Shown: positions 1-64,000 of the stretch, piece after piece
Position numbering within the stretch: the first letter of the stretch is position 1
Layout: every line of letters starts with the position of its first letter
DNA from: Rhodoligotrophos appendicifer
GTDB taxonomy: Bacteria; Pseudomonadota; Alphaproteobacteria; Rhizobiales; Im1
Direction: 5' to 3'
NCBI RefSeq assembly: GCF_007474605.1
Contig: NZ_VHKL01000005.1
Span: forward strand, 248,001 to 312,000
DNA length: 64,000 nt
Translations under genes and position numbers: made by a program
The notes under the pieces: generated by a model
The model's database searches: none
The model's input: only the letters and a program-made list of their open reading frames with translations
What the model was told of the DNA's origin: nothing

Positions 1-1
1 T

Positions 2-544
2 GGCCTGGGAGCGTCTGCGGCGACCAATGGCGGCGCCGGCAGCGCCACCACCTTCGGAACGCTCTCAGGGGGCCCCGGAGCGCCCTCCAATGGGGCGATT
101 ACCAACACGGCCACCTCCGGTGGAGCGGGCGGCACGGCGAGCGGTGGTGATACGAACACGGCGGGGTCGGCGGGCACGGCCGGCACGACGAACGGATTCA
201 GCAACGGCACCGGCGGATCCGGAGGCGCCTCGCCCAATGGTGGCGCGACCCGAACCGGGCCCACGGCCTCCGGCGGCGGCGGAGGAGGGGACAATCAAGC
301 GGGCATCGCCGGCAATACACCGGGGGGCGGTGCAGCGGGCGGGGCACGGTGGAGCAACGTCTCGTCCGGCACCCGGCGCTATATCGGCGGCGGAGGGGGC
401 GGCGCGCGCTGCATCAAGACCTATTCGGCTGGAGATCTGCCGATGTCGCCCATCACGATCGTGGTGAGCGACAGCGGTGCCGCGGGAACGGGAGACTATG
501 CCGCCGGCGCCAAGGGTGCCGCCGGCCGGGTCGTCATCACTTAG
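2..544 (+). CDS. Glycine-rich phage tail protein (5' truncated)
   Basis: The reading frame is open from base 2 to a TAG stop with no start codon, so the gene enters from outside the window. About 180 residues are visible. They are dominated by Gly, Ala, Thr, Ser and Asn in irregular GG-containing repeats, including a run of six glycines. They end in a more ordered tail (about the last 45 residues) finishing in GRVVIT. Low-complexity glycine-rich modules with a short ordered C-terminal cap are typical of phage tail fibre or collar proteins. The neighbours downstream (small tail proteins, a fibre, a lysis cassette) support this. A Shine-Dalgarno sequence for the next gene overlaps the stop. The exact role is inferred from composition and position. 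Confidence 0.6.
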   Translation, partial: GLGASAATNGGAGSATTFGTLSGGPGAPSNGAITNTATSGGAGGTASGGDTNTAGSAGTAGTTNGFSNGTGGSGGASPNGGATRTGPTASGGGGGGDNQAGIAGNTPGGGAAGGARWSNVSSGTRRYIGGGGGGARCIKTYSAGDLPMSPITIVVSDSGAAGTGDYAAGAKGAAGRVVIT

Positions 545-556
545 GAGGGTCAGGGC

Positions 557-862
557 ATGGCATCGGTATGGATCACGGAATTTCAGGGGGGCGGGTTCGA
601 GCCCGGCGGGCGGTTCCTGTCGACGGTCGACCGCACCCGGCCGGTGACGACGCAGAAGAAGACGATCGCCGGGGCGACGAAGAGCGATGCCTTCGCGGCG
701 ACCACCATTTTCGTCACGCTGACCTGCGACGTCGCCTTCCATGCGCGGTTCGGCGACACCGATGTGGCGGCGACGACGGATGACGAGCCCTATGCTGCCG
801 GCGAGAAATGCGAGGGTGTGGTGACGCCGGGCGCCTTCGTTTCCGTGATCGCGGCCGTGTGA
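557..862 (+). CDS. Small phage tail-associated protein, unknown function
   Basis: This 101-residue ORF starts with ATG 8 bases after an AGGAGG-like ribosome site that overlaps the preceding stop. The protein has no signal peptide or membrane segment. It is rich in Thr, Val and Ala and looks like a compact beta-strand protein, with alternating patterns such as TIFVTLTCDVAF. Two cysteines are present. It lies between a glycine-rich tail protein and a baseplate-like protein, so a minor virion role is likely, but I recognise no family. Small proteins of this size are common just upstream of fibre genes in alphaproteobacterial siphophages. Confidence 0.55.
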   Translation: MASVWITEFQGGGFEPGGRFLSTVDRTRPVTTQKKTIAGATKSDAFAATTIFVTLTCDVAFHARFGDTDVAATTDDEPYAAGEKCEGVVTPGAFVSVIAAV

Positions 863-908
863 TCAAGGTCGACGAAGCATCGGGCTCCCCTCCGATCTGA
901 GGTAAACC

Positions 909-1232
909 ATGCAGACTTATGATTGGGAAATCTTCAGGGGTGACAGCCTGCCGAGCCTAGAGTTCGGGCCGAGCTTTGTGGACGAAGAGGGCAATGAGCT
1001 GGCCTTTGCCGATTACGATTGGGCGCTGTCCATCAAGCCACCGCGGGGCGCGAAGATCACGCTCACCGTAGGGGATGGACTTACGATTGATGAAGAGGCC
1101 GATACGCTCACCGCTCGGATGACGGCAGAACAAACAGATGCTTTGCCCCTCGGCGGGCTCACAAAGTGGCAACTCCATTCGTCCGATATCACGCCCTATA
1201 TCGGTTCGATTGTAGTGCTGGAACGGGTGTAG
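909..1232 (+). CDS. BppU-N-like small phage structural protein
   Basis: The product is 107 residues from ATG, with a weak GAGGTAA ribosome site. It opens with a pattern around FRGDSLPSLEF, followed by an acidic turn, a WALSIKPP strand, a TLTARMTAEQTDAL segment and a closing strand, SIVVLERV. Order and length resemble the N-terminal immunoglobulin-like domain of phage baseplate upper proteins (BppU family): a domain that begins with an RGD-S/T motif, has a central 'eT..L..G' turn, and presents a measured quantity. The gene sits four bases before the long fibre gene, so it probably joins the fibre to the baseplate. The family match is made by eye and is tentative. Confidence 0.5.
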   Translation: MQTYDWEIFRGDSLPSLEFGPSFVDEEGNELAFADYDWALSIKPPRGAKITLTVGDGLTIDEEADTLTARMTAEQTDALPLGGLTKWQLHSSDITPYIGSIVVLERV

Positions 1233-1236
1233 CCTG

Positions 1237-4173
1237 ATGGGTTTGCCAGTAAAAGCAGTCCGGCGGGTGAGCCTGGGGGTTGAGTTCCCATCCTCGGTTC
1301 CGCGCCAAGGATGGGTGCCAGAAGCAGGCGACGTTAAGGCATCGATTGATGCTGACTTTACCCGTGATCGCTACTGGGACGGGGATGCAGCATCATACTC
1401 GTTCGAAAGGTTCATGGCGAGTAATCGACTTCGGGGCTCTTACGCGCGCGCAGGACAGCGCATCGTTCAACGCCGTCAAGGCTGGGTCGTTGTTCCCGCG
1501 AATGACGATGCGAAGCCATATGATGCTTTGGGGCAGCCAAAGGGCTTTCGCGCCGATGCTTCGCGAACCAACAAATGCACGTGCGCAAAGTACAATCTTA
1601 TTGATCTGACCAATCTCACGAAGGGCGGGGATGCCGCGGCGACTCTTTCTGTCGCCAGCAACCCATCCATGATTTCATCTGCCAAATTCGCAAAGGTGGC
1701 GACGAACGGCAAAGTCTACCGCCTGGACAATTCTAGCGGGGCTTTACCGGCCACTGCCAGCAGCGGCGTGTCCGGCAACACCAATAAGCATTCCGTTCGC
1801 GCCTTGGTTGGAGGCGGTTCCGGGACGATCGGATTGTCGAATGCGGCTGGACAGCAGGAATTTGAGGCTGGCGAACCTCGGTTGATTAAACAAGAGAATG
1901 TCACCCCTGATAGTTCAAGCGTGGGGTGGCAGATCCAGGCTAATGCTGGCGAGGTCATCGACTTCTTGTTCTGCGAGATGGTTGAGGTCGTCGCTCTGCC
2001 TGATGACATCATTGTAGCAAGTTATGCGGCAATGACGGACACCACCGCGCTTGACGTGCTTCAGCTTGGTCCCGTGGCGTTTGGAGGCTTAAACCCGGCC
2101 AATTTCAAGCTCGTTTTAGCCGAGAATGCCGATGATCTCACTGATCTTGTTGGCAGCACGACAACAATTGACGCGCAGGATTTTGCATCAGGAACAGGCG
2201 GTTTTGTTGCGGCAGGCAGCGCGGTAGCGGTGGATGTCTCAGGCGAGCTGCAGATCACTGGCGCTAGCAACTCTACTGTAGCTTCCAAATCCTACACGAT
2301 CACGCCGGGTGAGTTCTTCCGCGTCTCTGTGGCAGGGCGCCGAGGAACCGCTGGAAGCGCGGGAGCGCGTATTGGGAATGCTTTCAACGCGACGACCTAT
2401 GGCGAGTTTAGCTATTCCTCCTTCACCAAAGCGTTACGGTCTGTCATCTTCAAGGCGTCCAGTGCGAACTTGGTCCTGACGCTCGGATATGGCGCCACTG
2501 GGCTGACGACCTTCCACGATGATGTTCTTGTCGAGCAGCTCACCGTGGCTGCCGACCGATCCGTGGCTGCACAGCATCCGGTGGTAATTGGAACGCTCGA
2601 GCGTGTGCTGGTCGCGCCCGGCTCAAGCTTGGCCGGCTATACCGGGTTCTCAGAAAGCAATTATCTTGAGGTGCCCTACAATGCGGCATTCAATTTCGGC
2701 ACCAGTGATATTCACGAGGCGTGTTGGATCATTGGGGAGACCACTGGAGCCTGCGTCTTTACCGACCGCGGCACGCCCGGCGGTCAGCGGCGATATCAGA
2801 TCTCCCAAAATGAGAGCGGGTTTCTTCAGGCTATAATTGCCGACACTGGGGCTGTTCAGTTTGTATCCACGTTCCAGATAAATGACGGGCATCCGCATTT
2901 TATTGAATTGGTGCGGAAGGGAACGACCGCGGTCGAAATTCGATGTGATGGAGAAAGCCAAACCTTTGCCGGCACATCGAAGAGCGTCACGGATACTGGA
3001 ACGGCTACTCTGCGCATTGGTCTGTCGGCAGAGGGCACCAATCCGGCCGTCGGCTTTATCATAGCAGTTGTTCTCGTGCAGTCTTACGCACCAACTGCCG
3101 AAGAGTCAGCTCGAATGTATGAGCAGATGCTTCCCTACTTCACCGAGGGAAAATACGCTGATCCCTTCAACATCGGGCAAGGCTTCCCCTTTATTGGTTA
3201 TGACCCAACGCTGCCTTTAATCATCGTGACAGAAGCTGCTCAGGATTATCTTGGCACGAACGGTATCCGGGCAGAGCTTACCGACGGCACTTCAATTAGC
3301 CGTGCACAGAACTATGTGGGTTCATCAAACGTCCCTGGGCTGTATCTGCAGATTGCGGGAGTCAGCACGGGCAGCACGGGCGAGGGCAACTCGGTTGGAG
3401 CGGGCCAGTATGTGAAGGTTGCCACACGCTTTAAGTCTGGTGCAAATCGCGTCCGCTCGGAGATTTCGTCCGGTAGTGAAGTGGCTACGACGTATATTCG
3501 CCCTCCGCTCAAAGATCTGTTGCTCGGTGCCTCTCGCAGTAGCAGCGCGAATGCGCTCAAGGGCTATCTTAAGCGGGTCACTGTCTATCAGGCCGATCTG
3601 AACAATTCAGAGCTTGATGCTCTTGTTGGGGATTTCCCCCTTTGGACCGATGGTGACAGCTACAATGCGAATGCCGTGGGGCTGGCGAACACTCTGCGTA
3701 GCCTCACTGGCTTACTCCTGATCAATACGGCCATCAGCGGCTCAACCTTGCAGCAGACTGCAGACAGAGTGGAGGCCGACGTAGGCTACCATGCATCAAC
3801 TTTGATAGTCTGGGATGGCTCAGCCAACGGCTATAACACTGTTAGTGAATATGTCGACCAATATGACCGCATCATAGCCGCGCTGGGTCACGATCGGTAT
3901 CTGATCCTGCCCCCAGTTACACCCAGTGGTGGCGATCCCTTCATCAGCAATCAAATATGGGCGCTGATGCAGGAACGGCTCGATGAGACTCGTTTGCTCG
4001 ATCCCATGCCGGCCTTGCTTTCGCTCGCCATATCTCCAGGGGACGACGCAGATGTAGCGGCGGGATGCGTGCCGGCGAGCCTTATGCTCGATACGGTGCA
4101 TCTGACCCAAGCCGCCCTCACCGCAGTAGGCAACGCTGTTGTGGACGATCTCCAAAGTAGAGGATGGATCTGA
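1237..4173 (+). CDS. Phage tail fibre with LamG-like and C-terminal SGNH esterase domains
   Basis: This 978-residue protein starts with ATG at 1237. Residues about 30-110 (DFTRDRYW..., then ADASRTN) resemble phage head-spike/fibre N-terminal domains. The middle (about 470-640) reads as a concanavalin/LamG-like beta sandwich with an EVPYNAAFNFG opening. A second beta-rich segment covers about 650-790. The last 180 residues look like an SGNH/GDSL hydrolase: GDS at 806-808 gives the nucleophile Ser808, SGS follows as block II, and DTVH at 952-955 gives Asp952 and His955. Fibre-borne SGNH esterases remove acyl groups from surface polysaccharides during adsorption; that role here is inference. Base composition is lower in GC than flanking genes. 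The TGA stop overlaps the next start as TGATG. Confidence 0.75.
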   Translation: MGLPVKAVRRVSLGVEFPSSVPRQGWVPEAGDVKASIDADFTRDRYWDGDAASYSFERFMASNRLRGSYARAGQRIVQRRQGWVVVPANDDAKPYDALGQPKGFRADASRTNKCTCAKYNLIDLTNLTKGGDAAATLSVASNPSMISSAKFAKVATNGKVYRLDNSSGALPATASSGVSGNTNKHSVRALVGGGSGTIGLSNAAGQQEFEAGEPRLIKQENVTPDSSSVGWQIQANAGEVIDFLFCEMVEVVALPDDIIVASYAAMTDTTALDVLQLGPVAFGGLNPANFKLVLAENADDLTDLVGSTTTIDAQDFASGTGGFVAAGSAVAVDVSGELQITGASNSTVASKSYTITPGEFFRVSVAGRRGTAGSAGARIGNAFNATTYGEFSYSSFTKALRSVIFKASSANLVLTLGYGATGLTTFHDDVLVEQLTVAADRSVAAQHPVVIGTLERVLVAPGSSLAGYTGFSESNYLEVPYNAAFNFGTSDIHEACWIIGETTGACVFTDRGTPGGQRRYQISQNESGFLQAIIADTGAVQFVSTFQINDGHPHFIELVRKGTTAVEIRCDGESQTFAGTSKSVTDTGTATLRIGLSAEGTNPAVGFIIAVVLVQSYAPTAEESARMYEQMLPYFTEGKYADPFNIGQGFPFIGYDPTLPLIIVTEAAQDYLGTNGIRAELTDGTSISRAQNYVGSSNVPGLYLQIAGVSTGSTGEGNSVGAGQYVKVATRFKSGANRVRSEISSGSEVATTYIRPPLKDLLLGASRSSSANALKGYLKRVTVYQADLNNSELDALVGDFPLWTDGDSYNANAVGLANTLRSLTGLLLINTAISGSTLQQTADRVEADVGYHASTLIVWDGSANGYNTVSEYVDQYDRIIAALGHDRYLILPPVTPSGGDPFISNQIWALMQERLDETRLLDPMPALLSLAISPGDDADVAAGCVPASLMLDTVHLTQAALTAVGNAVVDDLQSRGWI

Positions 4174-4931
4174 TGCGACTGGGGCTCGGGCTATCACTAT
4201 CGATGTCAGCAATTGTGGCGGCGCCTTCAATCGTTCCGCCAGTTACCGATGGCCTCGAAGGCTTTTTCCTTTTCGGAGTAGATGCCGCTGAGTCTGCCAA
4301 GAACTGGGCACCCGGAAAGGCGGATGCTTCAGTGGTGGGCTCGCCAACCTATGGCGACGACTATGCTGTTCTCACCGGCAACGGCGTGGCCTACTTGCAA
4401 ACTCAAGTGGATCACACTGAGGATATGACGTTTATCGCGGTGGCTCGGCCGCTATCGGATGCTGCAGCGAGTCTGATCTCGAACTATCAATCACCAGCGA
4501 CACTCCATGCAGGAAACACAAACGGTTCAGTTTTGTCTTTCAGCACGGGCGTTGGCGCTGATGGCAAGGTGGTGGCAAATTTCGGGAGCGCTTATAACAA
4601 CGCCGGGACAAGCACCCAGGTAACCGCAGCGCAGGCCAATCCAGGCGGCGATATTAATGCGGACTATGCGATCTCTGGCCGTGTTGAAAACGCCACGCGA
4701 GGGAGAACTGTCAATAACCTGACTATGGGGACGGTGAACAGCAACACACCAGGGTCAGTGACAGTAGCAGATATCGGCGGAAAGCTCAGAATTGGAACAT
4801 CCTACAATAGCCAATTAGGCGCCCAAGTTCGGATCTATGCGTCCATCCTGTTTAGCCGTCGACTTTCGGACGAAGAGCTCACAACCCATTACGATTGGCT
4901 TAAAGCCTACTTCTCCGGTTTATCACTCTGA
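4173..4931 (+). CDS. LamG-like (concanavalin fold) phage protein
   Basis: I chose the ATG at 4173, which overlaps the fibre gene stop (TGATG) and has AGAGG about nine bases upstream. An in-frame ATG at 4164 lies too close to that site. The product has 252 residues. A hydrophobic N-terminus is followed by DGLEGFFLFG, GNGVAYLQT, DMTFIAVARP, LRIGTSYNS and an ending RIYASILFSRRLSDEELTTHY. That order is the classic layout of a concanavalin/LamG-like domain, in which the last strand precedes a 'L+.eEi...Y' helix. Such domains bind glycans. Coupling to the fibre gene suggests a fibre tip or accessory protein. The specific ligand is unknown. Confidence 0.65.
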   Translation: MRLGLGLSLSMSAIVAAPSIVPPVTDGLEGFFLFGVDAAESAKNWAPGKADASVVGSPTYGDDYAVLTGNGVAYLQTQVDHTEDMTFIAVARPLSDAAASLISNYQSPATLHAGNTNGSVLSFSTGVGADGKVVANFGSAYNNAGTSTQVTAAQANPGGDINADYAISGRVENATRGRTVNNLTMGTVNSNTPGSVTVADIGGKLRIGTSYNSQLGAQVRIYASILFSRRLSDEELTTHYDWLKAYFSGLSL

Positions 4932-5046
4932 GTCGAAGTTGATAACGTTTTCATTTTGAAAAACATATCCATCTGAAAATACTTTACTTTTCTTCATAAA
5001 CTCGCGCTACATACAAGTGCATACAGTAGGAGTTATGTAACACATG

Positions 5047-5076
5047 TTGACTTATTTTGTGATGTATTTCTATCGT
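5047..5076 (+). promoter_or_regulatory. Candidate promoter of the SGNH moron-like gene
   Basis: TTGACT at 5047-5052 and TATCGT at 5071-5076 are separated by 18 bases, just upstream of the SGNH gene. The whole 4932-5101 gap is strongly AT-rich compared with its flanks. It contains another possible pair, TTGATA at 4939 and AACATA at 4962 (17-base spacing). The -10 match is weak, so the exact box is uncertain. An independent promoter here is plausible because the gap interrupts an otherwise tightly packed tail operon. Confidence 0.4.
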
Positions 5077-5101
5077 GCCCATTGCGAGCGGGGAGGCTCC
5101 G

Positions 5102-5986
5102 ATGGTCAGACAAATTGTTATAGTGACGTTAGCTACAATTGCGGTAGCCGCACTTATGATGGAATGTTTCGTACGTATTAGCGGGGTCGCGGATGTTCCG
5201 CTCTACGAAGCAGATGATCGAATCGGTTACATACCCAAGCCAGACCAAAGTGAAACTCTATTCCTAAAAAGCCACTGGGATTTTAACGACAAGAGTATGG
5301 GTATTTCGCGTCCGTTTGCTGGAGACCCGGAGAGAGATATTCTGTTGGTTGGCGACAGTATCGTTATGGGGACAAACAAATACTATCAAGAGGATAGGTT
5401 GGGTCCCCAGCTCGAGAATATTGTGAAGGTACCGGTATGGCCGATAGGGGCTTCAAGTTGGTCTGTTCAGAATGAAATCGAGTATTTAAAGAGGTTTCCA
5501 GATGTTGCGGGGTCCGTAGCTCGGATAGTGTTTATATTTAACGTTTTTGATTTCCAAGATGACCCTTCGTCTTGGAGAAATCCGATATCCCATCCGCTCG
5601 AGAGGCAATGGTCTCTTGTTTGGTTCTTGGCCGAGAAGTATCTACTGAAGCCAGCTTTTGATCAGGATGAGGTTCTGCGAGTTCAGCGGCGTGACTGGCT
5701 TGATGATTTGAGCTTGATTGCGCAAGCCTTAGATAAGCCTATTGATCTGTTTCTTTATCCGACGAGGGAGGAAATCAGCATTGGTAAGCCGTGCTTTACT
5801 CTCCCAGACAGACTTTCAAAGGTGCCAAACATCACAATTCACTGTATTGGGAAAGATCCTCGTTGGTCAGTTGCCGACTATGAAGACGACATTCATCCTT
5901 TGGCCAACTCTACCCCCAAGCTCGCCCAGATTATTGCAGATAATATTCCTCTTGGGATCTTCGTCGAACAACAGGTCGGCCAATAG
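5102..5986 (+). CDS. Membrane-anchored SGNH-fold protein, moron-like cargo
   Basis: The ATG at 5102 is preferred because GGGAGG lies about six bases before it. A GTG at 5075 would overlap the candidate -10 box. The product is 294 residues. Residues 3-20 form one hydrophobic segment (signal anchor), which would place the rest outside the inner membrane. LLVGDS puts the SGNH nucleophile at Ser86, and DDIHP supplies Asp262 and His265 as a block V dyad. Overall layout resembles periplasmic SGNH acyltransferases or esterases acting on polysaccharides (AlgJ/AlgX-like fold). GC is clearly below that of neighbours, and the gene is bracketed by its own candidate promoter and a terminator, the usual form of a phage moron. 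Altering a surface glycan, and so phage receptors, is a hypothesis. Confidence in the SGNH fold is good; the reaction is unknown. Confidence 0.65.
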   Translation: MVRQIVIVTLATIAVAALMMECFVRISGVADVPLYEADDRIGYIPKPDQSETLFLKSHWDFNDKSMGISRPFAGDPERDILLVGDSIVMGTNKYYQEDRLGPQLENIVKVPVWPIGASSWSVQNEIEYLKRFPDVAGSVARIVFIFNVFDFQDDPSSWRNPISHPLERQWSLVWFLAEKYLLKPAFDQDEVLRVQRRDWLDDLSLIAQALDKPIDLFLYPTREEISIGKPCFTLPDRLSKVPNITIHCIGKDPRWSVADYEDDIHPLANSTPKLAQIIADNIPLGIFVEQQVGQ

Positions 5987-6149
5987 ATGCCCGTCCGGGC
6001 TAGCTACTGATAATCGAAGTGTTTTCCTGGATGCATCGGCGGAGCTGCGAGAGATGGGGGCACCTGATCGAGCCCCGCCGACCGATGCTGAGGTGACGGA
6101 TCAGCACCGCAGATAGCCTACGCTCCTTCTGACTGAATCCACAACAGAT

Positions 6150-6170
6150 GCCGCTTTTGCGGCCTTTTTT
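6150..6170 (+). terminator. Rho-independent terminator after the SGNH gene
   Basis: A GCCGC stem at 6150-6154, a TTTT loop and the complementary GCGGC at 6159-6163 are followed by C and six T residues (6165-6170). This stops transcription from the SGNH gene before the lysis cassette. The gap 5987-6149 contains no credible gene. Confidence 0.8.
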
Positions 6171-6184
6171 ATAATGGAGGGGCC

Positions 6185-6574
6185 GTGACGGGGGCAATCA
6201 CATGGGAATTTCTCACGGCGATCGTCGGCGTGCTCGGGGTGCTGGCGGCGGTCTGGCGGTATCTCGAGGGGAGGATCATTCGCACCGAAGTCAATGCAAA
6301 GCGTGAGGTCGAGAATGCCAAGCGCGAGGTGGAGGCTGCGAAGCAGGCCGTAGAGTATATCCGCAAGGATATGGATAACCGCTTCGGCCTGATGAATACG
6401 ACGATTTCGACCATCCAGGTCATGAACGCCGAGAAATATGCCTCCCGCGAAGTGCTGCGTGAGACCGAGGACCGCATCGTCTCGGCCGTGGAGCGGCTGC
6501 AGACCTCGGTCGATCGGATGGGTGTGCGGATGGACACCATGCGCGACCGGCTGCCGCCGAAGACCGTCGCCTGA
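6185..6574 (+). CDS. Small membrane protein with coiled coil, lysis-cassette associated
   Basis: The frame starts with GTG at 6185, with GGAGGGGCC immediately upstream. The protein has 129 residues: one transmembrane helix at about residues 8-27, then a long charged heptad-like region (EVNAKREVENAKREVEAAKQ) and a second helical stretch to the end. There is no catalytic motif. Its place at the head of an endolysin-spanin cassette suggests a role in lysis, for example as a holin-like or accessory membrane protein. One TM plus a coiled coil is not diagnostic of any holin class, so I leave the function open. Confidence 0.55.
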   Translation: MTGAITWEFLTAIVGVLGVLAAVWRYLEGRIIRTEVNAKREVENAKREVEAAKQAVEYIRKDMDNRFGLMNTTISTIQVMNAEKYASREVLRETEDRIVSAVERLQTSVDRMGVRMDTMRDRLPPKTVA

Positions 6575-6594
6575 GCCTTTAACCGGAGAAACAC

Positions 6595-6783
6595 ATGATC
6601 AAGCGCATTGGCGCTGCGGCCGTCCTGGCCGTGGCGGTGGGATCCTTTTGCCTTCCTCTGCTGGTGGTTTCTGTGCCTGCAGCCCAGCCTCGGATCATCC
6701 AGGGCCCGCCTTATCCGCTTCCGCCGGGCTGGCAGGCGCCCGCCCGGCAGGTGATCCACTACGCCCGCTGCTTCAACGCCTGA
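6595..6783 (+). CDS. Small exported protein in the lysis cassette
   Basis: The 62-residue ORF follows AACCGGAGAAACACATG, giving a reasonable ribosome site. Residues 1-30 form a signal peptide (MIKRIG then a long hydrophobic stretch ending near VPAAQP). The mature part is only about 30 residues, rich in Pro and Gln, with a single Cys near the C-terminus. It sits 20 bases after the coiled-coil gene and 8 bases before the endolysin gene, so it is probably co-transcribed with both. Function is unknown. Its small size lowers certainty, but codon use and spacing fit a real gene. Confidence 0.45.
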   Translation: MIKRIGAAAVLAVAVGSFCLPLLVVSVPAAQPRIIQGPPYPLPPGWQAPARQVIHYARCFNA

Positions 6784-6791
6784 GGTGATCC

Positions 6792-7739
6792 ATGGCTGAA
6801 CCGAAATGGCTGCAGGTCGCGCGACGCTATGAGGGCGAGCGTGAGATTGCCGGCAAAAAGCACAACCCGAAGATCGTGGAGTTCTTCCGCCGCGTTACGG
6901 GCCAGGCGCAGACCGACGAGACGGCTTGGTGCGCAGCCTTCGTCGGCTATTGCCTTGCGGAGGCCGGGCTGCCGAACACCGGTAAGCTGACGGCGCGATC
7001 CTATCTCCAGTATGGCGAGCCGCTGGAGGAGCCGAAACTGGGGGCCATCACCGTGTTCAAGCGGGGCTCCTCGAGCTGGCAGGGGCATGTCGCGTTCTTT
7101 CTGCGGGACCTTGGCAGCAAGGTGGAGGTCTTTGGCGGCAACCAAGGGAATCGGGTGTGCGTCGCCGCCTATGCGAAGAGGGACCTGCTGGGATATCGCT
7201 GGCCCATCGCCGTGAAGCGCGAGGCGGGCGAGCCGCCGCATGACCTGCTGAGCGTGCAGCGGCGGCTGAAGGATCTCGGCTATCACGAGGTCGGCAAGCT
7301 CGACGGACTCATGGGCAATCGGACCCGCACGGCGCTCTATGCCTTCAAGGACAATGAGGGCTTGCCCATCAACGCGGATCTGGATGACGCCACGATCCGC
7401 GCGCTGTTCGTGACGGCGAAGGCCAGGCCCATCGATCCGGAGCGGGCGACGGGCGCGCCTATCGATTCGAAGATCGTGAAGAACAGCAACCGCAGCATCA
7501 CGACGGGTGCCGTCGCGGTGGGCACTGGCATCGTGTCGGGCGCCAAGCCGCTGCTCGACCAGGCCCAGGACACGACGGGCGTGGTGGGGCAGGCGGTGTC
7601 CGTGCTGCGGGACCTCTCCGACATCGTCGGGCCCTGGCTGCCTTACATCATGGTCGCCGTGGGGGCAGGGGTGATGATCTTCGCCGGCCGCGCGCTGCTC
7701 ACGCGGCTGAAGGATCATCGGGAGGGCCGCACGCCATGA
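6792..7739 (+). CDS. Endolysin (TIGR02594-like) with PG-binding domain and C-terminal membrane anchor
   Basis: The product is 315 residues. The N-terminal 140 residues form a TIGR02594/CHAP-like papain-fold peptidase with Cys47 in TAWCAAF and His99 in GHVAFF, expected to cut peptides of the cell wall. A peptidoglycan-binding_1 domain follows at about 148-205 (LLSVQRRLKDLGYHEVGKLDGLMGNRT). After a Ser/Thr/Gly-rich linker, residues about 280-305 form a transmembrane helix followed by a basic tail. There is no N-terminal signal, so export must rely on a holin-type hole or on the membrane helix. The stop overlaps the spanin start as ATGA. Family and catalytic residues are read from the sequence; in vivo lysis is inferred. 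Confidence 0.8.
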   Translation: MAEPKWLQVARRYEGEREIAGKKHNPKIVEFFRRVTGQAQTDETAWCAAFVGYCLAEAGLPNTGKLTARSYLQYGEPLEEPKLGAITVFKRGSSSWQGHVAFFLRDLGSKVEVFGGNQGNRVCVAAYAKRDLLGYRWPIAVKREAGEPPHDLLSVQRRLKDLGYHEVGKLDGLMGNRTRTALYAFKDNEGLPINADLDDATIRALFVTAKARPIDPERATGAPIDSKIVKNSNRSITTGAVAVGTGIVSGAKPLLDQAQDTTGVVGQAVSVLRDLSDIVGPWLPYIMVAVGAGVMIFAGRALLTRLKDHREGRTP

Positions 7740-8119
7740 TCCTGGCTTTCATCCTCTCGCCGCTCGGCCGCGTGCTGGGCCTGGTGCTGGCGCTGCTGGC
7801 GGCGATCGGCGGCATCTATTGGGCGGGCTACTCCAGCGCTTCGAGCAAATGCAATGCGGCAGCACTCGAGGAGGAGATCCGCACGCTGCGGGAAGACATC
7901 CGGATTGCTCGCAATGCGGAAGCGCGGGCGGCCGAGGAGAGTGCTTCGCTTCGCGATATCAATCAGACCCGGGAGAAGACCCTTGATGCTTATGAACAGG
8001 AGCTTGCCGAAGAACGTGCAGCGGAGCCCGAGGTCGTCGTGGTGCCGGGCAAGCCTGCTACTCGCAGCTGCAGCTTCATCCTTAGTCCTCGTGACGCAGA
8101 GCGGGTGCTCGGCCAATAG
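7736..8119 (+). CDS. Rz-like inner-membrane spanin (i-spanin)
   Basis: The 127-residue protein starts at ATG 7736, overlapping the endolysin stop by four bases. A single N-terminal transmembrane helix covers about residues 5-28. It is followed by a periplasmic charged coiled coil (LEEEIRTLREDIRIARNAEARAAEE to about residue 100) and a short tail. This is the i-spanin layout: an inner membrane anchor and coiled coil that reaches through the periplasm to an outer membrane lipoprotein partner to fuse membranes in the final lysis step. The partner gene is embedded in its 3' half in another frame, the classical Rz/Rz1 arrangement. Confidence 0.75.
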   Translation: MILAFILSPLGRVLGLVLALLAAIGGIYWAGYSSASSKCNAAALEEEIRTLREDIRIARNAEARAAEESASLRDINQTREKTLDAYEQELAEERAAEPEVVVVPGKPATRSCSFILSPRDAERVLGQ

Positions 8120-8318
8120 AGCGGTGGTCGGGAGGGAGCTGCCGACGAAACCGGAGTTCATGGCGCCAATCGCGCTGTCTCCCGTGAAGGCGGGGCAGGA
8201 TGCGCGCCTGGTGGCGGCGCGGAAACAGGCGGAGGCCAAGGCGGCGAATGAGAGGCTGGTGGCGAGCGGCCGCTGGTATGAGGGGGTGAGGGGGGATTAT
8301 TCTAGGCCGGTGGATTGA
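7986..8318 (+). CDS. Rz1-like outer-membrane spanin lipoprotein (o-spanin), overlapping Rz
   Basis: The frame is open from 7854, but the sensible start is ATG 7986 (GGGAGA about ten bases upstream) or ATG 7992. From 7986 the product has 110 residues: a basic N-region, a hydrophobic stretch SLLLAAAASSLVLV, then QSGC with Cys41 as the likely lipidated residue. The -3 position is Gln rather than Leu, so the lipobox is imperfect. The mature part is Pro, Ala and Lys rich. The first 134 bases overlap the i-spanin gene in the +1 frame. The 3' end overlaps the converging AbiJ-like gene by 22 bases. Confidence 0.6.
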   Translation: MLMNRSLPKNVQRSPRSSWCRASLLLAAAASSLVLVTQSGCSANRAVVGRELPTKPEFMAPIALSPVKAGQDARLVAARKQAEAKAANERLVASGRWYEGVRGDYSRPVD

Positions 8319-9202
8319 TTGCTTTCCGCCGACTCGGGTTGAAGCTCGATGCCGGAATTTTGAGCCTTCGCGATGAGAAACGAAACGAAGCTGGCACAAG
8401 CCCCCAACATAAACAGTGCGTCAGCCTCGTCTTCTGCGGCCTGTGAGGAGGAGAACAGTTCATGCCTAATCCCCTCGCTGGTGTTGGTGTAAGCATATAG
8501 GCTTGTTATCGCAGACTTCAGTTGGTTATTTGGAAGAACTCCTTTCCGTTGGAGCATATTCAGAGCAGGTCCAAGTGTGTTGTTTGACTTGGGATCCAAT
8601 CTGCGAGCGGTGGCCGCCACAGCGTGGATGCTTTCTCTAATACTATCTGCGAATTTACCTTCAGTCAGGAGCTGGGCCGAGTTTCGAAAGTGCTTTCTTA
8701 CGCCTGAAAATCCGTTTTCTTTTGCTGCGTTCAGGGCTCTTTCCAGAGTGTCCGCTTCCTCCTCTACTCCTATGGGCGCGATGAGATCGCCATCAAAAAC
8801 CCGGTAAGCGCACTTAGTCTCACTCAAAGCATTTTTAATATAGGTGTTTAGGTCCGAATCGACCCTCACGGACAACACAAATTCACAAAATCCCAGAGTT
8901 TTGCCGTAGGATTGTTCCATTACTATATTTTTCACAAATTCGATAACGTGTGAAGCTTTACTGCTGTATTCGTCGGCTGCACGGTGGCAACGTCTTATCC
9001 AATAGGTGAAAACAGCTTGATTAAATCTACCGCTAACCCTCCTCCGGTCGATGTCGGTTTCTTTTTTTATGCATTCGTGAAAAATCGCCCACAGTAACGC
9101 TCTCGTTTCTTTGCTGACGTGTCCTCGTTGCATTTGTGCGGGTTTAATGAGGCCCTCGCGCTCCTCAAATGTCGGGCGATTCTCACGCAAGGTGTTCTCC
9201 AT
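8297..9202 (-). CDS. AbiJ-NTD4 / HEPN-like abortive-infection protein
   Basis: I place the start at base 9202 (MENTLREN), with TGAGGG about nine bases upstream. A Met at 9217 is possible but lacks a ribosome site. The product is 301 residues. The N-terminal ~120 residues begin with TFEEREGL and an LLWAIFHECI helix, as in the AbiJ-NTD4 family of predicted phage-defence proteins. Residues about 150-270 match the associated HEPN-like helical domain: GFSGVRKHFRNSAQLL, FADSIRESIHAV, LGPALNMLQRKGVL, LYAYTNTSEGIRHEL, FMLGACASFVSFLIAK. HEPN domains often act as toxin RNases; here only R-x3-H (RESIH) and IRH remain, so catalysis is uncertain. GC is far below neighbours. It converges on the o-spanin gene, which suggests prophage-borne defence cargo. 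Confidence 0.75.
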   Translation of the reverse strand: MENTLRENRPTFEEREGLIKPAQMQRGHVSKETRALLWAIFHECIKKETDIDRRRVSGRFNQAVFTYWIRRCHRAADEYSSKASHVIEFVKNIVMEQSYGKTLGFCEFVLSVRVDSDLNTYIKNALSETKCAYRVFDGDLIAPIGVEEEADTLERALNAAKENGFSGVRKHFRNSAQLLTEGKFADSIRESIHAVAATARRLDPKSNNTLGPALNMLQRKGVLPNNQLKSAITSLYAYTNTSEGIRHELFSSSQAAEDEADALFMLGACASFVSFLIAKAQNSGIELQPESAESNQSTGLE

Positions 9203-9268
9203 TAAGTCTGCCCTCATATTCAGAGCGCAGAATGATCGGGCTTTTTTCTCCACCTGGTCAACAGCGAC

Positions 9269-10192
9269 ATGCCCAAGCGTACATCTTCTCCACCGCCGGC
9301 TCGTGTTGAGCCCTCCCTGCCTACCCTCGTCCAACAGCCGCCCAAGGGCCCGCAATGGGTCCACGAGATCAAGTGGGATGGCTATCGGCTTGCCGTTCAT
9401 ATCAACGGCAAGGACATACGCGCGATCACGCGCAACGGCTTCGACTGGACCGACCGTTTTCCCACCATCATCGAGGCCGCCGGCAAGCTGCGGGTGAAGA
9501 GCGCCATCCTCGATGGTGAGGCCTGTGTGCTCAACGAGCAGGGCATCTCCGACTTTGGTCTGATGCAGGCGGCGATCGCCCGCGGCCGGAAACCATCGGA
9601 CAAGGTAGTGCTCTACGTCTTCGACCTGCTGTTTCTGGATGGACAGGATCTGCGCAGCCAAACCCTGGCCTCGCGTCGCTTGTACCTAGTCGAGCTGCTG
9701 GAGCGCACGGCACATCCCGGTCTCGTGCTTTCGGAGGAAATCCCAGGCTCGGGCGAGGCAGTGTTCCGTCATGCGTGCCAGCTCGGCCTCGAGGGCATCA
9801 TCTCCAAGCGGAAGGATCTTCCGTACGTTTCCGGACGAACAGCGGCCTGGCTAAAGACCAAGTGCGTGTTGCGCGACGACTTCGTGGTCATCGGCTATGA
9901 GCCCGGCATTGCTGGTTCTGTGAACAAGCTGCGCGTGGCAAGACGCGATGAGGATGGTGTCCTGCATTATGCGGGCGGCGTCGGAAGCGGGCTGTCAGAA
10001 CGGCTATCGAAGGGCCTGAAGGCGCGCTTGGAAAAGATCGCGATCGCCAAGCCGGTGATCAAAGGCCTCCGTCAGAAGGGCATCATCTGGACTGAACCGA
10101 AGGTGGTGGTTGAGGTGGAGTATCGAGGTCTGACAACCGCAGACCAGAAGCTGAGACATCCAGCGTTCAAAGGGGTCCGGGAGGATAAGTGA
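9269..10192 (+). CDS. Stand-alone LigD-type ATP-dependent DNA ligase
   Basis: The 307-residue protein covers the adenylation and OB domains of bacterial NHEJ ligases. EIKWDGYR gives the AMP-accepting Lys35 (motif I). DGEACVL, YVFDLLFLDG, EGIISKR and WLKTKC follow as motifs III, IIIa, IV and V. The OB domain ends with LRHPAFKGVREDK. Full LigD proteins also carry phosphoesterase and polymerase domains, both missing here, and no ku gene is in the window. The start has no clear ribosome site, and only 66 bases separate it from the divergent AbiJ-like gene, so either this is a natural stand-alone ligase or the 5' part was lost when foreign DNA arrived. End-joining or nick sealing is the family role. 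Confidence 0.85.
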   Translation: MPKRTSSPPPARVEPSLPTLVQQPPKGPQWVHEIKWDGYRLAVHINGKDIRAITRNGFDWTDRFPTIIEAAGKLRVKSAILDGEACVLNEQGISDFGLMQAAIARGRKPSDKVVLYVFDLLFLDGQDLRSQTLASRRLYLVELLERTAHPGLVLSEEIPGSGEAVFRHACQLGLEGIISKRKDLPYVSGRTAAWLKTKCVLRDDFVVIGYEPGIAGSVNKLRVARRDEDGVLHYAGGVGSGLSERLSKGLKARLEKIAIAKPVIKGLRQKGIIWTEPKVVVEVEYRGLTTADQKLRHPAFKGVREDK

Positions 10193-10195
10193 CCT

Positions 10196-10462
10196 TCAAT
10201 CCAGCAGGTTAGTGAAGTGCAGGGCGCAGCGCTTTGACCAGTCGAAATTCTCGACATTGGGGCAATCCGATTCCCGCGCAATCCGGCTCAGCACCTCGGG
10301 ACAAAAGGTCTCCGGACCATATCTCTCGATGAGGGTTGCTAGCCGATATTTACCGGTCCGGTCGCACCTGGCGCAGCGCACATGCGCCATGGGCTTGGGA
10401 TACTCGCTGATATAGGCGGCGGGCTTTGATATTGCGGCAGCAGGATCGTCCACGGGCTTCAT
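10196..10462 (-). CDS. Small zinc-ribbon-like protein, unknown function
   Basis: This 88-residue protein converges on the ligase gene, leaving only three bases between the stops. It contains CARC near residue 31 and later single cysteines in FCPE and DCPN, the spacing of a degenerate zinc ribbon. Proteins of this kind (CxxC, then a helix with 'YRLATLIERYGPETF') are frequent as small uncharacterised ORFs in rhizobia and their phages. It is the last gene of a three-gene minus-strand set. No specific function can be assigned. Confidence 0.5.
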   Translation of the reverse strand: MKPVDDPAAAISKPAAYISEYPKPMAHVRCARCDRTGKYRLATLIERYGPETFCPEVLSRIARESDCPNVENFDWSKRCALHFTNLLD

Positions 10463-10471
10463 ATCCCATGC

Positions 10472-10687
10472 CTATACCTCGTTCAGCCACGACAATGAAG
10501 TGTCCGGCGCCTTGGGCGTGCCCTCGGTCACGTCTCTAATGTCTTCCCATGGGTCGTGAACGTCAGGGTCGGGAATCCATAGGGCTTGCCGAGCCGTTCC
10601 GGCTTCCGCTGTAATGGTTACTAAGTGGCAACCTGACAGCACCAGGCACTTGGCTACTAGTTGCTCTTCAGATGTGTCTGAGGCCAT
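10472..10687 (-). CDS. Hypothetical protein of 71 residues
   Basis: The ATG at 10687 overlaps the preceding gene's stop (TGATG), which favours this start over one 15 bases further upstream. The protein has 71 residues, is acidic, and contains two cysteines (AKCLVLSGCH) and a Trp/Pro-rich C-terminal half. I do not recognise a family. Coupled translation with the gene before it suggests a shared role. Its place beside the AbiJ-like and ligase genes puts it in accessory DNA. Confidence 0.45.
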   Translation of the reverse strand: MASDTSEEQLVAKCLVLSGCHLVTITAEAGTARQALWIPDPDVHDPWEDIRDVTEGTPKAPDTSLSWLNEV

Positions 10688-10932
10688 CAGTCCACCGCCC
10701 ATCGCTCGACCAGCTGTTCGACAGAGCGAAAGCTTTCAACGCCTCCGCCTTCGATAGCCACGGTGGTGGGTTGTGCCGACGAAATGCGACCGAACCGCAT
10801 ATGATTGTTCTGTATCGCCCAGGGTTGGCTTTTGACGCGCAACAGCGGCATCGGCCAGCGATCGGGGTCTTTGATCATTTTGGCGTGCTGCGCCATCCGC
10901 AGCTGCTTACTTGCTTCGGACCAGGTGATCAT
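10687..10932 (-). CDS. Hypothetical protein of 81 residues
   Basis: This is the first gene of the three-gene minus-strand set, with ATG at 10932 and GGAGAATGA immediately upstream. The product is basic, starts MITWSEASKQLRMAQ and ends with a short helix, RSVEQLVERWAVD. The middle part (WAIQNNHMRFGRI) may form a small beta hairpin. No membrane segment, signal peptide or known motif is seen. It overlaps the next gene by three bases. Function unknown. Confidence 0.45.
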   Translation of the reverse strand: MITWSEASKQLRMAQHAKMIKDPDRWPMPLLRVKSQPWAIQNNHMRFGRISSAQPTTVAIEGGGVESFRSVEQLVERWAVD

Positions 10933-11071
10933 TCTTCATTCTCCTAAACGAACCTACGTTCGCTCATAGCTGTCATACCGCTGATTCCCTTTTTAAATCT
11001 GTGATCTCGCGAGGTTCAAGCTCGAACGCCAGTGGCCGGTCGCTCATGACGCGGACTTTGAGAACGCCAAG

Positions 11072-11139
11072 GGAACATCTTCTGTGATTCTTTCCGCGAT
11101 TCTCGGAACCGAAAGTCACAGAAAGAAGCGGAATGTTCC
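11072..11139. repeat. Imperfect inverted repeat in gene-free stretch
   Basis: GGAACAT at 11072-11078 is mirrored by ATGTTCC at 11133-11139. Inside, CTGTGATTCTTTC (from 11082) faces GAAAGTCACAG (11111-11121). The segment could fold into one long, bulged hairpin. It lies in the 10933-11209 stretch, which has no convincing gene. It may be a REP-like element, a terminator without T-tract, or a site linked to the accessory region boundary. Confidence 0.4.
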
Positions 11140-11209
11140 TGTTTTAGAGAAATGAGTGCTTGCACTGCCCATCTCAAAAACGTAAGGAAACCCCTAGTTT
11201 TTGAGGTCG

Positions 11210-11286
11210 CGGGGCATAGCGCAGTCTGGTAGCGCACCTGGTTTGGGACCAGGGGGTCGCAGGTTCGAATCCTGCTGCCCCGACCA
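11210..11286 (+). tRNA. tRNA-Pro (anticodon TGG)
   Basis: This is a 77-base cloverleaf. Acceptor arm CGGGGCA pairs with TGCCCCG. The D-arm region is AGCGCAGTCTGGTAGCGC, the anticodon stem CCTGG flanks loop TTTGGGA with TGG at the anticodon, and the T arm holds GGTTCGAAT. A CCA end is encoded. It reads proline codons. The gene has accessory DNA on its 5' side and core genes on its 3' side. Confidence 0.95.
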
Positions 11287-11307
11287 CTTATCCGAGCAGG
11301 TGGAGAC

Positions 11308-11613
11308 ATGGTGGCGCGTATCTTCAAGCCGGCCAAGACGGCGATGCAGTCGGGACGGGCGAACACCAAGGGCTGGCGGCTCGAGTTCGAATCGGAGGAG
11401 CCGCGCACGGTGGATCCGCTGATGGGCTGGACCAGCTCCGGAGATATGAAGCAGCAGCTGCGGCTGCATTTCGACACCAAGGAAGAGGCGATCGCCTATG
11501 CCGAGCGGCATGCGATCACCTTTCGCGTGTTCGACGACAATGAGGCACCCGTGCGCCCGAAGGCCTATTCCGATAACTTCAAATGGGGCCGTGTCGGCAA
11601 CTGGACCCATTGA
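11308..11613 (+). CDS. ETC complex I subunit, NDUFS4-like
   Basis: The 101-residue protein begins at ATG 11308 behind AGGTGGAG. It shows the hallmark order of the 18-kDa/NDUFS4 accessory subunit of NADH:quinone oxidoreductase: ARIFKPAKTAMQSG, W-x-LEFE, PLMGWTSSGDMKQQLRLHF, F-x-TKEEAIAYAERH, and a closing PKAYSDNFKWGR..NWTH. In mitochondria and alphaproteobacteria this subunit sits at the NADH-oxidising peripheral arm and helps assembly. Alphaproteobacterial genomes often keep it apart from the nuo operon, here between tRNA-Pro and tRNA-Arg. No targeting signal is present, as expected for a cytoplasmic-face subunit. Confidence 0.92.
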   Translation: MVARIFKPAKTAMQSGRANTKGWRLEFESEEPRTVDPLMGWTSSGDMKQQLRLHFDTKEEAIAYAERHAITFRVFDDNEAPVRPKAYSDNFKWGRVGNWTH

Positions 11614-11632
11614 GCCGGAGGGACGGCACCAA

Positions 11633-11708
11633 GGCCCCGTAGCTCAGTGGATAGAGCAACAGCCTTCTAAGCTGAAGGTCGGAGGTTCGAATCCTCCCGG
11701 GGTCGCCA
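11633..11708 (+). tRNA. tRNA-Arg (anticodon TCT)
   Basis: This 76-base cloverleaf has acceptor GGCCCCG facing CGGGGTC (one G-T pair), D arm GCTC..GAGC, anticodon loop CTTCTAA with TCT, T arm GGAGGTTCGAATCCTCC, and encoded CCA. It reads AGA codons. It follows the complex I subunit gene by 19 bases. Confidence 0.95.
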
Positions 11709-11891
11709 TCACTGCTTCCGTATCCCATGGCGGGCTTTCCTCCATCCACAAGACGCTCAAAAACCGCGCTGGATCGACTTCCGGCGGCCGGCATGGGCGG
11801 GAAGCTCTCTCTCGACGCGAATGCCCGTGAGGACGCTGGATCAGCACGAGACCGCCGATGCTCCGCGCCGAAGGCGGTGAGAGGGCTGCGA

Positions 11892-12371
11892 TCAGTCGAC
11901 CAGCTGCACCACATGCTCGTAATGGCCGGCGTCCTTGCGTGTGGTGGTGACCTGCCCCCGAGCTCCCAGGAAGCGGCCGGTCCCGCCGATGACTGCGCGC
12001 ACCTGCGGCGCATCGGCAGTCATCTCAGCTTGGCCCTTTGCATAGAGAGACTTTCCGCCGATCACCAGCGAGTCGATCCCGCCGAAGTCCAGCACGATGG
12101 TCGCGATGCGGTCTTGGAAGGGGTCGCCTTCCGTATCGGGCATGTCCACCGTGGTGAGCATCCCGCTCATGATCCCCTTGGCCCCGTCCTGAGACGTGAA
12201 CGGGGCTTCGAAGGCGAGGATGTCCCCGTGGGAAGGTCCGGACGGGCCGACATCGATATGGGTCAGTGCGGGCTTGTCCTGCACGATGCTGAAGGTCTGA
12301 TCGGCCTTTGCCGGCGGAGCGGCCGCGAGGCAAAGGCAGGCGGCGCCGGCCAGTGCAAACAATGTTCTCAT
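11892..12371 (-). CDS. Secreted allene-oxide-cyclase-like barrel protein
   Basis: The real start is ATG at 12371, where a clean signal peptide begins (MRTLFALAGAACLCLAAAPPAKA). The frame is open further upstream but without signal or ribosome site. The product has 159 residues. The mature part is a beta-barrel-like sequence with GDILAFEAPF, GMLTTVDMPD, DRIATIVLDFG, KGQAEMT and the strong motif AVIGGTGRFLGARGQVTT. This Gly-Gly-Thr-Gly-x-Y/F-x-G-A-x-G pattern marks the dirigent/allene-oxide-cyclase barrel family. Plant members guide radical or oxylipin chemistry; bacterial members are mostly uncharacterised. It is probably periplasmic. Function in this organism is unknown. Confidence 0.7.
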   Translation of the reverse strand: MRTLFALAGAACLCLAAAPPAKADQTFSIVQDKPALTHIDVGPSGPSHGDILAFEAPFTSQDGAKGIMSGMLTTVDMPDTEGDPFQDRIATIVLDFGGIDSLVIGGKSLYAKGQAEMTADAPQVRAVIGGTGRFLGARGQVTTTRKDAGHYEHVVQLVD

Positions 12372-12466
12372 GAATTTCTCTCGGTATAGCAGGTCAGACT
12401 CGCCCGAACGCATCCAGGGAGCGTTGAACCTTCGGGGGTGCCGCCCGACCATACCTGCAATGCCGT

Positions 12467-12988
12467 CTAGGGGTTCATGAAATCGCCGCATTTCGGGATC
12501 TCTCCCTGACTGCCCCAGGGCACGATCGGCACTGTCGACGTCGAGTTCTGGGGGCTGCCTTCGATCAGCTTGTCCGTGTACGCCAGGTAGACCAGCGTAT
12601 TGCGCTTGGCGTCGCACCCGCGGACGATCTGCATCTTCTTGAAGAAGAGCGAGCGGCGCTGCGAATACATATCCGCCCCTTGAGCGAATTTCTCCTTGAA
12701 GCGGATCGGCCCCACCTGACGGCAGGCGATTGACACATCCGAGAGTTCTTCAGATAGCCCCGCCCATCCGATCCAACCGCCTTTTTCCGGAAGGGTGAAA
12801 TAGCAGGCGACCCCCTCCACCAGCGGATCGTCGATGGCATAGGTGGCCAGCTTGTGATCGGGAGAGAGAAATTTCCAGACGGTGGAGCGCTTGAAGATCA
12901 GCTCCGGATCATCGGCAGCGGCGCTGGCTGGAGCCTTCGCGACCGCACCGAGAGCCAAGACGGCCAGGATGATGAGAGCCTTTTTCAC
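12467..12988 (-). CDS. creA: CreA family periplasmic protein
   Basis: The 173-residue protein starts with a signal peptide (MKKALIILAVLALGAVAKAPASA). The mature sequence fits CreA along its length: FKRSTVWKFLSPDHKLATYAIDDPLVEGVACYFT, GGWIGWAGLSEELSDVSIACRQVGPI, and RSLFFKKMQIVRGCDAKRNTLVYLAYTDKLIEGSPQNSTS. CreA is a conserved small exported protein found beside the creBCD genes in enterics; its biochemical role is unknown. Here there are no creBCD genes nearby. Four cysteines in the mature part may form disulfides. Confidence 0.9.
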   Translation of the reverse strand: MKKALIILAVLALGAVAKAPASAAADDPELIFKRSTVWKFLSPDHKLATYAIDDPLVEGVACYFTLPEKGGWIGWAGLSEELSDVSIACRQVGPIRFKEKFAQGADMYSQRRSLFFKKMQIVRGCDAKRNTLVYLAYTDKLIEGSPQNSTSTVPIVPWGSQGEIPKCGDFMNP

Positions 12989-13063
12989 GCGCTATGTTCC
13001 TCGCAATGCAAACGAGCGCTCGACATAGGGTGCCGCGCCCCTGTTTCAAAGAGCCTGGCTTGC

Positions 13064-14239
13064 TCACGCCCTCGCCATCCGGGCGAATCCATCCGTGAGG
13101 TCGGCCACCAGATCGTCCACGGCTTCGAGGCCAATATGGAAGCGCAGGGCAGGGCCCGCATCCCAACGTGTGGCGCTGCGGTAGGATCGGGGGTCGAAGG
13201 GCACGACCAGGCTTTCATAGCCCCCCCAGCTGTAGCCCATCCCGAACAGCGACAAACCGTCCAGCATGGCGGCGACGGCGGCATCGCTCACGGGCTTCAG
13301 AATGACCGAGAACAAGCCGGAGGCGCCCGTGAAGTCCCGCTTCCACAGCGCGTGCCCCGGATCTTCGGGCAGGGCGGGGTAGAGCACGCGCTCGACTTCG
13401 GGGCGCGCCTGCAGCCAACGGGCGACCGCCAGCCCGCTTTTCATGTGCCGCTCGAGCCGGACGTCGAGCGTGCGCAGTCCCCGCAGGCCGAGATAGACGT
13501 CGTCGGGTCCAACCGCGATACCGAAGGCATGATGAGTATCGTCGAGTGCCTTGAAGTGGCTCTTCCTGCTGGTGATCGTGCCCAGCATCACGTCCGAATG
13601 GCCTCCGAAATACTTCGTGGCGGCCGTGACCACGATATCGGCGCCATGCTTGAAGCCGTTGAAGAACCGTCCCGTGGCCCAGGTATTGTCGAGCATGACC
13701 AGGACGTTCTGCGCCTGCGCCGCGGCAGCGATGGCCGGAAGGTCCTGCACTTCGAGGGACTGCGATCCGGGTTGCTCCGTATAGACGATGCGGGTTTCGG
13801 GGCGGATGAGGCCAGCAATGTCCCCGCCGATGAGCGGATCGTAATAGCTTGTCTGCACGCCCATGCGGGCCAGGACGGTATCGCAGAAATGGCGCGCCGG
13901 ACGATAAACCGGGTCCGGCATCAGGATATGGTCTCCTGCCGAGACGAAGGTCAGCAATGCCGTCGTGATGGCGGACAGACCCGATGGGCAGATCAGCGTC
14001 GCCTCGCCACCCTCGATGGCCGTGACCCCTTCTTCGAACGCCCGATGGGTGGGCGAGCCGCCCCGGCCATACAGATAAGGCTGCGTGCGTGCGTGCAACG
14101 CCTCGACGCTGGGATAGAGCACGGTGGAGCAGTGATAGACGCCGGGATTGACGAAACCGTGCTCGGTATACCCCATGCCCGCTTTCGTGAGTTGCGTTTC
14201 CAGCGCATAGGTCTCCAGCGGTCTCAATTTGTCTCGCAT
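13064..14239 (-). CDS. metC: Cystathionine beta-lyase
   Basis: The 391-residue protein belongs to the fold-type I Cys/Met metabolism PLP enzymes. It has the N-terminal YLYGRGGSPTHRAFEE motif (Tyr and Arg for the PLP phosphate), LMLDNT-like VMLDNTWATG (Asp184 binds the pyridine N), and TAATKYFGGHSDVMLG with the Schiff-base Lys209. The SYSWGGYESL-like segment GYSWGGYESLV near residue 340 is typical of cystathionine beta-lyases rather than gamma-synthases. It would cleave cystathionine to homocysteine, pyruvate and ammonia in methionine synthesis. It is transcribed away from aapJ, with about 290 gene-free bases between them. Confidence 0.88.
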   Translation of the reverse strand: MRDKLRPLETYALETQLTKAGMGYTEHGFVNPGVYHCSTVLYPSVEALHARTQPYLYGRGGSPTHRAFEEGVTAIEGGEATLICPSGLSAITTALLTFVSAGDHILMPDPVYRPARHFCDTVLARMGVQTSYYDPLIGGDIAGLIRPETRIVYTEQPGSQSLEVQDLPAIAAAAQAQNVLVMLDNTWATGRFFNGFKHGADIVVTAATKYFGGHSDVMLGTITSRKSHFKALDDTHHAFGIAVGPDDVYLGLRGLRTLDVRLERHMKSGLAVARWLQARPEVERVLYPALPEDPGHALWKRDFTGASGLFSVILKPVSDAAVAAMLDGLSLFGMGYSWGGYESLVVPFDPRSYRSATRWDAGPALRFHIGLEAVDDLVADLTDGFARMARA

Positions 14240-14533
14240 CTGCGGTGATCCGTTTCCTGACGGGGGTGTGAGCCTCTGCTCAAAGGGGAGCCCTGCGAGC
14301 GGCTTCAGTCAACCAAACTTGTGCGGCATGCCGCAAGGCCGCTGCGATCCTCTTGACCTCATAAGCAAATTCGGCTCCGATGCAGTGCAAGGATGCAGGG
14401 CATTCTTGCAGGACCAGAAAAAACCAGGGTCTTAAGGTGGTGCCATATGTCGGCGGACGGGTAAGACCGATCCGGTGACCGCGCGAGGGGCGTTGTTGGT
14501 ATGCCGGCCCATACCGGTGAAAAGGACTAATCA

Positions 14534-15553
14534 ATGAAAACAAAGCTGCTTTCGCTGGTGCTCGGCGCCACCCTTGGGGTGGCTGCGGCAACGGCTGCGT
14601 CGGCAACGACCCTTGAGGATGTGAAGGCCAAGGGATTCATTCAATGCGGCGTCAACCCCGGTCTGCCGGGGTTCGGTGCGCCGGACGACAAGGGCAACTG
14701 GACGGGCATGGATGTGGACTTCTGCCGTGCCGTGGCCTCTGCCGTCTTCGGCGATGCAACGAAGGTTAAGTTCACTCCTCTTTCCGCCAAGGAGCGGTTC
14801 ACCGCCCTTCAATCGGGCGAAATCGACCTTCTGGCCCGCAATTCCACCTGGACGATGCAGCGCGACACCGGCCTGGGCCTGACATTCACCGGCGTGAATT
14901 ACTATGACGGCCAGGGCTTCATGGTGCGCAAGTCTCTCGGCGTCGACAGTGCCTTGAAGCTCAATGGCGCCTCCGTCTGCACCCAGACCGGCACGACCAC
15001 CGAGCTCAATTTGGCGGATTATTTCCGCGCCAACAACATGACCTATCAGGTCGTGGCCTTCGAGAACAACGAGGAGGTCAACCAGGCCTATGATTCCGGT
15101 CGCTGCGATGTCTTGACCACCGATCAGTCCGGTCTGTACTCGACGCGGCTCAAGCTTGCCAATGCCGATGACCACATCGTTCTCCCCGAGATCATTTCGA
15201 AAGAGCCCCTGGGACCGGTCGTCCGCCAGAACGATCCGCAGTGGTTCAACATCGTGAAATGGGTTCTGTTCGCTCAGATCAATGCCGAGGAACTCGGCGT
15301 CACGGCGCAGAACGTCATGGACATGAAGAATTCCACCAATCCGGAGATCCGCCGGCTTTTAGGCCTCGAGGGTGATTTCGGGACCGGCATTGGGCTCACC
15401 AATGATTGGGCGGTGAACCTCATCAAGAACGTCGGCAACTATGCCGAGGTGTTTAATCGCAATATCGGTCCGGACACGCCGCTTGGCATAGCCCGCGGTC
15501 TGAACGCGCTCTGGAACAAGGGCGGGATTCAATACGCACCGCCCGTCCGGTGA
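14534..15553 (+). CDS. aapJ: General L-amino acid ABC transporter, periplasmic binding protein
   Basis: The 339-residue protein has a signal peptide (MKTKLLSLVLGATLGVAAATAASA) followed by a family 3 solute-binding fold. IQCGVNPGLPGFGAPDDKGNWTGMDVDFCRAVA is the AapJ/BztA-specific opening. NSTWTMQRDTGLGLTF and NNEEVNQAYDSGRCDVLTTDQSGL follow. It binds a wide range of polar amino acids for the AapQMP permease. A ribosome site GGACTAATC precedes the ATG. The upstream 14240-14533 gap holds a possible but weak promoter (TTGACC at 14353). A strong stem-loop follows the stop and separates it from aapQ. Confidence 0.95.
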   Translation: MKTKLLSLVLGATLGVAAATAASATTLEDVKAKGFIQCGVNPGLPGFGAPDDKGNWTGMDVDFCRAVASAVFGDATKVKFTPLSAKERFTALQSGEIDLLARNSTWTMQRDTGLGLTFTGVNYYDGQGFMVRKSLGVDSALKLNGASVCTQTGTTTELNLADYFRANNMTYQVVAFENNEEVNQAYDSGRCDVLTTDQSGLYSTRLKLANADDHIVLPEIISKEPLGPVVRQNDPQWFNIVKWVLFAQINAEELGVTAQNVMDMKNSTNPEIRRLLGLEGDFGTGIGLTNDWAVNLIKNVGNYAEVFNRNIGPDTPLGIARGLNALWNKGGIQYAPPVR

Positions 15554-15559
15554 CGCTTT

Positions 15560-15594
15560 CGAACCGTGCTGGCCGAGGGGGTCGGCACGGTTCG
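15560..15594 (+). terminator. Intercistronic stem-loop between aapJ and aapQ
   Basis: CGAACCGTGC at 15560-15569 is a perfect complement to GCACGGTTCG at 15585-15594, a 10-bp stem with a 15-base G-rich loop. There is no T-tract, so it is more likely an attenuating or 3'-end-protecting hairpin than a full terminator. Such elements behind binding-protein genes keep their mRNA more abundant than the permease message. The remaining 15595-15752 gap has no visible gene. Confidence 0.6.
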
Positions 15595-15752
15595 CTGTCT
15601 GAGCTGTCGCTCCGACCGGTCCGCAATCGAGAGCCCGATCAACGGGACAAGTGGCATCGGGCGGCAGGGCGGACGAAGCCGCTCGCGGTTGCGGGCACCT
15701 GGCCCTTGCGGGCGACCGGACTAGCCGATCCGGTACGGGGTGAGAGAATGCG

Positions 15753-16943
15753 ATGAGTGCGGTCACCGACGAGGTGCGCGCCCGGGATTCGAGGACATCC
15801 TTCTGGAATGATCCCAAGATCCGGGGAATTCTGTCCCAGGCACTGCTGATCCTGGTGGTTGGCTGGTTTGCCTGGGAGATCATCGACAACACGGTCACCA
15901 ATCTCCAGGAGCGGCGCATAGCCTCCGGCTACCGCTTCTTGGAGAACACGGCCGGCTTCGGCATCGTCCAGACCCTTATTCCCTATTCGGAAGTGTCGAG
16001 TTACGGCCGCGCCTTCGTCGTCGGCCTGCTGAATACCCTCCTGGTGGCCGGTCTTTCGATCGTCGCCGCGACGCTCCTTGGCTTCGTGATCGGAATTATG
16101 CGGCTGTCGAAGAATTGGCTGATCTCGAAGATCGCCGCCGCCTATGTTGAGGTGATCCGCAACGTGCCGCTGCTGCTGCAGCTCTTCGTCTGGTATCGGG
16201 CGGTCCTGAAATCCATGCCTTCCCCGCGCGAAAGCCATTCCTTCGCCGATCTCTTCTTCGTCAACAATCGCGGCCTTTACGCGCCCTTTCCATTGTTCGG
16301 CAGCCGCATGATCTGGGTGTTGGCGGCTCTCGGCCTCGCTGTCGTTCTGACGGCCATATTCAACATCTACGCCAAACGCCGCCAGGAGCAGACCGGGCAG
16401 CGCCTGCCGCGCTTGTGGGTGTCGGTGGCCCTGATCTTGGGCCTTCCGGCCCTGTCCCTCATCATCAACGGGGTCCCCGTCAACTTCACCTATCCGGAAT
16501 TGCAGGGCTTCAACTTCGTCGGCGGCATCAACATGATCCCCGAATTTGTTGCCTTGTTCCTGGGCCTCTCCATCTACACCGCCTCGTTCATCGCCGAAGT
16601 CGTGCGTGCTGGCATCCAGGCGGTGAGCAAGGGCCAGACCGAGGCTGGAAACGCCCTTGGACTTCGGGGCGGGTCCATCCTCCGCCTGATCGTCGTGCCC
16701 CAGGCCATGCGTGTGATCGTGCCGCCTCTGGCCAATCAATATCTGAATCTGACGAAGAACTCCTCCCTGGCTGTCGCCATCGGCTATCCCGATGTCGTCG
16801 CCACCGGCGGTACGGTTCTCAATCAGACGGGACAGGCGGTGGAGGTGATCTCGCTCTGGATGGCGGTCTATCTGACCTTGAGCCTGCTGACTTCCGGCTT
16901 CATGAATTGGTTCAATGCGCGGATTGCGCTGGTGGAGCGTTAG
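15753..16943 (+). CDS. aapQ: General L-amino acid ABC transporter, permease AapQ
   Basis: The 396-residue integral membrane protein has about eight hydrophobic segments. The first part (SFWNDPKIRGILSQALLILVVGWFAWEI..NTVTNLQERRIASGYRFL) is the long N-terminal extension specific to AapQ/BztB. The EAA loop reads SKGQTEAGNALGLRGGSILRLIVVPQAMRVIVPP and docks the ATPase AapP. It forms the transmembrane channel with AapM. Unlike the rest of the operon it is 199 bases from its upstream neighbour, with a hairpin between. It is three bases from aapM. Confidence 0.93.
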   Translation: MSAVTDEVRARDSRTSFWNDPKIRGILSQALLILVVGWFAWEIIDNTVTNLQERRIASGYRFLENTAGFGIVQTLIPYSEVSSYGRAFVVGLLNTLLVAGLSIVAATLLGFVIGIMRLSKNWLISKIAAAYVEVIRNVPLLLQLFVWYRAVLKSMPSPRESHSFADLFFVNNRGLYAPFPLFGSRMIWVLAALGLAVVLTAIFNIYAKRRQEQTGQRLPRLWVSVALILGLPALSLIINGVPVNFTYPELQGFNFVGGINMIPEFVALFLGLSIYTASFIAEVVRAGIQAVSKGQTEAGNALGLRGGSILRLIVVPQAMRVIVPPLANQYLNLTKNSSLAVAIGYPDVVATGGTVLNQTGQAVEVISLWMAVYLTLSLLTSGFMNWFNARIALVER

Positions 16944-16946
16944 GCC

Positions 16947-18278
16947 ATGACCGGCGAACCCAACGCGCCTCGCGTGCCGGCTTTTGTGCGGACGGAAAGC
17001 CTGCCGCAGCGACCTGCGCCCGTCTCCGAGCGTGGCGTCATCGGCTGGATGCACGCCCACCTGTTCTCGAGCTGGCTCAATGCCGCGCTGACGGTGGTCG
17101 GCCTCTACGTGATCGTCTCGGTCGCATGGTCGGTGATCGACTGGGCGATACTGCGCGGCATCTGGGACGGAGCCGACCGTGAGGCCTGCCTCTCGACCGA
17201 TCGCGCAACGCCGGCCGGAGCCTGTTGGGCCTTCGTTCGCGCGAAATTTCCCCAATGGGTCTACGGGCTCTATCCCCTGGACCAGCGATGGCGGGTCAAC
17301 ATCGTTTATATCGTGGGCGCCCTGGCGCTCATTCCCATGATGATCCCCTCCGCTCCCTACAAGCGCGCCAACGCGCTGTTCCTGTTGATCGTCTATCCCA
17401 TTCTGACCCTGATCCTGCTGACCGGTGGCCATTTCGCCATCGAGGCCTCCGACTGGCTGCTCCTTGTCATTCTTCTCGCGATCGCTCTGGTCTTAATTGT
17501 CCTCTTGGGCCGCGGTGCCGGCATGGTCGACGTGCCCTCCGCCTTGCGCCTCTGGGTCAAGGTCGCCCTCGGTCTCGTCCTGCTCTATGCTCTGCTCGGA
17601 TTCGACTTTGGGATGGTTGCCGTCGAGACATCGTTGTGGGGCGGCCTGCTGGTGACGTTGGTTGTGGCCATCACCGGGATCGTGGCCTCCTTGCCTATCG
17701 GCATTATTCTGGCCCTCGGCCGACGCTCGAGGCTTCCGGTGGTACGGATGCTCTCGATCATGTTCATCGAGCTGTGGCGCGGCGTGCCCTTGATCACCGT
17801 CCTGTTCATGGCCAGCGTCGTGCTGCCCTTGTTCATGCCGGCGGGCACCTCCGTCGACAAGCTGTTGCGCGCCCTGATCGGCGTTGCCCTGTTTTCCGCG
17901 GCCTATATGGCGGAGGTCATCCGGGGCGGGCTGCAGGCGATCCCCAAGGGTCAATACGAAGCAGCGGCGGCGGTGGGACTGCCCTATTGGCGCATGATGC
18001 AGTTTATCATCCTGCCCCAGGCGTTGCGGATCGTCATCCCCGGGATCGTCAACAGCTTCATTGCCTTGTTCAAGGACACGACACTGGTCAGCATCATCGG
18101 CATCTTCGATCTGTTGGGCATCCTTCATGCCGGTCTCGCCGATGCGCGCTGGTCGACGCCTCAGACCGCAGCCACTGGCTATTTCGCCGTAGCCTTGATC
18201 TATTGGATTTTCTGTTTTTCCATGAGCCGGTATTCCATCTTCATGGAGCACCGCCTCGGAGCCGGGATGAGAAGGTGA
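16947..18278 (+). CDS. aapM: General L-amino acid ABC transporter, permease AapM
   Basis: The 443-residue protein has a periplasmic region rich in charged residues after the first TM, as usual for AapM. Several TMs follow, and the HisM-type core begins with LWGGLLVTLVVAITGIVASLPIGIILALGRRS. The EAA loop is PKGQYEAAAAVGLPYWRMMQFIILPQALRIVIPG. It pairs with AapQ and AapP. The ATG lies three bases after the aapQ stop. The C-terminus CFSMSRYSIFMEHRLG is the conserved family ending. Confidence 0.93.
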   Translation: MTGEPNAPRVPAFVRTESLPQRPAPVSERGVIGWMHAHLFSSWLNAALTVVGLYVIVSVAWSVIDWAILRGIWDGADREACLSTDRATPAGACWAFVRAKFPQWVYGLYPLDQRWRVNIVYIVGALALIPMMIPSAPYKRANALFLLIVYPILTLILLTGGHFAIEASDWLLLVILLAIALVLIVLLGRGAGMVDVPSALRLWVKVALGLVLLYALLGFDFGMVAVETSLWGGLLVTLVVAITGIVASLPIGIILALGRRSRLPVVRMLSIMFIELWRGVPLITVLFMASVVLPLFMPAGTSVDKLLRALIGVALFSAAYMAEVIRGGLQAIPKGQYEAAAAVGLPYWRMMQFIILPQALRIVIPGIVNSFIALFKDTTLVSIIGIFDLLGILHAGLADARWSTPQTAATGYFAVALIYWIFCFSMSRYSIFMEHRLGAGMRR

Positions 18279-18287
18279 GGAGCTGAC

Positions 18288-19082
<795 letters not shown>

Positions 19083-19157
19083 CGTTTGACAGGAATTGCG
19101 GCTGGATGTCGGTCCAGTCCGGAGGCGCCCGGGCGATATGATCCCGGCTTTGACCGA

Positions 19158-20351
19158 TCACCCTCCTGAGGCAAGCCCCCGGCGCAGGCGCTTGGCGAGA
19201 GCCCAGAGCTTCGGGTTCGTCTTGATGCGGCGCTTGACCCAAATGCCGAGCCGAACCGCGCCCGTATAGATCAGGCCGCGAAAGGTGATCCCCCTGACCA
19301 TCTCATGCAGGGCGACGCGTCGATCGATCCAGGGATCCTTGTAGTTGCCCTGACCGGCGCCGAAATCGAAATGCGCAAGGCCGGCCGTGGTGCACGCCTC
19401 GATCGCCCGCCGCAGCACGGCATCGCCTGGCGAGAAGGACCGCCAGCGGCTGCCGGCCATGGACAGCACCAGCGCGTGAAACGTGCCGTCATGGATGCCC
19501 CCGCAGGCGATCCCCAGGCTTTCGTCGTCCACACTGAGGCGGTAGAGCGCCAGCCTTGGTCCCTCGGCCCCGCTCCGCGCCGCCAGCGCGCGCAGGAAGG
19601 CTCTCTCTGGCGCCTGGTCCCCGCAGGAGATGCCCATTTCCTTCATGCGCTGCTGATGCTGTGCGAACAAGGTCTCGATCGCAGCGGCCTCCTCGGCTCC
19701 CCGTTGCGGCAGTCCGAAGCGGACGGTGCCGGTCCGGGCCAGTCGTGCATCCCGCTTGCGCGCCGCCCGTCGCGAGCCGCTCGACCGATGCGCGGCATGG
19801 AGGGTCTCGTAATCCCCGGTCAGCGCGGTCACATAGCCGTCATTGGCGCTGCGGCTCGTGAACAGGAGGCGCAACGGGTGCGGAGTGCCGAGCCATTCTG
19901 CCGGCAGCGCCGTCAGATGCACCGCATCATGCGGCCCGACGGCCTTCACGATGGCAGGCCACCAGGGCTGCAAGTCGCAGCCCGCTTGTTTGAGAAAACC
20001 TCGGTCGTAGAGACCGAAGCCGTAATTTAGGGTGGGCGCCGTGGCCCAGGTCAGGATCCGGCAGTGAGACCGCGTCACGATGGCGAGCGGCAGCAGGAAG
20101 GCGATCTCGCCGGAAGGGCGCCGTCCCATGATGATTCTGGCTTCGATCCCTGCGGTGCGCCCGATCGTCTCCAGGAAGGCCGAGCACCATTCCCAGGTGT
20201 CGTAGAACGTCCCCAGACCGCGCGCCTGCAGGTCCCGCCACGCCTCGCCCAGCGCGTCGAAATCGGCATGGCAGGAGAGCTGGAGAGGCGGATGGATGCT
20301 CCGGGTTCCCTGGACGGGGGCCGGCTTGGCGGCGACCTTCAGGCGTGGCAT
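19158..20351 (-). CDS. CelD/BcsL-type GNAT acetyltransferase
   Basis: The frame is open from 20489, but the upstream 46 codons overlap the region of the divergent gene and read as junk. ATG at 20351 (MPRLKVAAKP) is the best start, giving 397 residues. The core has the GNAT_6/CelD layout: W-x-DLQARGLGTFYDTWEW early, APTLNYGFGLYDRGF, a long helix RRAARKRDARLARTG, and a C-terminal LYRLSVDDESLGIACGGIHDGTFHALVLSM...FSPGDAVLRRAIEAC..LAHFDFGAGQGNYKDPWIDR. This family is linked to cellulose and other exopolysaccharide synthesis. A divergent polysaccharide deacetylase gene supports a glycan role. Substrate is unknown. Confidence 0.8.
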   Translation of the reverse strand: MPRLKVAAKPAPVQGTRSIHPPLQLSCHADFDALGEAWRDLQARGLGTFYDTWEWCSAFLETIGRTAGIEARIIMGRRPSGEIAFLLPLAIVTRSHCRILTWATAPTLNYGFGLYDRGFLKQAGCDLQPWWPAIVKAVGPHDAVHLTALPAEWLGTPHPLRLLFTSRSANDGYVTALTGDYETLHAAHRSSGSRRAARKRDARLARTGTVRFGLPQRGAEEAAAIETLFAQHQQRMKEMGISCGDQAPERAFLRALAARSGAEGPRLALYRLSVDDESLGIACGGIHDGTFHALVLSMAGSRWRSFSPGDAVLRRAIEACTTAGLAHFDFGAGQGNYKDPWIDRRVALHEMVRGITFRGLIYTGAVRLGIWVKRRIKTNPKLWALAKRLRRGLASGG

Positions 20352-20469
20352 TGGTCTTGCTTCGAAGTGAAGGCCTGGCAATGCCACGGTGGACCTCTCG
20401 GCTGAGCCTATGTGCCTGAAATCCCAAGCGGGACCGTTCTGGCACAGGCAGAACTGGACATGATCGCCG

Positions 20470-21525
20470 ATGCAAGACCCGCGCCTCATTCAACTGGCTC
20501 TGAAGTTCCTGGACGCGAGCGGCGCGGCGAGAATCCTGGCGCCTGCCTTTCGGGGGCGGGGTGCAATTTTAATGCTGCACCACGTCCGTCCGGGTGGCGG
20601 CACGGACACGGGCTTTGCCCCCAATCGCGGCCTTGAGATCACACCCGAATTCTTAGCGGCCGTCATCGACCATGTCCGGGCGCGCGGCTACGAGATCGTC
20701 TCCCTCGCGCATGCCGTGGAGCGGCTCAGAACCGGCGATTCCGGCAGGCCCTTCGTGGTCTTGACCCTCGACGACGGATATCAAGATAATATCGACCACG
20801 CCGTTCCGGTTTTCCGAGTCGCGAACGCGCCTTACACGATTTTCTTCGCACCGGCGATTACCGATGGAACCTGCGAATTATGGTGGCGCATCCTTGAGCT
20901 GGCCATCCACGACAACGACGCGGTGCACGCCGAAATCGAGGGGGAACGTCTCCGCCTCGCCGCACAAACGGCCGAACAGAAGATGAGCGCCTTCATGGCC
21001 TTGTACTGGCCGGTTCGGCGGATGGAGGAACATGAGCAGCGCCGCTGGATCCGGCGTTTCGCGAGTGCCTACGGGATCAACGTCGACCTCTATTGCCGCT
21101 CGGTGGCGATGGACTGGGATGCGGTCCGCACCCTCGCTGAAGATCCCCTCTGTACGATTGGCGCCCACACGATCAACCATTATGCTGTGGCAAGGCTGCC
21201 GGCGGAGGAGGCCCTCGCCGAGATGAGGCGCTCCGCCGATCGGCTGGCAGCAGAGACTGGAGTGCGGCCCCAATTCTTCGCCTATCCCTATGGCGATGAG
21301 GGCTCGGCCGGGCCGCGGGACTTCGACCTGGCAGTCGAGGCCGGGTTCACGGCAGCGGTCACGACCGCCAAGGGTGTGATCAAGGCGAACCATGCCGGCC
21401 AGCTGACTGGCCTGCCGCGGCTCTCCCTCAATGGCGACTACCAGCGCCTGGACTATCTCGACGTGCTGCTCGGCGGCCTGCCTTTCGCCGCCCGCGACCT
21501 TGCCCGCACGCTTCTTCGGCGCTAG
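20470..21525 (+). CDS. Polysaccharide deacetylase (NodB-homology) family protein
   Basis: The 351-residue protein carries the carbohydrate esterase 4 motifs: TLDDGY (catalytic and metal Asp), HTINHY for the metal-binding histidines, and RPQFFAYPYGDEG for motif 3. LMLHHVRPGG near the N-terminus is typical of the subfamily found in exopolysaccharide and glycosyltransferase clusters. There is no signal peptide, so it may act in the cytoplasm or be anchored by its partners. It would remove N- or O-acetyl groups from a polysaccharide. It diverges from the CelD-type acetyltransferase gene, suggesting opposite edits of the same polymer. Confidence 0.85.
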   Translation: MQDPRLIQLALKFLDASGAARILAPAFRGRGAILMLHHVRPGGGTDTGFAPNRGLEITPEFLAAVIDHVRARGYEIVSLAHAVERLRTGDSGRPFVVLTLDDGYQDNIDHAVPVFRVANAPYTIFFAPAITDGTCELWWRILELAIHDNDAVHAEIEGERLRLAAQTAEQKMSAFMALYWPVRRMEEHEQRRWIRRFASAYGINVDLYCRSVAMDWDAVRTLAEDPLCTIGAHTINHYAVARLPAEEALAEMRRSADRLAAETGVRPQFFAYPYGDEGSAGPRDFDLAVEAGFTAAVTTAKGVIKANHAGQLTGLPRLSLNGDYQRLDYLDVLLGGLPFAARDLARTLLRR

Positions 21526-21740
21526 GAGGCATCCGGCTTCTGCATCCACGAGACGATCGCCATGGCGGGGATCACCCACAGGAGCCCGCCGATCAGATAG
21601 AACAGGGTCTGCGCCCAGACCGAAGCCCCCGGCATATGCGTGGCGCCATAGACCATGGCGGCCAGGCAATAGACGATGATGAACACGACCAGGACCACCG
21701 TGCCGATGAGCTTGCGAATGCGGCGGGGAAGGCTGAACAT
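21522..21740 (-). CDS. DUF2842 membrane protein
   Basis: The gene is the 72-residue end of a longer open frame. ATG at 21740 (MFSLPRRIRKLIG) starts the conserved unit. Two transmembrane helices cover about residues 11-33 and 42-64, with YGATHMPGASVWAQTLFYLIGGLLWVIPAM-W between, the DUF2842 signature. Alphaproteobacteria keep it widely, often by the heme A or cytochrome oxidase genes, as here next to ctaA. Function unknown. It overlaps the deacetylase stop by four bases. Confidence 0.8.
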   Translation of the reverse strand: MFSLPRRIRKLIGTVVLVVFIIVYCLAAMVYGATHMPGASVWAQTLFYLIGGLLWVIPAMAIVSWMQKPDAS

Positions 21741-21825
21741 GACGTGTCTCTGCTCCGACGCGACCCACTGCCGCGTGCTCTTGGCTGATCTTGCCCTCGA
21801 TGAGGCGGCGACGTAATCGAGTGCT

Positions 21826-22920
21826 ATGTCCGAAACCGTTCTGAGCGCGTCAAGTCCCGAGATCGCCGCGGCCAGCGAGAAGCAGCGTCGCGCGAGGCCG
21901 GCCATCCGCGCCTGGCTGGTGGTCGTGGCGCTGCTGATCATCGCCATGGTGACCGTCGGGGGGGCGACCCGCCTCACTGAATCCGGTCTGTCCATTACCG
22001 AATGGAAGCCCTTGCTCGGCGCCATTCCGCCGCTCACCCATGGCGACTGGACGGCAGCCTTCGACAAATACCGGCAAATCCCGCAATACCAGATCCTCAA
22101 CAAGGGCATGAGCCTGGAGGAGTTCCAATTCATCTATTGGTGGGAATGGGCCCATCGCTTTCTCGGCCGCTTCATCGGCATCGTCTTTCTCGTGCCCTTC
22201 CTGTTTTTCTGGGCCACGGGCCGGCTGGAGAGGACGCTGGTTCCGAAGCTGGCGCTGATGTTCCTGCTCGGCGGGCTGCAGGGTGCGCTGGGCTGGTACA
22301 TGGTCGCCAGCGGCCTGTCGGAGCGCACCAGCGTCAGCCAATATCGCCTGGCCGCGCATTTGGGCCTTGCCGTGCTGATTTTCGGCGTCATCTGGTGGAC
22401 GGTGCTGCAACTCGGACGCGTCAAGCTCCGGCCCCGCATGCCGTCCACGGGCAGCCTTGGTGCGGGTCTTGTTGCCGGCCTGATTTTTCTACAGGTTCTT
22501 CTGGGTGGCCTCGTAGCCGGCCTGGATGCCGGCATGGGCTACAATACCTGGCCGCTCATGGACGGCGCGCTCATTCCCGTGGGCCTCTGGCACCTGTCGC
22601 CATGGTGGCTGAACATGTTCGAGAATGCGATGACCGTGCAGTTCGATCATCGGATTCTCGCTTACGTGATCACTCTGGCAGCTTTAGCTCAGGCATGGCG
22701 TCTGCGCGCATCGGGGAGCGGGGTTGCGAATGCGGCCATCGCCGTGGTGGTTCTGGTGCTTTTGCAGGCGACCGGCGGCATCCTGACCCTTGTGCATCAG
22801 GTGCCGCTCTGGCTGGGCCTGATCCATCAGGCCGGGGCGGTAATCTTGTTCGCCGCCAGCCTGTGGATGCTTCATCGCACGCTCTACGAGGCGGATGCGC
22901 CTCAGGCCGTCAGGGCCTGA
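21826..22920 (+). CDS. ctaA: Heme A synthase (COX15/CtaA)
   Basis: The 364-residue polytopic protein has eight predicted TMs. Family motifs are GGATRLTESGLSITEWKPLLGAIPP, WWEWAHRFLGRFIG, GLQGALGWYMVASGL, AAHLGLAVLIFG, LLGGLVAGLDAGMGYNTWPLMDG, VQFDHRILAYV and VHQVPLWLGLIHQAGAVILF. His in EWAHRF, AAHLG, QFDHR and LIHQ are the heme ligands. It oxidises heme O to heme A for cytochrome c oxidase. It overlaps the converging metY gene by 19 bases at the 3' end. Confidence 0.95.
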   Translation: MSETVLSASSPEIAAASEKQRRARPAIRAWLVVVALLIIAMVTVGGATRLTESGLSITEWKPLLGAIPPLTHGDWTAAFDKYRQIPQYQILNKGMSLEEFQFIYWWEWAHRFLGRFIGIVFLVPFLFFWATGRLERTLVPKLALMFLLGGLQGALGWYMVASGLSERTSVSQYRLAAHLGLAVLIFGVIWWTVLQLGRVKLRPRMPSTGSLGAGLVAGLIFLQVLLGGLVAGLDAGMGYNTWPLMDGALIPVGLWHLSPWWLNMFENAMTVQFDHRILAYVITLAALAQAWRLRASGSGVANAAIAVVVLVLLQATGGILTLVHQVPLWLGLIHQAGAVILFAASLWMLHRTLYEADAPQAVRA

Positions 22921-24185
22921 TCGAGATCGGCGATCAGATCCTGGACGTCCTCGATGCCCACCGACAGGCGCACCACGTCGGGCCCCGCGCCGGCTGAGGT
23001 TTTCTGTTCATCCGTCAGCTGCCGATGCGTGGTCGATGCCGGATGGATGATCAGCGAGCGCGTATCGCCGATATTGGCGAGATGGCTGAACAGCTCGACC
23101 TTGCTGACGAGTTTGATTCCCGCATCATATCCGCCCTTGAGGCCGAAGGTGAGCACCGCGCCCGCGCCCTTGGGCGAATATTTCTGCTGCAGGGCATGGT
23201 CCTGGTCGCCCGGCAGGCCGGCATAGGACACCCAGCCGACGGCCGGATGGCTCTTCAGGAATGTCGCGACCTCCAAGGCATTGTCGCAGTGCCGCTGCAT
23301 TCTGAGGCTCAACGTCTCCATGCCGGTGAGGATCAGGAACGAGTTGAGCGGCGCGATGGCGGGGCCGAGATCGCGCAGTCCCAGCACCCGCGCTGCGATG
23401 GCGAAGGCGATATTGCCGAAGGTCTCATGCAGCTTGAGGCCGTTATAGCTCGGCGAGGGCTCCGACAGGGTGGGGTACTTGCCGTCCTTGGACCAGTCGA
23501 ACGTGCCCGCATCGATGAGCGCGCCGCCGACTGAATTGCCGTGGCCGCCGAGGAACTTGGTCAGCGAATGAACGACGATGTCGGCGCCGAACTCGATGGG
23601 CTTGATCAGGTATGGTGTCGCCAGGGTGTTGTCGACGATGAACGGCACGCCCAGCCGCTTGGCGATTTTGGCGATGGCCTCGAGATCGGTGACACGGCCG
23701 CCTGGATTGGCGATCGACTCGGCGAAGATGGCCTTCGTCTTCGGTCCGGCGGCCGCTTCGATAGAGGCTGGATTGTTGGAATCCGCCCATTTCACGTGCC
23801 AGCCGAACTTCTTGAAGGAATGGTTGAACTGGTTGATCGAGCCGCCATAGAGCTGGCGGGTCGCGATGAACTCATCACCCGGCTGCAGCAGGGTATGGAA
23901 GATCAGAAGCTGCGCGGCATGACCTGAGGCGACTGCAAGCGCGGCCGTGCCGCCTTCCAGCGCGGCGACCTTCGCCTCCAGCACGGACTGGGTCGGGTTG
24001 TTGATGCGGGTATAGATATTCCCGAAAGCCTCGAGGCCGAACAGCGCGGCGGCGTGATCGACATCCTCGAAGACATAGGACGTGGTCTGGTAGATCGGCG
24101 TGATCCGGGCACCCGTTGCCGGATCGGGCTGGGCACCGGCGTGGATCGCCAGGGTATCGAATCCTACTGTACCGTCGAGGGCCAT
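22902..24185 (-). CDS. metY: O-acetylhomoserine aminocarboxypropyltransferase
   Basis: The 427-residue protein starts behind CTGGAGGAAAACC. It opens with GFDTLAIHAGAQPDPATGARITPIYQTTSYVFED, the signature of OAH sulfhydrylases. IYTRINNPTQ binds PLP phosphate, FIVDNTLATP holds the pyridine Asp, and SLTKFLGGHGN gives the Schiff-base Lys210. It makes homocysteine from O-acetylhomoserine and sulfide. The length, about 30 residues more than MetB/MetC types, fits MetY. It is one of three PLP sulfur enzymes in the window. The upstream region carries an inverted repeat that might be an operator. Confidence 0.92.
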   Translation of the reverse strand: MALDGTVGFDTLAIHAGAQPDPATGARITPIYQTTSYVFEDVDHAAALFGLEAFGNIYTRINNPTQSVLEAKVAALEGGTAALAVASGHAAQLLIFHTLLQPGDEFIATRQLYGGSINQFNHSFKKFGWHVKWADSNNPASIEAAAGPKTKAIFAESIANPGGRVTDLEAIAKIAKRLGVPFIVDNTLATPYLIKPIEFGADIVVHSLTKFLGGHGNSVGGALIDAGTFDWSKDGKYPTLSEPSPSYNGLKLHETFGNIAFAIAARVLGLRDLGPAIAPLNSFLILTGMETLSLRMQRHCDNALEVATFLKSHPAVGWVSYAGLPGDQDHALQQKYSPKGAGAVLTFGLKGGYDAGIKLVSKVELFSHLANIGDTRSLIIHPASTTHRQLTDEQKTSAGAGPDVVRLSVGIEDVQDLIADLDQALTA

Positions 24186-24265
24186 GGTTTTCCTCCAGTA
24201 AGTCGACCGCTTCGGCGGCCGGTGAAAAGACGCGAGTTCTTAGCCTGGGCTGATAGAAAAAACAA

Positions 24266-24285
24266 TCGTCCGATATACAGAACGA
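24266..24285 (-). promoter_or_regulatory. Inverted repeat upstream of metY, operator candidate
   Basis: TCGTCC at 24266-24271 and GAACGA at 24280-24285 form an inverted repeat (five of six pairs) around an AT-rich GATATACA centre, about 80 bases before the metY start. The arms recall the GTTCG/CGAAC repeat before the rhodanese-metZ operon. A possible minus-strand promoter (TTGTTT, 17 bases, TAAGAA) lies between it and the gene. A shared regulator is only a guess. Confidence 0.25.
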
Positions 24286-24351
24286 CCGGTGCGGGGGGTA
24301 ACCGATCCTGCTTGGCCGCTCCACTTCCCATTCGACGAACGGGAGCGGGCG

Positions 24352-25794
24352 TCAGGAGAGCGCCACCGCCTGAAGCGCGGCATGGTGAGATTGTTCTTGG
24401 GCCTCGCCCTGCAGCCACCGGTCGAAATCCGCCAAGGCGCGCCGGCTCATGGCGTGTTTGCGCGCCACGGATTTCTCCTTGCCCCTAAGCCGTTTTCCTT
24501 CGAGGCGCGGCACCTCCACATCCGGGAACAAGCCGAAATTGACGTTCATCGGCTGGAATGAGCGCGGCCCCGGGCCATCCTCAATGGCGAGGTGCCCGCC
24601 GGTGATGTGGGCCAGCAGCGCGCCATGGGCCGTCGTCGCAGGCGGCCCCGCCAAAATCTGTCCCAGGCGCTCGGCCGCGGCGAACCGTCCCGCCAGAAGG
24701 CCGGTGGCGGCACTTTCCACATAGCCCTCGACCCCGGTGATCTGTCCCGCAAAGCGCAGATGCGGCGCGAGCTTCAGGCGGAACTGGTCGTCCAACAATT
24801 TGGGGCTGTTGAGGAACGTGTTGCGGTGCAGTCCTCCCAACCGTGCGAATTCCGCTCTTTCCAGTCCGGGGATGGTGCGGAAGACCCGACTCTGTTCGCC
24901 ATGCTTCAGCTTGGTCTGGAAGCCCACCATGTTGTAGAGGCTGCCCAGAGCATTGTCCTGGCGCAGTTGCACGACCGCATAGGCCTTCTCGTCCGGCTTA
25001 TGCGCATTCGTCAGTCCGACCGGCTTCATGGGTCCATGGCGCAATGTCTCGACGCCGCGCGCCGCCATGACCTCGATGGGCAGGCAGCCGTCGAAATAGG
25101 GGGTGGAGGCCTCCCATTCCTTGAACTCGGTCTTATCGCCCTGGATGAGCGACTCGACGAAGGCGAAATACTGCTCTCGGTCCAGGGGACAGTTGATGTA
25201 GTCGGCCCCGGTGCCGCCGGGGCCCGGCTTGTCGTAGCGCGATTGGAACCAGGCCACGTCGAAATCGATGCTGTCCTTGTGCACGATCGGAGCGATCGCG
25301 TCGAAAAAGGCCAGGGCCGTCTCGCCGGTCAGATCGAGGATGGCCTGCGCCAGGGCCGGCGAGGTGAGGGGCCCCGTGGCAATGATGCTGCTGCCCCAAT
25401 CCTCCGGCGGCAGGTCTGGAACTTCGCCGCGCGCGATGCTGATCAGGCCGTGGCTGGTGAGCGCCTCCGTGACGGCGGCCGCAAACCCGTCCCTGTCCAC
25501 GGCAAGCGCGCCGCCCGCCGGCACCTGGTGTCGGTCGGCGCAGGCCATGATCACAGATCCTCCAGCCCGCATCTCCGCGTGCAGCACGCCGACGGCGTTG
25601 CTCGCCGCATCGTCCGAGCGGAAGGAATTCGAACAGACCAGTTCGGCCAGGCTGTCGGTCTTGTGCGCCTCCGTGGAGTGCTCGGGGCGCATCTCGTGGA
25701 GGATGACGGGGATGCCGGCCTGGGCGATCTGCCAGGCCGCCTCGGATCCGGCAAGGCCGCCGCCGATGACGTGGAGAGGGGAGGGTGTGCTCAT
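24352..25794 (-). CDS. trmFO: Methylenetetrahydrofolate-tRNA-(uracil-54-C5)-methyltransferase
   Basis: ATG at 25794 ([24 protein letters not shown]) is the start because the FAD-binding GGGLAGSEA must lie near the N-terminus. The product has 480 residues. [12 protein letters not shown] holds the reactive Cys, and [61 protein letters not shown] and [25 protein letters not shown] are TrmFO family blocks. The enzyme forms 5-methyluridine in the T loop using methylene-THF and FADH2. The C-terminal [13 protein letters not shown] tail is usual. The 166-base gap to metY contains that gene's control region. Confidence 0.95.
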
Positions 25795-25860
25795 GCACCG
25801 CAAACTAGTCGCGGGCGAGGATGATGGCAAATGGCGTTGCGTCCCGCACCCGAGCCGACG

Positions 25861-26424
25861 TCATTCCGCCGGTGCGACCCGCTTGCGGGAATGGTTGGGC
25901 GCCATGCTTTCGAAGACCCCGTCGCGCCGCACCAATCCGTGGAACAGGGCTGCTGCGAGATGCATCAGGATCAGGCCGAAAAAGGCGAAGGCCAGATAGT
26001 AATGCGCACTCCACAGCAGCGTGTAGAGCCGGTCGCTCTGCGGGAGGATCGCGGGAAGCTGGATGTTGCCATAGAGCACGATGGGATAGGCGCCGGCCGA
26101 GAGCATTCCCCAGCCCAGCAGCGGCATGGCGATCATGAGCCCGTAAAAGGCGTAGTGCGAGCCTTTCGCGGCGAGCTTCATCGGCATCGGCATGTCCGCC
26201 GGCAGCGGTGGCGCGCCATGGCGAAGTCTGACCCCCAGCCGCAGGATCGCGAGCACCAGGATGCAGATCCCCAGCGTCTTATGCGTCGCCAGCAAGGGGA
26301 GATATTTGGGCATGACGGTCGAGACCATGCCCACGCCGATGAACAGCATCGCCAGGATGCAGGCGGCCATGAGCCAGTGCAAGGAGCGCTGAAGAACGGT
26401 GAACTGCGTGCGGTTGCTGGTCAT
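25861..26424 (-). CDS. Cytochrome b561-type membrane protein
   Basis: The 187-residue protein has four TMs. LQRSLHWLMAACI and LLATHKTLGICILVLAILRL give the first two heme ligands, SHYAFYGLMIAMPLLGW the third, and SAHYYLAFAFFGLILMHLAAALFH the fourth, the pattern of bacterial cytochrome b561 (b/b6 domain). It likely passes electrons from quinol to a periplasmic partner. Its ATG overlaps the stop of the catalase-like gene by four bases (ATGA), and such pairs are recurrent, so the peroxidase is the probable partner. Confidence 0.88.
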   Translation of the reverse strand: MTSNRTQFTVLQRSLHWLMAACILAMLFIGVGMVSTVMPKYLPLLATHKTLGICILVLAILRLGVRLRHGAPPLPADMPMPMKLAAKGSHYAFYGLMIAMPLLGWGMLSAGAYPIVLYGNIQLPAILPQSDRLYTLLWSAHYYLAFAFFGLILMHLAAALFHGLVRRDGVFESMAPNHSRKRVAPAE

Positions 26425-27470
26425 TGTGAGGGGCTCGTCGCAGTGGACAAATGAGAGGGATAGTCCTTCGCTTCCGAGGTGCGCAGGTCGTAGGACCGGG
26501 CATAGGCCGCCGACCGCGCCGCGGGGAAGGGATCGTCCGAGACATGGATGCCGTCGGGCAGTATGGTCGGGTCGAAATTGATGTCGCGGCAGGGACCGTC
26601 GCGCTCGGCTTCGATCTGCTGCACCACCAGCGTGCCCACATTGACTGTCCGTCGACCCGCCGGCCAGGCCTGGCTCGGGTCGCTTGTCGGGTCCCCGGGC
26701 TCGGCGATGGTCACCACCAGGCTCCAGCGCTGGGGCGCCTGGGCGACCCGCTGCGTGATCTCCTGCTCGAGATGGTCGGGTCCGAGCCTTGTCAGCTCTT
26801 CATCCGAGATCGGCACGACCTGCGCCTGCGGCTCAAGCGACCATCGCACCACATGCTCGGTGCCCGCTTTGTCGACGAAGACGAAGGCATTGAGGCTGTT
26901 GAAGGGATCTTCGGCATAGCTGGACGTCCAGGGCGCAGTCTTTGCCCACGCCCCGAACACGGCGAACTCCGGATGGGCGGTTGCGAAACTCTTCATCGCA
27001 TCCGGATCCTTGCTGTGCGAGGCCTCCAGCAGGCCGTAAAAGGCCTGGGGCGTCGCCACCGGGAAGAATGGCGGATTGATCATGGCCGAGCGCCACACGC
27101 CGCCGTCCGGGGTGGAAAGCTGCAGGCCCATGCCCCGCACCCGGACTGTGGCATCGGCTGCGTGAGGATCCACCGTGCCCAGGTTGAACCGTCCCAGGGC
27201 CGGATACTGCCCGGCGGCGAAGACCCGCGCCCTGGAGAGTTCGCTGCCATTGCCGTTGGACTCGAACACCCCGGTAAAGCAGATGCCCTTCGCGTGATTG
27301 CGCCGGTGGCCGAGGGCTGCACCCTCGGGGGGTGCGAAGGCGGCCACGAGCTTAGTCGGCGTCAGGCGCTCGGGCGAGAGCCATCCAGCGGTATAGGCGA
27401 AGAGCCCGCCGACTGCGGCAACGACAGCACCGATCAGCGCCAATGAACCGAGCCCGGAACGCGATGACAT
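26421..27470 (-). CDS. Catalase-family peroxidase, membrane-anchored (SrpA-like)
   Basis: ATG at 27470 follows GGGAGCTTCAA; the upstream codons of the same frame do not look like protein. The product has 349 residues, shorter than the ~480 of true catalases. Residues about 5-30 form a TM or signal anchor (LGSLALIGAVVAAVGGLFAYTAGW). GHRRNHAKGICFTGVFESNGNG carries the distal His, FAAGQYPALGRFNL and RGMGLQL follow, and YAEDPFNSLNAFVFVD lies downstream. These mark the catalase-related peroxidases that work in the periplasm. The coupled cytochrome b561 gene would supply electrons. The reaction with hydrogen peroxide or organic peroxides is inferred from the family. Confidence 0.85.
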   Translation of the reverse strand: MSSRSGLGSLALIGAVVAAVGGLFAYTAGWLSPERLTPTKLVAAFAPPEGAALGHRRNHAKGICFTGVFESNGNGSELSRARVFAAGQYPALGRFNLGTVDPHAADATVRVRGMGLQLSTPDGGVWRSAMINPPFFPVATPQAFYGLLEASHSKDPDAMKSFATAHPEFAVFGAWAKTAPWTSSYAEDPFNSLNAFVFVDKAGTEHVVRWSLEPQAQVVPISDEELTRLGPDHLEQEITQRVAQAPQRWSLVVTIAEPGDPTSDPSQAWPAGRRTVNVGTLVVQQIEAERDGPCRDINFDPTILPDGIHVSDDPFPAARSAAYARSYDLRTSEAKDYPSHLSTATSPSQ

Positions 27471-27660
27471 TTGAAGCTCCCGTTGAATCGGCGGACGTCC
27501 CATTGGGGCCGACGGACAGCGACAACAGTAGCGCTCTATTCTTTCAGACTCTATCTGACCTGCGAACCTTTTTTCTGAAACGACTGGCGAGAACATCCGG
27601 TGGCTCCGCGCCACTTTTTACCCCGTCGCTCGTTCCCGTTGGCCGGAAGCGGGCCCCGGC

Positions 27661-30120
27661 TCAGGCCTTCACCCGCTCCGATTTCGGGTCGTAGAACGGC
27701 TGCAGCTGCACGACGGCCGGGTAGCGCTTCCAGGCGATCTCCACCTCGAAGCTGCCCTCTTTCAGGAACTCCGCCGTCACGCCATCCTCGTGGCGGACAT
27801 AGCCGAGCGCCAGCGACTTGCCCAGGCGGTGGCCCCACATGCCGCTGGTGGTCGATCCGATGATGCGTCCGTCCCTGAGGATGGGCTCCTCGTGATACAT
27901 CATGGGCGCCGCCGGGCCGTCATCCTGCAAGGCGACCGCCACCATGCGCTTCGGCTGCCGATTGGCCTCCCGCTGCCTCTTGAGCACCATGTCCCCGATG
28001 AACCCTCCGGGCTTGTCATAGGCAACCGCAAAGCCGAGCCCTGCTTCGATGGGGGTGTCCTCGTCGCCGATATCGTGGCCCCAATGCCGGTAGCCTTTTT
28101 CCATCCGCGCCGAATTCATGAGGTGATAGCCGCCATGGGCGAGACCGAAATCCTCGCCGGCCGCGGTAATCGTCTCGAAGACATGGGCCGCGAACTCGCC
28201 CGGAATATAGAGCTCCCATCCGAGTTCGCCGACATAGGTGATGCGCGAGGCGCGCACCCTGGCATAGCCGATCTCGATCTCCTTCGACGTCCCGAAGGGA
28301 AAGGCCGCATTCGACAGGTCTTCGCCGGTGAGCGACTGCAGGAGCGCGCGGGCTTGGGGGCCCATGACCCCCAGCATCGGCAGCCCCGCCGTGATGTCCG
28401 TCACCATGCAGTGGGCATCGTCGGGAATATGCCGTTTGAGCCATGTCAGGTCGCGGATCTGGTTGGCGCCGCCGGTCACCACCATGAACTCGCTCTCCGC
28501 CAATCGGGTGATCGTCAGATCCGCCTCGATGCCGCCGCGCTCGTTGAGCCATTGGGTATAGACGAGCCGGCCGGGAGCCACATCGATCTTGTTGGCGGAA
28601 ATGCGGTCCAGGATGCGGCAGGCATCTCGGCCCTGCACCAGGAATTTTGCAAAGCTCGACTGATCGAACAGGGCCACTTTGTCCCGCAGCGCGCGGGCCT
28701 CGGCGCCGGTGTTGTCGAACCAGTTCTGTCGCCCATAGGAATACTCATAGTCGGGCCTGGTGCCGGGGGCGGCAAACCAGTTGGGCCGCTCCCAGCCGCT
28801 CATCTCGCCCATGCAGGCGCCCGCGGCCACAAGCCGGTCGTGGAAGGGCGAACGCCGCACGCCGCGTGCGCTCTCCACCTGCCGGAACGGCCAGTGCATG
28901 GCATAGAGCAGCCCCAGCGTCTCGGTCGTCCGGTCCCGCAGATAGCTGCGGTTCGATTGGAACGGATGCATCCTCCGGATGTCCACATCCGCCAGATCGA
29001 TGGGCGGATGGCCGTCTTTGATCCACTGGCTCAGCACCTTGCCGACGCCGCCGGAGGACTGGATCCCGATCGAATTGAAGCCGGTGGCGACGAACAGATC
29101 CTTCACATTCGGCGTCTCCCCGAGCAGATAGCGATCATCGGGAGTGAAGCTCTCGGGGCCGTTGAAGAACAGCGAGATGCCCGCCGTCTCGAGCATCGGC
29201 ATGCGCGACACCGCAAATTCCAGCACCGGCTCGAAATGGTCCATGTCCATGGGGAGCGTCTCGAAGGCGTGATCCTCGGCGATCCCCTCCATTCCCCAGG
29301 GCTTCGCATTCGGCTCGAAGGCCCCCAGCAGCAGCTTGCCGGCATCCTCCTTGTAATAGGCATATTCGTCCGGCACGCGGGTCACCGGCATATTGCGTGG
29401 CAGCTCCGCGATCGCCTCGGTGACGATGTAGAAATGCTCCGCCGCATGCAGCGGCAGATGGACCCCGAGCGGCCTTGCGAGCTCGCGCGACCACATGCCC
29501 GCGGTGATCACTACCTTGTCGCTGCGGATCTCGCCTTCCGCCGTCACCACGCCCACGGCCCGTCTGTTCTCGGTCAGCACGCGCTCGACCTTGACGCCCT
29601 CCAGGACCTTGGCGCCTTTCTGCCGGGCGCCGGCGGCAAAGGCCTGGGTGGCGTCGATCGGATTGATCTGGCCGTCATTGGGGAGAAAGACCCCGCCGAC
29701 CACGCCATCCCCGTTGAGATGCGGCAGCCGCTCTTTGATGTCGCCCGCCGACAGGGCCTCGACCTCGAGTCCGAAGCTGCGGCCCATGGAAGCGCCGCGC
29801 AGGAATTCCTCGAGCCGCCCTTCGTTCAGCGCAACGGCGATGGAGCCGTTTTGCTTGAAGCCGGTGGCCATGCCGGTCTCGGCCTCCAGCCCACGAAACA
29901 GCTCCGTTGTATATTTTGCGAGCTCCGTGAGATTGCGCGTTGCACGCAGCTGTCCCACCAGGCCTGCCGCATGCCATGTCGTGCCGCAGGTGAGCGTCTT
30001 GCGCTCCAGCAGCACCACATTGGTGATGCCGATGCGGGTGAGGTGATAGGCGATCGAGCAGCCGACGATTCCGCCGCCGATGATGACGACATCGGCACGT
30101 TCTGGGATCCGGCTGGACAT
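27661..30120 (-). CDS. FAD-dependent oxidoreductase with GcvT domain (dimethylglycine/sarcosine dehydrogenase-like)
   Basis: The start at 30120 (MSSRIPERADVVIIGGGIVGCSIAYHL) puts the FAD motif GGGIVG at residue 15; the longer frame adds 29 unlikely residues. The protein has 819 residues. An N-terminal DAO fold runs to about 380 (TCGTTWHAAGLVGQLRATRNLTEL is the covalent FAD/His region of this family), followed by an FAO_M middle domain. GcvT aminomethyltransferase N and C domains then run to the end (FDQSSFAKFLVQG, YVGELGWELYIP, GSTTSGMWGHRLGKSLALGYV). Relatives demethylate dimethylglycine or sarcosine and give the carbon to tetrahydrofolate. The exact substrate is not evident. Confidence 0.88.
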   Translation of the reverse strand: MSSRIPERADVVIIGGGIVGCSIAYHLTRIGITNVVLLERKTLTCGTTWHAAGLVGQLRATRNLTELAKYTTELFRGLEAETGMATGFKQNGSIAVALNEGRLEEFLRGASMGRSFGLEVEALSAGDIKERLPHLNGDGVVGGVFLPNDGQINPIDATQAFAAGARQKGAKVLEGVKVERVLTENRRAVGVVTAEGEIRSDKVVITAGMWSRELARPLGVHLPLHAAEHFYIVTEAIAELPRNMPVTRVPDEYAYYKEDAGKLLLGAFEPNAKPWGMEGIAEDHAFETLPMDMDHFEPVLEFAVSRMPMLETAGISLFFNGPESFTPDDRYLLGETPNVKDLFVATGFNSIGIQSSGGVGKVLSQWIKDGHPPIDLADVDIRRMHPFQSNRSYLRDRTTETLGLLYAMHWPFRQVESARGVRRSPFHDRLVAAGACMGEMSGWERPNWFAAPGTRPDYEYSYGRQNWFDNTGAEARALRDKVALFDQSSFAKFLVQGRDACRILDRISANKIDVAPGRLVYTQWLNERGGIEADLTITRLAESEFMVVTGGANQIRDLTWLKRHIPDDAHCMVTDITAGLPMLGVMGPQARALLQSLTGEDLSNAAFPFGTSKEIEIGYARVRASRITYVGELGWELYIPGEFAAHVFETITAAGEDFGLAHGGYHLMNSARMEKGYRHWGHDIGDEDTPIEAGLGFAVAYDKPGGFIGDMVLKRQREANRQPKRMVAVALQDDGPAAPMMYHEEPILRDGRIIGSTTSGMWGHRLGKSLALGYVRHEDGVTAEFLKEGSFEVEIAWKRYPAVVQLQPFYDPKSERVKA

Positions 30121-30240
30121 GGGGATGCTCTCCGCGAAAAAGGGAAATGTAGTGCGGCGGACCTTAGCCGAGCCGGCCGGTTCCTTGAAAGACTGGAAGC
30201 GACGCAAAAATGCCTCTATGGCACTGCCGCCGGCAAAGTG

Positions 30241-30290
30241 TTGGCGTAGCCATCAGCATCGGCTATACAATTTCGTTCGTTAAATCGAAC
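30241..30290 (+). promoter_or_regulatory. Promoter and inverted-repeat operator of the rhodanese-metZ operon
   Basis: TTGGCG at 30241-30246 and TATACA at 30264-30269 are 17 bases apart, a good sigma-70 pair. Immediately downstream, GTTCG (30275-30279), six bases TTAAAT, and CGAAC (30286-30290) form a perfect inverted repeat around the expected transcription start, well placed for a repressor. The rhodanese ATG is at 30312. Confidence 0.55.
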
Positions 30291-30311
30291 AATTCCGAAG
30301 GGATCACGGCC

Positions 30312-30713
30312 ATGTACAAAGGCGATGTGACGCCTGAACAAGCCTTTGCCGCGCTTGAGGCGAAGGGGAACGCGGTTCTGGTGGACGTGCGCACCGAACC
30401 GGAATGGGGCTACGTCGGCATGCCGGCTGTCGATAATCTTTTGCGCATTTCCTGGCAGGCCTATCCCACCATGCAGGTGAATGGCGGCTTCGTGGACCAG
30501 GTAAAGGCCGCCGGAGTGTCGGCAGATGCCGAGATCTATCTGCTCTGCCGTTCGGGCGTCCGCTCCGCGGCGGCGGCGTCCGCATTGGCCGCCTCCGGCT
30601 TCGCCAACGCCTATAACGTCGCTGGCGGTTTCGAGGGAGACCGGGACATGGACGGTCATCGGGGCAAGGTGAACGGCTGGAAACACGCCGGCCTCCCATG
30701 GGTTCAGGGGTGA
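30312..30713 (+). CDS. Rhodanese-like sulfurtransferase
   Basis: ATG at 30312 (MYKGDVTPEQAFAAL) starts a single rhodanese domain of 133 residues. AVLVDVRTEPEW is the CH2A block, and IYLLCRSGVRS contains catalytic Cys79 in a CRSGVR loop. The C-terminal part (GFEGDRDMDGHRGKVNGWKHAGLPWVQ) is the family ending. It carries persulfide sulfur on Cys79 and may hand it to acceptors. The gene lies eight bases before metZ, so sulfur handling for homocysteine synthesis is likely, and the pair is co-transcribed from the promoter at 30241. Confidence 0.9.
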   Translation: MYKGDVTPEQAFAALEAKGNAVLVDVRTEPEWGYVGMPAVDNLLRISWQAYPTMQVNGGFVDQVKAAGVSADAEIYLLCRSGVRSAAAASALAASGFANAYNVAGGFEGDRDMDGHRGKVNGWKHAGLPWVQG

Positions 30714-30720
30714 TCGACGC

Positions 30721-31926
30721 GTGACCAAGGACAGTTCTGACCGCGGCCGGGCAGATCCCGCCGCCTGGGGTGAGGCGACACGGCTGGTGCGGGGCGGCTT
30801 GAGCCGTTCACCGCACGGGGAGACGTCGGAGGCTCTCTACCTCAATTCGGGCTTCGTCTATCCGGACGCAGAGACCGCTGCCGCGAGGTTTGCCGGCGAG
30901 GCGGAAGGCTATGTCTACGCCCGCTACGGCAATCCCACCGTCACCATGTTCGAGGAGCGCTTGCGTCTTCTGGAAGGCGCGGAGGCCTGTTACGGTACCG
31001 CCAGCGGCATGTCGGCCGTCTTCGGCGCCCTGGCCTGCCAGCTGCGCGCCGGCGATCACATCGTTGCCTCCCGGGCTTTGTTCGGGTCCTGCTATCAGAT
31101 CATCACAGCGATTCTGCCGCGTTTCGGGATCACCTACACCCTCGTCGACAGCGGCGATCTCGACCAGTGGCGCAAGGCCTTCACCCGCCAGACGAAATGC
31201 GCCTTTTTGGAGAGCCCTTCCAATCCCGGCTTAGAGATCATCGACCTTGAAGCGGTCTCCCACATCGCCCATGAGCATGGCGCCATGGTGGTGGTGGACA
31301 ATGTCTTTGCCACCCCCGTCCTGCAGAAGCCGATGACCCTGGGCGCCGACATCGTCGTCTATTCCGGCACCAAGCATATCGACGGCCAGGGCCGCTGTCT
31401 GGGTGGGGCGATCCTGTCGACGGCCAAGTTCAAGGAAGAGCAGCTGAAGCCCTTCCTCCGCCATACCGGTCCCTCGCTCAGCCCCTTCAATGCCTGGGTG
31501 ATGCTGAAGGGACTGGAGACCCTGAAGCTGCGCGTTCTTGCTCAATGCGCCGCCGCCGAGCGGATCGCCTTGGCGTTGCAGGACATGGCTGCTGTCGAGC
31601 GGGTCTTGTATCCCACCTTGCCAAGCCATCCCCAGAGGGATCTGGCGATGCGACAGATGAAGGCCGGTGGCACTCTCGTCACCTTCTTCGTCAAGGGTGG
31701 CCGCGCCCGCGCGTTCGACGCCCTTCGGCAGCTGCGCATCATCGACATCTCCAACAATCTCGGCGATGCCAAGTCGCTCATCACCCATCCGGCGAGCACC
31801 ACTCACAGGAATATCGGCGAAGAGGCGAGGGCGACCATGGGGATTACCGAAGGCATGCTGCGCCTGTCGGTCGGGCTTGAGGAGGTTGAGGATCTGCTCA
31901 GCGATCTTTCGAATGCGCTAAGCTGA
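30721..31926 (+). CDS. metZ: O-succinylhomoserine sulfhydrylase
   Basis: The GTG at 30721 starts a 401-residue PLP enzyme. TRLVRGGLSRSPHGETSEALYLNSGFVY is the MetZ-type N-terminus, YVYARYGNPT binds PLP phosphate, VVVDNVFATP holds the pyridine Asp, and VYSGTKHIDGQGRCLGG supplies Lys218. Family members replace the succinyl group of O-succinylhomoserine with sulfide to give homocysteine. It overlaps in role with MetY (acetyl substrate) and the MetC transsulfuration route in the same window. The 70-base gap after it carries the promoter for the next gene. Confidence 0.93.
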   Translation: MTKDSSDRGRADPAAWGEATRLVRGGLSRSPHGETSEALYLNSGFVYPDAETAAARFAGEAEGYVYARYGNPTVTMFEERLRLLEGAEACYGTASGMSAVFGALACQLRAGDHIVASRALFGSCYQIITAILPRFGITYTLVDSGDLDQWRKAFTRQTKCAFLESPSNPGLEIIDLEAVSHIAHEHGAMVVVDNVFATPVLQKPMTLGADIVVYSGTKHIDGQGRCLGGAILSTAKFKEEQLKPFLRHTGPSLSPFNAWVMLKGLETLKLRVLAQCAAAERIALALQDMAAVERVLYPTLPSHPQRDLAMRQMKAGGTLVTFFVKGGRARAFDALRQLRIIDISNNLGDAKSLITHPASTTHRNIGEEARATMGITEGMLRLSVGLEEVEDLLSDLSNALS

Positions 31927-31939
31927 CTTCACTGCAAGG

Positions 31940-31967
31940 TTGACGTTTTCAGAATTGCAAGTATAAG
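31940..31967 (+). promoter_or_regulatory. Sigma-70-like promoter before the paralogous unknown genes
   Basis: TTGACG at 31940-31945 and TATAAG at 31962-31967 are 16 bases apart, in an AT-rich gap right after metZ. The gene starting at 31997 lies about 30 bases downstream. Confidence 0.55.
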
Positions 31968-31996
31968 TTGCAGAACTGATAACGTGAGTTACTGAA

Positions 31997-32530
31997 GTGT
32001 TGAACGCGATCCATTCTCAGCCGCTCGCAGCGGCGACCTCCGCCGAAGCTCCAGCTCAGCCAAATCTGCATCTTGTTACATTCAAAACGATGGACGCGGC
32101 GGGCGTCGCGCAGCTCCATGCCTGGCGGGATCTGAACCCCGCCGCAAGGGTCACGCTCTATCAAGACACTGTGGACGATCATCAGGCCGTGGGGCAGCAC
32201 TACCGCCCCTCACTCTTCAACCCAGCTGTGCGCTTCGCGAATACAGCTGAGATCTTCTCCGCCCAGCGTCCCCAACGCCCATTTCTCGACGATGCCTATG
32301 TCGAGGCAGTCCAAGACCGCAGGATCGGCGACGCTATGACGTTGGCCAAAGGCGTCATCAAGGGAACGATGGGGGGCCAGGTTTTCGATCTGTTTGACGA
32401 TCCCTTCCATGTGTGGCCGACCTCTCCAAAGGTCCGCTCGGACTCACTGGTTGCAATGGCTGAAGAAGATCTGGATGATTTCACCACGCCCAACCGGAGC
32501 GATTTTTTCGACCATCATGGCATCCTCTGA
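31997..32530 (+). CDS. Protein of unknown family, paralogue of the next gene
   Basis: The 177-residue ORF starts with GTG at 31997 (TTG at 32000 is possible); the ribosome site is weak. There is no signal peptide or TM. After a loose Ala/Pro-rich N-terminus, the core reads LHAWRDLNPAARVTLYQDT..., then QHYRP, VRFANTAEIFSAQ, YVEAV, GVIKGTMGGQVFDLFDDPFHVWPTSP, and an acidic tail. The same sequence order appears in the following gene. 'W..LNP...TLY.D' distantly recalls the start of GT-A glycosyltransferases that use a DXD sugar site, but the rest does not fit. Function unknown. GC is a little below flanking genes. Confidence 0.6.
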   Translation: MLNAIHSQPLAAATSAEAPAQPNLHLVTFKTMDAAGVAQLHAWRDLNPAARVTLYQDTVDDHQAVGQHYRPSLFNPAVRFANTAEIFSAQRPQRPFLDDAYVEAVQDRRIGDAMTLAKGVIKGTMGGQVFDLFDDPFHVWPTSPKVRSDSLVAMAEEDLDDFTTPNRSDFFDHHGIL

Positions 32531-32618
32531 GGATGAATGGACTGCGAAGCCTGTCTCTGCGGTCATGCCGACTCATAAAAAATGGTGTGAGTCCCTGCCG
32601 ACTTTCCTGTGATGCCTC

Positions 32619-33413
32619 ATGCTTAAATCCGGTCTAGGCCTTCTGGGCTGGCGTCAGCCCAAGACAATCAATCTCGCCTTTTTCGATGATGCGCGGAGCG
32701 GATATCCGATCGCGCAAATGGTGGAGAAGCTTGCGGTGGAGAGGCTCGCGCAACTGGAGAGGCCGGACATCCCCAATCACTTCTTCTTCAGTGAGCGGGA
32801 TTCCACCGCGATGCAGTCGCTCTTCGGACAGAGCGGCCTCAGCCGGCTTGCCGAGAATGACCTCTTCAACGAGATCAGCGAAAGCTCCCGCCGCAATTTG
32901 CTCGACGCTTTTCCAGGGGTCAGGGCCTCTGAGATCCCCCTGGAGCGGGTCGTGGCGGAGATGACGCCATTGCCGAGCCTCAAAGACAAGGCGTCGGCAT
33001 GGTTGAAGCTGAATCCCGAGGCCTCTCTCACGGTATGGCGGGATGGCCCGGCGTCAGCCATCCCCAAGAGCCTTGTCGAGCACTATCTGCCGCCGGGGAC
33101 ACGGGTCAAGAACGTCGCGGATCTGTTCATCGCTGCGGGAAAGAATTCGCCGGCAGGAGTCAGTCCCAACGAACTCCCCTATTCGGAAGCGCTCCGCCGC
33201 GGCCATTATCCGGAAGCCGAACGCTATTTTTCAGCCGAGATCAGCGACAAGACCAGTGGCCATGTGGTCTCCTTCTGGCAGGATCCTCAGGCTCTGCCCT
33301 GGCCTCCGCCGCGGCCGGAACCTCCGCTGCCGCTCGCATCGATGGTGTCGGAGGGGCTGGCAGGGGATGTGTCTCACCTGCCATCGGGCTACGATACTCT
33401 CTTCGCTCATTGA
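32619..33413 (+). CDS. Protein of unknown family, larger paralogue of the preceding gene
   Basis: The 264-residue protein starts at ATG 32619, 88 bases after its paralogue. Residues about 125-235 align by eye with the neighbour: ASAWLKLNPEASLTVWRDG, VEHYLPPGTRVKNVADLFIAAG, LPYSEALRRGHYPEAERYFSAEISDKTSGHVVSFWQDP..PWPPPRPE. The N-terminal half is extra and contains no motif I know (NHFFFSERDSTAMQSLFGQ). A Pro-rich patch follows the shared domain. There is no signal peptide or TM. The two genes look like a tandem duplication with divergence. Possible roles include an effector or a degraded glycosyltransferase-like protein; I cannot choose. Confidence 0.6.
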   Translation: MLKSGLGLLGWRQPKTINLAFFDDARSGYPIAQMVEKLAVERLAQLERPDIPNHFFFSERDSTAMQSLFGQSGLSRLAENDLFNEISESSRRNLLDAFPGVRASEIPLERVVAEMTPLPSLKDKASAWLKLNPEASLTVWRDGPASAIPKSLVEHYLPPGTRVKNVADLFIAAGKNSPAGVSPNELPYSEALRRGHYPEAERYFSAEISDKTSGHVVSFWQDPQALPWPPPRPEPPLPLASMVSEGLAGDVSHLPSGYDTLFAH

Positions 33414-33485
33414 AAGGATTTAGACAGCGAAACGGAAGCTGCGGGACTCAATCTTTCATTAACCGTGCCATGCGATATTATCCAC

Positions 33486-34832
33486 ATGAGCACGGTAGCG
33501 TTTTTGCGGCAGAGCACAGTGGTGGCGGGACTGGTCCTGGCCTTGGCGGGACCGGCCGTTGCAGCTGGTAGCACTTCATCCAACACGGTTGAGCAACTTT
33601 CCGAGGCAGCCAGCGCTGCGCTGCAGAAGGGCGATCTCAAGCGGGCCATCGAGCAATTTAGCGCGGTAATCGGCACGCCGGGCATCGCCAGGGAGGCCAA
33701 GGCCAAGGCTGAGCTTAATCGTGGGCTCGCCTATCAGCGCCAGGGTCTGCACGCCAAGGCCGCCGAGGACTATGGCGATGCCTTGGCTCTGGATGCCCTG
33801 GATGCCCGCACCCGGGCGATCGCCCTTTACAATCGCGGACTGGCCTATCGCAAGCTCAACCAGCCCGGATTGGCGATCGAGGACTTCACGAACGCGCTGT
33901 TCCTCAACGCGACCTTTGCGGAAGCCTATATGAGCCGCGGCCTCGTCATGCGCGAGAGCAACAAGCCCTATTACGCGCTGTCGGACTTCCATAAGGCCAT
34001 CGAGAACGATTTCAGCCGTCCGCAGCTCGCTTATTTCGCACGCGCCTTGGTGTTCGAGGAACTGGGTCGCACCGACGATGCCAAGAACGAGCTGAATCGC
34101 GCGCTCATGGCCAAGCCGGACTTTGCCGAGGCCCGACAGAAGCTTGCGAGCCTGGGCGGCCCAGCCTTTGGGGATGCCTCTGCCGAAGTTCGTCCGGCCT
34201 CGATCTCCTCATCCGGCGCCGAGACTCTGGGCCAGCAGGTGGCGAGCGTTGACAGCGCCATGATCACTGGTTCGGTCGGTGCGGCGGGCCAAGCGGGGAC
34301 GGGTTCAAACCTGCCCACGGCCGTGACGCCACCCGCTCATCTGCTTGACGATGATGCACCGCGTCCCGCCAAGGTCGCCTCGATCGCGCCTTTGGCCTCG
34401 ATCAAGTCGCGCAAGCCTGCAGCCGCGCAAGCCACCGCCACATTGCTGGCGACCAGCGAGGCGACGCCGGCCCAACCGGAGCCCAAGCGGGTGAAGGTCG
34501 CGACCGCCGAAACCGCGGCACCGGTCAGCGATGCCTCGCCATCGCCCATCGCCTCGGCGCCGCTTGCCTCTGCTGAGCCGAAGGGATGGTTGATCCAATT
34601 GTCCTCGGCCCAGAACGAAGCGGGCGCCTGGGGTGTCTGGAAGAAGCTTTCCGCCAAGCACGAGACTGTTTTGAAGGATCAGCAGGCCGTTGTGATGCGC
34701 GCCGATCTGGGGGCCAAGGGCATATTCTATCGGCTGCGGCTGGCGGGGTTCGATAGTCAGAAGGAGGCCGCCAAGACCTGCGGCTCCCTGAAATCGCGCG
34801 GTCTCTCCTGTTTCGTCACCAAGTCCGACTGA
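33486..34832 (+). CDS. TPR protein with C-terminal SPOR domain, exported
   Basis: ATG at 33486 (MSTVAFLRQSTVVAGLVLALAGPAVAA) starts a signal peptide; seven upstream codons are unlikely. The product has 448 residues. Four or more TPR units cover about 30-215 (AALQKGDLKRAIEQFSAVI, AELNRGLAYQRQGLHAKAAEDY, ALYNRGLAYRKLNQPGLAIEDF, AYMSRGLVMRESNKPYYALSDF). A Pro/Ala/Thr-rich linker follows, then a SPOR domain (KGWLIQLSSAQNEAGAWGVWKKL...FYRLRLAGFDSQKEAAKTCGSLKSRGLSCFV). SPOR domains bind peptidoglycan stripped of stem peptides at division sites. A periplasmic scaffold role at the septum or envelope is inferred. Its stop abuts the recG stop. Confidence 0.85.
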   Translation: MSTVAFLRQSTVVAGLVLALAGPAVAAGSTSSNTVEQLSEAASAALQKGDLKRAIEQFSAVIGTPGIAREAKAKAELNRGLAYQRQGLHAKAAEDYGDALALDALDARTRAIALYNRGLAYRKLNQPGLAIEDFTNALFLNATFAEAYMSRGLVMRESNKPYYALSDFHKAIENDFSRPQLAYFARALVFEELGRTDDAKNELNRALMAKPDFAEARQKLASLGGPAFGDASAEVRPASISSSGAETLGQQVASVDSAMITGSVGAAGQAGTGSNLPTAVTPPAHLLDDDAPRPAKVASIAPLASIKSRKPAAAQATATLLATSEATPAQPEPKRVKVATAETAAPVSDASPSPIASAPLASAEPKGWLIQLSSAQNEAGAWGVWKKLSAKHETVLKDQQAVVMRADLGAKGIFYRLRLAGFDSQKEAAKTCGSLKSRGLSCFVTKSD

Positions 34833-36950
34833 TCAGCCCGCGCGAAGGAGCCGGACCGCCTCGTCGCGTTCGAACAGATAAAGCAGGGTGCGCAGTGCCT
34901 GTCCGCGCTCGCCCATGAGGTCGGGGTCCCGCGACAGGACCAGCATGGCGTCGTCCCGGGCGACCGCCAGCAGCTCCCCATGGGTCTCGATGTTAGCGAT
35001 CCGGAAGCTCTGCAATCCTGACTGACGCGTTCCCAGCACCTCGCCCGCGCCACGAAGCCGAAGATCCTCTTCGGCGATGAGAAAGCCGTCCTCTGTCTCG
35101 CGCATGATCTTGAGTCGAGCCGTGGCCGTCTCGCTGAGCGGCCCCTGATAGAGCAGCAGGCACGTCGAGGGCCGGTCTCCTCGCCCCACACGGCCCCGCA
35201 GCTGATGCAGTTGGGCAAGCCCGAAGCGCTCGGCATTCTCGATGATCATGATGGTCGCCTCCGGCACGTCGACGCCGACCTCGATCACCGTCGTGGCGAC
35301 CAGCAGCGAGATCTCCCCCGCCTGGAACCGTGCCATCACGGCATCTTTGTCTGGGCCTTTCATCCGCCCATGGACCACCCCCACGCGGCCCGGAAAGCGT
35401 GCGTCGAGGGCTTTGAAGCGCGCCTCTGCCGCAGCGCGCTCGTCCTCGCCTTCGCTCTCCTCGACCAGAGGACAGACCCAATAGGCGCGCTGTCCCTGTG
35501 CTAAGGCGCGGTCCAGCCCGCCGACCACCTCCTCGATCCGCTCGATCGCGGTCACCCGGGTGTCGATCTTCTGCCGGCCCGGCGGCTTTTCCGTGATCCG
35601 CGACACGTCCATGTCCCCGTAAAGCGTGAGCGACAGGGTGCGCGGAATGGGCGTGGCGGTCATCACCAGCATGTCCGCCTTGCCTCCCGCCTTGGCCTGC
35701 AGGGCCAGCCGCTGGTGCACGCCAAATCGGTGCTGCTCGTCGATTACCACGAGCCCCAGCGCCCGGAACGTCACATCCTCTTGGAACAAGGCGTGGGTGC
35801 CAATGAGAATATCGATCTCGCCGGCCTCCAGCCGCTCCAGCGTCTTGCGCCGGGCGACCCCCGTATCGCGTCCGGTCAACACGGCGAGGTGCAGGCCTGC
35901 TGCGTCTGCCAGTGGCTGCAGCGTTCTCAGATGCTGCCGGGCGAGGATTTCCGTCGGCGCCATGAGCGCTCCTTGAAATCCGGCTTCCACGGTGGCAGCC
36001 AAGGCCATGAGCGCAACCGCCGTCTTGCCGGAGCCCACATCCCCCTGCAGCAACCGCAGCATCCGCTGGTCCGCGCTCATGTCGGCGAGGATCTCCGACA
36101 ATGCGAAAATCTGAGCACCGGTCAGCTGGTAGGGGAGTGCGGCGGCGATCCTGTCGCGCAGATGCCCGTCTCCGGCCGTCCGCCGCCCGCTGGCGCGTTT
36201 GAGCTGCCGGCGCACCAGGCTCAAGGCGAGCTGGTTGGCCAGCAATTCGTCATAGGCGAGCCGGGCGCGGGCGATTGCATTTGGCTCGAGGTCGGCGGCC
36301 TCCTGCGGGTGATGCACGCGCTGCACCGACTGGGAAAAGCTCAGCCATTTCTGCCGGTGGAGCCATGCCCGGTCCTGCCATTCCGGCAGCTCAGGCACAT
36401 GGGTCAGAGCGGCTTCGATCGCCTTTCGCAAGGTTTTGGGCGCGAGGCTCGCGGTCATGGGATAGACGGGCTCGAGCAGGGGCAGCTGGTCGAGGTCTTC
36501 CGGCGCCACGATATGGTCGGGATGGGCGATCTGCGGCACGCCCCCGAACCATTCGATGCGCCCGCTGACGAAACGTCGCGACCCCTCCGGCAGCAGCTTG
36601 CGCAGATAATCGCCATGGGCATGGAAGAAGACGAGGGTGATCAGCGACGTGTCGTCGAAACACTCGATTCGGTAGGGGGCTCTGCTGTTGCGGCTGCTGG
36701 GAAGGTGGCGGCTGACCGTGACCTCGACGGTGACCACGCCGGTCTCCGGCAGCTCGGCGATTTTTGGCCGCAGTCTCCGGTCGATGAGGACCACGGGCAG
36801 GTGCCAGAGAAGATCGACAACCCGCACCGGTGCTTTGTCCGGCCGCGGCCCCGAAGACAGGAGCTTCGCGAGCAACCGTTCCACCTTGGCGCCGATCCCT
36901 GGCAGGGAGACGGCGGAGGCGAAGAGCGGGTTGAGATCCGACGGACGCAT
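34833..36950 (-). CDS. recG: ATP-dependent DNA helicase RecG
   Basis: The 705-residue protein has the RecG wedge/OB domain (about 30-200; VDLLWHLPVVLIDRR, PYRIECFDDTSLITLVFF). The helicase core shows Walker A GDVGSGKTAVAL, Q-motif PYQLTGAQ, DEQH in VIDEQHRFG, TATPIPRT, and the RecG/Mfd TRG motif region near VATTVIEVGVDVPEATIMII and QLRGRVGRG. It remodels stalled forks and reverses branched DNA. It converges with the TPR/SPOR gene, their stops touching, and diverges from sdhE-mfd with 205 bases between the start codons that hold no other gene. Confidence 0.96.
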   Translation of the reverse strand: MRPSDLNPLFASAVSLPGIGAKVERLLAKLLSSGPRPDKAPVRVVDLLWHLPVVLIDRRLRPKIAELPETGVVTVEVTVSRHLPSSRNSRAPYRIECFDDTSLITLVFFHAHGDYLRKLLPEGSRRFVSGRIEWFGGVPQIAHPDHIVAPEDLDQLPLLEPVYPMTASLAPKTLRKAIEAALTHVPELPEWQDRAWLHRQKWLSFSQSVQRVHHPQEAADLEPNAIARARLAYDELLANQLALSLVRRQLKRASGRRTAGDGHLRDRIAAALPYQLTGAQIFALSEILADMSADQRMLRLLQGDVGSGKTAVALMALAATVEAGFQGALMAPTEILARQHLRTLQPLADAAGLHLAVLTGRDTGVARRKTLERLEAGEIDILIGTHALFQEDVTFRALGLVVIDEQHRFGVHQRLALQAKAGGKADMLVMTATPIPRTLSLTLYGDMDVSRITEKPPGRQKIDTRVTAIERIEEVVGGLDRALAQGQRAYWVCPLVEESEGEDERAAAEARFKALDARFPGRVGVVHGRMKGPDKDAVMARFQAGEISLLVATTVIEVGVDVPEATIMIIENAERFGLAQLHQLRGRVGRGDRPSTCLLLYQGPLSETATARLKIMRETEDGFLIAEEDLRLRGAGEVLGTRQSGLQSFRIANIETHGELLAVARDDAMLVLSRDPDLMGERGQALRTLLYLFERDEAVRLLRAG

Positions 36951-37155
36951 GTTTTAGCTCGCGATCATGCGATGGGCTGCACCGCGGGCCTCGACAGGAG
37001 CGGGTTCAGCCTCCATATCGGCAGGCATCGTGGCAGTCTCGGCTGCAGCAGGCAGCACGGTGTCTCTCCGGTCAAACTTGCATCATCAGGGGGCGAGCGC
37101 CTATGAAGCCTCGACGGCACAACCCATACAGAATTCACGGGCGGCGGGCGAGGTC

Positions 37156-37443
37156 ATGACGGAACATTCGGACGATGAAATGCGCCGACGCAGGCTCGCC
37201 TGGCGGTGCGCCCATCGCGGAATGAAGGAGATGGACCTCATCTTCGGCGGTTTCGTTGCCGCCAATATGGATCGATTCTCCGATGCCGAGCTGAGTGAGA
37301 TCGAGCGCCTGTCCGATCTTTCCGACGGCGAGATGCTGGAATGGTTCATGGGCCGTGCCGACGTGCCCGCAGACTACGACACCCCGCTGGTGCGGGAGAT
37401 CATGGCCCAGTGCTTCGCGCCGGCGGATTATTCAGGCAGTTGA
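37156..37443 (+). CDS. sdhE: FAD assembly factor SdhE
   Basis: ATG at 37156 behind GGGCGAGG is the start; the frame is open earlier but lacks coding character. The 95-residue protein carries RRRRLAWRCAHRGMKEMDLIFGGFV, with the RGMKE motif that contacts flavin and SdhA, then LSEIERLSDLSDGEMLEWFMGR. It promotes covalent FAD attachment to succinate dehydrogenase and fumarate reductase flavoproteins. It lies ten bases before mfd, a frequent alphaproteobacterial linkage (recG-sdhE-mfd). Confidence 0.95.
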   Translation: MTEHSDDEMRRRRLAWRCAHRGMKEMDLIFGGFVAANMDRFSDAELSEIERLSDLSDGEMLEWFMGRADVPADYDTPLVREIMAQCFAPADYSGS

Positions 37444-37453
37444 ATCCTCTCTC

Positions 37454-40400
37454 ATGAACACCCGAACCGACCAGCTCCAGGGCCTCTTCGAGACGTCAGG
37501 CCGCACCATTCTCGCCGGCACGCCCGAGGGGCTCGATGCGCTTGTCCTGGGCGATCTCGCCCGCCGGGCGGCGACCGAAAAGCGCGGTCCCGTCCTGCAT
37601 CTGGCCCGTGATGATCAGCGGATGAGTGAGCTCGCCGACCAGCTCTCCTTTTTCGCTCCCGACATCGAGGTCCTGAAGTTTCCAGCTTGGGACTGCCTCC
37701 CCTATGACCGGGTCTCGCCCAGTGCCGGCGCCATCGCCGAGCGGATTTCGACCCTTGTCGCCCTGACCAAGGGCTTCGGCGCCCGGTCCGTGATCGTGCT
37801 GAGCACGGCAAATGCGGCCCTCCAGCGCGTGCCCCAGCCTTCGACGCTGGCGGGTGCCTCCTTTCGGGCGGCCCCTGGCAATGTGGTCGATATCGCCAAG
37901 CTCCAGGCCTTCCTGACCCAGAACGGCTTCAGCCGCACCGGCACGGTCATGGAACCCGGCGAATACGCGATCCGCGGCGGCATCATCGACATCTTCCCGC
38001 CCGGCACCGATCTCCCGCTGCGGCTCGATCTGTTCGGCGACACGTTGGAATCGATCCGGTCTTTCGACGCCAAGACCCAGCGCTCGGTCGGCCAGTTGAA
38101 GCAGATCGTCCTGGAGCCCGCCTCGGAAGTGCTGCTGATGGAGACCACCATCGCCCGCTTCCGCACCCGCTATACGAAGACTTTTGGCGGCCAGACCGCT
38201 CATGACCAGCTCTACGAGGCGATCAGCGCCGGCCAGCGCTACCAGGGCATGGAGCACTGGCTTCCTCTCTTCTACGACCGCCTCGCGACGATCTTCGACT
38301 ACGCCAAATGGTCCGCCGTCAGCCTCGACCACCAGGTGGATGAATCTGTCGCAGCGCGTCGGGAATTGATCCAGGACTTTTACGAGGCGCGCAAGCAGGC
38401 CCTGGAACAGGCGACCTTTGGGGCGGCCCCCTATAAGCCGTTGGAGCCGAACGCCCTCTATCTGACTGAGACCGAGTGGCTCGACGCTCTGGGCGCGCAG
38501 CCGGCCCTGAGCGTCTCTCCCTTCGAAAGGCCCGAGGGGCAGGCGGCACGCGTGGTCTCGCTCGGCGGGCGCCAGGGCCGCAGCTTCGCCGCCGAGCGGG
38601 CCCAGCAGGAGCGCAATGTCTTCGAGGCGCTCCACGTCCATGTCGGCGAGCTGAGGCGTGCCGGCAAGCGCGTGATCATCTCCGCCTGGAGCGAGGGATC
38701 CCGTGAGCGCTTGACCGCCATCCTGCGCGAGCATCACATCTCCCCCGTGGTCACCACCGACACCTGGCCGGAGGTCGAGGCGCGCGAACGCTCCATCGTC
38801 AACGTCGTGATCCTGGCACTGGAGACCGGCTTCGAGACGCCGGAATTCGCCATCATCGGCGAACAGGATATTTTGGGCGACCGCCTGATCCGTCGCGCGC
38901 GCAAGAAGCGCAAGGCGAGCGACTTCCTGTCCGAGCTGTCGAGCCTTTCCCCCGGCGATCTCGTCGTCCATGTCGATCACGGCATCGGCCGCTTCGAGGG
39001 CCTCAAGACCATTGAGGTCCAGGGCGCACCACATGATTGTCTGTTCCTCACTTATGCCGGCGGCGACCGGCTGTTTCTGCCGGTGGAAAACATCGAGCTT
39101 GTCTCCCGCTACGGCTCCGAGGAGGCCGGCGTCCAGCTCGATAAGCTTGGCGGCCATGGCTGGCAGGCGCGCAAGGCAAAGCTCAAGCAGCGGGTCAAGG
39201 AGATCGCCGATCAGCTGATCAAAACGGCCGCCGCACGACTTCTGAAGCATGGCGAGGTCATCGTCGCGCCTGAGGGCATTTACGACGAGTTCTGCGCCCG
39301 CTTCCCCTATGACGAGACCGACGAGCAGCTGGATGCGATTACGGCCACCCTGGAGGACCTTCAGAGCGGCCGGCCAATGGATCGTCTCATCTGCGGCGAT
39401 GTCGGTTTCGGCAAGACCGAGGTGGCGCTGCGGGCCGCCTTCGTTACGGCCATGACCGGACGGCAGGTCGCCGTCGTCGTCCCCACGACCCTGCTGGCGC
39501 GCCAGCACTACGCGACCTTCTCGGAGCGGTTCCGGGGCTTTCCGGTGCGCGTCGAGCAGGCCTCCCGCCTCGTTGCCCGCAAGGATCTCAACGAGACCAA
39601 GAAAGCGCTGGAGGAGGGTCAGGTCGACGTGATCATCGGCACCCATGCCATCCTCAGCAAGACCATCAAGTTCCGTGATTTGGGCCTGCTGGTCGTTGAC
39701 GAGGAGCAGCATTTCGGCGTCAAGCACAAGGAGCGGCTGAAGGAGCTGCGCGCCAATGTTCATGTCCTGACCCTCACCGCGACGCCGATTCCGCGCACCT
39801 TGCAGCTGGCCATGACCGGGGTGCGCGACCTGTCGCTGATCACCACGCCACCCCTCGACCGGCTGGCCGTGCGCACCTTCATCTCCCCCTTTGATCCGGT
39901 CACCATCCGCGAGGCGCTGCTGCGCGAGCATTATCGCGGCGGCCAGAGCTTCTTCGTCTGCCCGCGCGTCTCCGATCTCGCCGAGATGGGTGAGTTCCTC
40001 CGCGAGCATGTGCCCGAGGTGAAGTTCGCCATGGCCCATGGCCAGATGGCCCCGACGGAGCTGGAGGACGTCATGTCGGCCTTCTACGATCGGAAGTTCG
40101 ACATTCTCCTGTCGACGACCATCGTTGAGAGTGGTCTCGACATCCCGACCGCGAACACCTTGATCGTGCACCGCTCCGACATGTTCGGCCTTGCTCAGCT
40201 CTACCAGATCCGCGGCCGCATTGGACGCTCCAAGCAGCGCGCCTATGCGCTGCTCACGGTGCCGGCCGGCAAACCGCTGACCCCCATGGCCGAGCGGCGC
40301 CTGAAGGTCCTGCAATCCCTCGACACGCTGGGCGCCGGCTTCACCCTCGCAAGCCACGACCTCGACATCCGCGGCGCCGGCAACCTCCTGGGCGAGGAGC

Positions 40401-40975
40401 AGTCCGGCCATATCAAGGAGGTCGGCTTCGAACTCTACCAGCAGATGCTGGAGGAGGCGGTCGTCTCCCTCAGGTCCGGAGACTTGGAGGTCGAGACCGA
40501 GGATCGCTGGTCGCCGCAGATCAACATCGGCACCGCCGTTCTCATTCCGGAGAACTACGTCGCCGATCTCGACTTGCGCATGGGTCTCTACCGCCGCCTC
40601 GCCGACATCGAGGTCGAGCAGGAAGTCCAGGGTTTCGGTGCCGAGATGCGCGACCGCTTCGGCCCTCTGCCCATCGAGGTCGAGCACCTCCTGCAGGTGG
40701 TATCGATCAAATTGCTGTGTCGTGCGGCCAATGTGGCTGCCGTCGATGCGGGTCCGAAAGGCGTCGTCGTGACCTTCCGCAACGCCAGCTTCGCCAATCC
40801 CATTGGCCTGGTCGCCTATATCAACGAGCAGGGTCAGCATGCGAAATTGCGGCCCGATCAGAAGCTCGTCTTCAAGCGCGACATGGATCAGCCGGAGGAG
40901 CGTCTGAAAGGCGTGCGTACGATCCTCAAGCGGCTCGTCCGGATCGTGGAGGAAGCAAAGCCTGTGGCGGCCTAG
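37454..40975 (+). CDS. mfd: Transcription-repair coupling factor Mfd
   Basis: The 1173-residue protein starts at ATG 37454 (MNTRTDQLQGLF). An N-terminal UvrB-like module (LHLARDDQRMSELADQLSFFAPDIEVLKFPAWDCLPYDRVSPS) is followed by an RNA polymerase interaction domain (PGDLVVHVDHGIGRFEGLKTIEV). The RecG-like translocase then carries GDVGFGKTEVALRAAF, DEEQHFGVKHKE, TATPIPRTLQLAMTG, TTIVESGLDIPTANTLI and QIRGRIGRS. A C-terminal TRCF domain ends the protein. Mfd removes stalled RNA polymerase and recruits UvrA. Full family length with no interruption. Confidence 0.97.
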   Translation: MNTRTDQLQGLFETSGRTILAGTPEGLDALVLGDLARRAATEKRGPVLHLARDDQRMSELADQLSFFAPDIEVLKFPAWDCLPYDRVSPSAGAIAERISTLVALTKGFGARSVIVLSTANAALQRVPQPSTLAGASFRAAPGNVVDIAKLQAFLTQNGFSRTGTVMEPGEYAIRGGIIDIFPPGTDLPLRLDLFGDTLESIRSFDAKTQRSVGQLKQIVLEPASEVLLMETTIARFRTRYTKTFGGQTAHDQLYEAISAGQRYQGMEHWLPLFYDRLATIFDYAKWSAVSLDHQVDESVAARRELIQDFYEARKQALEQATFGAAPYKPLEPNALYLTETEWLDALGAQPALSVSPFERPEGQAARVVSLGGRQGRSFAAERAQQERNVFEALHVHVGELRRAGKRVIISAWSEGSRERLTAILREHHISPVVTTDTWPEVEARERSIVNVVILALETGFETPEFAIIGEQDILGDRLIRRARKKRKASDFLSELSSLSPGDLVVHVDHGIGRFEGLKTIEVQGAPHDCLFLTYAGGDRLFLPVENIELVSRYGSEEAGVQLDKLGGHGWQARKAKLKQRVKEIADQLIKTAAARLLKHGEVIVAPEGIYDEFCARFPYDETDEQLDAITATLEDLQSGRPMDRLICGDVGFGKTEVALRAAFVTAMTGRQVAVVVPTTLLARQHYATFSERFRGFPVRVEQASRLVARKDLNETKKALEEGQVDVIIGTHAILSKTIKFRDLGLLVVDEEQHFGVKHKERLKELRANVHVLTLTATPIPRTLQLAMTGVRDLSLITTPPLDRLAVRTFISPFDPVTIREALLREHYRGGQSFFVCPRVSDLAEMGEFLREHVPEVKFAMAHGQMAPTELEDVMSAFYDRKFDILLSTTIVESGLDIPTANTLIVHRSDMFGLAQLYQIRGRIGRSKQRAYALLTVPAGKPLTPMAERRLKVLQSLDTLGAGFTLASHDLDIRGAGNLLGEEQSGHIKEVGFELYQQMLEEAVVSLRSGDLEVETEDRWSPQINIGTAVLIPENYVADLDLRMGLYRRLADIEVEQEVQGFGAEMRDRFGPLPIEVEHLLQVVSIKLLCRAANVAAVDAGPKGVVVTFRNASFANPIGLVAYINEQGQHAKLRPDQKLVFKRDMDQPEERLKGVRTILKRLVRIVEEAKPVAA

Positions 40976-41071
40976 CGCCTCTTGCCGAAAGCCGCAGTCC
41001 CGCTCATTGTCGCTTCGCCGGCAGGTCCCATCTAAGAGAGGGCCGACAATGGGAGGTGGGTGAGCTGTTTC

Positions 41072-41794
41072 ATGGGTAAGGTGCAAACGCCGGCAACGAG
41101 GTCGAAGGCTCCAACGGCGCCCTCGACGGATCGCGATGTGGGAGCTTTCTTGGCCGATGTGAAGGCTCGGCCATTGCGCACGGGCGAGGGCAGGGGGCGT
41201 CTGGTCTTTGCCATGGACGCGACCATGAGCCGGCAACCCACATGGGACAAAGCCCTGGAGATCCAGGCAAGGATGTTCGACGAGACCGCCAAGATCGGCG
41301 GCCTCGATGTGCAGCTGGTCTATTTTCGCGGTCTGGACGAGTGCATGGCCAGCCGCTGGGTCTCCGATCCCGCCAGCCTCGGCCGCCTCATGACGCGCAT
41401 CCGCTGCCAGGGTGGCCACACGCAGATCCGCAAGGTTCTCAGCCATTTGAAGATGGAGGCCCAGGCCGGAAAGGTGCATGCCGCCGTCTATGTCGGTGAT
41501 TGTCTTGAAGAGGACATCGACGCCCTCTGCGTCCAGGCGGGAGAGCTCGCTTTGTTGGGTCTTCCTCTTTTCATGTTTCAGGAGGGGGGAGAGCCGAATG
41601 CCGAGCGCGGCTACCGGGAGATTGCGCGCCTGACGCGGGGTGCCTATTGCCGCTTCGACGTCAATGCCGCCGATCAGCTCCGCGACCTGCTCTCCGCTGT
41701 CGCGGTCTATGCGGCGGGCGGCAGGACGGCCTTGGCGAATTACGGGCGTGGAGGGCGCGGCAACGCCACGCGTCTGCTCGAGCAGCTGCGGTAG
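41072..41794 (+). CDS. VWA-domain protein
   Basis: I use ATG at 41072; a GTG at 41060 has a GGGAGG only three bases upstream and cannot be excluded. The product has about 240 residues. RGRLVFAMDATMSRQPTW is a von Willebrand A domain opening with a MIDAS-like D-x-T-x-S pattern (DATMS), then VQLVYFRGLDECMASRW, CQGGHTQIRKVLSHL, HAAVYVGDCLEEDID and LGLPLFMFQEGG. The order is VWA-like throughout. No TM or signal is visible. It lies ten bases before a J-domain membrane protein, and this pair recurs in Hyphomicrobiales, suggesting a shared chaperone or assembly role. Specific targets are unknown. Confidence 0.75.
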   Translation: MGKVQTPATRSKAPTAPSTDRDVGAFLADVKARPLRTGEGRGRLVFAMDATMSRQPTWDKALEIQARMFDETAKIGGLDVQLVYFRGLDECMASRWVSDPASLGRLMTRIRCQGGHTQIRKVLSHLKMEAQAGKVHAAVYVGDCLEEDIDALCVQAGELALLGLPLFMFQEGGEPNAERGYREIARLTRGAYCRFDVNAADQLRDLLSAVAVYAAGGRTALANYGRGGRGNATRLLEQLR

Positions 41795-41804
41795 GCGTCG
41801 CGAC

Positions 41805-42515
41805 ATGCAAGTGCTCTTCATTATCGGCCTGGTCCTGCTCTGCGGCTATTTCCTGTCGCGGAACTACGTCAAGGCAGATCCGAAGCGCCTGGCCAAGCTG
41901 GTTCGAGGCGGCGCCGGCGCAGTCATCGCCCTTTTTGGTACGATCCTCTCTCTGCGCGGCGGCATTGCTTTTGGCGCACCCTTGATCGCCTTCGGCCTGG
42001 GGATGCTCGGGCGCGAGATGAATCTCGTATCCAAGGGTCCCGGTGGCTTCTCGCGGGCCGGGACGCGGGCCCCTGGCCAGCGTTCGACTGTCCGCACCAG
42101 CCGTCTCGCCATGGAACTCGACCATGATACCGGGGCCATGGACGGCAAAGTGCTGGGTGGACGCTTCGCCGACCGCCAATTGTCGGCCTTGACCTTGTCT
42201 GATCTTCAGCAGCTCTTGACCGAGTGCGCCGCGATCCCGGATCAGAGTCGTGTGCTTTTGGAGGCCTATCTCGACCGCATGCGCGATGGCTGGCGCGAGG
42301 CCACGGGCCGTGGCCCCGCCTCTCCGCCGTCGAGTTCGGCCATGTCGCGCGAGGAGGCCTTCCGCATCCTGGAGCTGGAGACCGGTGCCTCCGAGAGGGA
42401 CGTGAAGAATGCGCATCGGCGCCTGATGAAGAAGTTCCACCCCGATGCCGGCGGCTCCGTGGCCTTTGCCGCCATGATCAATCAGGCCAAGGATGTGCTT
42501 CTCGGAAAGCGCTGA
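41805..42515 (+). CDS. Membrane-anchored J-domain protein
   Basis: ATG at 41805 (MQVLFIIGLVLLCGYFL) is the start; upstream codons belong to the VWA gene in another frame. The product has 236 residues. Two N-terminal TMs cover about residues 2-18 and 35-70. A variable middle (SALTLSDLQQLLTECAAIPDQSRVLLEAYLDR) has helical character. The C-terminal ~60 residues are a J-domain: SREEAFRILELETGASERDVKNAHRRLMKKFHPDAGGS with the HPD triad and no glycine-rich zinc modules, so it is a type III DnaJ-like protein. It would recruit DnaK to the membrane, perhaps for the adjacent VWA protein. Confidence 0.82.
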   Translation: MQVLFIIGLVLLCGYFLSRNYVKADPKRLAKLVRGGAGAVIALFGTILSLRGGIAFGAPLIAFGLGMLGREMNLVSKGPGGFSRAGTRAPGQRSTVRTSRLAMELDHDTGAMDGKVLGGRFADRQLSALTLSDLQQLLTECAAIPDQSRVLLEAYLDRMRDGWREATGRGPASPPSSSAMSREEAFRILELETGASERDVKNAHRRLMKKFHPDAGGSVAFAAMINQAKDVLLGKR

Positions 42516-42518
42516 GCC

Positions 42519-43871
42519 TCAGCCCTGGGGCGACAGAGCCAAGCAGTCGATGGACTTCCGCGACAGAGCTTTGCAGGTGGCTTTTGCGCTCTCCTGGGAG
42601 AAGCCGGAAAACCGAGCCCGATAGACTTTCTTTTCGCCGTCTGAGGCCTGGGTGAAACCGGATTTTCCGGCAATGGCTTTGACGCCGGTTGCTTTCACTT
42701 TGTCGATCTGCTTCTCGGCGCTGCTCTCGGAGGGGAAGGCGCCGACTTGAATGTGCCAGCTGCCATCGGCCGCCCGCGTCGGAGCTTGGGTCTCGGGCGC
42801 AGCGATGCTCTGAGTGGTCGTGGGCGAGGCGCTGGCGCTCTCAGCGAGAGCGGCGATCGTCAGCGGCGCAGTCGCATCGCTGGTGACGGCGGGGGTAGAT
42901 GTCGCGGCGACCTGGACGGGCCGCTCATCATCCCGGGAGTCGATGATCGGCGCCGCAGCGATTGAAGCCTTGATCGCAGGCGGGATCGCGCCGGCATAGG
43001 CGGCGATCGTGTAGCTCCGCCGCGCCGCGACTTTCGGGAAGAGCGAATCAAGCATCGCCTTCATCTGCTTGTCGCGCGCAGGACCCGTGCTTCCCCCCAT
43101 CACGACGCCGACGAGATGCTTGCCGTCGCGTTTGACCGACGCGATGAGATTGAAGCCGGAGGCATTGATGAAGCCGGTCTTGATGCCGTTCGTGCCGCGA
43201 TATTTCCCGATCAGCTTGTTATGCGAGCGGAAAGTCTTGCCGGCCACCGTGGCGCTCGAGATCGAGAAATATTTATAATAGTCCGGGAAGTCCCGCTGGA
43301 TGCGCAGGCCGAGCGTGGCGAGGTCTCTCGCGGTGGTCATCTGCGCCGAATTCGGCAGGCCTGACGCATTCTTGAACGTCGTGCGGCTCATCCCGAGGCT
43401 GCGCGCTGTATTTGTCATCCGGATTGCGAAAGTGGTTTCGCTGCCGCTGATGGTTTCGCCGACGGCCACGGCCACGTCATTGGCGGATTTGGTCACGAGG
43501 ACGCGGATGGCCTCATCCGCGGTGATGGACCGTCCCGGGGCGATGCCGAGCTTCGATGGCGACATGGAGGCGGCATGCTTTGTCATGACGATCGGTGTCT
43601 TCAGTGTCATCCGACCGGCACGCAGCTCCTGGAACAGAATGTAGATCGTCATCACTTTCGTGATCGAGGCGGGATACCGCAGGTCGTCCGGATTGCGGGA
43701 GTAGATCACTTCGCCGGTGGCCGCATCAACGGCGATGGCCGCATATTTTTCCGCTGCTGTCGCAGGCTCTACCGACACCAGTCCGGCGAACGCTGCAAGC
43801 AGCGCGACGACGAAAATCGGAACTGACAGTCCCCTGCAGCGCAGAGACGCGCACGAAAAAACAAACTTCAT
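42519..43871 (-). CDS. D-alanyl-D-alanine carboxypeptidase with SPOR domain
   Basis: I take ATG at 43871; a GTG two codons upstream is also possible. The product has about 450 residues. A signal peptide ends near AEKYAAIAVD. The penicillin-binding triad is visible: SITK (Ser69, Lys72), SAN (129-131) and KTG (231-233), typical of low-molecular-mass PBPs (DacA/PBP5 type). After a Pro/Ala/Thr-rich linker, the C-terminus is a SPOR domain (DGSWHIQVGAFPSESSAEKQIDKVKATGVKAI...YRARFSGFSQESAKATCKALSRKSIDCLAL). It trims pentapeptides, and SPOR would target it to division sites. A palindrome lies in its promoter region. Confidence 0.9.
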   Translation of the reverse strand: MKFVFSCASLRCRGLSVPIFVVALLAAFAGLVSVEPATAAEKYAAIAVDAATGEVIYSRNPDDLRYPASITKVMTIYILFQELRAGRMTLKTPIVMTKHAASMSPSKLGIAPGRSITADEAIRVLVTKSANDVAVAVGETISGSETTFAIRMTNTARSLGMSRTTFKNASGLPNSAQMTTARDLATLGLRIQRDFPDYYKYFSISSATVAGKTFRSHNKLIGKYRGTNGIKTGFINASGFNLIASVKRDGKHLVGVVMGGSTGPARDKQMKAMLDSLFPKVAARRSYTIAAYAGAIPPAIKASIAAAPIIDSRDDERPVQVAATSTPAVTSDATAPLTIAALAESASASPTTTQSIAAPETQAPTRAADGSWHIQVGAFPSESSAEKQIDKVKATGVKAIAGKSGFTQASDGEKKVYRARFSGFSQESAKATCKALSRKSIDCLALSPQG

Positions 43872-43900
43872 TCTCACCAGACCCGCCCAAAAGCGCCTAC

Positions 43901-43929
43901 AAAGTGAACAACACGGCCGTGTTAGTCAA
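43901..43929 (-). promoter_or_regulatory. Candidate promoter with 14-bp palindrome upstream of the carboxypeptidase
   Basis: On the minus strand TTGACT (43929-43924) and a weak CACTTT (43906-43901) are 17 bases apart. The spacer contains a perfect 14-bp palindrome, AACACGGCCGTGTT, at 43910-43923. A palindrome in a promoter spacer is well placed for a repressor. The rest of 43930-44100 shows no gene. Confidence 0.35.
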
Positions 43930-44103
43930 CTCGGACTGCGGAAAAAACGTTTCGTAAACTGCTACTGATTCGCCATACGCTTGTCTATCAAGGCCGCAGA
44001 ACTGACGCCGGAATGCCATCTTTGGGTCCGCAACCTTCGGCCGCAGCCGCCGTGATCATCTCGATGTCGGATTACCAAATCGTGAATGGGGCCCTCGGCG
44101 TTC

Positions 44104-44157
44104 TTTTTGTGCACCGCACAAAAAATCTCTTGACCCTTTTTGTGCGCTGCATATATT
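44104..44157 (+). promoter_or_regulatory. Phasin promoter with two PhaR-like operator sites
   Basis: TTGACC at 44130-44135 and TATATT at 44152-44157 are 16 bases apart. A perfect 9-bp inverted repeat (TTTTTGTGC, ACC, then its complement) occupies 44104-44124. A second copy of the left arm, TTTTTGTGC, followed by GCT and GCA (44137-44151), sits in the promoter spacer. Both sites contain TGC-N3-GCA. PhaR, the polyhydroxyalkanoate-responsive repressor of phasin genes, binds TGC-rich palindromes of this kind in other alphaproteobacteria. Assignment to PhaR is inferred. Confidence 0.65.
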
Positions 44158-44233
44158 AAACCCCAAGGCCGAGAGTAATGGAGCCACCGCACCTGGCTTC
44201 TTCGGCACCACTGAAAAGGGATGGAGTGTTATA

Positions 44234-44584
44234 ATGAACATGATCAATGGCGTTGACGAGATCCAGGCGTTTGGCAAGGAAAACCTCGAGGCATCCATTG
44301 CCAGCGCGACGGCAATGACGAAGGGCATGCAGACGATTGCGGCCGAATGTGCCGATTTCTCTGTGAAGGCCTTCGAGCATGGGGCCCAGGCGATCGACAA
44401 GGTGATGTCGGCGAAGACCCCTGAGAAGATGTTTGAAGCTCAGCAGAACTTCGCTCGCGAGGCTTTCGAGTCTTACGTCGGCCAGGTGAACAAGCTCGGC
44501 GAAATGTACATGTCTGCCGCGCGCGATTGCTATAGCGCCTTCGAAGGCAAGGCGAGCCTCTTCGGCGGTAAGATCGGTCGCTGA
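44234..44584 (+). CDS. Phasin family protein
   Basis: The 116-residue protein is all alpha-helical without a signal peptide. IQAFGKENLEASIASATAMTKGMQTIAAECADFSVKAFEHGAQAIDKVMSAKTPEKMFEAQQNFAREAFESYVGQVNKLGEMYMSAARDC matches the Phasin_2 layout. Phasins coat polyhydroxyalkanoate granules and control their size. A strong promoter with two operator-like repeats precedes it, and a terminator follows closely, so it is a single-gene unit. No PHA synthase is in the window. Confidence 0.92.
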   Translation: MNMINGVDEIQAFGKENLEASIASATAMTKGMQTIAAECADFSVKAFEHGAQAIDKVMSAKTPEKMFEAQQNFAREAFESYVGQVNKLGEMYMSAARDCYSAFEGKASLFGGKIGR

Positions 44585-44631
44585 TCATCGCTTTCTAGCC
44601 TGACCCGCGGCGCGCGCCGCGGAGATCTGAC

Positions 44632-44662
44632 AGCCCGGTACGGACGACGTGCCGGGCTTTTT
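44632..44662 (+). terminator. Rho-independent terminator after the phasin gene
   Basis: AGCCCGGTAC (44632-44641) pairs with GTGCCGGGCT (44649-44658), ten base pairs with one G-T, and is followed by a T-run to 44662. It closes the phasin unit before clpS. Confidence 0.85.
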
Positions 44663-44820
44663 ATGTGTCGGTGAGCCCGATCCCGACTTTCCCTCCTCGC
44701 AATCCGCCGACGAACTCATATATAATTTCAGCGAACGGTGATCGCCCGGCATCGGAGACCCTTCCGGCGGCGGGGCGCCGTCCGATCGCTCTCATGCAAG
44801 TCTTGGTGGCTACGACCTTT

Positions 44821-45147
44821 ATGGCGAATGGAAACAACGGCAATCGAGAAGACGGCCAAAGTGGCGTGGTCACGCGGACGCGAACGCGGACCAAGAAGCC
44901 CAGCATGTACAAGGTGCTGCTTCTGAACGATGATTACACGCCGATGGAGTTTGTTGTTCACGTACTTGAACGGTTTTTCAGTAAGGGGCGCGAAGACGCC
45001 ACGCGGATCATGCTTCACGTTCATCAGAAGGGCGTCGGCATCTGCGGGGTCTACACCTATGAAGTGGCGGAGACGAAAGTGACACAGGTCATGGAGTTTG
45101 CACGTCAGCATCAGCACCCCTTACAGTGTACGATGGAAAAGGAGTGA
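44821..45147 (+). CDS. clpS: ATP-dependent Clp protease adaptor ClpS
   Basis: ATG at 44821 gives 108 residues; longer starts add an unlikely N-terminus. [63 protein letters not shown] is the ClpS core, with the [10 protein letters not shown] motif that reads N-degron residues. It delivers N-end rule substrates to ClpAP. The stop is eight bases before the clpA GTG, so the two are co-translated. A TATAAT at 44721 might be its -10 box, but no -35 stands out. Confidence 0.95.
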
Positions 45148-45155
45148 TCGGCCCC

Positions 45156-47558
45156 GTGCCTAGTTTTTCACGCAGCCTCGAACAGGCCCTTCATCGGGCC
45201 CTGGCGCTTGCCAACGAACGGCATCACGAATACGCGACCCTCGAGCATCTCTTGCTCGCGCTGGTCGACGACAAGGACTCGGCTGCGGTCATGCGGGCCT
45301 GCAATGTCGATCTTGATCTGCTTCGTCGCAATCTGGAGAGTTACATCGATACCGAGCTTGCCAACCTCGTGGTTGATCACGGTGTTGAGTCCAAGCCCAC
45401 GGCGGGTTTCCAGCGCGTCATCCAGCGCGCCGTCATTCACGTTCAGTCCTCCGGTCGCGAAGAGGTGACCGGCGCGAACGTTTTGGTGGCGATTTTTGCG
45501 GAACGCGAGAGCCACGCGGCGTTCTTCCTGCAGGAGCAGGATATGACCCGCTACGACGCGGTCAATTATATTTCGCATGGGATCGGCAAGCGGCCGGGCC
45601 TGTCGGAGCCTCGGGCGGTCCGGGGTGCCGAGCAGGAGCAGGCGGACGAAGGTGAGGCCAACGTGAAGGGCGGCAATGACGCGCTTGAAGCCTACTGCGT
45701 CAATCTCAACCGCAAGGCGGAGGAGGGGCGTATCGATCCGCTGATCGGCCGGGACGAGGAGGTCCGCCGGACCATCCAGGTCCTCTGTCGGCGTCAGAAG
45801 AACAATCCGCTCTTCGTCGGTGATCCCGGCGTGGGCAAGACGGCCATCGCCGAGGGGCTCGCGCGCAAGATCGTCAACAATGACGTGCCCGAGGTCCTCA
45901 AGTCCTGCACGATCTTCCAGCTCGACATGGGCACGCTTCTCGCCGGCACCCGCTATCGCGGCGACTTCGAGGAGCGCATCAAGGCGGTGATCAAGGAGAT
46001 CGAGCGCTATCCAGGCGCCATCATGTTCATCGACGAGATCCACACCGTGATCGGTGCGGGGGCCACGTCCGGTGGGGCGATGGATGCCTCCAACCTGTTG
46101 AAACCGGCATTGGCCGGCGGCGCGTTGCGCTGCATGGGGTCGACCACCTACAAGGAATACCGTCAGCATTTCGAGAAGGATCGGGCGCTCGTCCGGCGCT
46201 TCCAGAAGATCGATGTGAGCGAGCCTACCGTCGAGGATGCAGTGAAGATCCTCAAAGGCCTCAAGCCTTATTTCGAGGAGTTCCACGGGGTCCGTTACAC
46301 GGCGGAGGCGGTGCGCACTGCAGTCGAGCTGTCAGCGCGCTACATCAATGACAGGAAGCTGCCCGACAAGGCCATCGACGTGATCGACGAGACCGGCGCC
46401 TCGCAGATGCTTCTCCCCGAGAGCAAGCGCAAGCGCACCATCGGCGTCAAGGAGGTCGAGGAGACCATCGCCAAGATGGCGCGCATCCCGCCGAAAACCG
46501 TCTCCAAGGATGACGCGGTGCTGTTGAAAGACCTCGCCGAGGACTTGAAGCGGGTCGTCTTCGGCCAGGATGCGGCGATCCAGGCACTGGCCTCCGCCAT
46601 CAAGCTGTCCCGCGCCGGTCTGCGCGAGCCGGAGAAGCCCATCGGCTGCTATCTGTTCTCAGGCCCGACCGGTGTCGGCAAGACCGAGGTCGCCAAGCAG
46701 CTCGCGAGTTTGATGGGTGTCAACCTGCTGCGCTTCGACATGTCGGAATATATGGAGCGCCACTCGGTCTCGCGGCTGATCGGTGCCCCTCCCGGCTATG
46801 TCGGCTTCGATCAGGGCGGTTTGCTGACCGATGGCATCGACCAGCATCCGCACACGGTGCTCCTCCTCGACGAGATCGAGAAGGCTCACCCTGACCTGTT
46901 CAACATCCTCTTGCAGGTCATGGATCACGGCAAGCTCACCGATCACAATGGCAAGTCGGTCGACTTCCGCAATGTGATCCTGATCATGACCACGAACGCC
47001 GGCGCCCAGGACCTGGCCAGGGCACCGATCGGCTTCACCCGCGACAAGCGGGAAGGCGAGGATTCCGAGGCCATCAACCGCATGTTCTCGCCCGAGTTCC
47101 GTAATCGTCTCGACGCGGTTATTGCCTTCGGCAATCTCCCCGCTGAGGTGGTTCGCCAAGTGGTCGAGAAATTCGTGCTCCAGCTCGAGGCTCAGCTTGC
47201 CGACCGTCAGGTCAATATCGAGCTGTCGTCGGAAGCCGCCGATTGGCTCGCCAAGGAAGGCTATGACGAGCTCTACGGCGCGCGGCCTCTGGCCCGCGTC
47301 ATTCAGCAGCACATCAAGCAGCCCTTGGCGGACGAGGTGCTGTTCGGCAAGCTCACCGGCGGAGGCACCGTTCGCGTGACCTTGCAGGACGATGCCGGCA
47401 AGAAGGCGCTCGGCTTCGAATATCTCTCCCGCGAGCAGGAGATCGCCGTGCCGCCGGAGCCCAAATCGGGCAAGGGCAAGGGGACGTCGAAGCGCAAACC
47501 CAAACCGGGTTCGAGTGGGGGCGGCAGCAAGCCGCTTGTGCCGGAATTGACGGATTGA
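45156..47558 (+). CDS. clpA: ATP-dependent Clp protease ATP-binding subunit ClpA
   Basis: GTG at 45156 (encoding [16 protein letters not shown]...) has GGAG about eleven bases upstream and fits the family N-terminus; the product is 800 residues. The N domain binds ClpS. D1 has GDPGVGKTA and [28 protein letters not shown]2 has GPTGVGKTE and [24 protein letters not shown]. The tail carries a Lys/Pro/Gly/Ser-rich C-terminal extension ([21 protein letters not shown]). It unfolds proteins for ClpP. clpP is not nearby. A hairpin terminator follows. Confidence 0.96.
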
Positions 47559-47562
47559 GACG

Positions 47563-47587
47563 AGAGGGGGCCGCGGGCCCCCTCTTT
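47563..47587 (+). terminator. Rho-independent terminator after clpA
   Basis: AGAGGGGGCC (47563-47572) pairs with GGCCCCCTCT (47576-47585) around a three-base loop and is followed by TT, a very GC-rich stem with a short T-tract. It lies five bases after the clpA stop. Confidence 0.75.
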
Positions 47588-47685
47588 CATGGAGGGTGTC
47601 GCGAGCCGACGCGACGGTGGCGCGCTTTACTTTTTGCCTGAGCTGTTTCATTCCTGCCTCAGAACTTTTGCCAGGGACACATGTG

Positions 47686-48039
47686 ATGGCGACAACGACG
47701 AATCGTTCGGATCTCAATTCTCAGGCCAGTGCGGCCGCCGCCCATTTGGGTGGCCCCGCCATCCGCTGGATTTCCACGATCGGTGTCGCAACGCTGGTCT
47801 TTGCCGAGGTGGAGGCCACGGCCGCCGCGCTCTGCTGGTCGCTCCAGGGTATCTTGGGCCTGCCGGACACCATCGCCCTCGGCATGTTTTCTATTCTCTT
47901 TCTTGCCGGGGTCTGGGCCACGCTGTGGTTCGCGATGCGCAATTGGCATGTCGAGAAGCGCCTGGAGCGGGGCTTGGAGATCGACGATCCGCAATGGTCG
48001 GTCATGGCCTACATGAAGCGGCGTTCTGATCCCGCGTGA
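47686..48039 (+). CDS. Two-helix membrane protein of unknown function
   Basis: ATG at 47686 has AGGGA about eight bases upstream; the longer frame is not convincing. The product has 117 residues. TMs lie at about 30-50 and 58-80 (WISTIGVATLVFAEVEATAAALCW and TIALGMFSILFLAGVWATLWFAM). A short charged C-terminal tail, EKRLERGLEIDDPQWSVMAYMKRR, faces the cytoplasm or periplasm. The stop overlaps the amidase GTG by four bases (GTGA), so the two are co-translated. Its function may relate to the amidase. Confidence 0.6.
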   Translation: MATTTNRSDLNSQASAAAAHLGGPAIRWISTIGVATLVFAEVEATAAALCWSLQGILGLPDTIALGMFSILFLAGVWATLWFAMRNWHVEKRLERGLEIDDPQWSVMAYMKRRSDPA

Positions 48040-48791
48040 CGGTGTCCGCCAGGCGGATCCGCGAGGTGCCATCACCGAATTTCGGTGAGCGCAAGGCTGA
48101 CACGCGCGTCGAGATTCTGCTGCTTCACTATACCGGCATGAAGGATGCTCTGACGGCCTGCCGCTGGATGTGTGATGAGCGTTCCGAGGTCTCCTCGCAT
48201 TACCTGGTCGACGAGCACGGCGTCGTCACCCGCCTGGTGCCAGAGGAAAAACGCGCATGGCATGCGGGCGTTTCCTATTGGGCAGGGGCCAGCGACATCA
48301 ACTCTCGGTCCATCGGAATCGAGATCCACAATCCCGGTCATGAACGCGGCTACCCTGATTTTCCAGACATTCAGATGCGGGCCGTCATTGACCTCTGCTC
48401 TGCCATTGTCGCCCGCCATCCTATTCCACCCGAAGGCGTTCTCGCCCATTCCGATGTTGCCCCGGAGCGGAAGATTGACCCAGGCGAGAAATTCCCCTGG
48501 GAACGGCTGCATCGGGCCGGTATCGGCCATTGGGTGCCGCCGGCGCCGATCACGGAGGGAGCGATCCTCCAGGCAGATGATGCGGGCGAGGAGGTGGCCG
48601 ACCTGCAGCAGGCTCTGAGCGAGTACGGCTATGGCATTGAAGTGACAGGCCAGTATGATCTGCGCACCACTCTCATCGTCACGGCCTTCCAGCGGCACTT
48701 TCGCCCGGAGCGTGTCGATGGTCTTGCGGACGCCTCGACGATCGACACCGTGCACAGGCTGCTCGCCGCTCGCCGCACGCACGGCCCTTGA
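48036..48791 (+). CDS. N-acetylmuramoyl-L-alanine amidase (AmpD/AmiD type)
   Basis: The GTG at 48036 overlaps the upstream stop. The 251-residue protein has an Amidase_2 zinc domain: LLLHYTGM (first His), SSHYLVDEHG, WHAGVSYWAGASDINSRSIGIEIHNPGH, AHSDVAPERKIDPGEKFPW (second His and Asp). A short peptidoglycan-binding_1 domain follows at about 185-245 (EEVADLQQALSEYGYGIEVTGQYDLRT). No signal peptide is seen, so a cytoplasmic AmpD-like role in recycling anhydro-muropeptides is likely, although AmiD-like outer location cannot be excluded. The RNase P RNA gene follows directly. Confidence 0.9.
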   Translation: MTVSARRIREVPSPNFGERKADTRVEILLLHYTGMKDALTACRWMCDERSEVSSHYLVDEHGVVTRLVPEEKRAWHAGVSYWAGASDINSRSIGIEIHNPGHERGYPDFPDIQMRAVIDLCSAIVARHPIPPEGVLAHSDVAPERKIDPGEKFPWERLHRAGIGHWVPPAPITEGAILQADDAGEEVADLQQALSEYGYGIEVTGQYDLRTTLIVTAFQRHFRPERVDGLADASTIDTVHRLLAARRTHGP

Positions 48792-48824
48792 CGGCGGGGG
48801 ATGCCGCCCTATACCTGCTGCCGA

Positions 48825-49222
<398 letters not shown>

Positions 49223-49346
49223 TTTTATCTGATCACGGCTGGTCCGCCGACACGCTGCTGATGTACACTAGCGCTTCGCTACCACCCGGCGGCCTCAGGC
49301 GCTCTCCTGAGACATTGGGGTGTCAATCTGATTCGAGGCAGGAGCC

Positions 49347-49610
49347 ATGATCATCAAGAAATTAGCCGTCGTCGCGGCATTGGGTGCAGCCATCGCAGCG
49401 GGTGTCGCCGCTCCGCCTGCAGCGCAGGCCCATTGGCATAATGGAGCCGCTTTCGTCGGGGGCATGGTGGCAGGCGCCGTCGTCGCCGGAGCAGCCGTCG
49501 CGGCCACGACGCCGCGGGTCTATGTTGCACCCCGCGCCTATTACGGCCCCGCCTGCGGTTACTATCCTTACCCGCCTTGCGGCCCCGTCTATTACCCGCC
49601 GCGCTATTGA
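49347..49610 (+). CDS. Small secreted Gly/Pro/Tyr-rich protein
   Basis: The 87-residue ORF begins at ATG 49347 behind AGGCAGGAGCC. A signal peptide (MIIKKLAVVAALGAAIAAGVAAPPAAQA) is followed by HWHNGAAFVGGMVAGAVVAGAAVAA, a second hydrophobic Gly/Ala stretch with GxxxG spacing that may insert in a membrane. It ends in a Tyr/Pro/Cys tail (YYGPACGYYPYPPCGPVYYPPRY). Such small envelope proteins are common in rhizobia; none has a defined role that I know. Two Cys could form a disulfide. Confidence 0.6.
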   Translation: MIIKKLAVVAALGAAIAAGVAAPPAAQAHWHNGAAFVGGMVAGAVVAGAAVAATTPRVYVAPRAYYGPACGYYPYPPCGPVYYPPRY

Positions 49611-49696
49611 GGGTTCGTCATCGGCCGATGACCGGCTGTGATTCTGATTCATGTTCCTGGCGCAAGCGTCTGGAACTCAAGAGGGAATATGGACAA

Positions 49697-50194
49697 ATGA
49701 GAGTGAAGACGATCTTGGCGGCGGGCCTCGTCACGGGACTCTGCACGGGCGCGGCCTTGGCGCAGACGGCAACGCCCCCCACGCCTCCAATGCCACCGGC
49801 CCAGCAGGGCATGCCCGGCATGCCCGGCATGTCGCCTGAGACCCTGGAGGCGTTGAAGCCTCTGAATTGCACCGTCACCAAGGTCATGTCCTGCAAGGTC
49901 GAAAGTGGCTGCAAGGACGCCCAGTCCTTTGGCGACGTGCCCCTGCCGGCAAAGGTGCTGGTGGATCCAGAGCACCGTCTCATCGCGGGCGTGAATACTG
50001 ACGGCCTGCCGCATGTCTCGGACATCCAGCTCTACAGCCAGACCGAGTATTACATGACGGTTCAAGGGATCGACGGGCAGGTCGGCTGGATGATCCACGC
50101 CTCCCGCAAAGACCCTTCCATGACCTTTACCGTGGCCTCCCACCACGCCGTGCTGACGGGGTTCGGCGACTGCAAGACCATCGAGAACAAGTAG
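49697..50194 (+). CDS. Secreted protein of unknown function
   Basis: ATG at 49697 starts a clear signal peptide (MRVKTILAAGLVTGLCTGAALAQ). The mature part has about 142 residues: a Pro/Met-rich start with a short GMPGMPGM repeat, then LNCTVTKVMSCKVESGCKDAQSFGDVPLPAKVLVDPEHRLIAGVNTDGLPHVSDIQ and a beta-rich end, YYMTVQGIDGQVGWMIHASRKDPSMTFTVAS. Four Cys suggest disulfides in the periplasm. I do not recognise a named family. The stop is followed by a hairpin (GCGAGCG at 50206, CGCTCGC at 50225) without T-tract. Confidence 0.6.
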   Translation: MRVKTILAAGLVTGLCTGAALAQTATPPTPPMPPAQQGMPGMPGMSPETLEALKPLNCTVTKVMSCKVESGCKDAQSFGDVPLPAKVLVDPEHRLIAGVNTDGLPHVSDIQLYSQTEYYMTVQGIDGQVGWMIHASRKDPSMTFTVASHHAVLTGFGDCKTIENK

Positions 50195-50345
50195 ACCACA
50201 AGCCGGCGAGCGGAGACTGCTCTTCGCTCGCACCGCCCTATCCTGATCCGCTGCGGCAAGGATGCCACACCGATCCTGTTTGCCCGAAGTCGCTCGCTGC
50301 CCCCCACCATCGCAACCGATTGTTAAGCCTGTTCTGCGCACAGTG

Positions 50346-50360
50346 CTAACCATCGATTAA
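50346..50360. promoter_or_regulatory. CtrA-like binding site upstream of the dcw cluster
   Basis: CTAA at 50346-50349, seven bases, and TTAA at 50357-50360 match the CtrA consensus TTAA-N7-TTAA in seven of eight bases with exact spacing. It lies about 58 bases before the rsmH start. CtrA controls division genes in alphaproteobacteria. The 50195-50417 gap contains no mraZ and no other gene. Confidence 0.4.
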
Positions 50361-50417
50361 TGGGCCCTCCCATGGCCTTTCGCGGTGGCGTATCTGACGT
50401 GGTGTCGAGTAGCTTGA

Positions 50418-51440
50418 ATGCCTGCCTTTCATAAGGAGCAGATGCCGAGCGGCCATGTGCCGGTCCTCCTCGCCGAGGTGATGGCAGCGCTTGCGCCGAA
50501 AGCTTCGGAAATCTTCATCGACGGGACCTTCGGCGCTGGCGGCTACAGTCGCGCTTTGCTGGAAGTGGAGGGCACCACGGTCATTGCCATAGACCGCGAT
50601 CCCACGGCCATCGCGGCTGGTCAGCCTCTGCTGGAGAAATATCCGGGACGGTTGTCTCTCCTTCCCGGGCGCTTTGCAGAAATGGCGGAGCTGGTCTCCG
50701 CTCTGGGAGTGTCCTCGGTCGATGGCGTCACTCTCGATGTCGGCGTGTCCTCCATGCAGCTCGACCAAGCCGAGCGGGGGTTTTCCTTCATGCAGGATGG
50801 CCCCCTCGACATGCGCATGGGCGGCGAGGGCATGAGCGCCGCGGATGTGGTGGCCGAGTTCTCCGAGACGGCACTGGCGAATGTGATCTTTACCTACGGT
50901 GAAGAACGCAAGTCTCGGCCTATAGCGCGGGCCATCGTCAAGGCGCGTTCGATCGAGCCGATCGCCCGCACGGTCCAGTTGGCCGAAATCGTGGAGCGCG
51001 CCTTGGGGGGACGCCGGCCTCAGGATCGGATCCATCCGGCGACCCGCACCTTCCAGGCTTTGAGAATCTTCGTCAATGACGAGCTCGGTGAGCTTGCCCG
51101 CGGCTTGGGGGCAGCTGAACGACTTTTGCGTCCGGGCGGACGTCTCGCCGTGGTCTCCTTCCACTCCCTTGAGGATCGGATCGTGAAGCGTTTTTTCGCC
51201 GACCGCACGGGCCGCTCTCCGCGCACCTCCCGTCATGCGCCCGAGGAGGATCATGTCGCGCCGAGCTTCGAGGCGATTGGCAGAGGTGTGATCTCCGCCT
51301 CAGAGGCCGAAGCGCGCGATAATCCTCGCGCCCGCTCCGCAAAGCTTCGGGCCGGATGCCGCACATCTGCCGATGCCATTCCGCTCGATGCCGAGCGGCT
51401 GGGCATGAAGGCCATCGATCGCGAGGCCCTGTCATGCTGA
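50418..51440 (+). CDS. rsmH: 16S rRNA (cytosine(1402)-N(4))-methyltransferase
   Basis: The frame starts at ATG 50418; an ATG at 50442 directly after AAGGAGCAG is an equally good start, giving [13 protein letters not shown]. The product has 340 residues. SAM-binding [52 protein letters not shown]-like [16 protein letters not shown] and [23 protein letters not shown] are family blocks. It methylates C1402 in the ribosomal P-site. It opens the dcw cluster, where mraZ normally precedes it but is not present here. It overlaps ftsL by seven bases. Confidence 0.95.
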
Positions 51441-51784
51441 GAATTCTGAACGGCATCCTGGTGGTTGCCCTCATGGGACTGGCCTTCTGGCTCTACCGCC
51501 TCGAATACGATGCCCGTGTGGCCGAGAACCAGATCTCGACCCTGAAGCGACAGATCACCGGCGAGTATGAGGCGATCAGGCTCCTGCGCGGCGAATGGGC
51601 GCATCTCACGCGACCGCAACGGATTCAGGAACTCGCCGCCAAGCACCTGACCATGGCGCCGCTGCAGCCGCCGCAGATCATCGCGGCTCAGGATCTAGCG
51701 ACGGCGATCCCCGAATATGATCGGTTCCGTAAGCCCGATGTTGATGGCGATCCGATCGCCAACCTGCTCGATGGATTGGAATAA
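51434..51784 (+). CDS. ftsL: Cell division protein FtsL
   Basis: ATG at 51434 overlaps the rsmH stop. The 116-residue bitopic protein has a short N-terminus, one TM at about residues 5-20 ([19 protein letters not shown]), and a coiled-coil periplasmic segment ([46 protein letters not shown]). Position between rsmH and ftsI is the best evidence, as FtsL sequences diverge. It forms the FtsQLB complex that activates septal wall synthesis. Its stop (TAATG) overlaps ftsI. Confidence 0.9.
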
Positions 51785-53517
51785 TGATGCGTGTGAGTGA
51801 GGAAGGCGGCGGTTACGCGCCCATTCAACAGATCGCCAGTCGAAAGATGTCGCAGGCAACCTTCGGCATGCAGCTGAAGGGGCACAAGCGTGCGCGCCTG
51901 ATCATCCTCTTTTTTCTCATTGCGTTTTCCGCCGTGGGAGTTCGTTTGGGACAGTTGACGATCGGGACGCCCCGGCCGGTCGACCTGGCGCAGGAAGCCG
52001 ATGACAAGATCCCGCGGCCCGAGATCGTTGACCGTAATGGCGAACTCGTTGCGACCGATATTCAGGTTGCCTCCCTCTTTGCCGATCCGCGCAAGATCAT
52101 CGACATCGACGAGGCCGTCGAGCAGCTCACGGCGAACCTCCCGCGCCTGAAGGCCGATGAGGTGCGGCGCAAATTGTCGGATCGCAACCGCGCCTTCACC
52201 TGGCTCGCGCGTCAGATCAGTCCCGACGAACAGGCGATCATCCACAATCTCGGCATTCCCGGGATCGGCTTTCGCTGGGAGCGTCAGCGCATCTATCCCA
52301 AGGGCCGCCTGGCCGGCCATCTCGTCGGCTTCGTCGACATCGACAGCCGGGGCATTGCCGGCATGGAGCGCTATCTCGACGATCAGGGGCAGTTGCTCGT
52401 TGCCTCTTTGGCTGATCCGCTCGAGGCAAAAGCGGGCCCTGTCACCCTGGCCCTGGACGTTCGTGTCCAGCATGCCATGACCGAGGAGCTGCAGAAGGCC
52501 AAGGAAAAATTTAGCGCCGTCGCGGCCGCCGGCGTGGTCATGGACGTGAACACGGGCGAGATCCTCGCCATGTCTTCGATCCCGGACTTCAACCCCAATG
52601 ATCCCGTTGAGGCCTTGCAGAAGGATCGCATCAACCGCCTGACCACAGCCGTCTATGAGATGGGCTCCACCTTCAAGACCGTCACCTTCGCCATGTGCCT
52701 GGATGCCGGCGTCAGCATGCAGTCCCGCTGGGACGCCCGCGGCGCCCTGGTGATCGGCCGCAGCCGCATCGGCGACTTTCGCGCCGAGAACCGGGTGCTG
52801 AGCCTGCCCGAAGTGTTCACCTATTCCTCGAATATCGGCACCGCCCGCATGGCCCTCGACCAGGGCATCGAGAAACATCAGGCATTCCTGAGAAAGCTGG
52901 GCTTCTTCGGCCGGATGCGCACCGAAATCCCCGAATCCGCAGCACCGTTGGTGCCGGCGCGGTGGGGCAAGATCTCCACGGCCACCATCGCCTTCGGTCA
53001 CGGCATGTCCGTGGCGCCCCTGCAGCTTCTGTCCGCCGTGGCAGCCTTCATGAATGGCGGCAAGCTCATACCGCCGACATTCCTCAAGCGCGATCCGGAG
53101 CTGATGGCCGGGCTGGGCGAGCAGGTGATCAAGCCTGAGACCTCCGACAAGATGCGCTATCTGCTGCGCTTGAACGGCCAGATCGGCAGTGCGAAGAAGG
53201 CGGATGTGAAGGGTTATCGGGTCGGCGGCAAGACCGGTTCGGCGGAAAAGGTCGTGAACGGCCAGTACAGCAAGGGCAAGAACGTCACGAACTTCATCGC
53301 CGGCTTTCCCATGGAAAAGCCGCAATATCTGGTATTTGTCCTGTTGGATGAGCCGAATGCCTTGAAAGAGACATATGGCTTCAGAACATCGGGATGGAAT
53401 GCGGTGCCGACGGGAGGCAAGATCATCGAGCGAATCGCGCCTCTGCTGGGAGTGTTACCGAAGTTCGACGATGGCACGACGAAGGGCGTCGCCATCGCCG
53501 CCAGTCTGCTGCAGTGA
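51784..53517 (+). CDS. ftsI: Peptidoglycan D,D-transpeptidase FtsI (PBP3)
   Basis: The 577-residue class B PBP has a TM at about 38-55 and the N-terminal pedestal (RPEIVDRNGELVATDIQVASLFADPRKI, WLARQISPDEQ, RIYPKGRLAGHLVGFVD). The catalytic triad is STFK (Ser295, Lys298), SSN (348-350) and KTG (483-485). FtsI cross-links septal peptidoglycan with FtsW. The start overlaps ftsL by one base. The C-terminal end reaches the murE region with little space. Confidence 0.96.
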   Translation: MMRVSEEGGGYAPIQQIASRKMSQATFGMQLKGHKRARLIILFFLIAFSAVGVRLGQLTIGTPRPVDLAQEADDKIPRPEIVDRNGELVATDIQVASLFADPRKIIDIDEAVEQLTANLPRLKADEVRRKLSDRNRAFTWLARQISPDEQAIIHNLGIPGIGFRWERQRIYPKGRLAGHLVGFVDIDSRGIAGMERYLDDQGQLLVASLADPLEAKAGPVTLALDVRVQHAMTEELQKAKEKFSAVAAAGVVMDVNTGEILAMSSIPDFNPNDPVEALQKDRINRLTTAVYEMGSTFKTVTFAMCLDAGVSMQSRWDARGALVIGRSRIGDFRAENRVLSLPEVFTYSSNIGTARMALDQGIEKHQAFLRKLGFFGRMRTEIPESAAPLVPARWGKISTATIAFGHGMSVAPLQLLSAVAAFMNGGKLIPPTFLKRDPELMAGLGEQVIKPETSDKMRYLLRLNGQIGSAKKADVKGYRVGGKTGSAEKVVNGQYSKGKNVTNFIAGFPMEKPQYLVFVLLDEPNALKETYGFRTSGWNAVPTGGKIIERIAPLLGVLPKFDDGTTKGVAIAASLLQ

Positions 53518-53537
53518 ACGAGCCAGGATCGACTTTC

Positions 53538-54995
53538 ATGCGCCTTGATGCCGTCATCGGCCCCGACGCACGCCTCACGGGGGCCCAGGCAGCCGTTGAG
53601 ATTGCCGGGCTGACTGCCGACAGCAGGGCGGTGAAGCCGGGCTATTTGTTTGCCGCGTTGAAGGGGGTCAAGAGCGACGGCAGCGCCTTCGTGGCCAGCG
53701 CCCTTTCGCAAGGAGCGGTTGCCATCCTCACCGACGAGGCGACGTCGATCACCGTCGATCCGCGCATTCCCGTCCTGCGCAATCCCATCCCCCGGGCCGC
53801 CCTGGCGCGGGCCGCGGCCCGCTTCTACCACGCCCAGCCGGGCACTGTGGTCGCGGTGACCGGTACCAATGGCAAGACCTCCGTGGCGGCCTTTATCCGC
53901 CAGCTCTGGGCCCATGCCGGCCTCTCGGCCGCCAGTGTCGGCACCGTGGGCATCGTCTCCCCCAAGGGCGAGCGCAAGCTTCATCACACGACCCCCGACC
54001 CGGTCGAGCTCCAGGCGGTGATGGCGGAACTCGCCGCCGAAGCCGTGACCCACGCGGCCATCGAAGCCTCGAGCCATGGACTGGCCCAATACCGCCTCGA
54101 CGGCCTGGCCATTGCAGCCGGCGCCTTCACGAATATCAGCCGCGACCACCTCGATTACCACAAGGACTTCGAGGAGTATTTCCAGGCCAAGGCCCGGCTC
54201 TTCGCAGAAGTGCTACCCCCCTCCGCCCCGGCCGTCATCAACGCCGATTGTGCCGAAGCCCATCGGGTCATCGCAATTGCGAAGGCCCGCGGTCTGAAGC
54301 TGATCACTGTCGGCCATGAAGGAAGCACTGTTCGCCTCGTCGGACAGGAGCGGCTTGCCCACGGCCAGCGCCTCCAGCTTGCGATCGGGCCTGAGCAATT
54401 CGATGTGGACCTGCCCCTGGTCGGAGATTTCCAAGCCTCCAATGCCTTGGTCGCCCTGGGCCTGGCCATGGCGTGCGGCATGGATCCGGCGAAGGGGGTT
54501 CAAGCCCTCAGCCTGCTGCGCGGAGCCAGCGGCCGGCTGGAGCTCGTGGCGACCTGGAACGAAGCCCCGATTTTCGTCGATTTCGCCCATACCCCGGATG
54601 CCTTGGAAAACGCCATCACCGCCTTGCGTCCTTACGCCAAGGGCCGGCTCATCGTCGTCTTTGGCGCCGGCGGCGACAGGGATCCGGGAAAGCGTCCGCA
54701 AATGGGCACGGCAGTGGCCAGATTTGCCGATGTGGCCGTGGTGACCGATGACAATCCCCGCTCCGAGGATCCGGCCGCGATAAGGGCGCAGGTCCTTGCC
54801 GGCTGCCCGGACGGGATCGACGGCGGCGATCGTCCGAGCGCCATACGGGCCGCCATCGCCATGCTCGCACCCGGCGACATCTTGATGGTGGCCGGCAAGG
54901 GACATGAGACCGGCCAGGAGATTGGCGGCCGGATCATCCCGTTCAGCGATCAATCCGAGATCCGCGCGGCCGTGAGGGAAGCTGCCGATGACTGA
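53538..54995 (+). CDS. murE: UDP-N-acetylmuramoyl-tripeptide synthetase MurE
   Basis: ATG at 53538 has CCAGGA about nine bases upstream; the frame is open earlier within ftsI but out of phase. The product has 485 residues. GLTADSRAVKPGYLFAALKG, GTNGKTSVAAFIRQLW (ATP loop), TTPDPVELQAVM, EASSHGLAQYRLDG, NISRDHLDYHKDFEEYFQAKARLF and DDNPRSEDP are MurE blocks. The DDNPR-type motif favours meso-diaminopimelate as the amino acid added. It overlaps murF by eight bases. Confidence 0.96.
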   Translation: MRLDAVIGPDARLTGAQAAVEIAGLTADSRAVKPGYLFAALKGVKSDGSAFVASALSQGAVAILTDEATSITVDPRIPVLRNPIPRAALARAAARFYHAQPGTVVAVTGTNGKTSVAAFIRQLWAHAGLSAASVGTVGIVSPKGERKLHHTTPDPVELQAVMAELAAEAVTHAAIEASSHGLAQYRLDGLAIAAGAFTNISRDHLDYHKDFEEYFQAKARLFAEVLPPSAPAVINADCAEAHRVIAIAKARGLKLITVGHEGSTVRLVGQERLAHGQRLQLAIGPEQFDVDLPLVGDFQASNALVALGLAMACGMDPAKGVQALSLLRGASGRLELVATWNEAPIFVDFAHTPDALENAITALRPYAKGRLIVVFGAGGDRDPGKRPQMGTAVARFADVAVVTDDNPRSEDPAAIRAQVLAGCPDGIDGGDRPSAIRAAIAMLAPGDILMVAGKGHETGQEIGGRIIPFSDQSEIRAAVREAADD

Positions 54996-56412
54996 GCCCT
55001 TATGGACCCTGGAGGAGTTGCTCAGCGCCGCCGGCGGTCGCCTCGAAGGCGAGGCGCCTGAGAGCTTTGGCGGCGTCTCCATCGACAGCCGAACTTTGCA
55101 GCCTGGTGACATCTTCGTGGCGATCCGGGGTGATGTCCATGATGGCCATGAGTTCGTGGCGCGGGCGTTGCGGGCGGGTGCCGGGATCGCCCTCGTGTCG
55201 CGCGCCAATGCGGCGATGCGTTCCGCCGGTGCTCTGCTGGTGGTGGATGACCCTTTGCGTGCCCTGGAACGCATGGGAGTAGCCGCCCGGGCGCGCAGCG
55301 CGGCAATGATCATCGCGGTCACTGGCAGTGTCGGCAAGACCGGGACGAAGGAGGCCTTGCGCCTCTGTCTCGGCGCCTCCGGCGAGACCCACGCCTCTGC
55401 GGCCTCTTACAACAATCATTGGGGCGTGCCCCTGTCGCTGGCGCGCCTGCCCGTCTCTGCGCGGTTTGCAGTCTTCGAGATCGGCATGAACCATCCCGGC
55501 GAGATCACACCGCTGGTGGCCTCTGTGAGACCGCATATCGCCATCGTGACCACCGTGGCGCCGGTTCATCTTGGGTTTTTCGACAGTATCGAAGCGATTG
55601 CCGATGCCAAGGCCGAGATCTTCACCGGCCTCGAGCCCGCCGGGATCGCGGTCCTCAACCGCGATAACGCCCATTTCGAGCGCCTGAAATTGGCCGCCGA
55701 GCGGGCTGGTGCCGCCCGCATCGTCACCTTCGGGGAGCATCGCGAGGCGGAGGCCCGCCTTGAGCATGTGGCGGTGAAGGAGACCTGCTCCGCCGTATCG
55801 GCGACCATCCTCGGTGATCCCGTCACTTATAAGATCGGAGCGCCCGGCCGGCATATCGCCATGAACAGTCTGGCGGTCCTGGCGACGGTCAAGCTCGCGG
55901 GTGCCGATCTGGCGCTCGGAGCGCTCCAGCTGCGCGAATTGCAGCCGCCCAAGGGTCGCGGCGCGCGGTTCCGTCTGCGGGCCGAGAGCGGTGAGCTGAC
56001 CGTGATCGACGAGAGCTACAATGCCAATCCGGTGTCGATGCGCGCCGCCCTGGCGCTTCTCGGCCATGCTTCTCTCGGCCCGAACGGGCGCCGCATTGCA
56101 GTCATCGGTGACATGCTGGAGCTGGGCGAGCGCTCTGCCCATTATCACGGCGAACTTGCCGGGCCCATCGATGCAGCGGGCGTCGATTCCGTCTATGCTT
56201 GCGGCGCGCAGATGCAGGTGTTGTGGGACGCGCTTCGCGATGATCAGCGCGGCGCCTATGCAACATCCTCCGAAGAACTGGCCGAGCAGCTTGTCGATGG
56301 GGTGCGGGCAGGCGACGTGGTCATGGTAAAGGGCTCCCTTGGCAGCCGCATGGCGGTCTTGATCGAAGCCTTGCGTCGGAATTTTATCGAAGTCGAGGCG
56401 AACGCCGCTTAG
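54988..56412 (+). CDS. murF: UDP-N-acetylmuramoyl-tripeptide-D-alanyl-D-alanine ligase MurF
   Basis: The 474-residue protein starts inside the end of murE. GGVSIDSRTLQPGDIFVAIRG, ITVTGSVGKT-like AVTGSVGKTGTKEALR (ATP loop), SYNNHWGVPLSLARL, EIGMNHPGEI and IDESYNANPVSMRAAL are MurF hallmarks. It joins D-Ala-D-Ala to the UDP-MurNAc-tripeptide. The gap to mraY is 57 bases, the largest within the dcw run. Confidence 0.96.
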   Translation: MTEPLWTLEELLSAAGGRLEGEAPESFGGVSIDSRTLQPGDIFVAIRGDVHDGHEFVARALRAGAGIALVSRANAAMRSAGALLVVDDPLRALERMGVAARARSAAMIIAVTGSVGKTGTKEALRLCLGASGETHASAASYNNHWGVPLSLARLPVSARFAVFEIGMNHPGEITPLVASVRPHIAIVTTVAPVHLGFFDSIEAIADAKAEIFTGLEPAGIAVLNRDNAHFERLKLAAERAGAARIVTFGEHREAEARLEHVAVKETCSAVSATILGDPVTYKIGAPGRHIAMNSLAVLATVKLAGADLALGALQLRELQPPKGRGARFRLRAESGELTVIDESYNANPVSMRAALALLGHASLGPNGRRIAVIGDMLELGERSAHYHGELAGPIDAAGVDSVYACGAQMQVLWDALRDDQRGAYATSSEELAEQLVDGVRAGDVVMVKGSLGSRMAVLIEALRRNFIEVEANAA

Positions 56413-56469
56413 GCCGGGCATCGAGAGCGGACCGCGGCGGGGCGCCGGCTGGTCGACGGGGAATGGTGA

Positions 56470-57558
56470 ATGCTTTATTATCTGCTGGCGGAACTCGGGG
56501 GACAGTTCCCTGGTCTGAATGTGTTCCGTTACATCACCTTCCGCACCGGCGGGGCGATCATGACGGCACTTGCCTTCGTGTTCCTGTTCGGGCCGAGCCT
56601 GATCTCGCTTCTGCGGGTGAAGCAGGGCAAGGGCCAGCCGATCCGGCTGGACGGACCGCAGCGGCACATTCTGGAAAAGCAGGGCACGCCCACCATGGGC
56701 GGCCTGATGATCCTCTCCGGCATTCTCGTGGCGACCCTCCTCTGGGGCGATCTGACCAACGCCTATGTCTGGATCGTGCTGCTGGTGACGCTCGGCTATG
56801 GCGCGATTGGACTTTACGACGACTATCTGAAAGTCACCAAGACCTCCGCCAAGGGCTTTTCCGGCAAGCTGCGGTTTGGTCTTGAATGCCTGATCGCCGC
56901 CGCTGCCTCCTATGCCATCATCAAGGTCGGCGAGCAGCCGATGTCGAGTTCGTTGACCTTTCCGTTCTTCAAGGACGTCGTGCTGCATCTCGGCTGGTTT
57001 TTCATTTTCATCAGCGTCTTCGTGATTGCCGGATGTGGGAATGCCGTCAATCTCACGGATGGCCTCGACGGTTTGGCCATTGTTCCGGTCATGGTGGCGG
57101 CAGCGAGCTTCGGCTTGATTGCCTATCTCGTCGGCAATGCGGTCTTTGCCGACTATCTGCAGATCCACTTCGTCCGCGGCACGGGTGAGCTTGCCGTCCT
57201 CTGCGGGGCGATCCTCGGTGCCGGCCTGGGTTTCCTATGGTTCAACGCCCCGCCGGCCATGATCTTCATGGGCGACACCGGTTCACTCTCCTTGGGGGGT
57301 GCATTGGGCACCATCGCGGTGGCGGCCAAGCATGAGGTCGTGCTCGCCATCATCGGCGGTCTGTTCGTCCTCGAGACGGTCTCGGTCGTCGTCCAGGTCC
57401 TTTCGTTCAAGCTGACGGGAAAGCGCGTCTTTGCCATGGCTCCGTTGCATCATCATTTCGAGCAGAAAGGTTGGAAGGAGCCGACCGTCGTCATCCGGTT
57501 CTGGATCATCTCCGTCCTGCTGGCCTTGATCGGGCTTGCCACCCTCAAGCTGCGGTGA
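56470..57558 (+). CDS. mraY: Phospho-MurNAc-pentapeptide transferase MraY
   Basis: The 362-residue polytopic enzyme has about ten TMs. [22 protein letters not shown] (Mg-binding Asp pair), [32 protein letters not shown] and [12 protein letters not shown] are the conserved active-site loops. It makes lipid I in the inner membrane. The ATG follows GGGGAATGGTGA. It is separated from murD by four bases. Confidence 0.97.
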
Positions 57559-57562
57559 AGGA

Positions 57563-58972
57563 ATGATCCCCGCCACCACATTCGCGGGACAATCCGTCGC
57601 CGTCTTCGGCCTGGGCGGCAGCGGCCGCTCCGTCGTTCACGCTTTGACGGCAGGTGGCGCCCACGTCGCGGCCTGGGACGACGGTGCAGCCTCCCGGGAG
57701 AGGGCGCTGGCCGAGGGTCTGCCCTTGGCGGATCTTGCATCGGCGGATTTTGCGAAATTCTCCGCCCTCGTGCTGAGCCCGGGCGTGCCCCTGACCCATC
57801 CCGAGCCGCATTGGACCGTCGTGAAGGCGAAGGCTGCCGGGATCGAGATCATCGGTGACATCGAGATCTTCTTCCGCGAGTTGCGAGCCTCGGGCGCGCT
57901 GGCGCCGGTTATCGCCATCACGGGCACGAACGGCAAGTCCACGACGACGGCGCTCTGCGGTCATCTGCTGCGCGCCGCCGGCCGCGATGCGAATGTCGGC
58001 GGCAATATCGGCACCGCCGTCCTCGACCTCGCTCCTCCCGCGCCGGGCCGCCACTATGTCCTGGAACTCTCCTCCTATCAGATCGACCTCACGCCGGGCC
58101 TCCATGCCGACGCGGCGATCCTGCTCAATGTGACGCCGGATCATCTCGACCGCCACGGCGACATGACTGGCTATGCTGCGGTCAAGGAGAAGATCTTTGC
58201 CAATCAGACCGAGGCCGACACCGCGGTGATTTGCATTGATGATGACTATACCCGGGCGATTGCAGCGCGGGCCGGTGCCCATGCCAAGCTGGCGCCGGTG
58301 ACCATCGGCCGGGAGATCGACGACGGCATCTGCGTGATCGACGGTCAGTTGCAGGAGCGCGCCGGCGGCGCGACTCTGGCCGCGGTGAGCCTCGTCGGCA
58401 TCCGATCGCTGCGTGGTGCGCATAATTGGGAGAACGCCGCGGCCGCCTATGGCGCCATGCGTGCTCTGGGGCTGACGGCGGAAGAGATCGCCGACGGGTT
58501 CAAGTCCTTCCCAGGCCTGAAGCACCGCATGCAGGAGATTGCCCAGATCGGGGCGGTGCGCTTCGTCAATGACAGCAAGGGCACCAATGCCGACGCCGCG
58601 GCTCGCGCCCTCGGCGCCTTCGACACGATCTATTGGATCGCTGGTGGCCGTGCCAAGTCGGGGGGCATCGATAGCCTTAAGGAATTCTTTCCACGAATCA
58701 TGCGGGCCTATCTCATCGGCGAGGCGGCGGAGGCTTTCGCTGCGACACTGGGGACCGAAGTGGACAGCATCATCTGTAGAACGCTCGATCAAGCGGTGCG
58801 GATGGCCGCAGCGGATGCGCGCGCTGAAGGCCGTCCTGACGCTGTGGTCCTGTTGTCGCCGGCCTGTGCATCGTTCGACCAGTATCCGAATTTCGAGGTG
58901 CGCGGGGATCATTTCCACGACCTCGTGCAAGCGTTGGATGGCGTAACCATGGTCAAGGGGGAAGCGGCATGA
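57563..58972 (+). CDS. murD: UDP-N-acetylmuramoylalanine-D-glutamate ligase MurD
   Basis: ATG at 57563 behind TGAAGG gives 469 residues with the nucleotide-binding VAVFGLGGSGRSVVHAL at the N-terminus. SPGVPLTHPE, ITGTNGKSTTTALCGHLL (ATP loop), GGNIGTAVLDL, LELSSYQID, LNVTPDHLDRHGDM and FVNDSKGTNADAAARAL are MurD motifs. It adds D-glutamate to UDP-MurNAc-L-Ala. It overlaps ftsW by four bases (ATGA). Confidence 0.96.
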   Translation: MIPATTFAGQSVAVFGLGGSGRSVVHALTAGGAHVAAWDDGAASRERALAEGLPLADLASADFAKFSALVLSPGVPLTHPEPHWTVVKAKAAGIEIIGDIEIFFRELRASGALAPVIAITGTNGKSTTTALCGHLLRAAGRDANVGGNIGTAVLDLAPPAPGRHYVLELSSYQIDLTPGLHADAAILLNVTPDHLDRHGDMTGYAAVKEKIFANQTEADTAVICIDDDYTRAIAARAGAHAKLAPVTIGREIDDGICVIDGQLQERAGGATLAAVSLVGIRSLRGAHNWENAAAAYGAMRALGLTAEEIADGFKSFPGLKHRMQEIAQIGAVRFVNDSKGTNADAAARALGAFDTIYWIAGGRAKSGGIDSLKEFFPRIMRAYLIGEAAEAFAATLGTEVDSIICRTLDQAVRMAAADARAEGRPDAVVLLSPACASFDQYPNFEVRGDHFHDLVQALDGVTMVKGEAA

Positions 58973-60135
58973 GCCTCATCAGTCGGGCCGATCGCGGCTT
59001 GGTGGCGAATTGGTGGTTCACGGTCGACCGTCTTCTCCTGACGGCGCTGCTGATGCTCATGGTCATCGGCGCCATGCTGTCCATGGCCGCAAGCCCTCCC
59101 GTCGCCCAGCGCCTTGACGTGGACGCCTTCTACTTCTTCCGCCGCCATGTCATCTTTCTGGTGCCGGCGATCATTCTTCTGATCGGCGCCTCCTTCATGA
59201 CGCCGCAATGGGCCCGCCGCGTGGCGCTCGTCATGTTCATCGGCGGTCTCGCCATGATGGCGCTGACGCTGGTGATTGGACCGGAGGTGAAAGGTGCCCG
59301 TCGTTGGCTGGAAATCGGTCCCTTCTCCATACAGCCCTCCGAATTCGTCAAGCCGGCCTTCGTCATTCTGTCCGCCTGGTTCTTGTCCGAGAGCGCGCGC
59401 AAACGTTCAGCCCTGGGCTATCTTCTGGCGACCGGAATGCTCGCCACCGTCGCCGGCCTCCTTGTCCTCCAGCCGGACTATGGCCAGACGATCCTGATCA
59501 CCGCGGTCTGGGGTGTCATGCTGTTTCTGACGGGCCTGTCCTGGTTTTGGATCGCCGGCATCGGTGTCTTGGCCGGAGCCGGCGGCGTTTTCGCCTATAT
59601 GACCGGGGACCATTTCGCCTCGCGCATCGATCGCTTCATGAACCGGGACGCGGGCGACACTTTCCAGGTCGATCGCGCGGTGGACGCCTTCGCCCATGGC
59701 GGTCTGTACGGGGTTGGCCCCGGCAGCGGCACCGTGAAGGGCATCATTCCCGACGCCCACAGCGATTTTGTGTTCTCCGTCGCCGGCGAAGAATTCGGCT
59801 TCATCGTCTGCCTGGGCATTCTCCTGCTCTTTGCCTTCATCGTCGTTCGCGGCCTGAAGCACAGCCTGCATGCCCAGGATCCGTTCTGCACCTTGGCGAC
59901 GGCTGGACTGGTCTCGATCTTCGGCTTTCAGTCCTTCATCAATATGGGCGTCAACGTCTCGCTGCTCCCGGCCAAGGGCATGACCCTGCCGCTCGTCTCC
60001 TATGGCGGGTCCTCGCTCCTGGCCATGGGCCTCGGCATGGGCTTGATGGTCGCTCTCGCGCGCCGGACACCCATGGGCCACATGCCCAACCAGGGCTCCG
60101 TTCCCGTCGGGATGACGGCTCTGGGCCGAACATGA
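58969..60135 (+). CDS. ftsW: Septal peptidoglycan glycosyltransferase FtsW
   Basis: The 388-residue SEDS protein has about ten TMs. KGARRWLEIGPFSIQPSEFVKPAFVI, LLVLQPDYGQTILITAVW, QVDRAVDAFAHGGLYGVGPGSGTVKGIIPDAHSDFVFSVAGEEFG and SFINMGVNVSLLPAKGMTLPLVSYGGSSLLA are the conserved FtsW/RodA blocks, with the catalytic Asp in the PDAHSDF loop region. It polymerises glycan strands at the septum with FtsI. It overlaps murG as ATGA. Confidence 0.96.
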   Translation: MSLISRADRGLVANWWFTVDRLLLTALLMLMVIGAMLSMAASPPVAQRLDVDAFYFFRRHVIFLVPAIILLIGASFMTPQWARRVALVMFIGGLAMMALTLVIGPEVKGARRWLEIGPFSIQPSEFVKPAFVILSAWFLSESARKRSALGYLLATGMLATVAGLLVLQPDYGQTILITAVWGVMLFLTGLSWFWIAGIGVLAGAGGVFAYMTGDHFASRIDRFMNRDAGDTFQVDRAVDAFAHGGLYGVGPGSGTVKGIIPDAHSDFVFSVAGEEFGFIVCLGILLLFAFIVVRGLKHSLHAQDPFCTLATAGLVSIFGFQSFINMGVNVSLLPAKGMTLPLVSYGGSSLLAMGLGMGLMVALARRTPMGHMPNQGSVPVGMTALGRT

Positions 60136-61325
60136 CCATGGCCCCGGCCGCGGGCCGCCCCACTGTGGTCCTGGCCGCCGGCGGCACCGGTGGCCATCTC
60201 TTCCCGGCGCAGGCCCTGGCCGAGGTGCTGAACCAGCGCGGCTATGATGTGCATTTGATGACCGACCAGCGCGGTCTCGATCACATCTCGAACTTCCCGG
60301 CGATCATGGTTCATGTCATCCCCTCGGCGACGATCGTGACCGCCAGACCGCTGTCGGTTCCCGGCCAGCTCTGGAAACTGGGACGCGGCTTTCTGAAGGC
60401 GCGCCGGACGCTGCGCGCGGTCCGCCCGGCCGCGGTGGTCGGGTTCGGCGGCTATCCCTCCCTGCCGCCTCTCGTTGCTGCCCTGCAGCTTCGACTGCCC
60501 GTCGTCCTGCATGAGCAGAATGCCGTCATGGGCAAGGCCAATCGAGTTGTTGCGCCCTATGCCCGGGTCGTCGCAACCGCCTTTCCCGAAGTGACCTTGG
60601 TTCCGGCCAAGGCCGTCTCGAAGCTCGTTCTGGCGGGCAATCCGGTGCGCAGCGCCGTCCATACCGCAATCGCGGTGGATTACGAGCCCCCCAGTGCCGA
60701 TCGGCCCTTCCGCGTCGTCGTCTTCGGAGGCAGTCAGGGCGCCCGGATCTTCTCCGATGTCGTGCCGCAAGCCTTCGCCGAGCTTCCCACATCAACCCGT
60801 CGCACCTTGGAAATCGTCCAGCAGGCGCGCGAGGAGGATGTGGATCGCGTCGAGCGAATCTATGCAGCGGCCGGGATCGTCGCCGAGGTCAGGCCCTTTT
60901 ACCGCGATCTGGCCGACCGCATGGCGAAAGCCCAATTGGTGATCGCCCGGGCAGGGGCCTCGACGGTCTCTGAACTGGGTGTCATCGGCCGCCCGGCGAT
61001 CCTGGTGCCTCTCGCCCAGTCTCTGGAAGGCGATCAGATGCACAATGCGAGGCAGTTCATCGCCGCTGGCGGAGGCTGGCTGGTGGAACAGTCGGGCTTC
61101 ACGGTCGAACGGATGTCGAGCCTGTTCCTGACCCTTCGGTATGATGATGAGGGTCTGGTGCGTGCTGCGGCGGGCGCCAAGAGCTTCGGCCGCCCGGGGG
61201 CGGCCAGGCAGCTTGCGGATCTGGTGGAAAGCGTGGCACGAGGACCGGCGGGTCGGACGGCCGCTTCCTCAACTGAAGTGGCGAACCCGGCCATCACACT
61301 GTCGGTGCCGAAGGAGCATTCATGA
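60132..61325 (+). CDS. murG: UDP-GlcNAc transferase MurG
   Basis: ATG at 60132 overlaps the ftsW stop; ATG 60138 is an alternative. The product has 397 residues. [73 protein letters not shown] and [35 protein letters not shown] are MurG family blocks; the GGTGGH loop and the GGSQGAR loop bind the substrates. It adds GlcNAc to lipid I at the inner face. The C-terminal 30 residues beyond the fold are low-complexity. It overlaps murC by four bases. Confidence 0.96.
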
Positions 61326-62725
61326 AGATACCCCGCGACGTCGGGCCGATCCATTTCGTTGGGATCGGCGGCATAGGCATGAGCGGCATCGCCGAGGTGA
61401 TGGCGACGCTCGGCTATACGGTCCGCGGGTCCGACCTCACCCAGAACGCCAATGTCGATCGCCTGCGCGGCTTGGGGATCCCGGTCTTCATCGGCCATGA
61501 CGCCGCCAATCTGGGCGACGCCCAGGTGGTGGTGATCTCCTCCGCCGTGAAGTCCGACAACCCGGAGATGATGGCGGCCCGCGAGCGGTTTCTGCCCGTC
61601 GTCCGCCGTGCGGAAATGCTGGCCGAGCTCATGCGCTTCAAGACCTGCGTGGCGATCGGCGGCACCCACGGAAAGACGACGACCACCTCCCTTGTGGCGG
61701 CTCTCTTCGATGCCGGCAAGATGGACCCCACCGTCATCAATGGTGGCATCATCAATGCCTATGGCACCAATGCGCGCCTCGGCAAGGGCGACTGGATGGT
61801 CGTCGAGTCGGACGAATCCGACGGCACCTTCGTGAAGCTTCCGGCGGATATGGTGATCGTCACCAACATCGACCCGGAACATCTCGATTATTACGGCAGC
61901 TTCGATGCGCTGAAAGCGGCTTTCCTCGCCTTCGTGCAGAACATCCCCTTTTACGGCTTCGCGGTCATGTGCATCGACCACCCCGTGGTTCAGGCGTTGA
62001 TCGGCCAGGTGACCGACCGCCGCGTCATCACCTATGGCCGCAGCCCGCAGGCGGATGTGCGCCTCATCGACAATGAGTATGTGGACGGGCAGAACCGCTT
62101 CACCGTGCGCTTCCTGGATCGCCGCACGGGCGACCGTCACACCATCGAGCGGCTGGCTCTGCCCATGCCGGGGGAACACAACGCGCTGAACGCCACCGCC
62201 GCCATCGCCGTCGCCCGCGAGCTCGGCGTCAGCGACGACGACATCCGCGCCGGCCTGTCGAGCTTCACCGGCGTCAAACGGCGCTTCACGCGCACCGGCG
62301 AGTGGAAGGGCGTCACCATCTTCGATGACTACGGCCATCATCCCGTGGAGATCGCGGCCGTTCTGAAGGCTGCGCGGCGCGTGACCGACAAGCGGGTCAT
62401 CGCCGTGATGCAGCCTCATCGCTACAGCCGCCTGCAGAATCTGTTCGACAGCTTCTGCACCTGCTTCAACGATGCGAACACCATCATCCTCGCGCCGGTC
62501 TACTCCGCCGGCGAGGCGCCCATTGAGGGGGCCAATCACGACGCCTTGCTGGAGGGGGTGCGCGCCCGGGGTCACCGCAGCGCCATGAAGATCGACGGTC
62601 CCGCCGAACTTGCCCCGCTCGTCCACGAGCTTGCCAAGCCCGGTGATATCGTTGTCTGCCTGGGCGCCGGCACCATCACCCAATGGGCCTATGCGCTGCC
62701 CGAAGAGCTCGAAAGGCTCGGATGA
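61322..62725 (+). CDS. murC: UDP-N-acetylmuramate-L-alanine ligase MurC
   Basis: The 467-residue ligase starts [27 protein letters not shown], the MurC dinucleotide-like loop. [18 protein letters not shown] is the ATP loop, and [42 protein letters not shown] and [12 protein letters not shown] are the other blocks. It joins L-Ala to UDP-MurNAc. It overlaps murG and murB by four bases each. Confidence 0.97.
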
Positions 62726-63654
62726 TCGTGCCTTTGATCGACGGAAAAGCCCTGCTGAAGCGTCTGCCGCCCGTCCGCGGCAGGGTGACGCCCGATGCGC
62801 CCTTGGCGGAGCTGACATGGTTCCGGGTGGGGGGACCGGCCGAGATCCTGTTCACGCCCGCCGATGAGGATGATCTTGCGTCCTTTTTGGCGGCGACCCC
62901 GCTCGACATCCCCGTTACGCCCATCGGGGTCGGCTCGAACCTTCTCGTCCGCGACGGCGGAGTGCCCGGCGTCGTCATTCGTCTCGGCCGGGGTTTCGCC
63001 GACATCGAACAGGAAGGCGATCACCGCCTGCGCGCGGGTGCCGCAGTGCCGGATGTCAAAGTGTCTCGGGTCGCCCTCGATTATGGTATCGCGGGATTAA
63101 CCTTTTTTAGGGGTATCCCAGGCACCATAGGCGGAGCGCTTCGCATGAACGGCGGAGCCTATGGGCGCGAGACCAAGGATGTGCTTGTCGAGGCCTGTGC
63201 AGTGGACCGGAGCGGACGCGTGGTGAGGCTCACTCTCGACGATATGAAGATGACCTACCGCCATTGCGGGGCGCCGGAGGATCTTGTCTTTACCCAGGCG
63301 TTGTTCCAAGGCGAAGCGGGAGATGCGGCTCAGATCGCAGCCGACATGGCAGCGGTGACCGAAGCACGTGAGCGCACCCAGCCCATCAAGAGCCGCACGG
63401 GGGGCTCCACCTTCAAGAACCCGCCGGGCCTCAAGGCTTGGCAGCTCATGGATCAGGCGGGCATGCGCGGCTTTGCCATCGGCGGTGCCCGTGTGTCCGA
63501 GCTGCATTGCAATTTCCTGATCAATGAGGGCGGCGCCACCGCGGCTGAGATCGAGGCGTTGGGTGAAGAGGGCCGCCGGCGTGTGCGCGAGGCCGCCGGC
63601 ATCGAGCTCGACTGGGAGATCAAGCGTATCGGCATCCCCGCGGAGCCGGGTTGA
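62722..63654 (+). CDS. murB: UDP-N-acetylenolpyruvoylglucosamine reductase MurB
   Basis: ATG at 62722 overlaps the murC stop; longer starts are unlikely. The product has 310 residues: an FAD-binding PCMH region ([45 protein letters not shown]), [21 protein letters not shown] with the Arg of the active site, [12 protein letters not shown] with the catalytic Ser, and [35 protein letters not shown]. It reduces enolpyruvyl-UDP-GlcNAc with NADPH. Compact type I-like length. Its stop overlaps ddl by one base (TGATG). Confidence 0.96.
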
Positions 63655-64000
63655 TGAGCGCGCGCAAAGATATTCATGTCGCGGTGCTCAAGGGCGGCTG
63701 GTCGGCCGAGCGCGAGGTGAGCCTCGATTCCGGCGCGGCTTGCGGCGCAGCACTTGAGCGGGCCGGCTACCGGGTGACGTCCATCGACGTCACCCGCGAC
63801 ATCGTGACTCAGCTCGCGGCAGTGAAGCCCGACGTCGCCTTCAACGCCCTGCATGGCAAATGGGGTGAGGACGGCTGCGTTCAGGGTGTGCTGGAGACAT
63901 TGCAGATCCCCTACACCCATTCGGGTGTGCTGGCCTCCTCGCTCGCCATGCACAAGGAGCGTGCCAAGGTTCTGTTCGCGGCCGCGGGCCTGCCCTTGGC
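63654..64000 (+). CDS. ddl: D-alanine-D-alanine ligase (3' truncated by window edge)
   Basis: The ATG at 63654 overlaps the murB stop. About 115 residues are present: [89 protein letters not shown]. These are the N-terminal domain and the start of the ATP-grasp domain; the GKWGEDG loop and HKxxxK segment are diagnostic. It makes the D-Ala-D-Ala used by MurF. The rest of the gene and presumably ftsQAZ lie beyond the window. Confidence 0.96.

Follow-up and report, generated by a model that had tools for sequence, protein, structure and literature searches.

A prophage of Rhodoligotrophos appendicifer carries, between its tail and lysis genes, a gene for a membrane-anchored protein of the SGNH type. 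With moderate confidence, this gene is regarded as a prophage moron whose product is an inner-membrane, periplasmic SGNH enzyme that acts on O-acyl groups of the surface polysaccharide of the lysogen and probably blocks superinfection. Within this reading, the expression in the lysogen, the topology, the substrate, the direction of the reaction and the effect on other phages are what we infer. An earlier note on the same DNA had proposed an SGNH protein that is membrane-anchored, encoded by a moron and directed at a surface glycan, and this outline has been supported by a structural model, by a comparison of the junction with other phages and by the neighbours of relatives. Points against the reading include the candidate promoter of the gene, which is at chance level, and the top fold match, CgnD, which is a peptide-releasing hydrolase and not a sugar enzyme.

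The prophage and the SGNH gene

The window, meaning the whole stretch of 64,000 nucleotides that was analysed, corresponds to C5:248001-312000 of the 5.59-Mb R. appendicifer genome. The prophage is 41.7 kb long and runs to window position 11252. Its ends are marked by a 43-bp exact repeat that forms the first part of a tRNA-Pro gene, with the left copy at C5:217541 and the right copy in the window, and an integrase gene lies at the left end (L008 3612-4748; Pfam 85.9 bits). The 41.3-kb IMG/VR contig UViG_2828001536_000004 holds the identical gene set at 100%. At the right end, the tail-fibre gene is followed by a tail-end gene, the SGNH gene, a holin-like gene, the endolysin gene and the spanin gene (Table 1). 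An ATP-dependent DNA ligase gene (window 9269-10192; Pfam 101.6 bits), overlapped by a long opposite open reading frame (8297-9661), is located between the spanin gene and the attachment site and is likely further prophage cargo.

Table 1. Features at the right end of the prophage, in window positions
Feature	Position	Strand	Basis
Tail-fibre gene	1237..4173	+	phrog_11419 tail fiber over residues 928-978
Tail-end gene, function unassigned (phrog_4390)	4164..4931	+	PHROGs
Candidate sigma-70 promoter TTGACT-18-TATCGT	5047..5076	+	9/12 matches
Membrane-anchored SGNH protein, 294 aa (P0002)	5102..5986	+	ORF, ribosome site; AF2 model; Foldseek and VIA fold
N-terminal membrane helix codons, residues 5-23	5114..5170	+	Hydropathy; helix 2-27 in model
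Extension from helix to SGNH core, residues 28-79	5183..5338	+	Alignment A4; model
Block I G84-D85-S86, predicted nucleophile Ser86	5351..5359	+	Ser86 in 17/17; Ser86 codon 5357-5359
Block III Asn147	5540..5542	+	10/17 aligned sequences; Ser, Ile or Met in remaining 7
Block V Asp262-x-x-His265	5885..5896	+	17/17 aligned sequences
Intrinsic terminator between SGNH gene and lysis genes	6150..6169	+	Strict scan, shuffles, fold z
Holin-like gene, opens lysis module	6185..6574	+	Weak holin match, 16.3 bits (cut-off 34.75); position
Endolysin, CHAP and peptidoglycan-binding domain	6792..7739	+	Pfam
Rz-like spanin	7736..8119	+	PHROGs
Right attachment repeat, 43 bp, in tRNA-Pro	11210..11252	+	Exact repeat of C5:217541

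The open reading frame of the SGNH gene is intact, and its start is likely the ATG at 5102 rather than the GTG at 5075, because a GGGGAGG ribosome site sits just upstream of the ATG. The gene had been described as a single AT-rich gene that interrupts an otherwise compact tail-lysis operon, and both parts of this description need to be qualified. It is the gene with the lowest GC content of this end (46.3%, GC3 0.47, with 61-66% in the lysis genes), and of the eight tail-lysis stretches that were compared, only the gap before it is more AT-rich. However, it is no isolated AT-rich island, since the GC drop already begins in the tail-fibre gene (55.8%) and continues in the next gene (54.0%). The gaps of 170 and 198 bp that flank it are two of the four longest among the 25 gaps between late genes as called in this analysis, 21 of which measure at most 89 bp, but two gaps of comparable length (165 and 328 bp) are present elsewhere among the late genes.

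The clear terminator that had been reported behind the gene is well supported. The sequence GCCGC-TTTT-GCGGC-CTTTTTT at 6150 is the sole site by a strict definition across 27 kb on both strands, while 20 shuffles that keep the local composition gave a mean of 0.1 such sites on the plus strand, the only strand counted in them. Its folding has a z-score of -2.65, with 3 of 200 shuffles equally stable. By a looser definition, the region contains 8 terminator-like sites versus 4.7 +/- 2.2 in shuffles, and it is the site at 6150 that stands out rather than the number of terminators. The promoter claimed for the gene, on the other hand, is no better than chance, as 5 promoter-like sites were counted in 5.5 kb versus 2.7 +/- 1.8 in shuffles.

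Predicted fold and active site

A structural model was obtained with AF2 from an alignment of 17 sequences that includes the window protein (A4), with a pLDDT of 92.2 and a pTM of 0.90; a prediction from the single sequence was poor (pLDDT 43) and was set aside. In the model, the N-terminal helix is followed by an extension and then by the SGNH core in the canonical S-G-N-H order. The extension consists of four strands (35-61) and carries the signature GYIPxPNQSG, which reads GYIPKPDQSE in the window protein, and its residues Q49, N62 and M66 are invariant in all 17 sequences. In the core, the residues G84, S86, G90, W120, N124, P165, Y260, D262 and H265 are likewise found in 17/17. The column of the block II glycine is occupied by Gly in 14/17 sequences and by Ser118 in the window protein, with Gly116 nearby. 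The oxyanion hole may therefore be unusual, given this substitution and a block III Asn that is kept in 10/17 members.

Comparison of the model with solved structures using Foldseek resulted in 38 PDB matches at E <= 0.001, titled esterases, lipases and thioesterases, which we take to be SGNH/GDSL enzymes, plus CgnD. In VIA, 195 of 1000 chains reached Z >= 8. CgnD was far ahead with Z 18.6 over 215 residues (30-284, the extension included) at 14% identity, followed by GDSL esterases (Z about 12.6), the catalytic domain of OatA (Z 12.1) and carbohydrate esterases (Z about 12). OafB is absent among the 50 matches listed by VIA or Foldseek, and this has no bearing on the likeness to OafB.

Searched on its own, the window protein matches neither Pfam nor NCBIfam above the cut-off, nor any PHROG. 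A profile search of PDB sequences gave weak GDSL matches, the best at E 0.00053, and PatB at E 0.094. Lipase_GDSL_2 is matched by 12 of the 17 members at E <= 1. Five members, but not the window protein, weakly match PF19040, an SGNH domain known from AT3 fusions, with E <= 1 and a best value of 0.0099. Neither is the AT3 domain itself (PF01757) matched in the window protein, which has a single membrane helix. By the modelled fold and the triad, the gene product belongs to the SGNH hydrolase superfamily. The signal anchor and the residues Ser86, Asp262 and His265 named in the earlier note are thus in agreement with the alignment and the model, and structure prediction has recovered the SGNH fold expected there.

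Relatives in phages and bacteria

The family is rare and patchy in bacteria. Among 397 genomes of the same order, including its own, two full-length relatives (35-37%) and weak partial matches in three more genomes were found. The 385 genomes of the class added one further full-length relative and partial matches in two, and the 398 genomes of the phylum two further relatives, one of which (L099) encodes the same protein as L056 and was counted once. Named genomes gave 15 loci, including five distant ones (23-26%) and L060, which is L003 again. Relatives were also observed in six other viral contigs, and since L074 and L075 are identical, five of these are distinct. When named phages were searched with P0002 by tblastn, 6 records at E 0.7 were obtained under terminase genes and were taken as chance matches; the relative of L072 gave no match by tblastn in named phages and plasmids.

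An SGNH relative is missing from all 34 other viral loci that were found by this endolysin (of the 35 loci including its own, 30 extend at least 3 kb upstream). In L024, which is identical to L025 in this part, and in L026, small genes and then the endolysin gene come after a tail-fibre gene, with no space left for an SGNH gene. The holin-like genes of L024 and L072 have no Pfam or PHROG match.

Most phage relatives lie opposite to the neighbouring phage genes. In L071 (38%), the SGNH relative is opposite to structural genes, and the gene next to it on the same strand, about 0.3-0.5 kb upstream, is an AT3 gene (Pfam 76 bits). In L073 (40%), it is opposite to terminase and portal-type genes and adjoins a gene for an FkbM methyltransferase (65 bits). 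The relative in L074 (30%) is placed on the opposite strand between a spanin-like gene and a gene for a 1530-aa protein, followed by a tail-fibre gene, and that of L076 (22%) is opposite to tail genes at a distance of about 2 kb. In L072 (41%), the relative and the late genes share a strand, and a GH19 endolysin-like gene precedes the relative. Integrase matches in the records of L073, L074 and L076 support that these phages are temperate; none was found in the records of L071 and L072, both of which may be fragments. A gene in the orientation opposite to the late operon is not transcribed with it, and such a position has been described as typical of accessory loci (PMC7067206). Together with the absence of the gene at all 34 other endolysin loci, these positions argue for the moron that had been proposed.

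In the tree of the family, the phage label takes 4 changes on the best tree, and at least 2 are forced by well-supported branches; 47 of 500 label shuffles are equally low. A single phage clade is not supported by these results. L071 and L073 are sisters, and L076 sits on a very long branch. In L071, each moron gene is seemingly accompanied, on the minus strand, by a repeat of the start of a tail-region gene (5309-6091, 7405-7692 and 8914-9156; 15/23 aa and 26/68 aa identical), as if the AT3 and SGNH genes had entered via recombination between duplicated gene starts. A general pairing of phage AT3 genes with the SGNH family was considered and rejected: among the best 80 of 156 phage AT3 loci, examined with 4 kb flanks, only one has an SGNH relative nearby, namely the L071 contig itself.

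The tail fibre of the prophage is possibly a second SGNH protein. Its C-terminus (window 3652-4170) contains the motifs GDS806 and DTVH952 and is a candidate SGNH domain of a virion esterase, judging from these motifs. No Pfam SGNH domain was matched in it, and a weak acetyl xylan esterase match (E 0.99) was the only one obtained. In L072, a virion-type protein (1806-3920) has a firm Pfam match to a GDSL domain (57.7 bits) and carries the PHROG label head decoration, and this contig thus holds both a GDSL virion-type protein and a membrane-anchored SGNH gene. For temperate Klebsiella phages, esterase activity of two SGNH tail fibres has been reported, and SGNH matches have been described in proteins adjoining some prophage receptor-binding proteins (PMC13123978).

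The link to surface polysaccharides made in the earlier note is supported by the genes around some of the phage and bacterial relatives, while for 6 of the 11 close bacterial relatives (L004 and L055-L064) no clear polysaccharide gene was present among the scanned neighbours. The other five (L057, L058, L059, L061 and L064) lie near clear polysaccharide genes, a count given here without a background rate. The neighbours were chosen by eye from the open reading frames near the relatives, as a subset, and were scanned with Pfam in sets of 10, 10, 10 and 5 proteins and with PHROGs in two sets of 10. L057 has an AT3 gene 29 bp upstream of the SGNH relative, as well as genes for a glycosyltransferase, an O-antigen ligase and WecG. 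The neighbours in L058 include a sugar transferase, a glycosyltransferase and a sulfotransferase, with AT3 genes about 6.5 kb off on the same contig. L059 has a GDP-mannose dehydratase, L061 an exosortase and a sub-threshold ligase match, and L064 Wzz and an O-antigen ligase. Among the neighbours scanned in the remaining six loci, no polysaccharide gene was observed in L055 (beta-helix proteins), L056 (gyrase B and ChaC), L060 (catalase and a methyltransferase regulator), L062 (an FG-GAP protein) or L004 (an NMT1-type binding protein), and no clear one in L063, where only a hexapeptide transferase was present. An AT3 cluster considered as a neighbour of L055 was discarded, as the cluster is on G777:C28 (40,521 bases) and L055 on another contig (57,873 bases). 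A distant relative in L101 (1459-3434) directly follows a gene of the sugar epimerase/GDP-mannose dehydratase type, which is also a polysaccharide setting.

Proposed function and known systems

In the proposed mechanism, the single N-terminal helix would tether the periplasmic SGNH enzyme to the inner membrane, and the triad of Ser86, His265 and Asp262 would move O-acyl groups on O-antigen, capsule or exopolysaccharide. The acyl group would be taken onto Ser86 and then passed to water, as by a deacylase, or to a sugar, as by a transferase. Relatives encoded beside an AT3 gene would receive acyl groups from the AT3 protein before transferring them. The tail enzyme may use the acylated glycan as its receptor, and in the lysogen the membrane enzyme would strip or alter this glycan and thereby shut out further phages. 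The changed coat of the host would probably prevent superinfection.

In the host genome, no match was found to AT3 (PF01757), MBOAT (PF03062) or OpgC (PF10129), which are present in 10, 3 and 1 of 14 control genomes, respectively; one borderline match to HGSNAT_cat was observed (22.6 bits, cut-off 22). Because AT3, MBOAT and OpgC have no match there, we lean slightly towards removal of acyl groups by the enzyme in this host. Relatives with an AT3 gene alongside resemble one half of a split AT3-SGNH enzyme, the half that carries out the transfer. The presence of AT3 elsewhere in a genome is uninformative alone: among the genomes or records that contain a relative, 12 of 15 have AT3, and 10 of 14 control genomes carry it too.

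It is possible, though doubtful, that the window protein adds acyl groups as the final transferring half of a split O-acyltransferase of the AT3-SGNH type, with a transmembrane donor of the host, for example of the HGSNAT type. The order of helix, extension and SGNH domain resembles the TM11-SGNHext-SGNH arrangement of OafB, and in AT3-SGNH enzymes the SGNH domain is described as performing the final transfer and the extension as restricting the acceptor (PMC7448272). The AT3-only protein WecH has been reported to be able to supply the SGNH protein PatB (PMC9558356), and the AT3 genes close to the relatives in L057 and L071, and farther off in L058, fit such a division of labour. Against it stand the host genome, with no match to the three donor families, and genome G032, which holds a 35% relative and has no PF01757 match. 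In a broader proposal, which is considered unlikely, the family would be the separate SGNH partner that has long been suspected for stand-alone AT3 proteins. Bacterial polysaccharide loci and temperate phages would have it in common, and phages would trade it as a lysogenic-conversion module, either by itself or combined with AT3 or a methyltransferase; on its own, it would deacylate the receptor of the phage's own tail fibre.

The protein could also act late, by stripping acyl groups from the receptor at lysis so that the progeny escapes trapping, and would then not be a moron of the lysogen. The gene does lie within the late operon on the same strand, its relative in L072 is likewise on the late strand, and the tail fibre may carry an SGNH domain of its own; yet the strong terminator directly 3' of the gene and the opposite orientation in L071, L073, L074 and L076 speak against a late protein, to which only a small chance is given. 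It is just as improbable that a bacterial gene with an unrelated envelope or peptide function was acquired by chance and has no role in the phage, even though the family is scarce in bacteria, some bacterial relatives are found among genes without a clear surface role and CgnD is known to release a leader peptide (PMC10070186). Five further distinct viral contigs contain relatives, which in two cases have AT3 or FkbM genes next to them, and the acquisition is not one accident, because the phage label needs at least 2 changes by well-supported branches. A peptide-processing role as in CgnD was ranked below the main reading, and no precursor-peptide genes were noticed by eye beside the relatives. 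The preferred reading remains that of a moron enzyme acting on the surface polysaccharide of the lysogen.

Several known systems are comparable to this protein. The AT3-SGNH O-antigen acetyltransferases of the OafB/OafA type resemble it in the helix, the structured extension and the periplasmic SGNH domain, and an unusual oxyanion hole has been described for OafB (PMC7448272). They share the link to surface glycans with the family as well. Unlike these enzymes, which contain a fused ten-helix AT3 domain, the window protein has none, and a separate AT3 gene is near in only two of the loci examined; with one helix and no PF01757 match, it is not a fused enzyme of the OafB/OatA kind. PatB and AlgJ/AlgX, the partners of MBOAT proteins, are also separate extracytoplasmic SGNH proteins that act on the acyl groups of an envelope polymer. 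The host has no MBOAT match. The likeness to AlgJ/AlgX suggested earlier did not hold, as these proteins are circularly permuted with the block order H-S-G-N (PMC9487903), while the window protein is canonical and Ser86 precedes His265; the AlgX/AlgJ family PF16822 is matched by 1 of the 17 members (E 0.01). CgnD, the closest solved fold, serves in crocagin synthesis, where it cleaves a leader peptide (PMC10070186).

Among phage proteins, G7C gp63.1 and the receptor-binding proteins of Klebsiella prophages are likewise SGNH enzymes that act on acetyl groups of surface glycans (PMC13123978). These tail-fibre deacetylases are virion proteins, whereas the window protein is predicted to be membrane-anchored and is encoded outside the tail protein. 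Oac/OacA of SF6 is also a phage gene that changes the surface glycan of the lysogen and excludes superinfection (PMC9558356), but its product is an AT3-only membrane protein and not an SGNH protein. Another surface-altering phage gene that excludes superinfection is gtrC of prophage BTP1 (PMC7067206). In the literature, covered largely by titles and abstract openings, no paper was found on a prophage-encoded membrane-anchored SGNH protein like P0002.

Papers on AT3 enzymes have raised the question of an unknown partner that stand-alone AT3 proteins may require (PMC9833829, PMC9558356). With members beside AT3-only genes in one phage contig and one bacterial polysaccharide locus, the SGNH family offers a concrete candidate for such a partner, although this pairing is rare among the loci covered. 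Membrane-tethered SGNH enzymes can escape annotation, as P0002 does when searched alone. If the reading is correct, membrane-tethered SGNH enzymes would join AT3 and Gtr enzymes as a means by which phages convert host surfaces. What differs from the known phage conversion of surface-glycan acylation is the carrier, which is a lone SGNH half.
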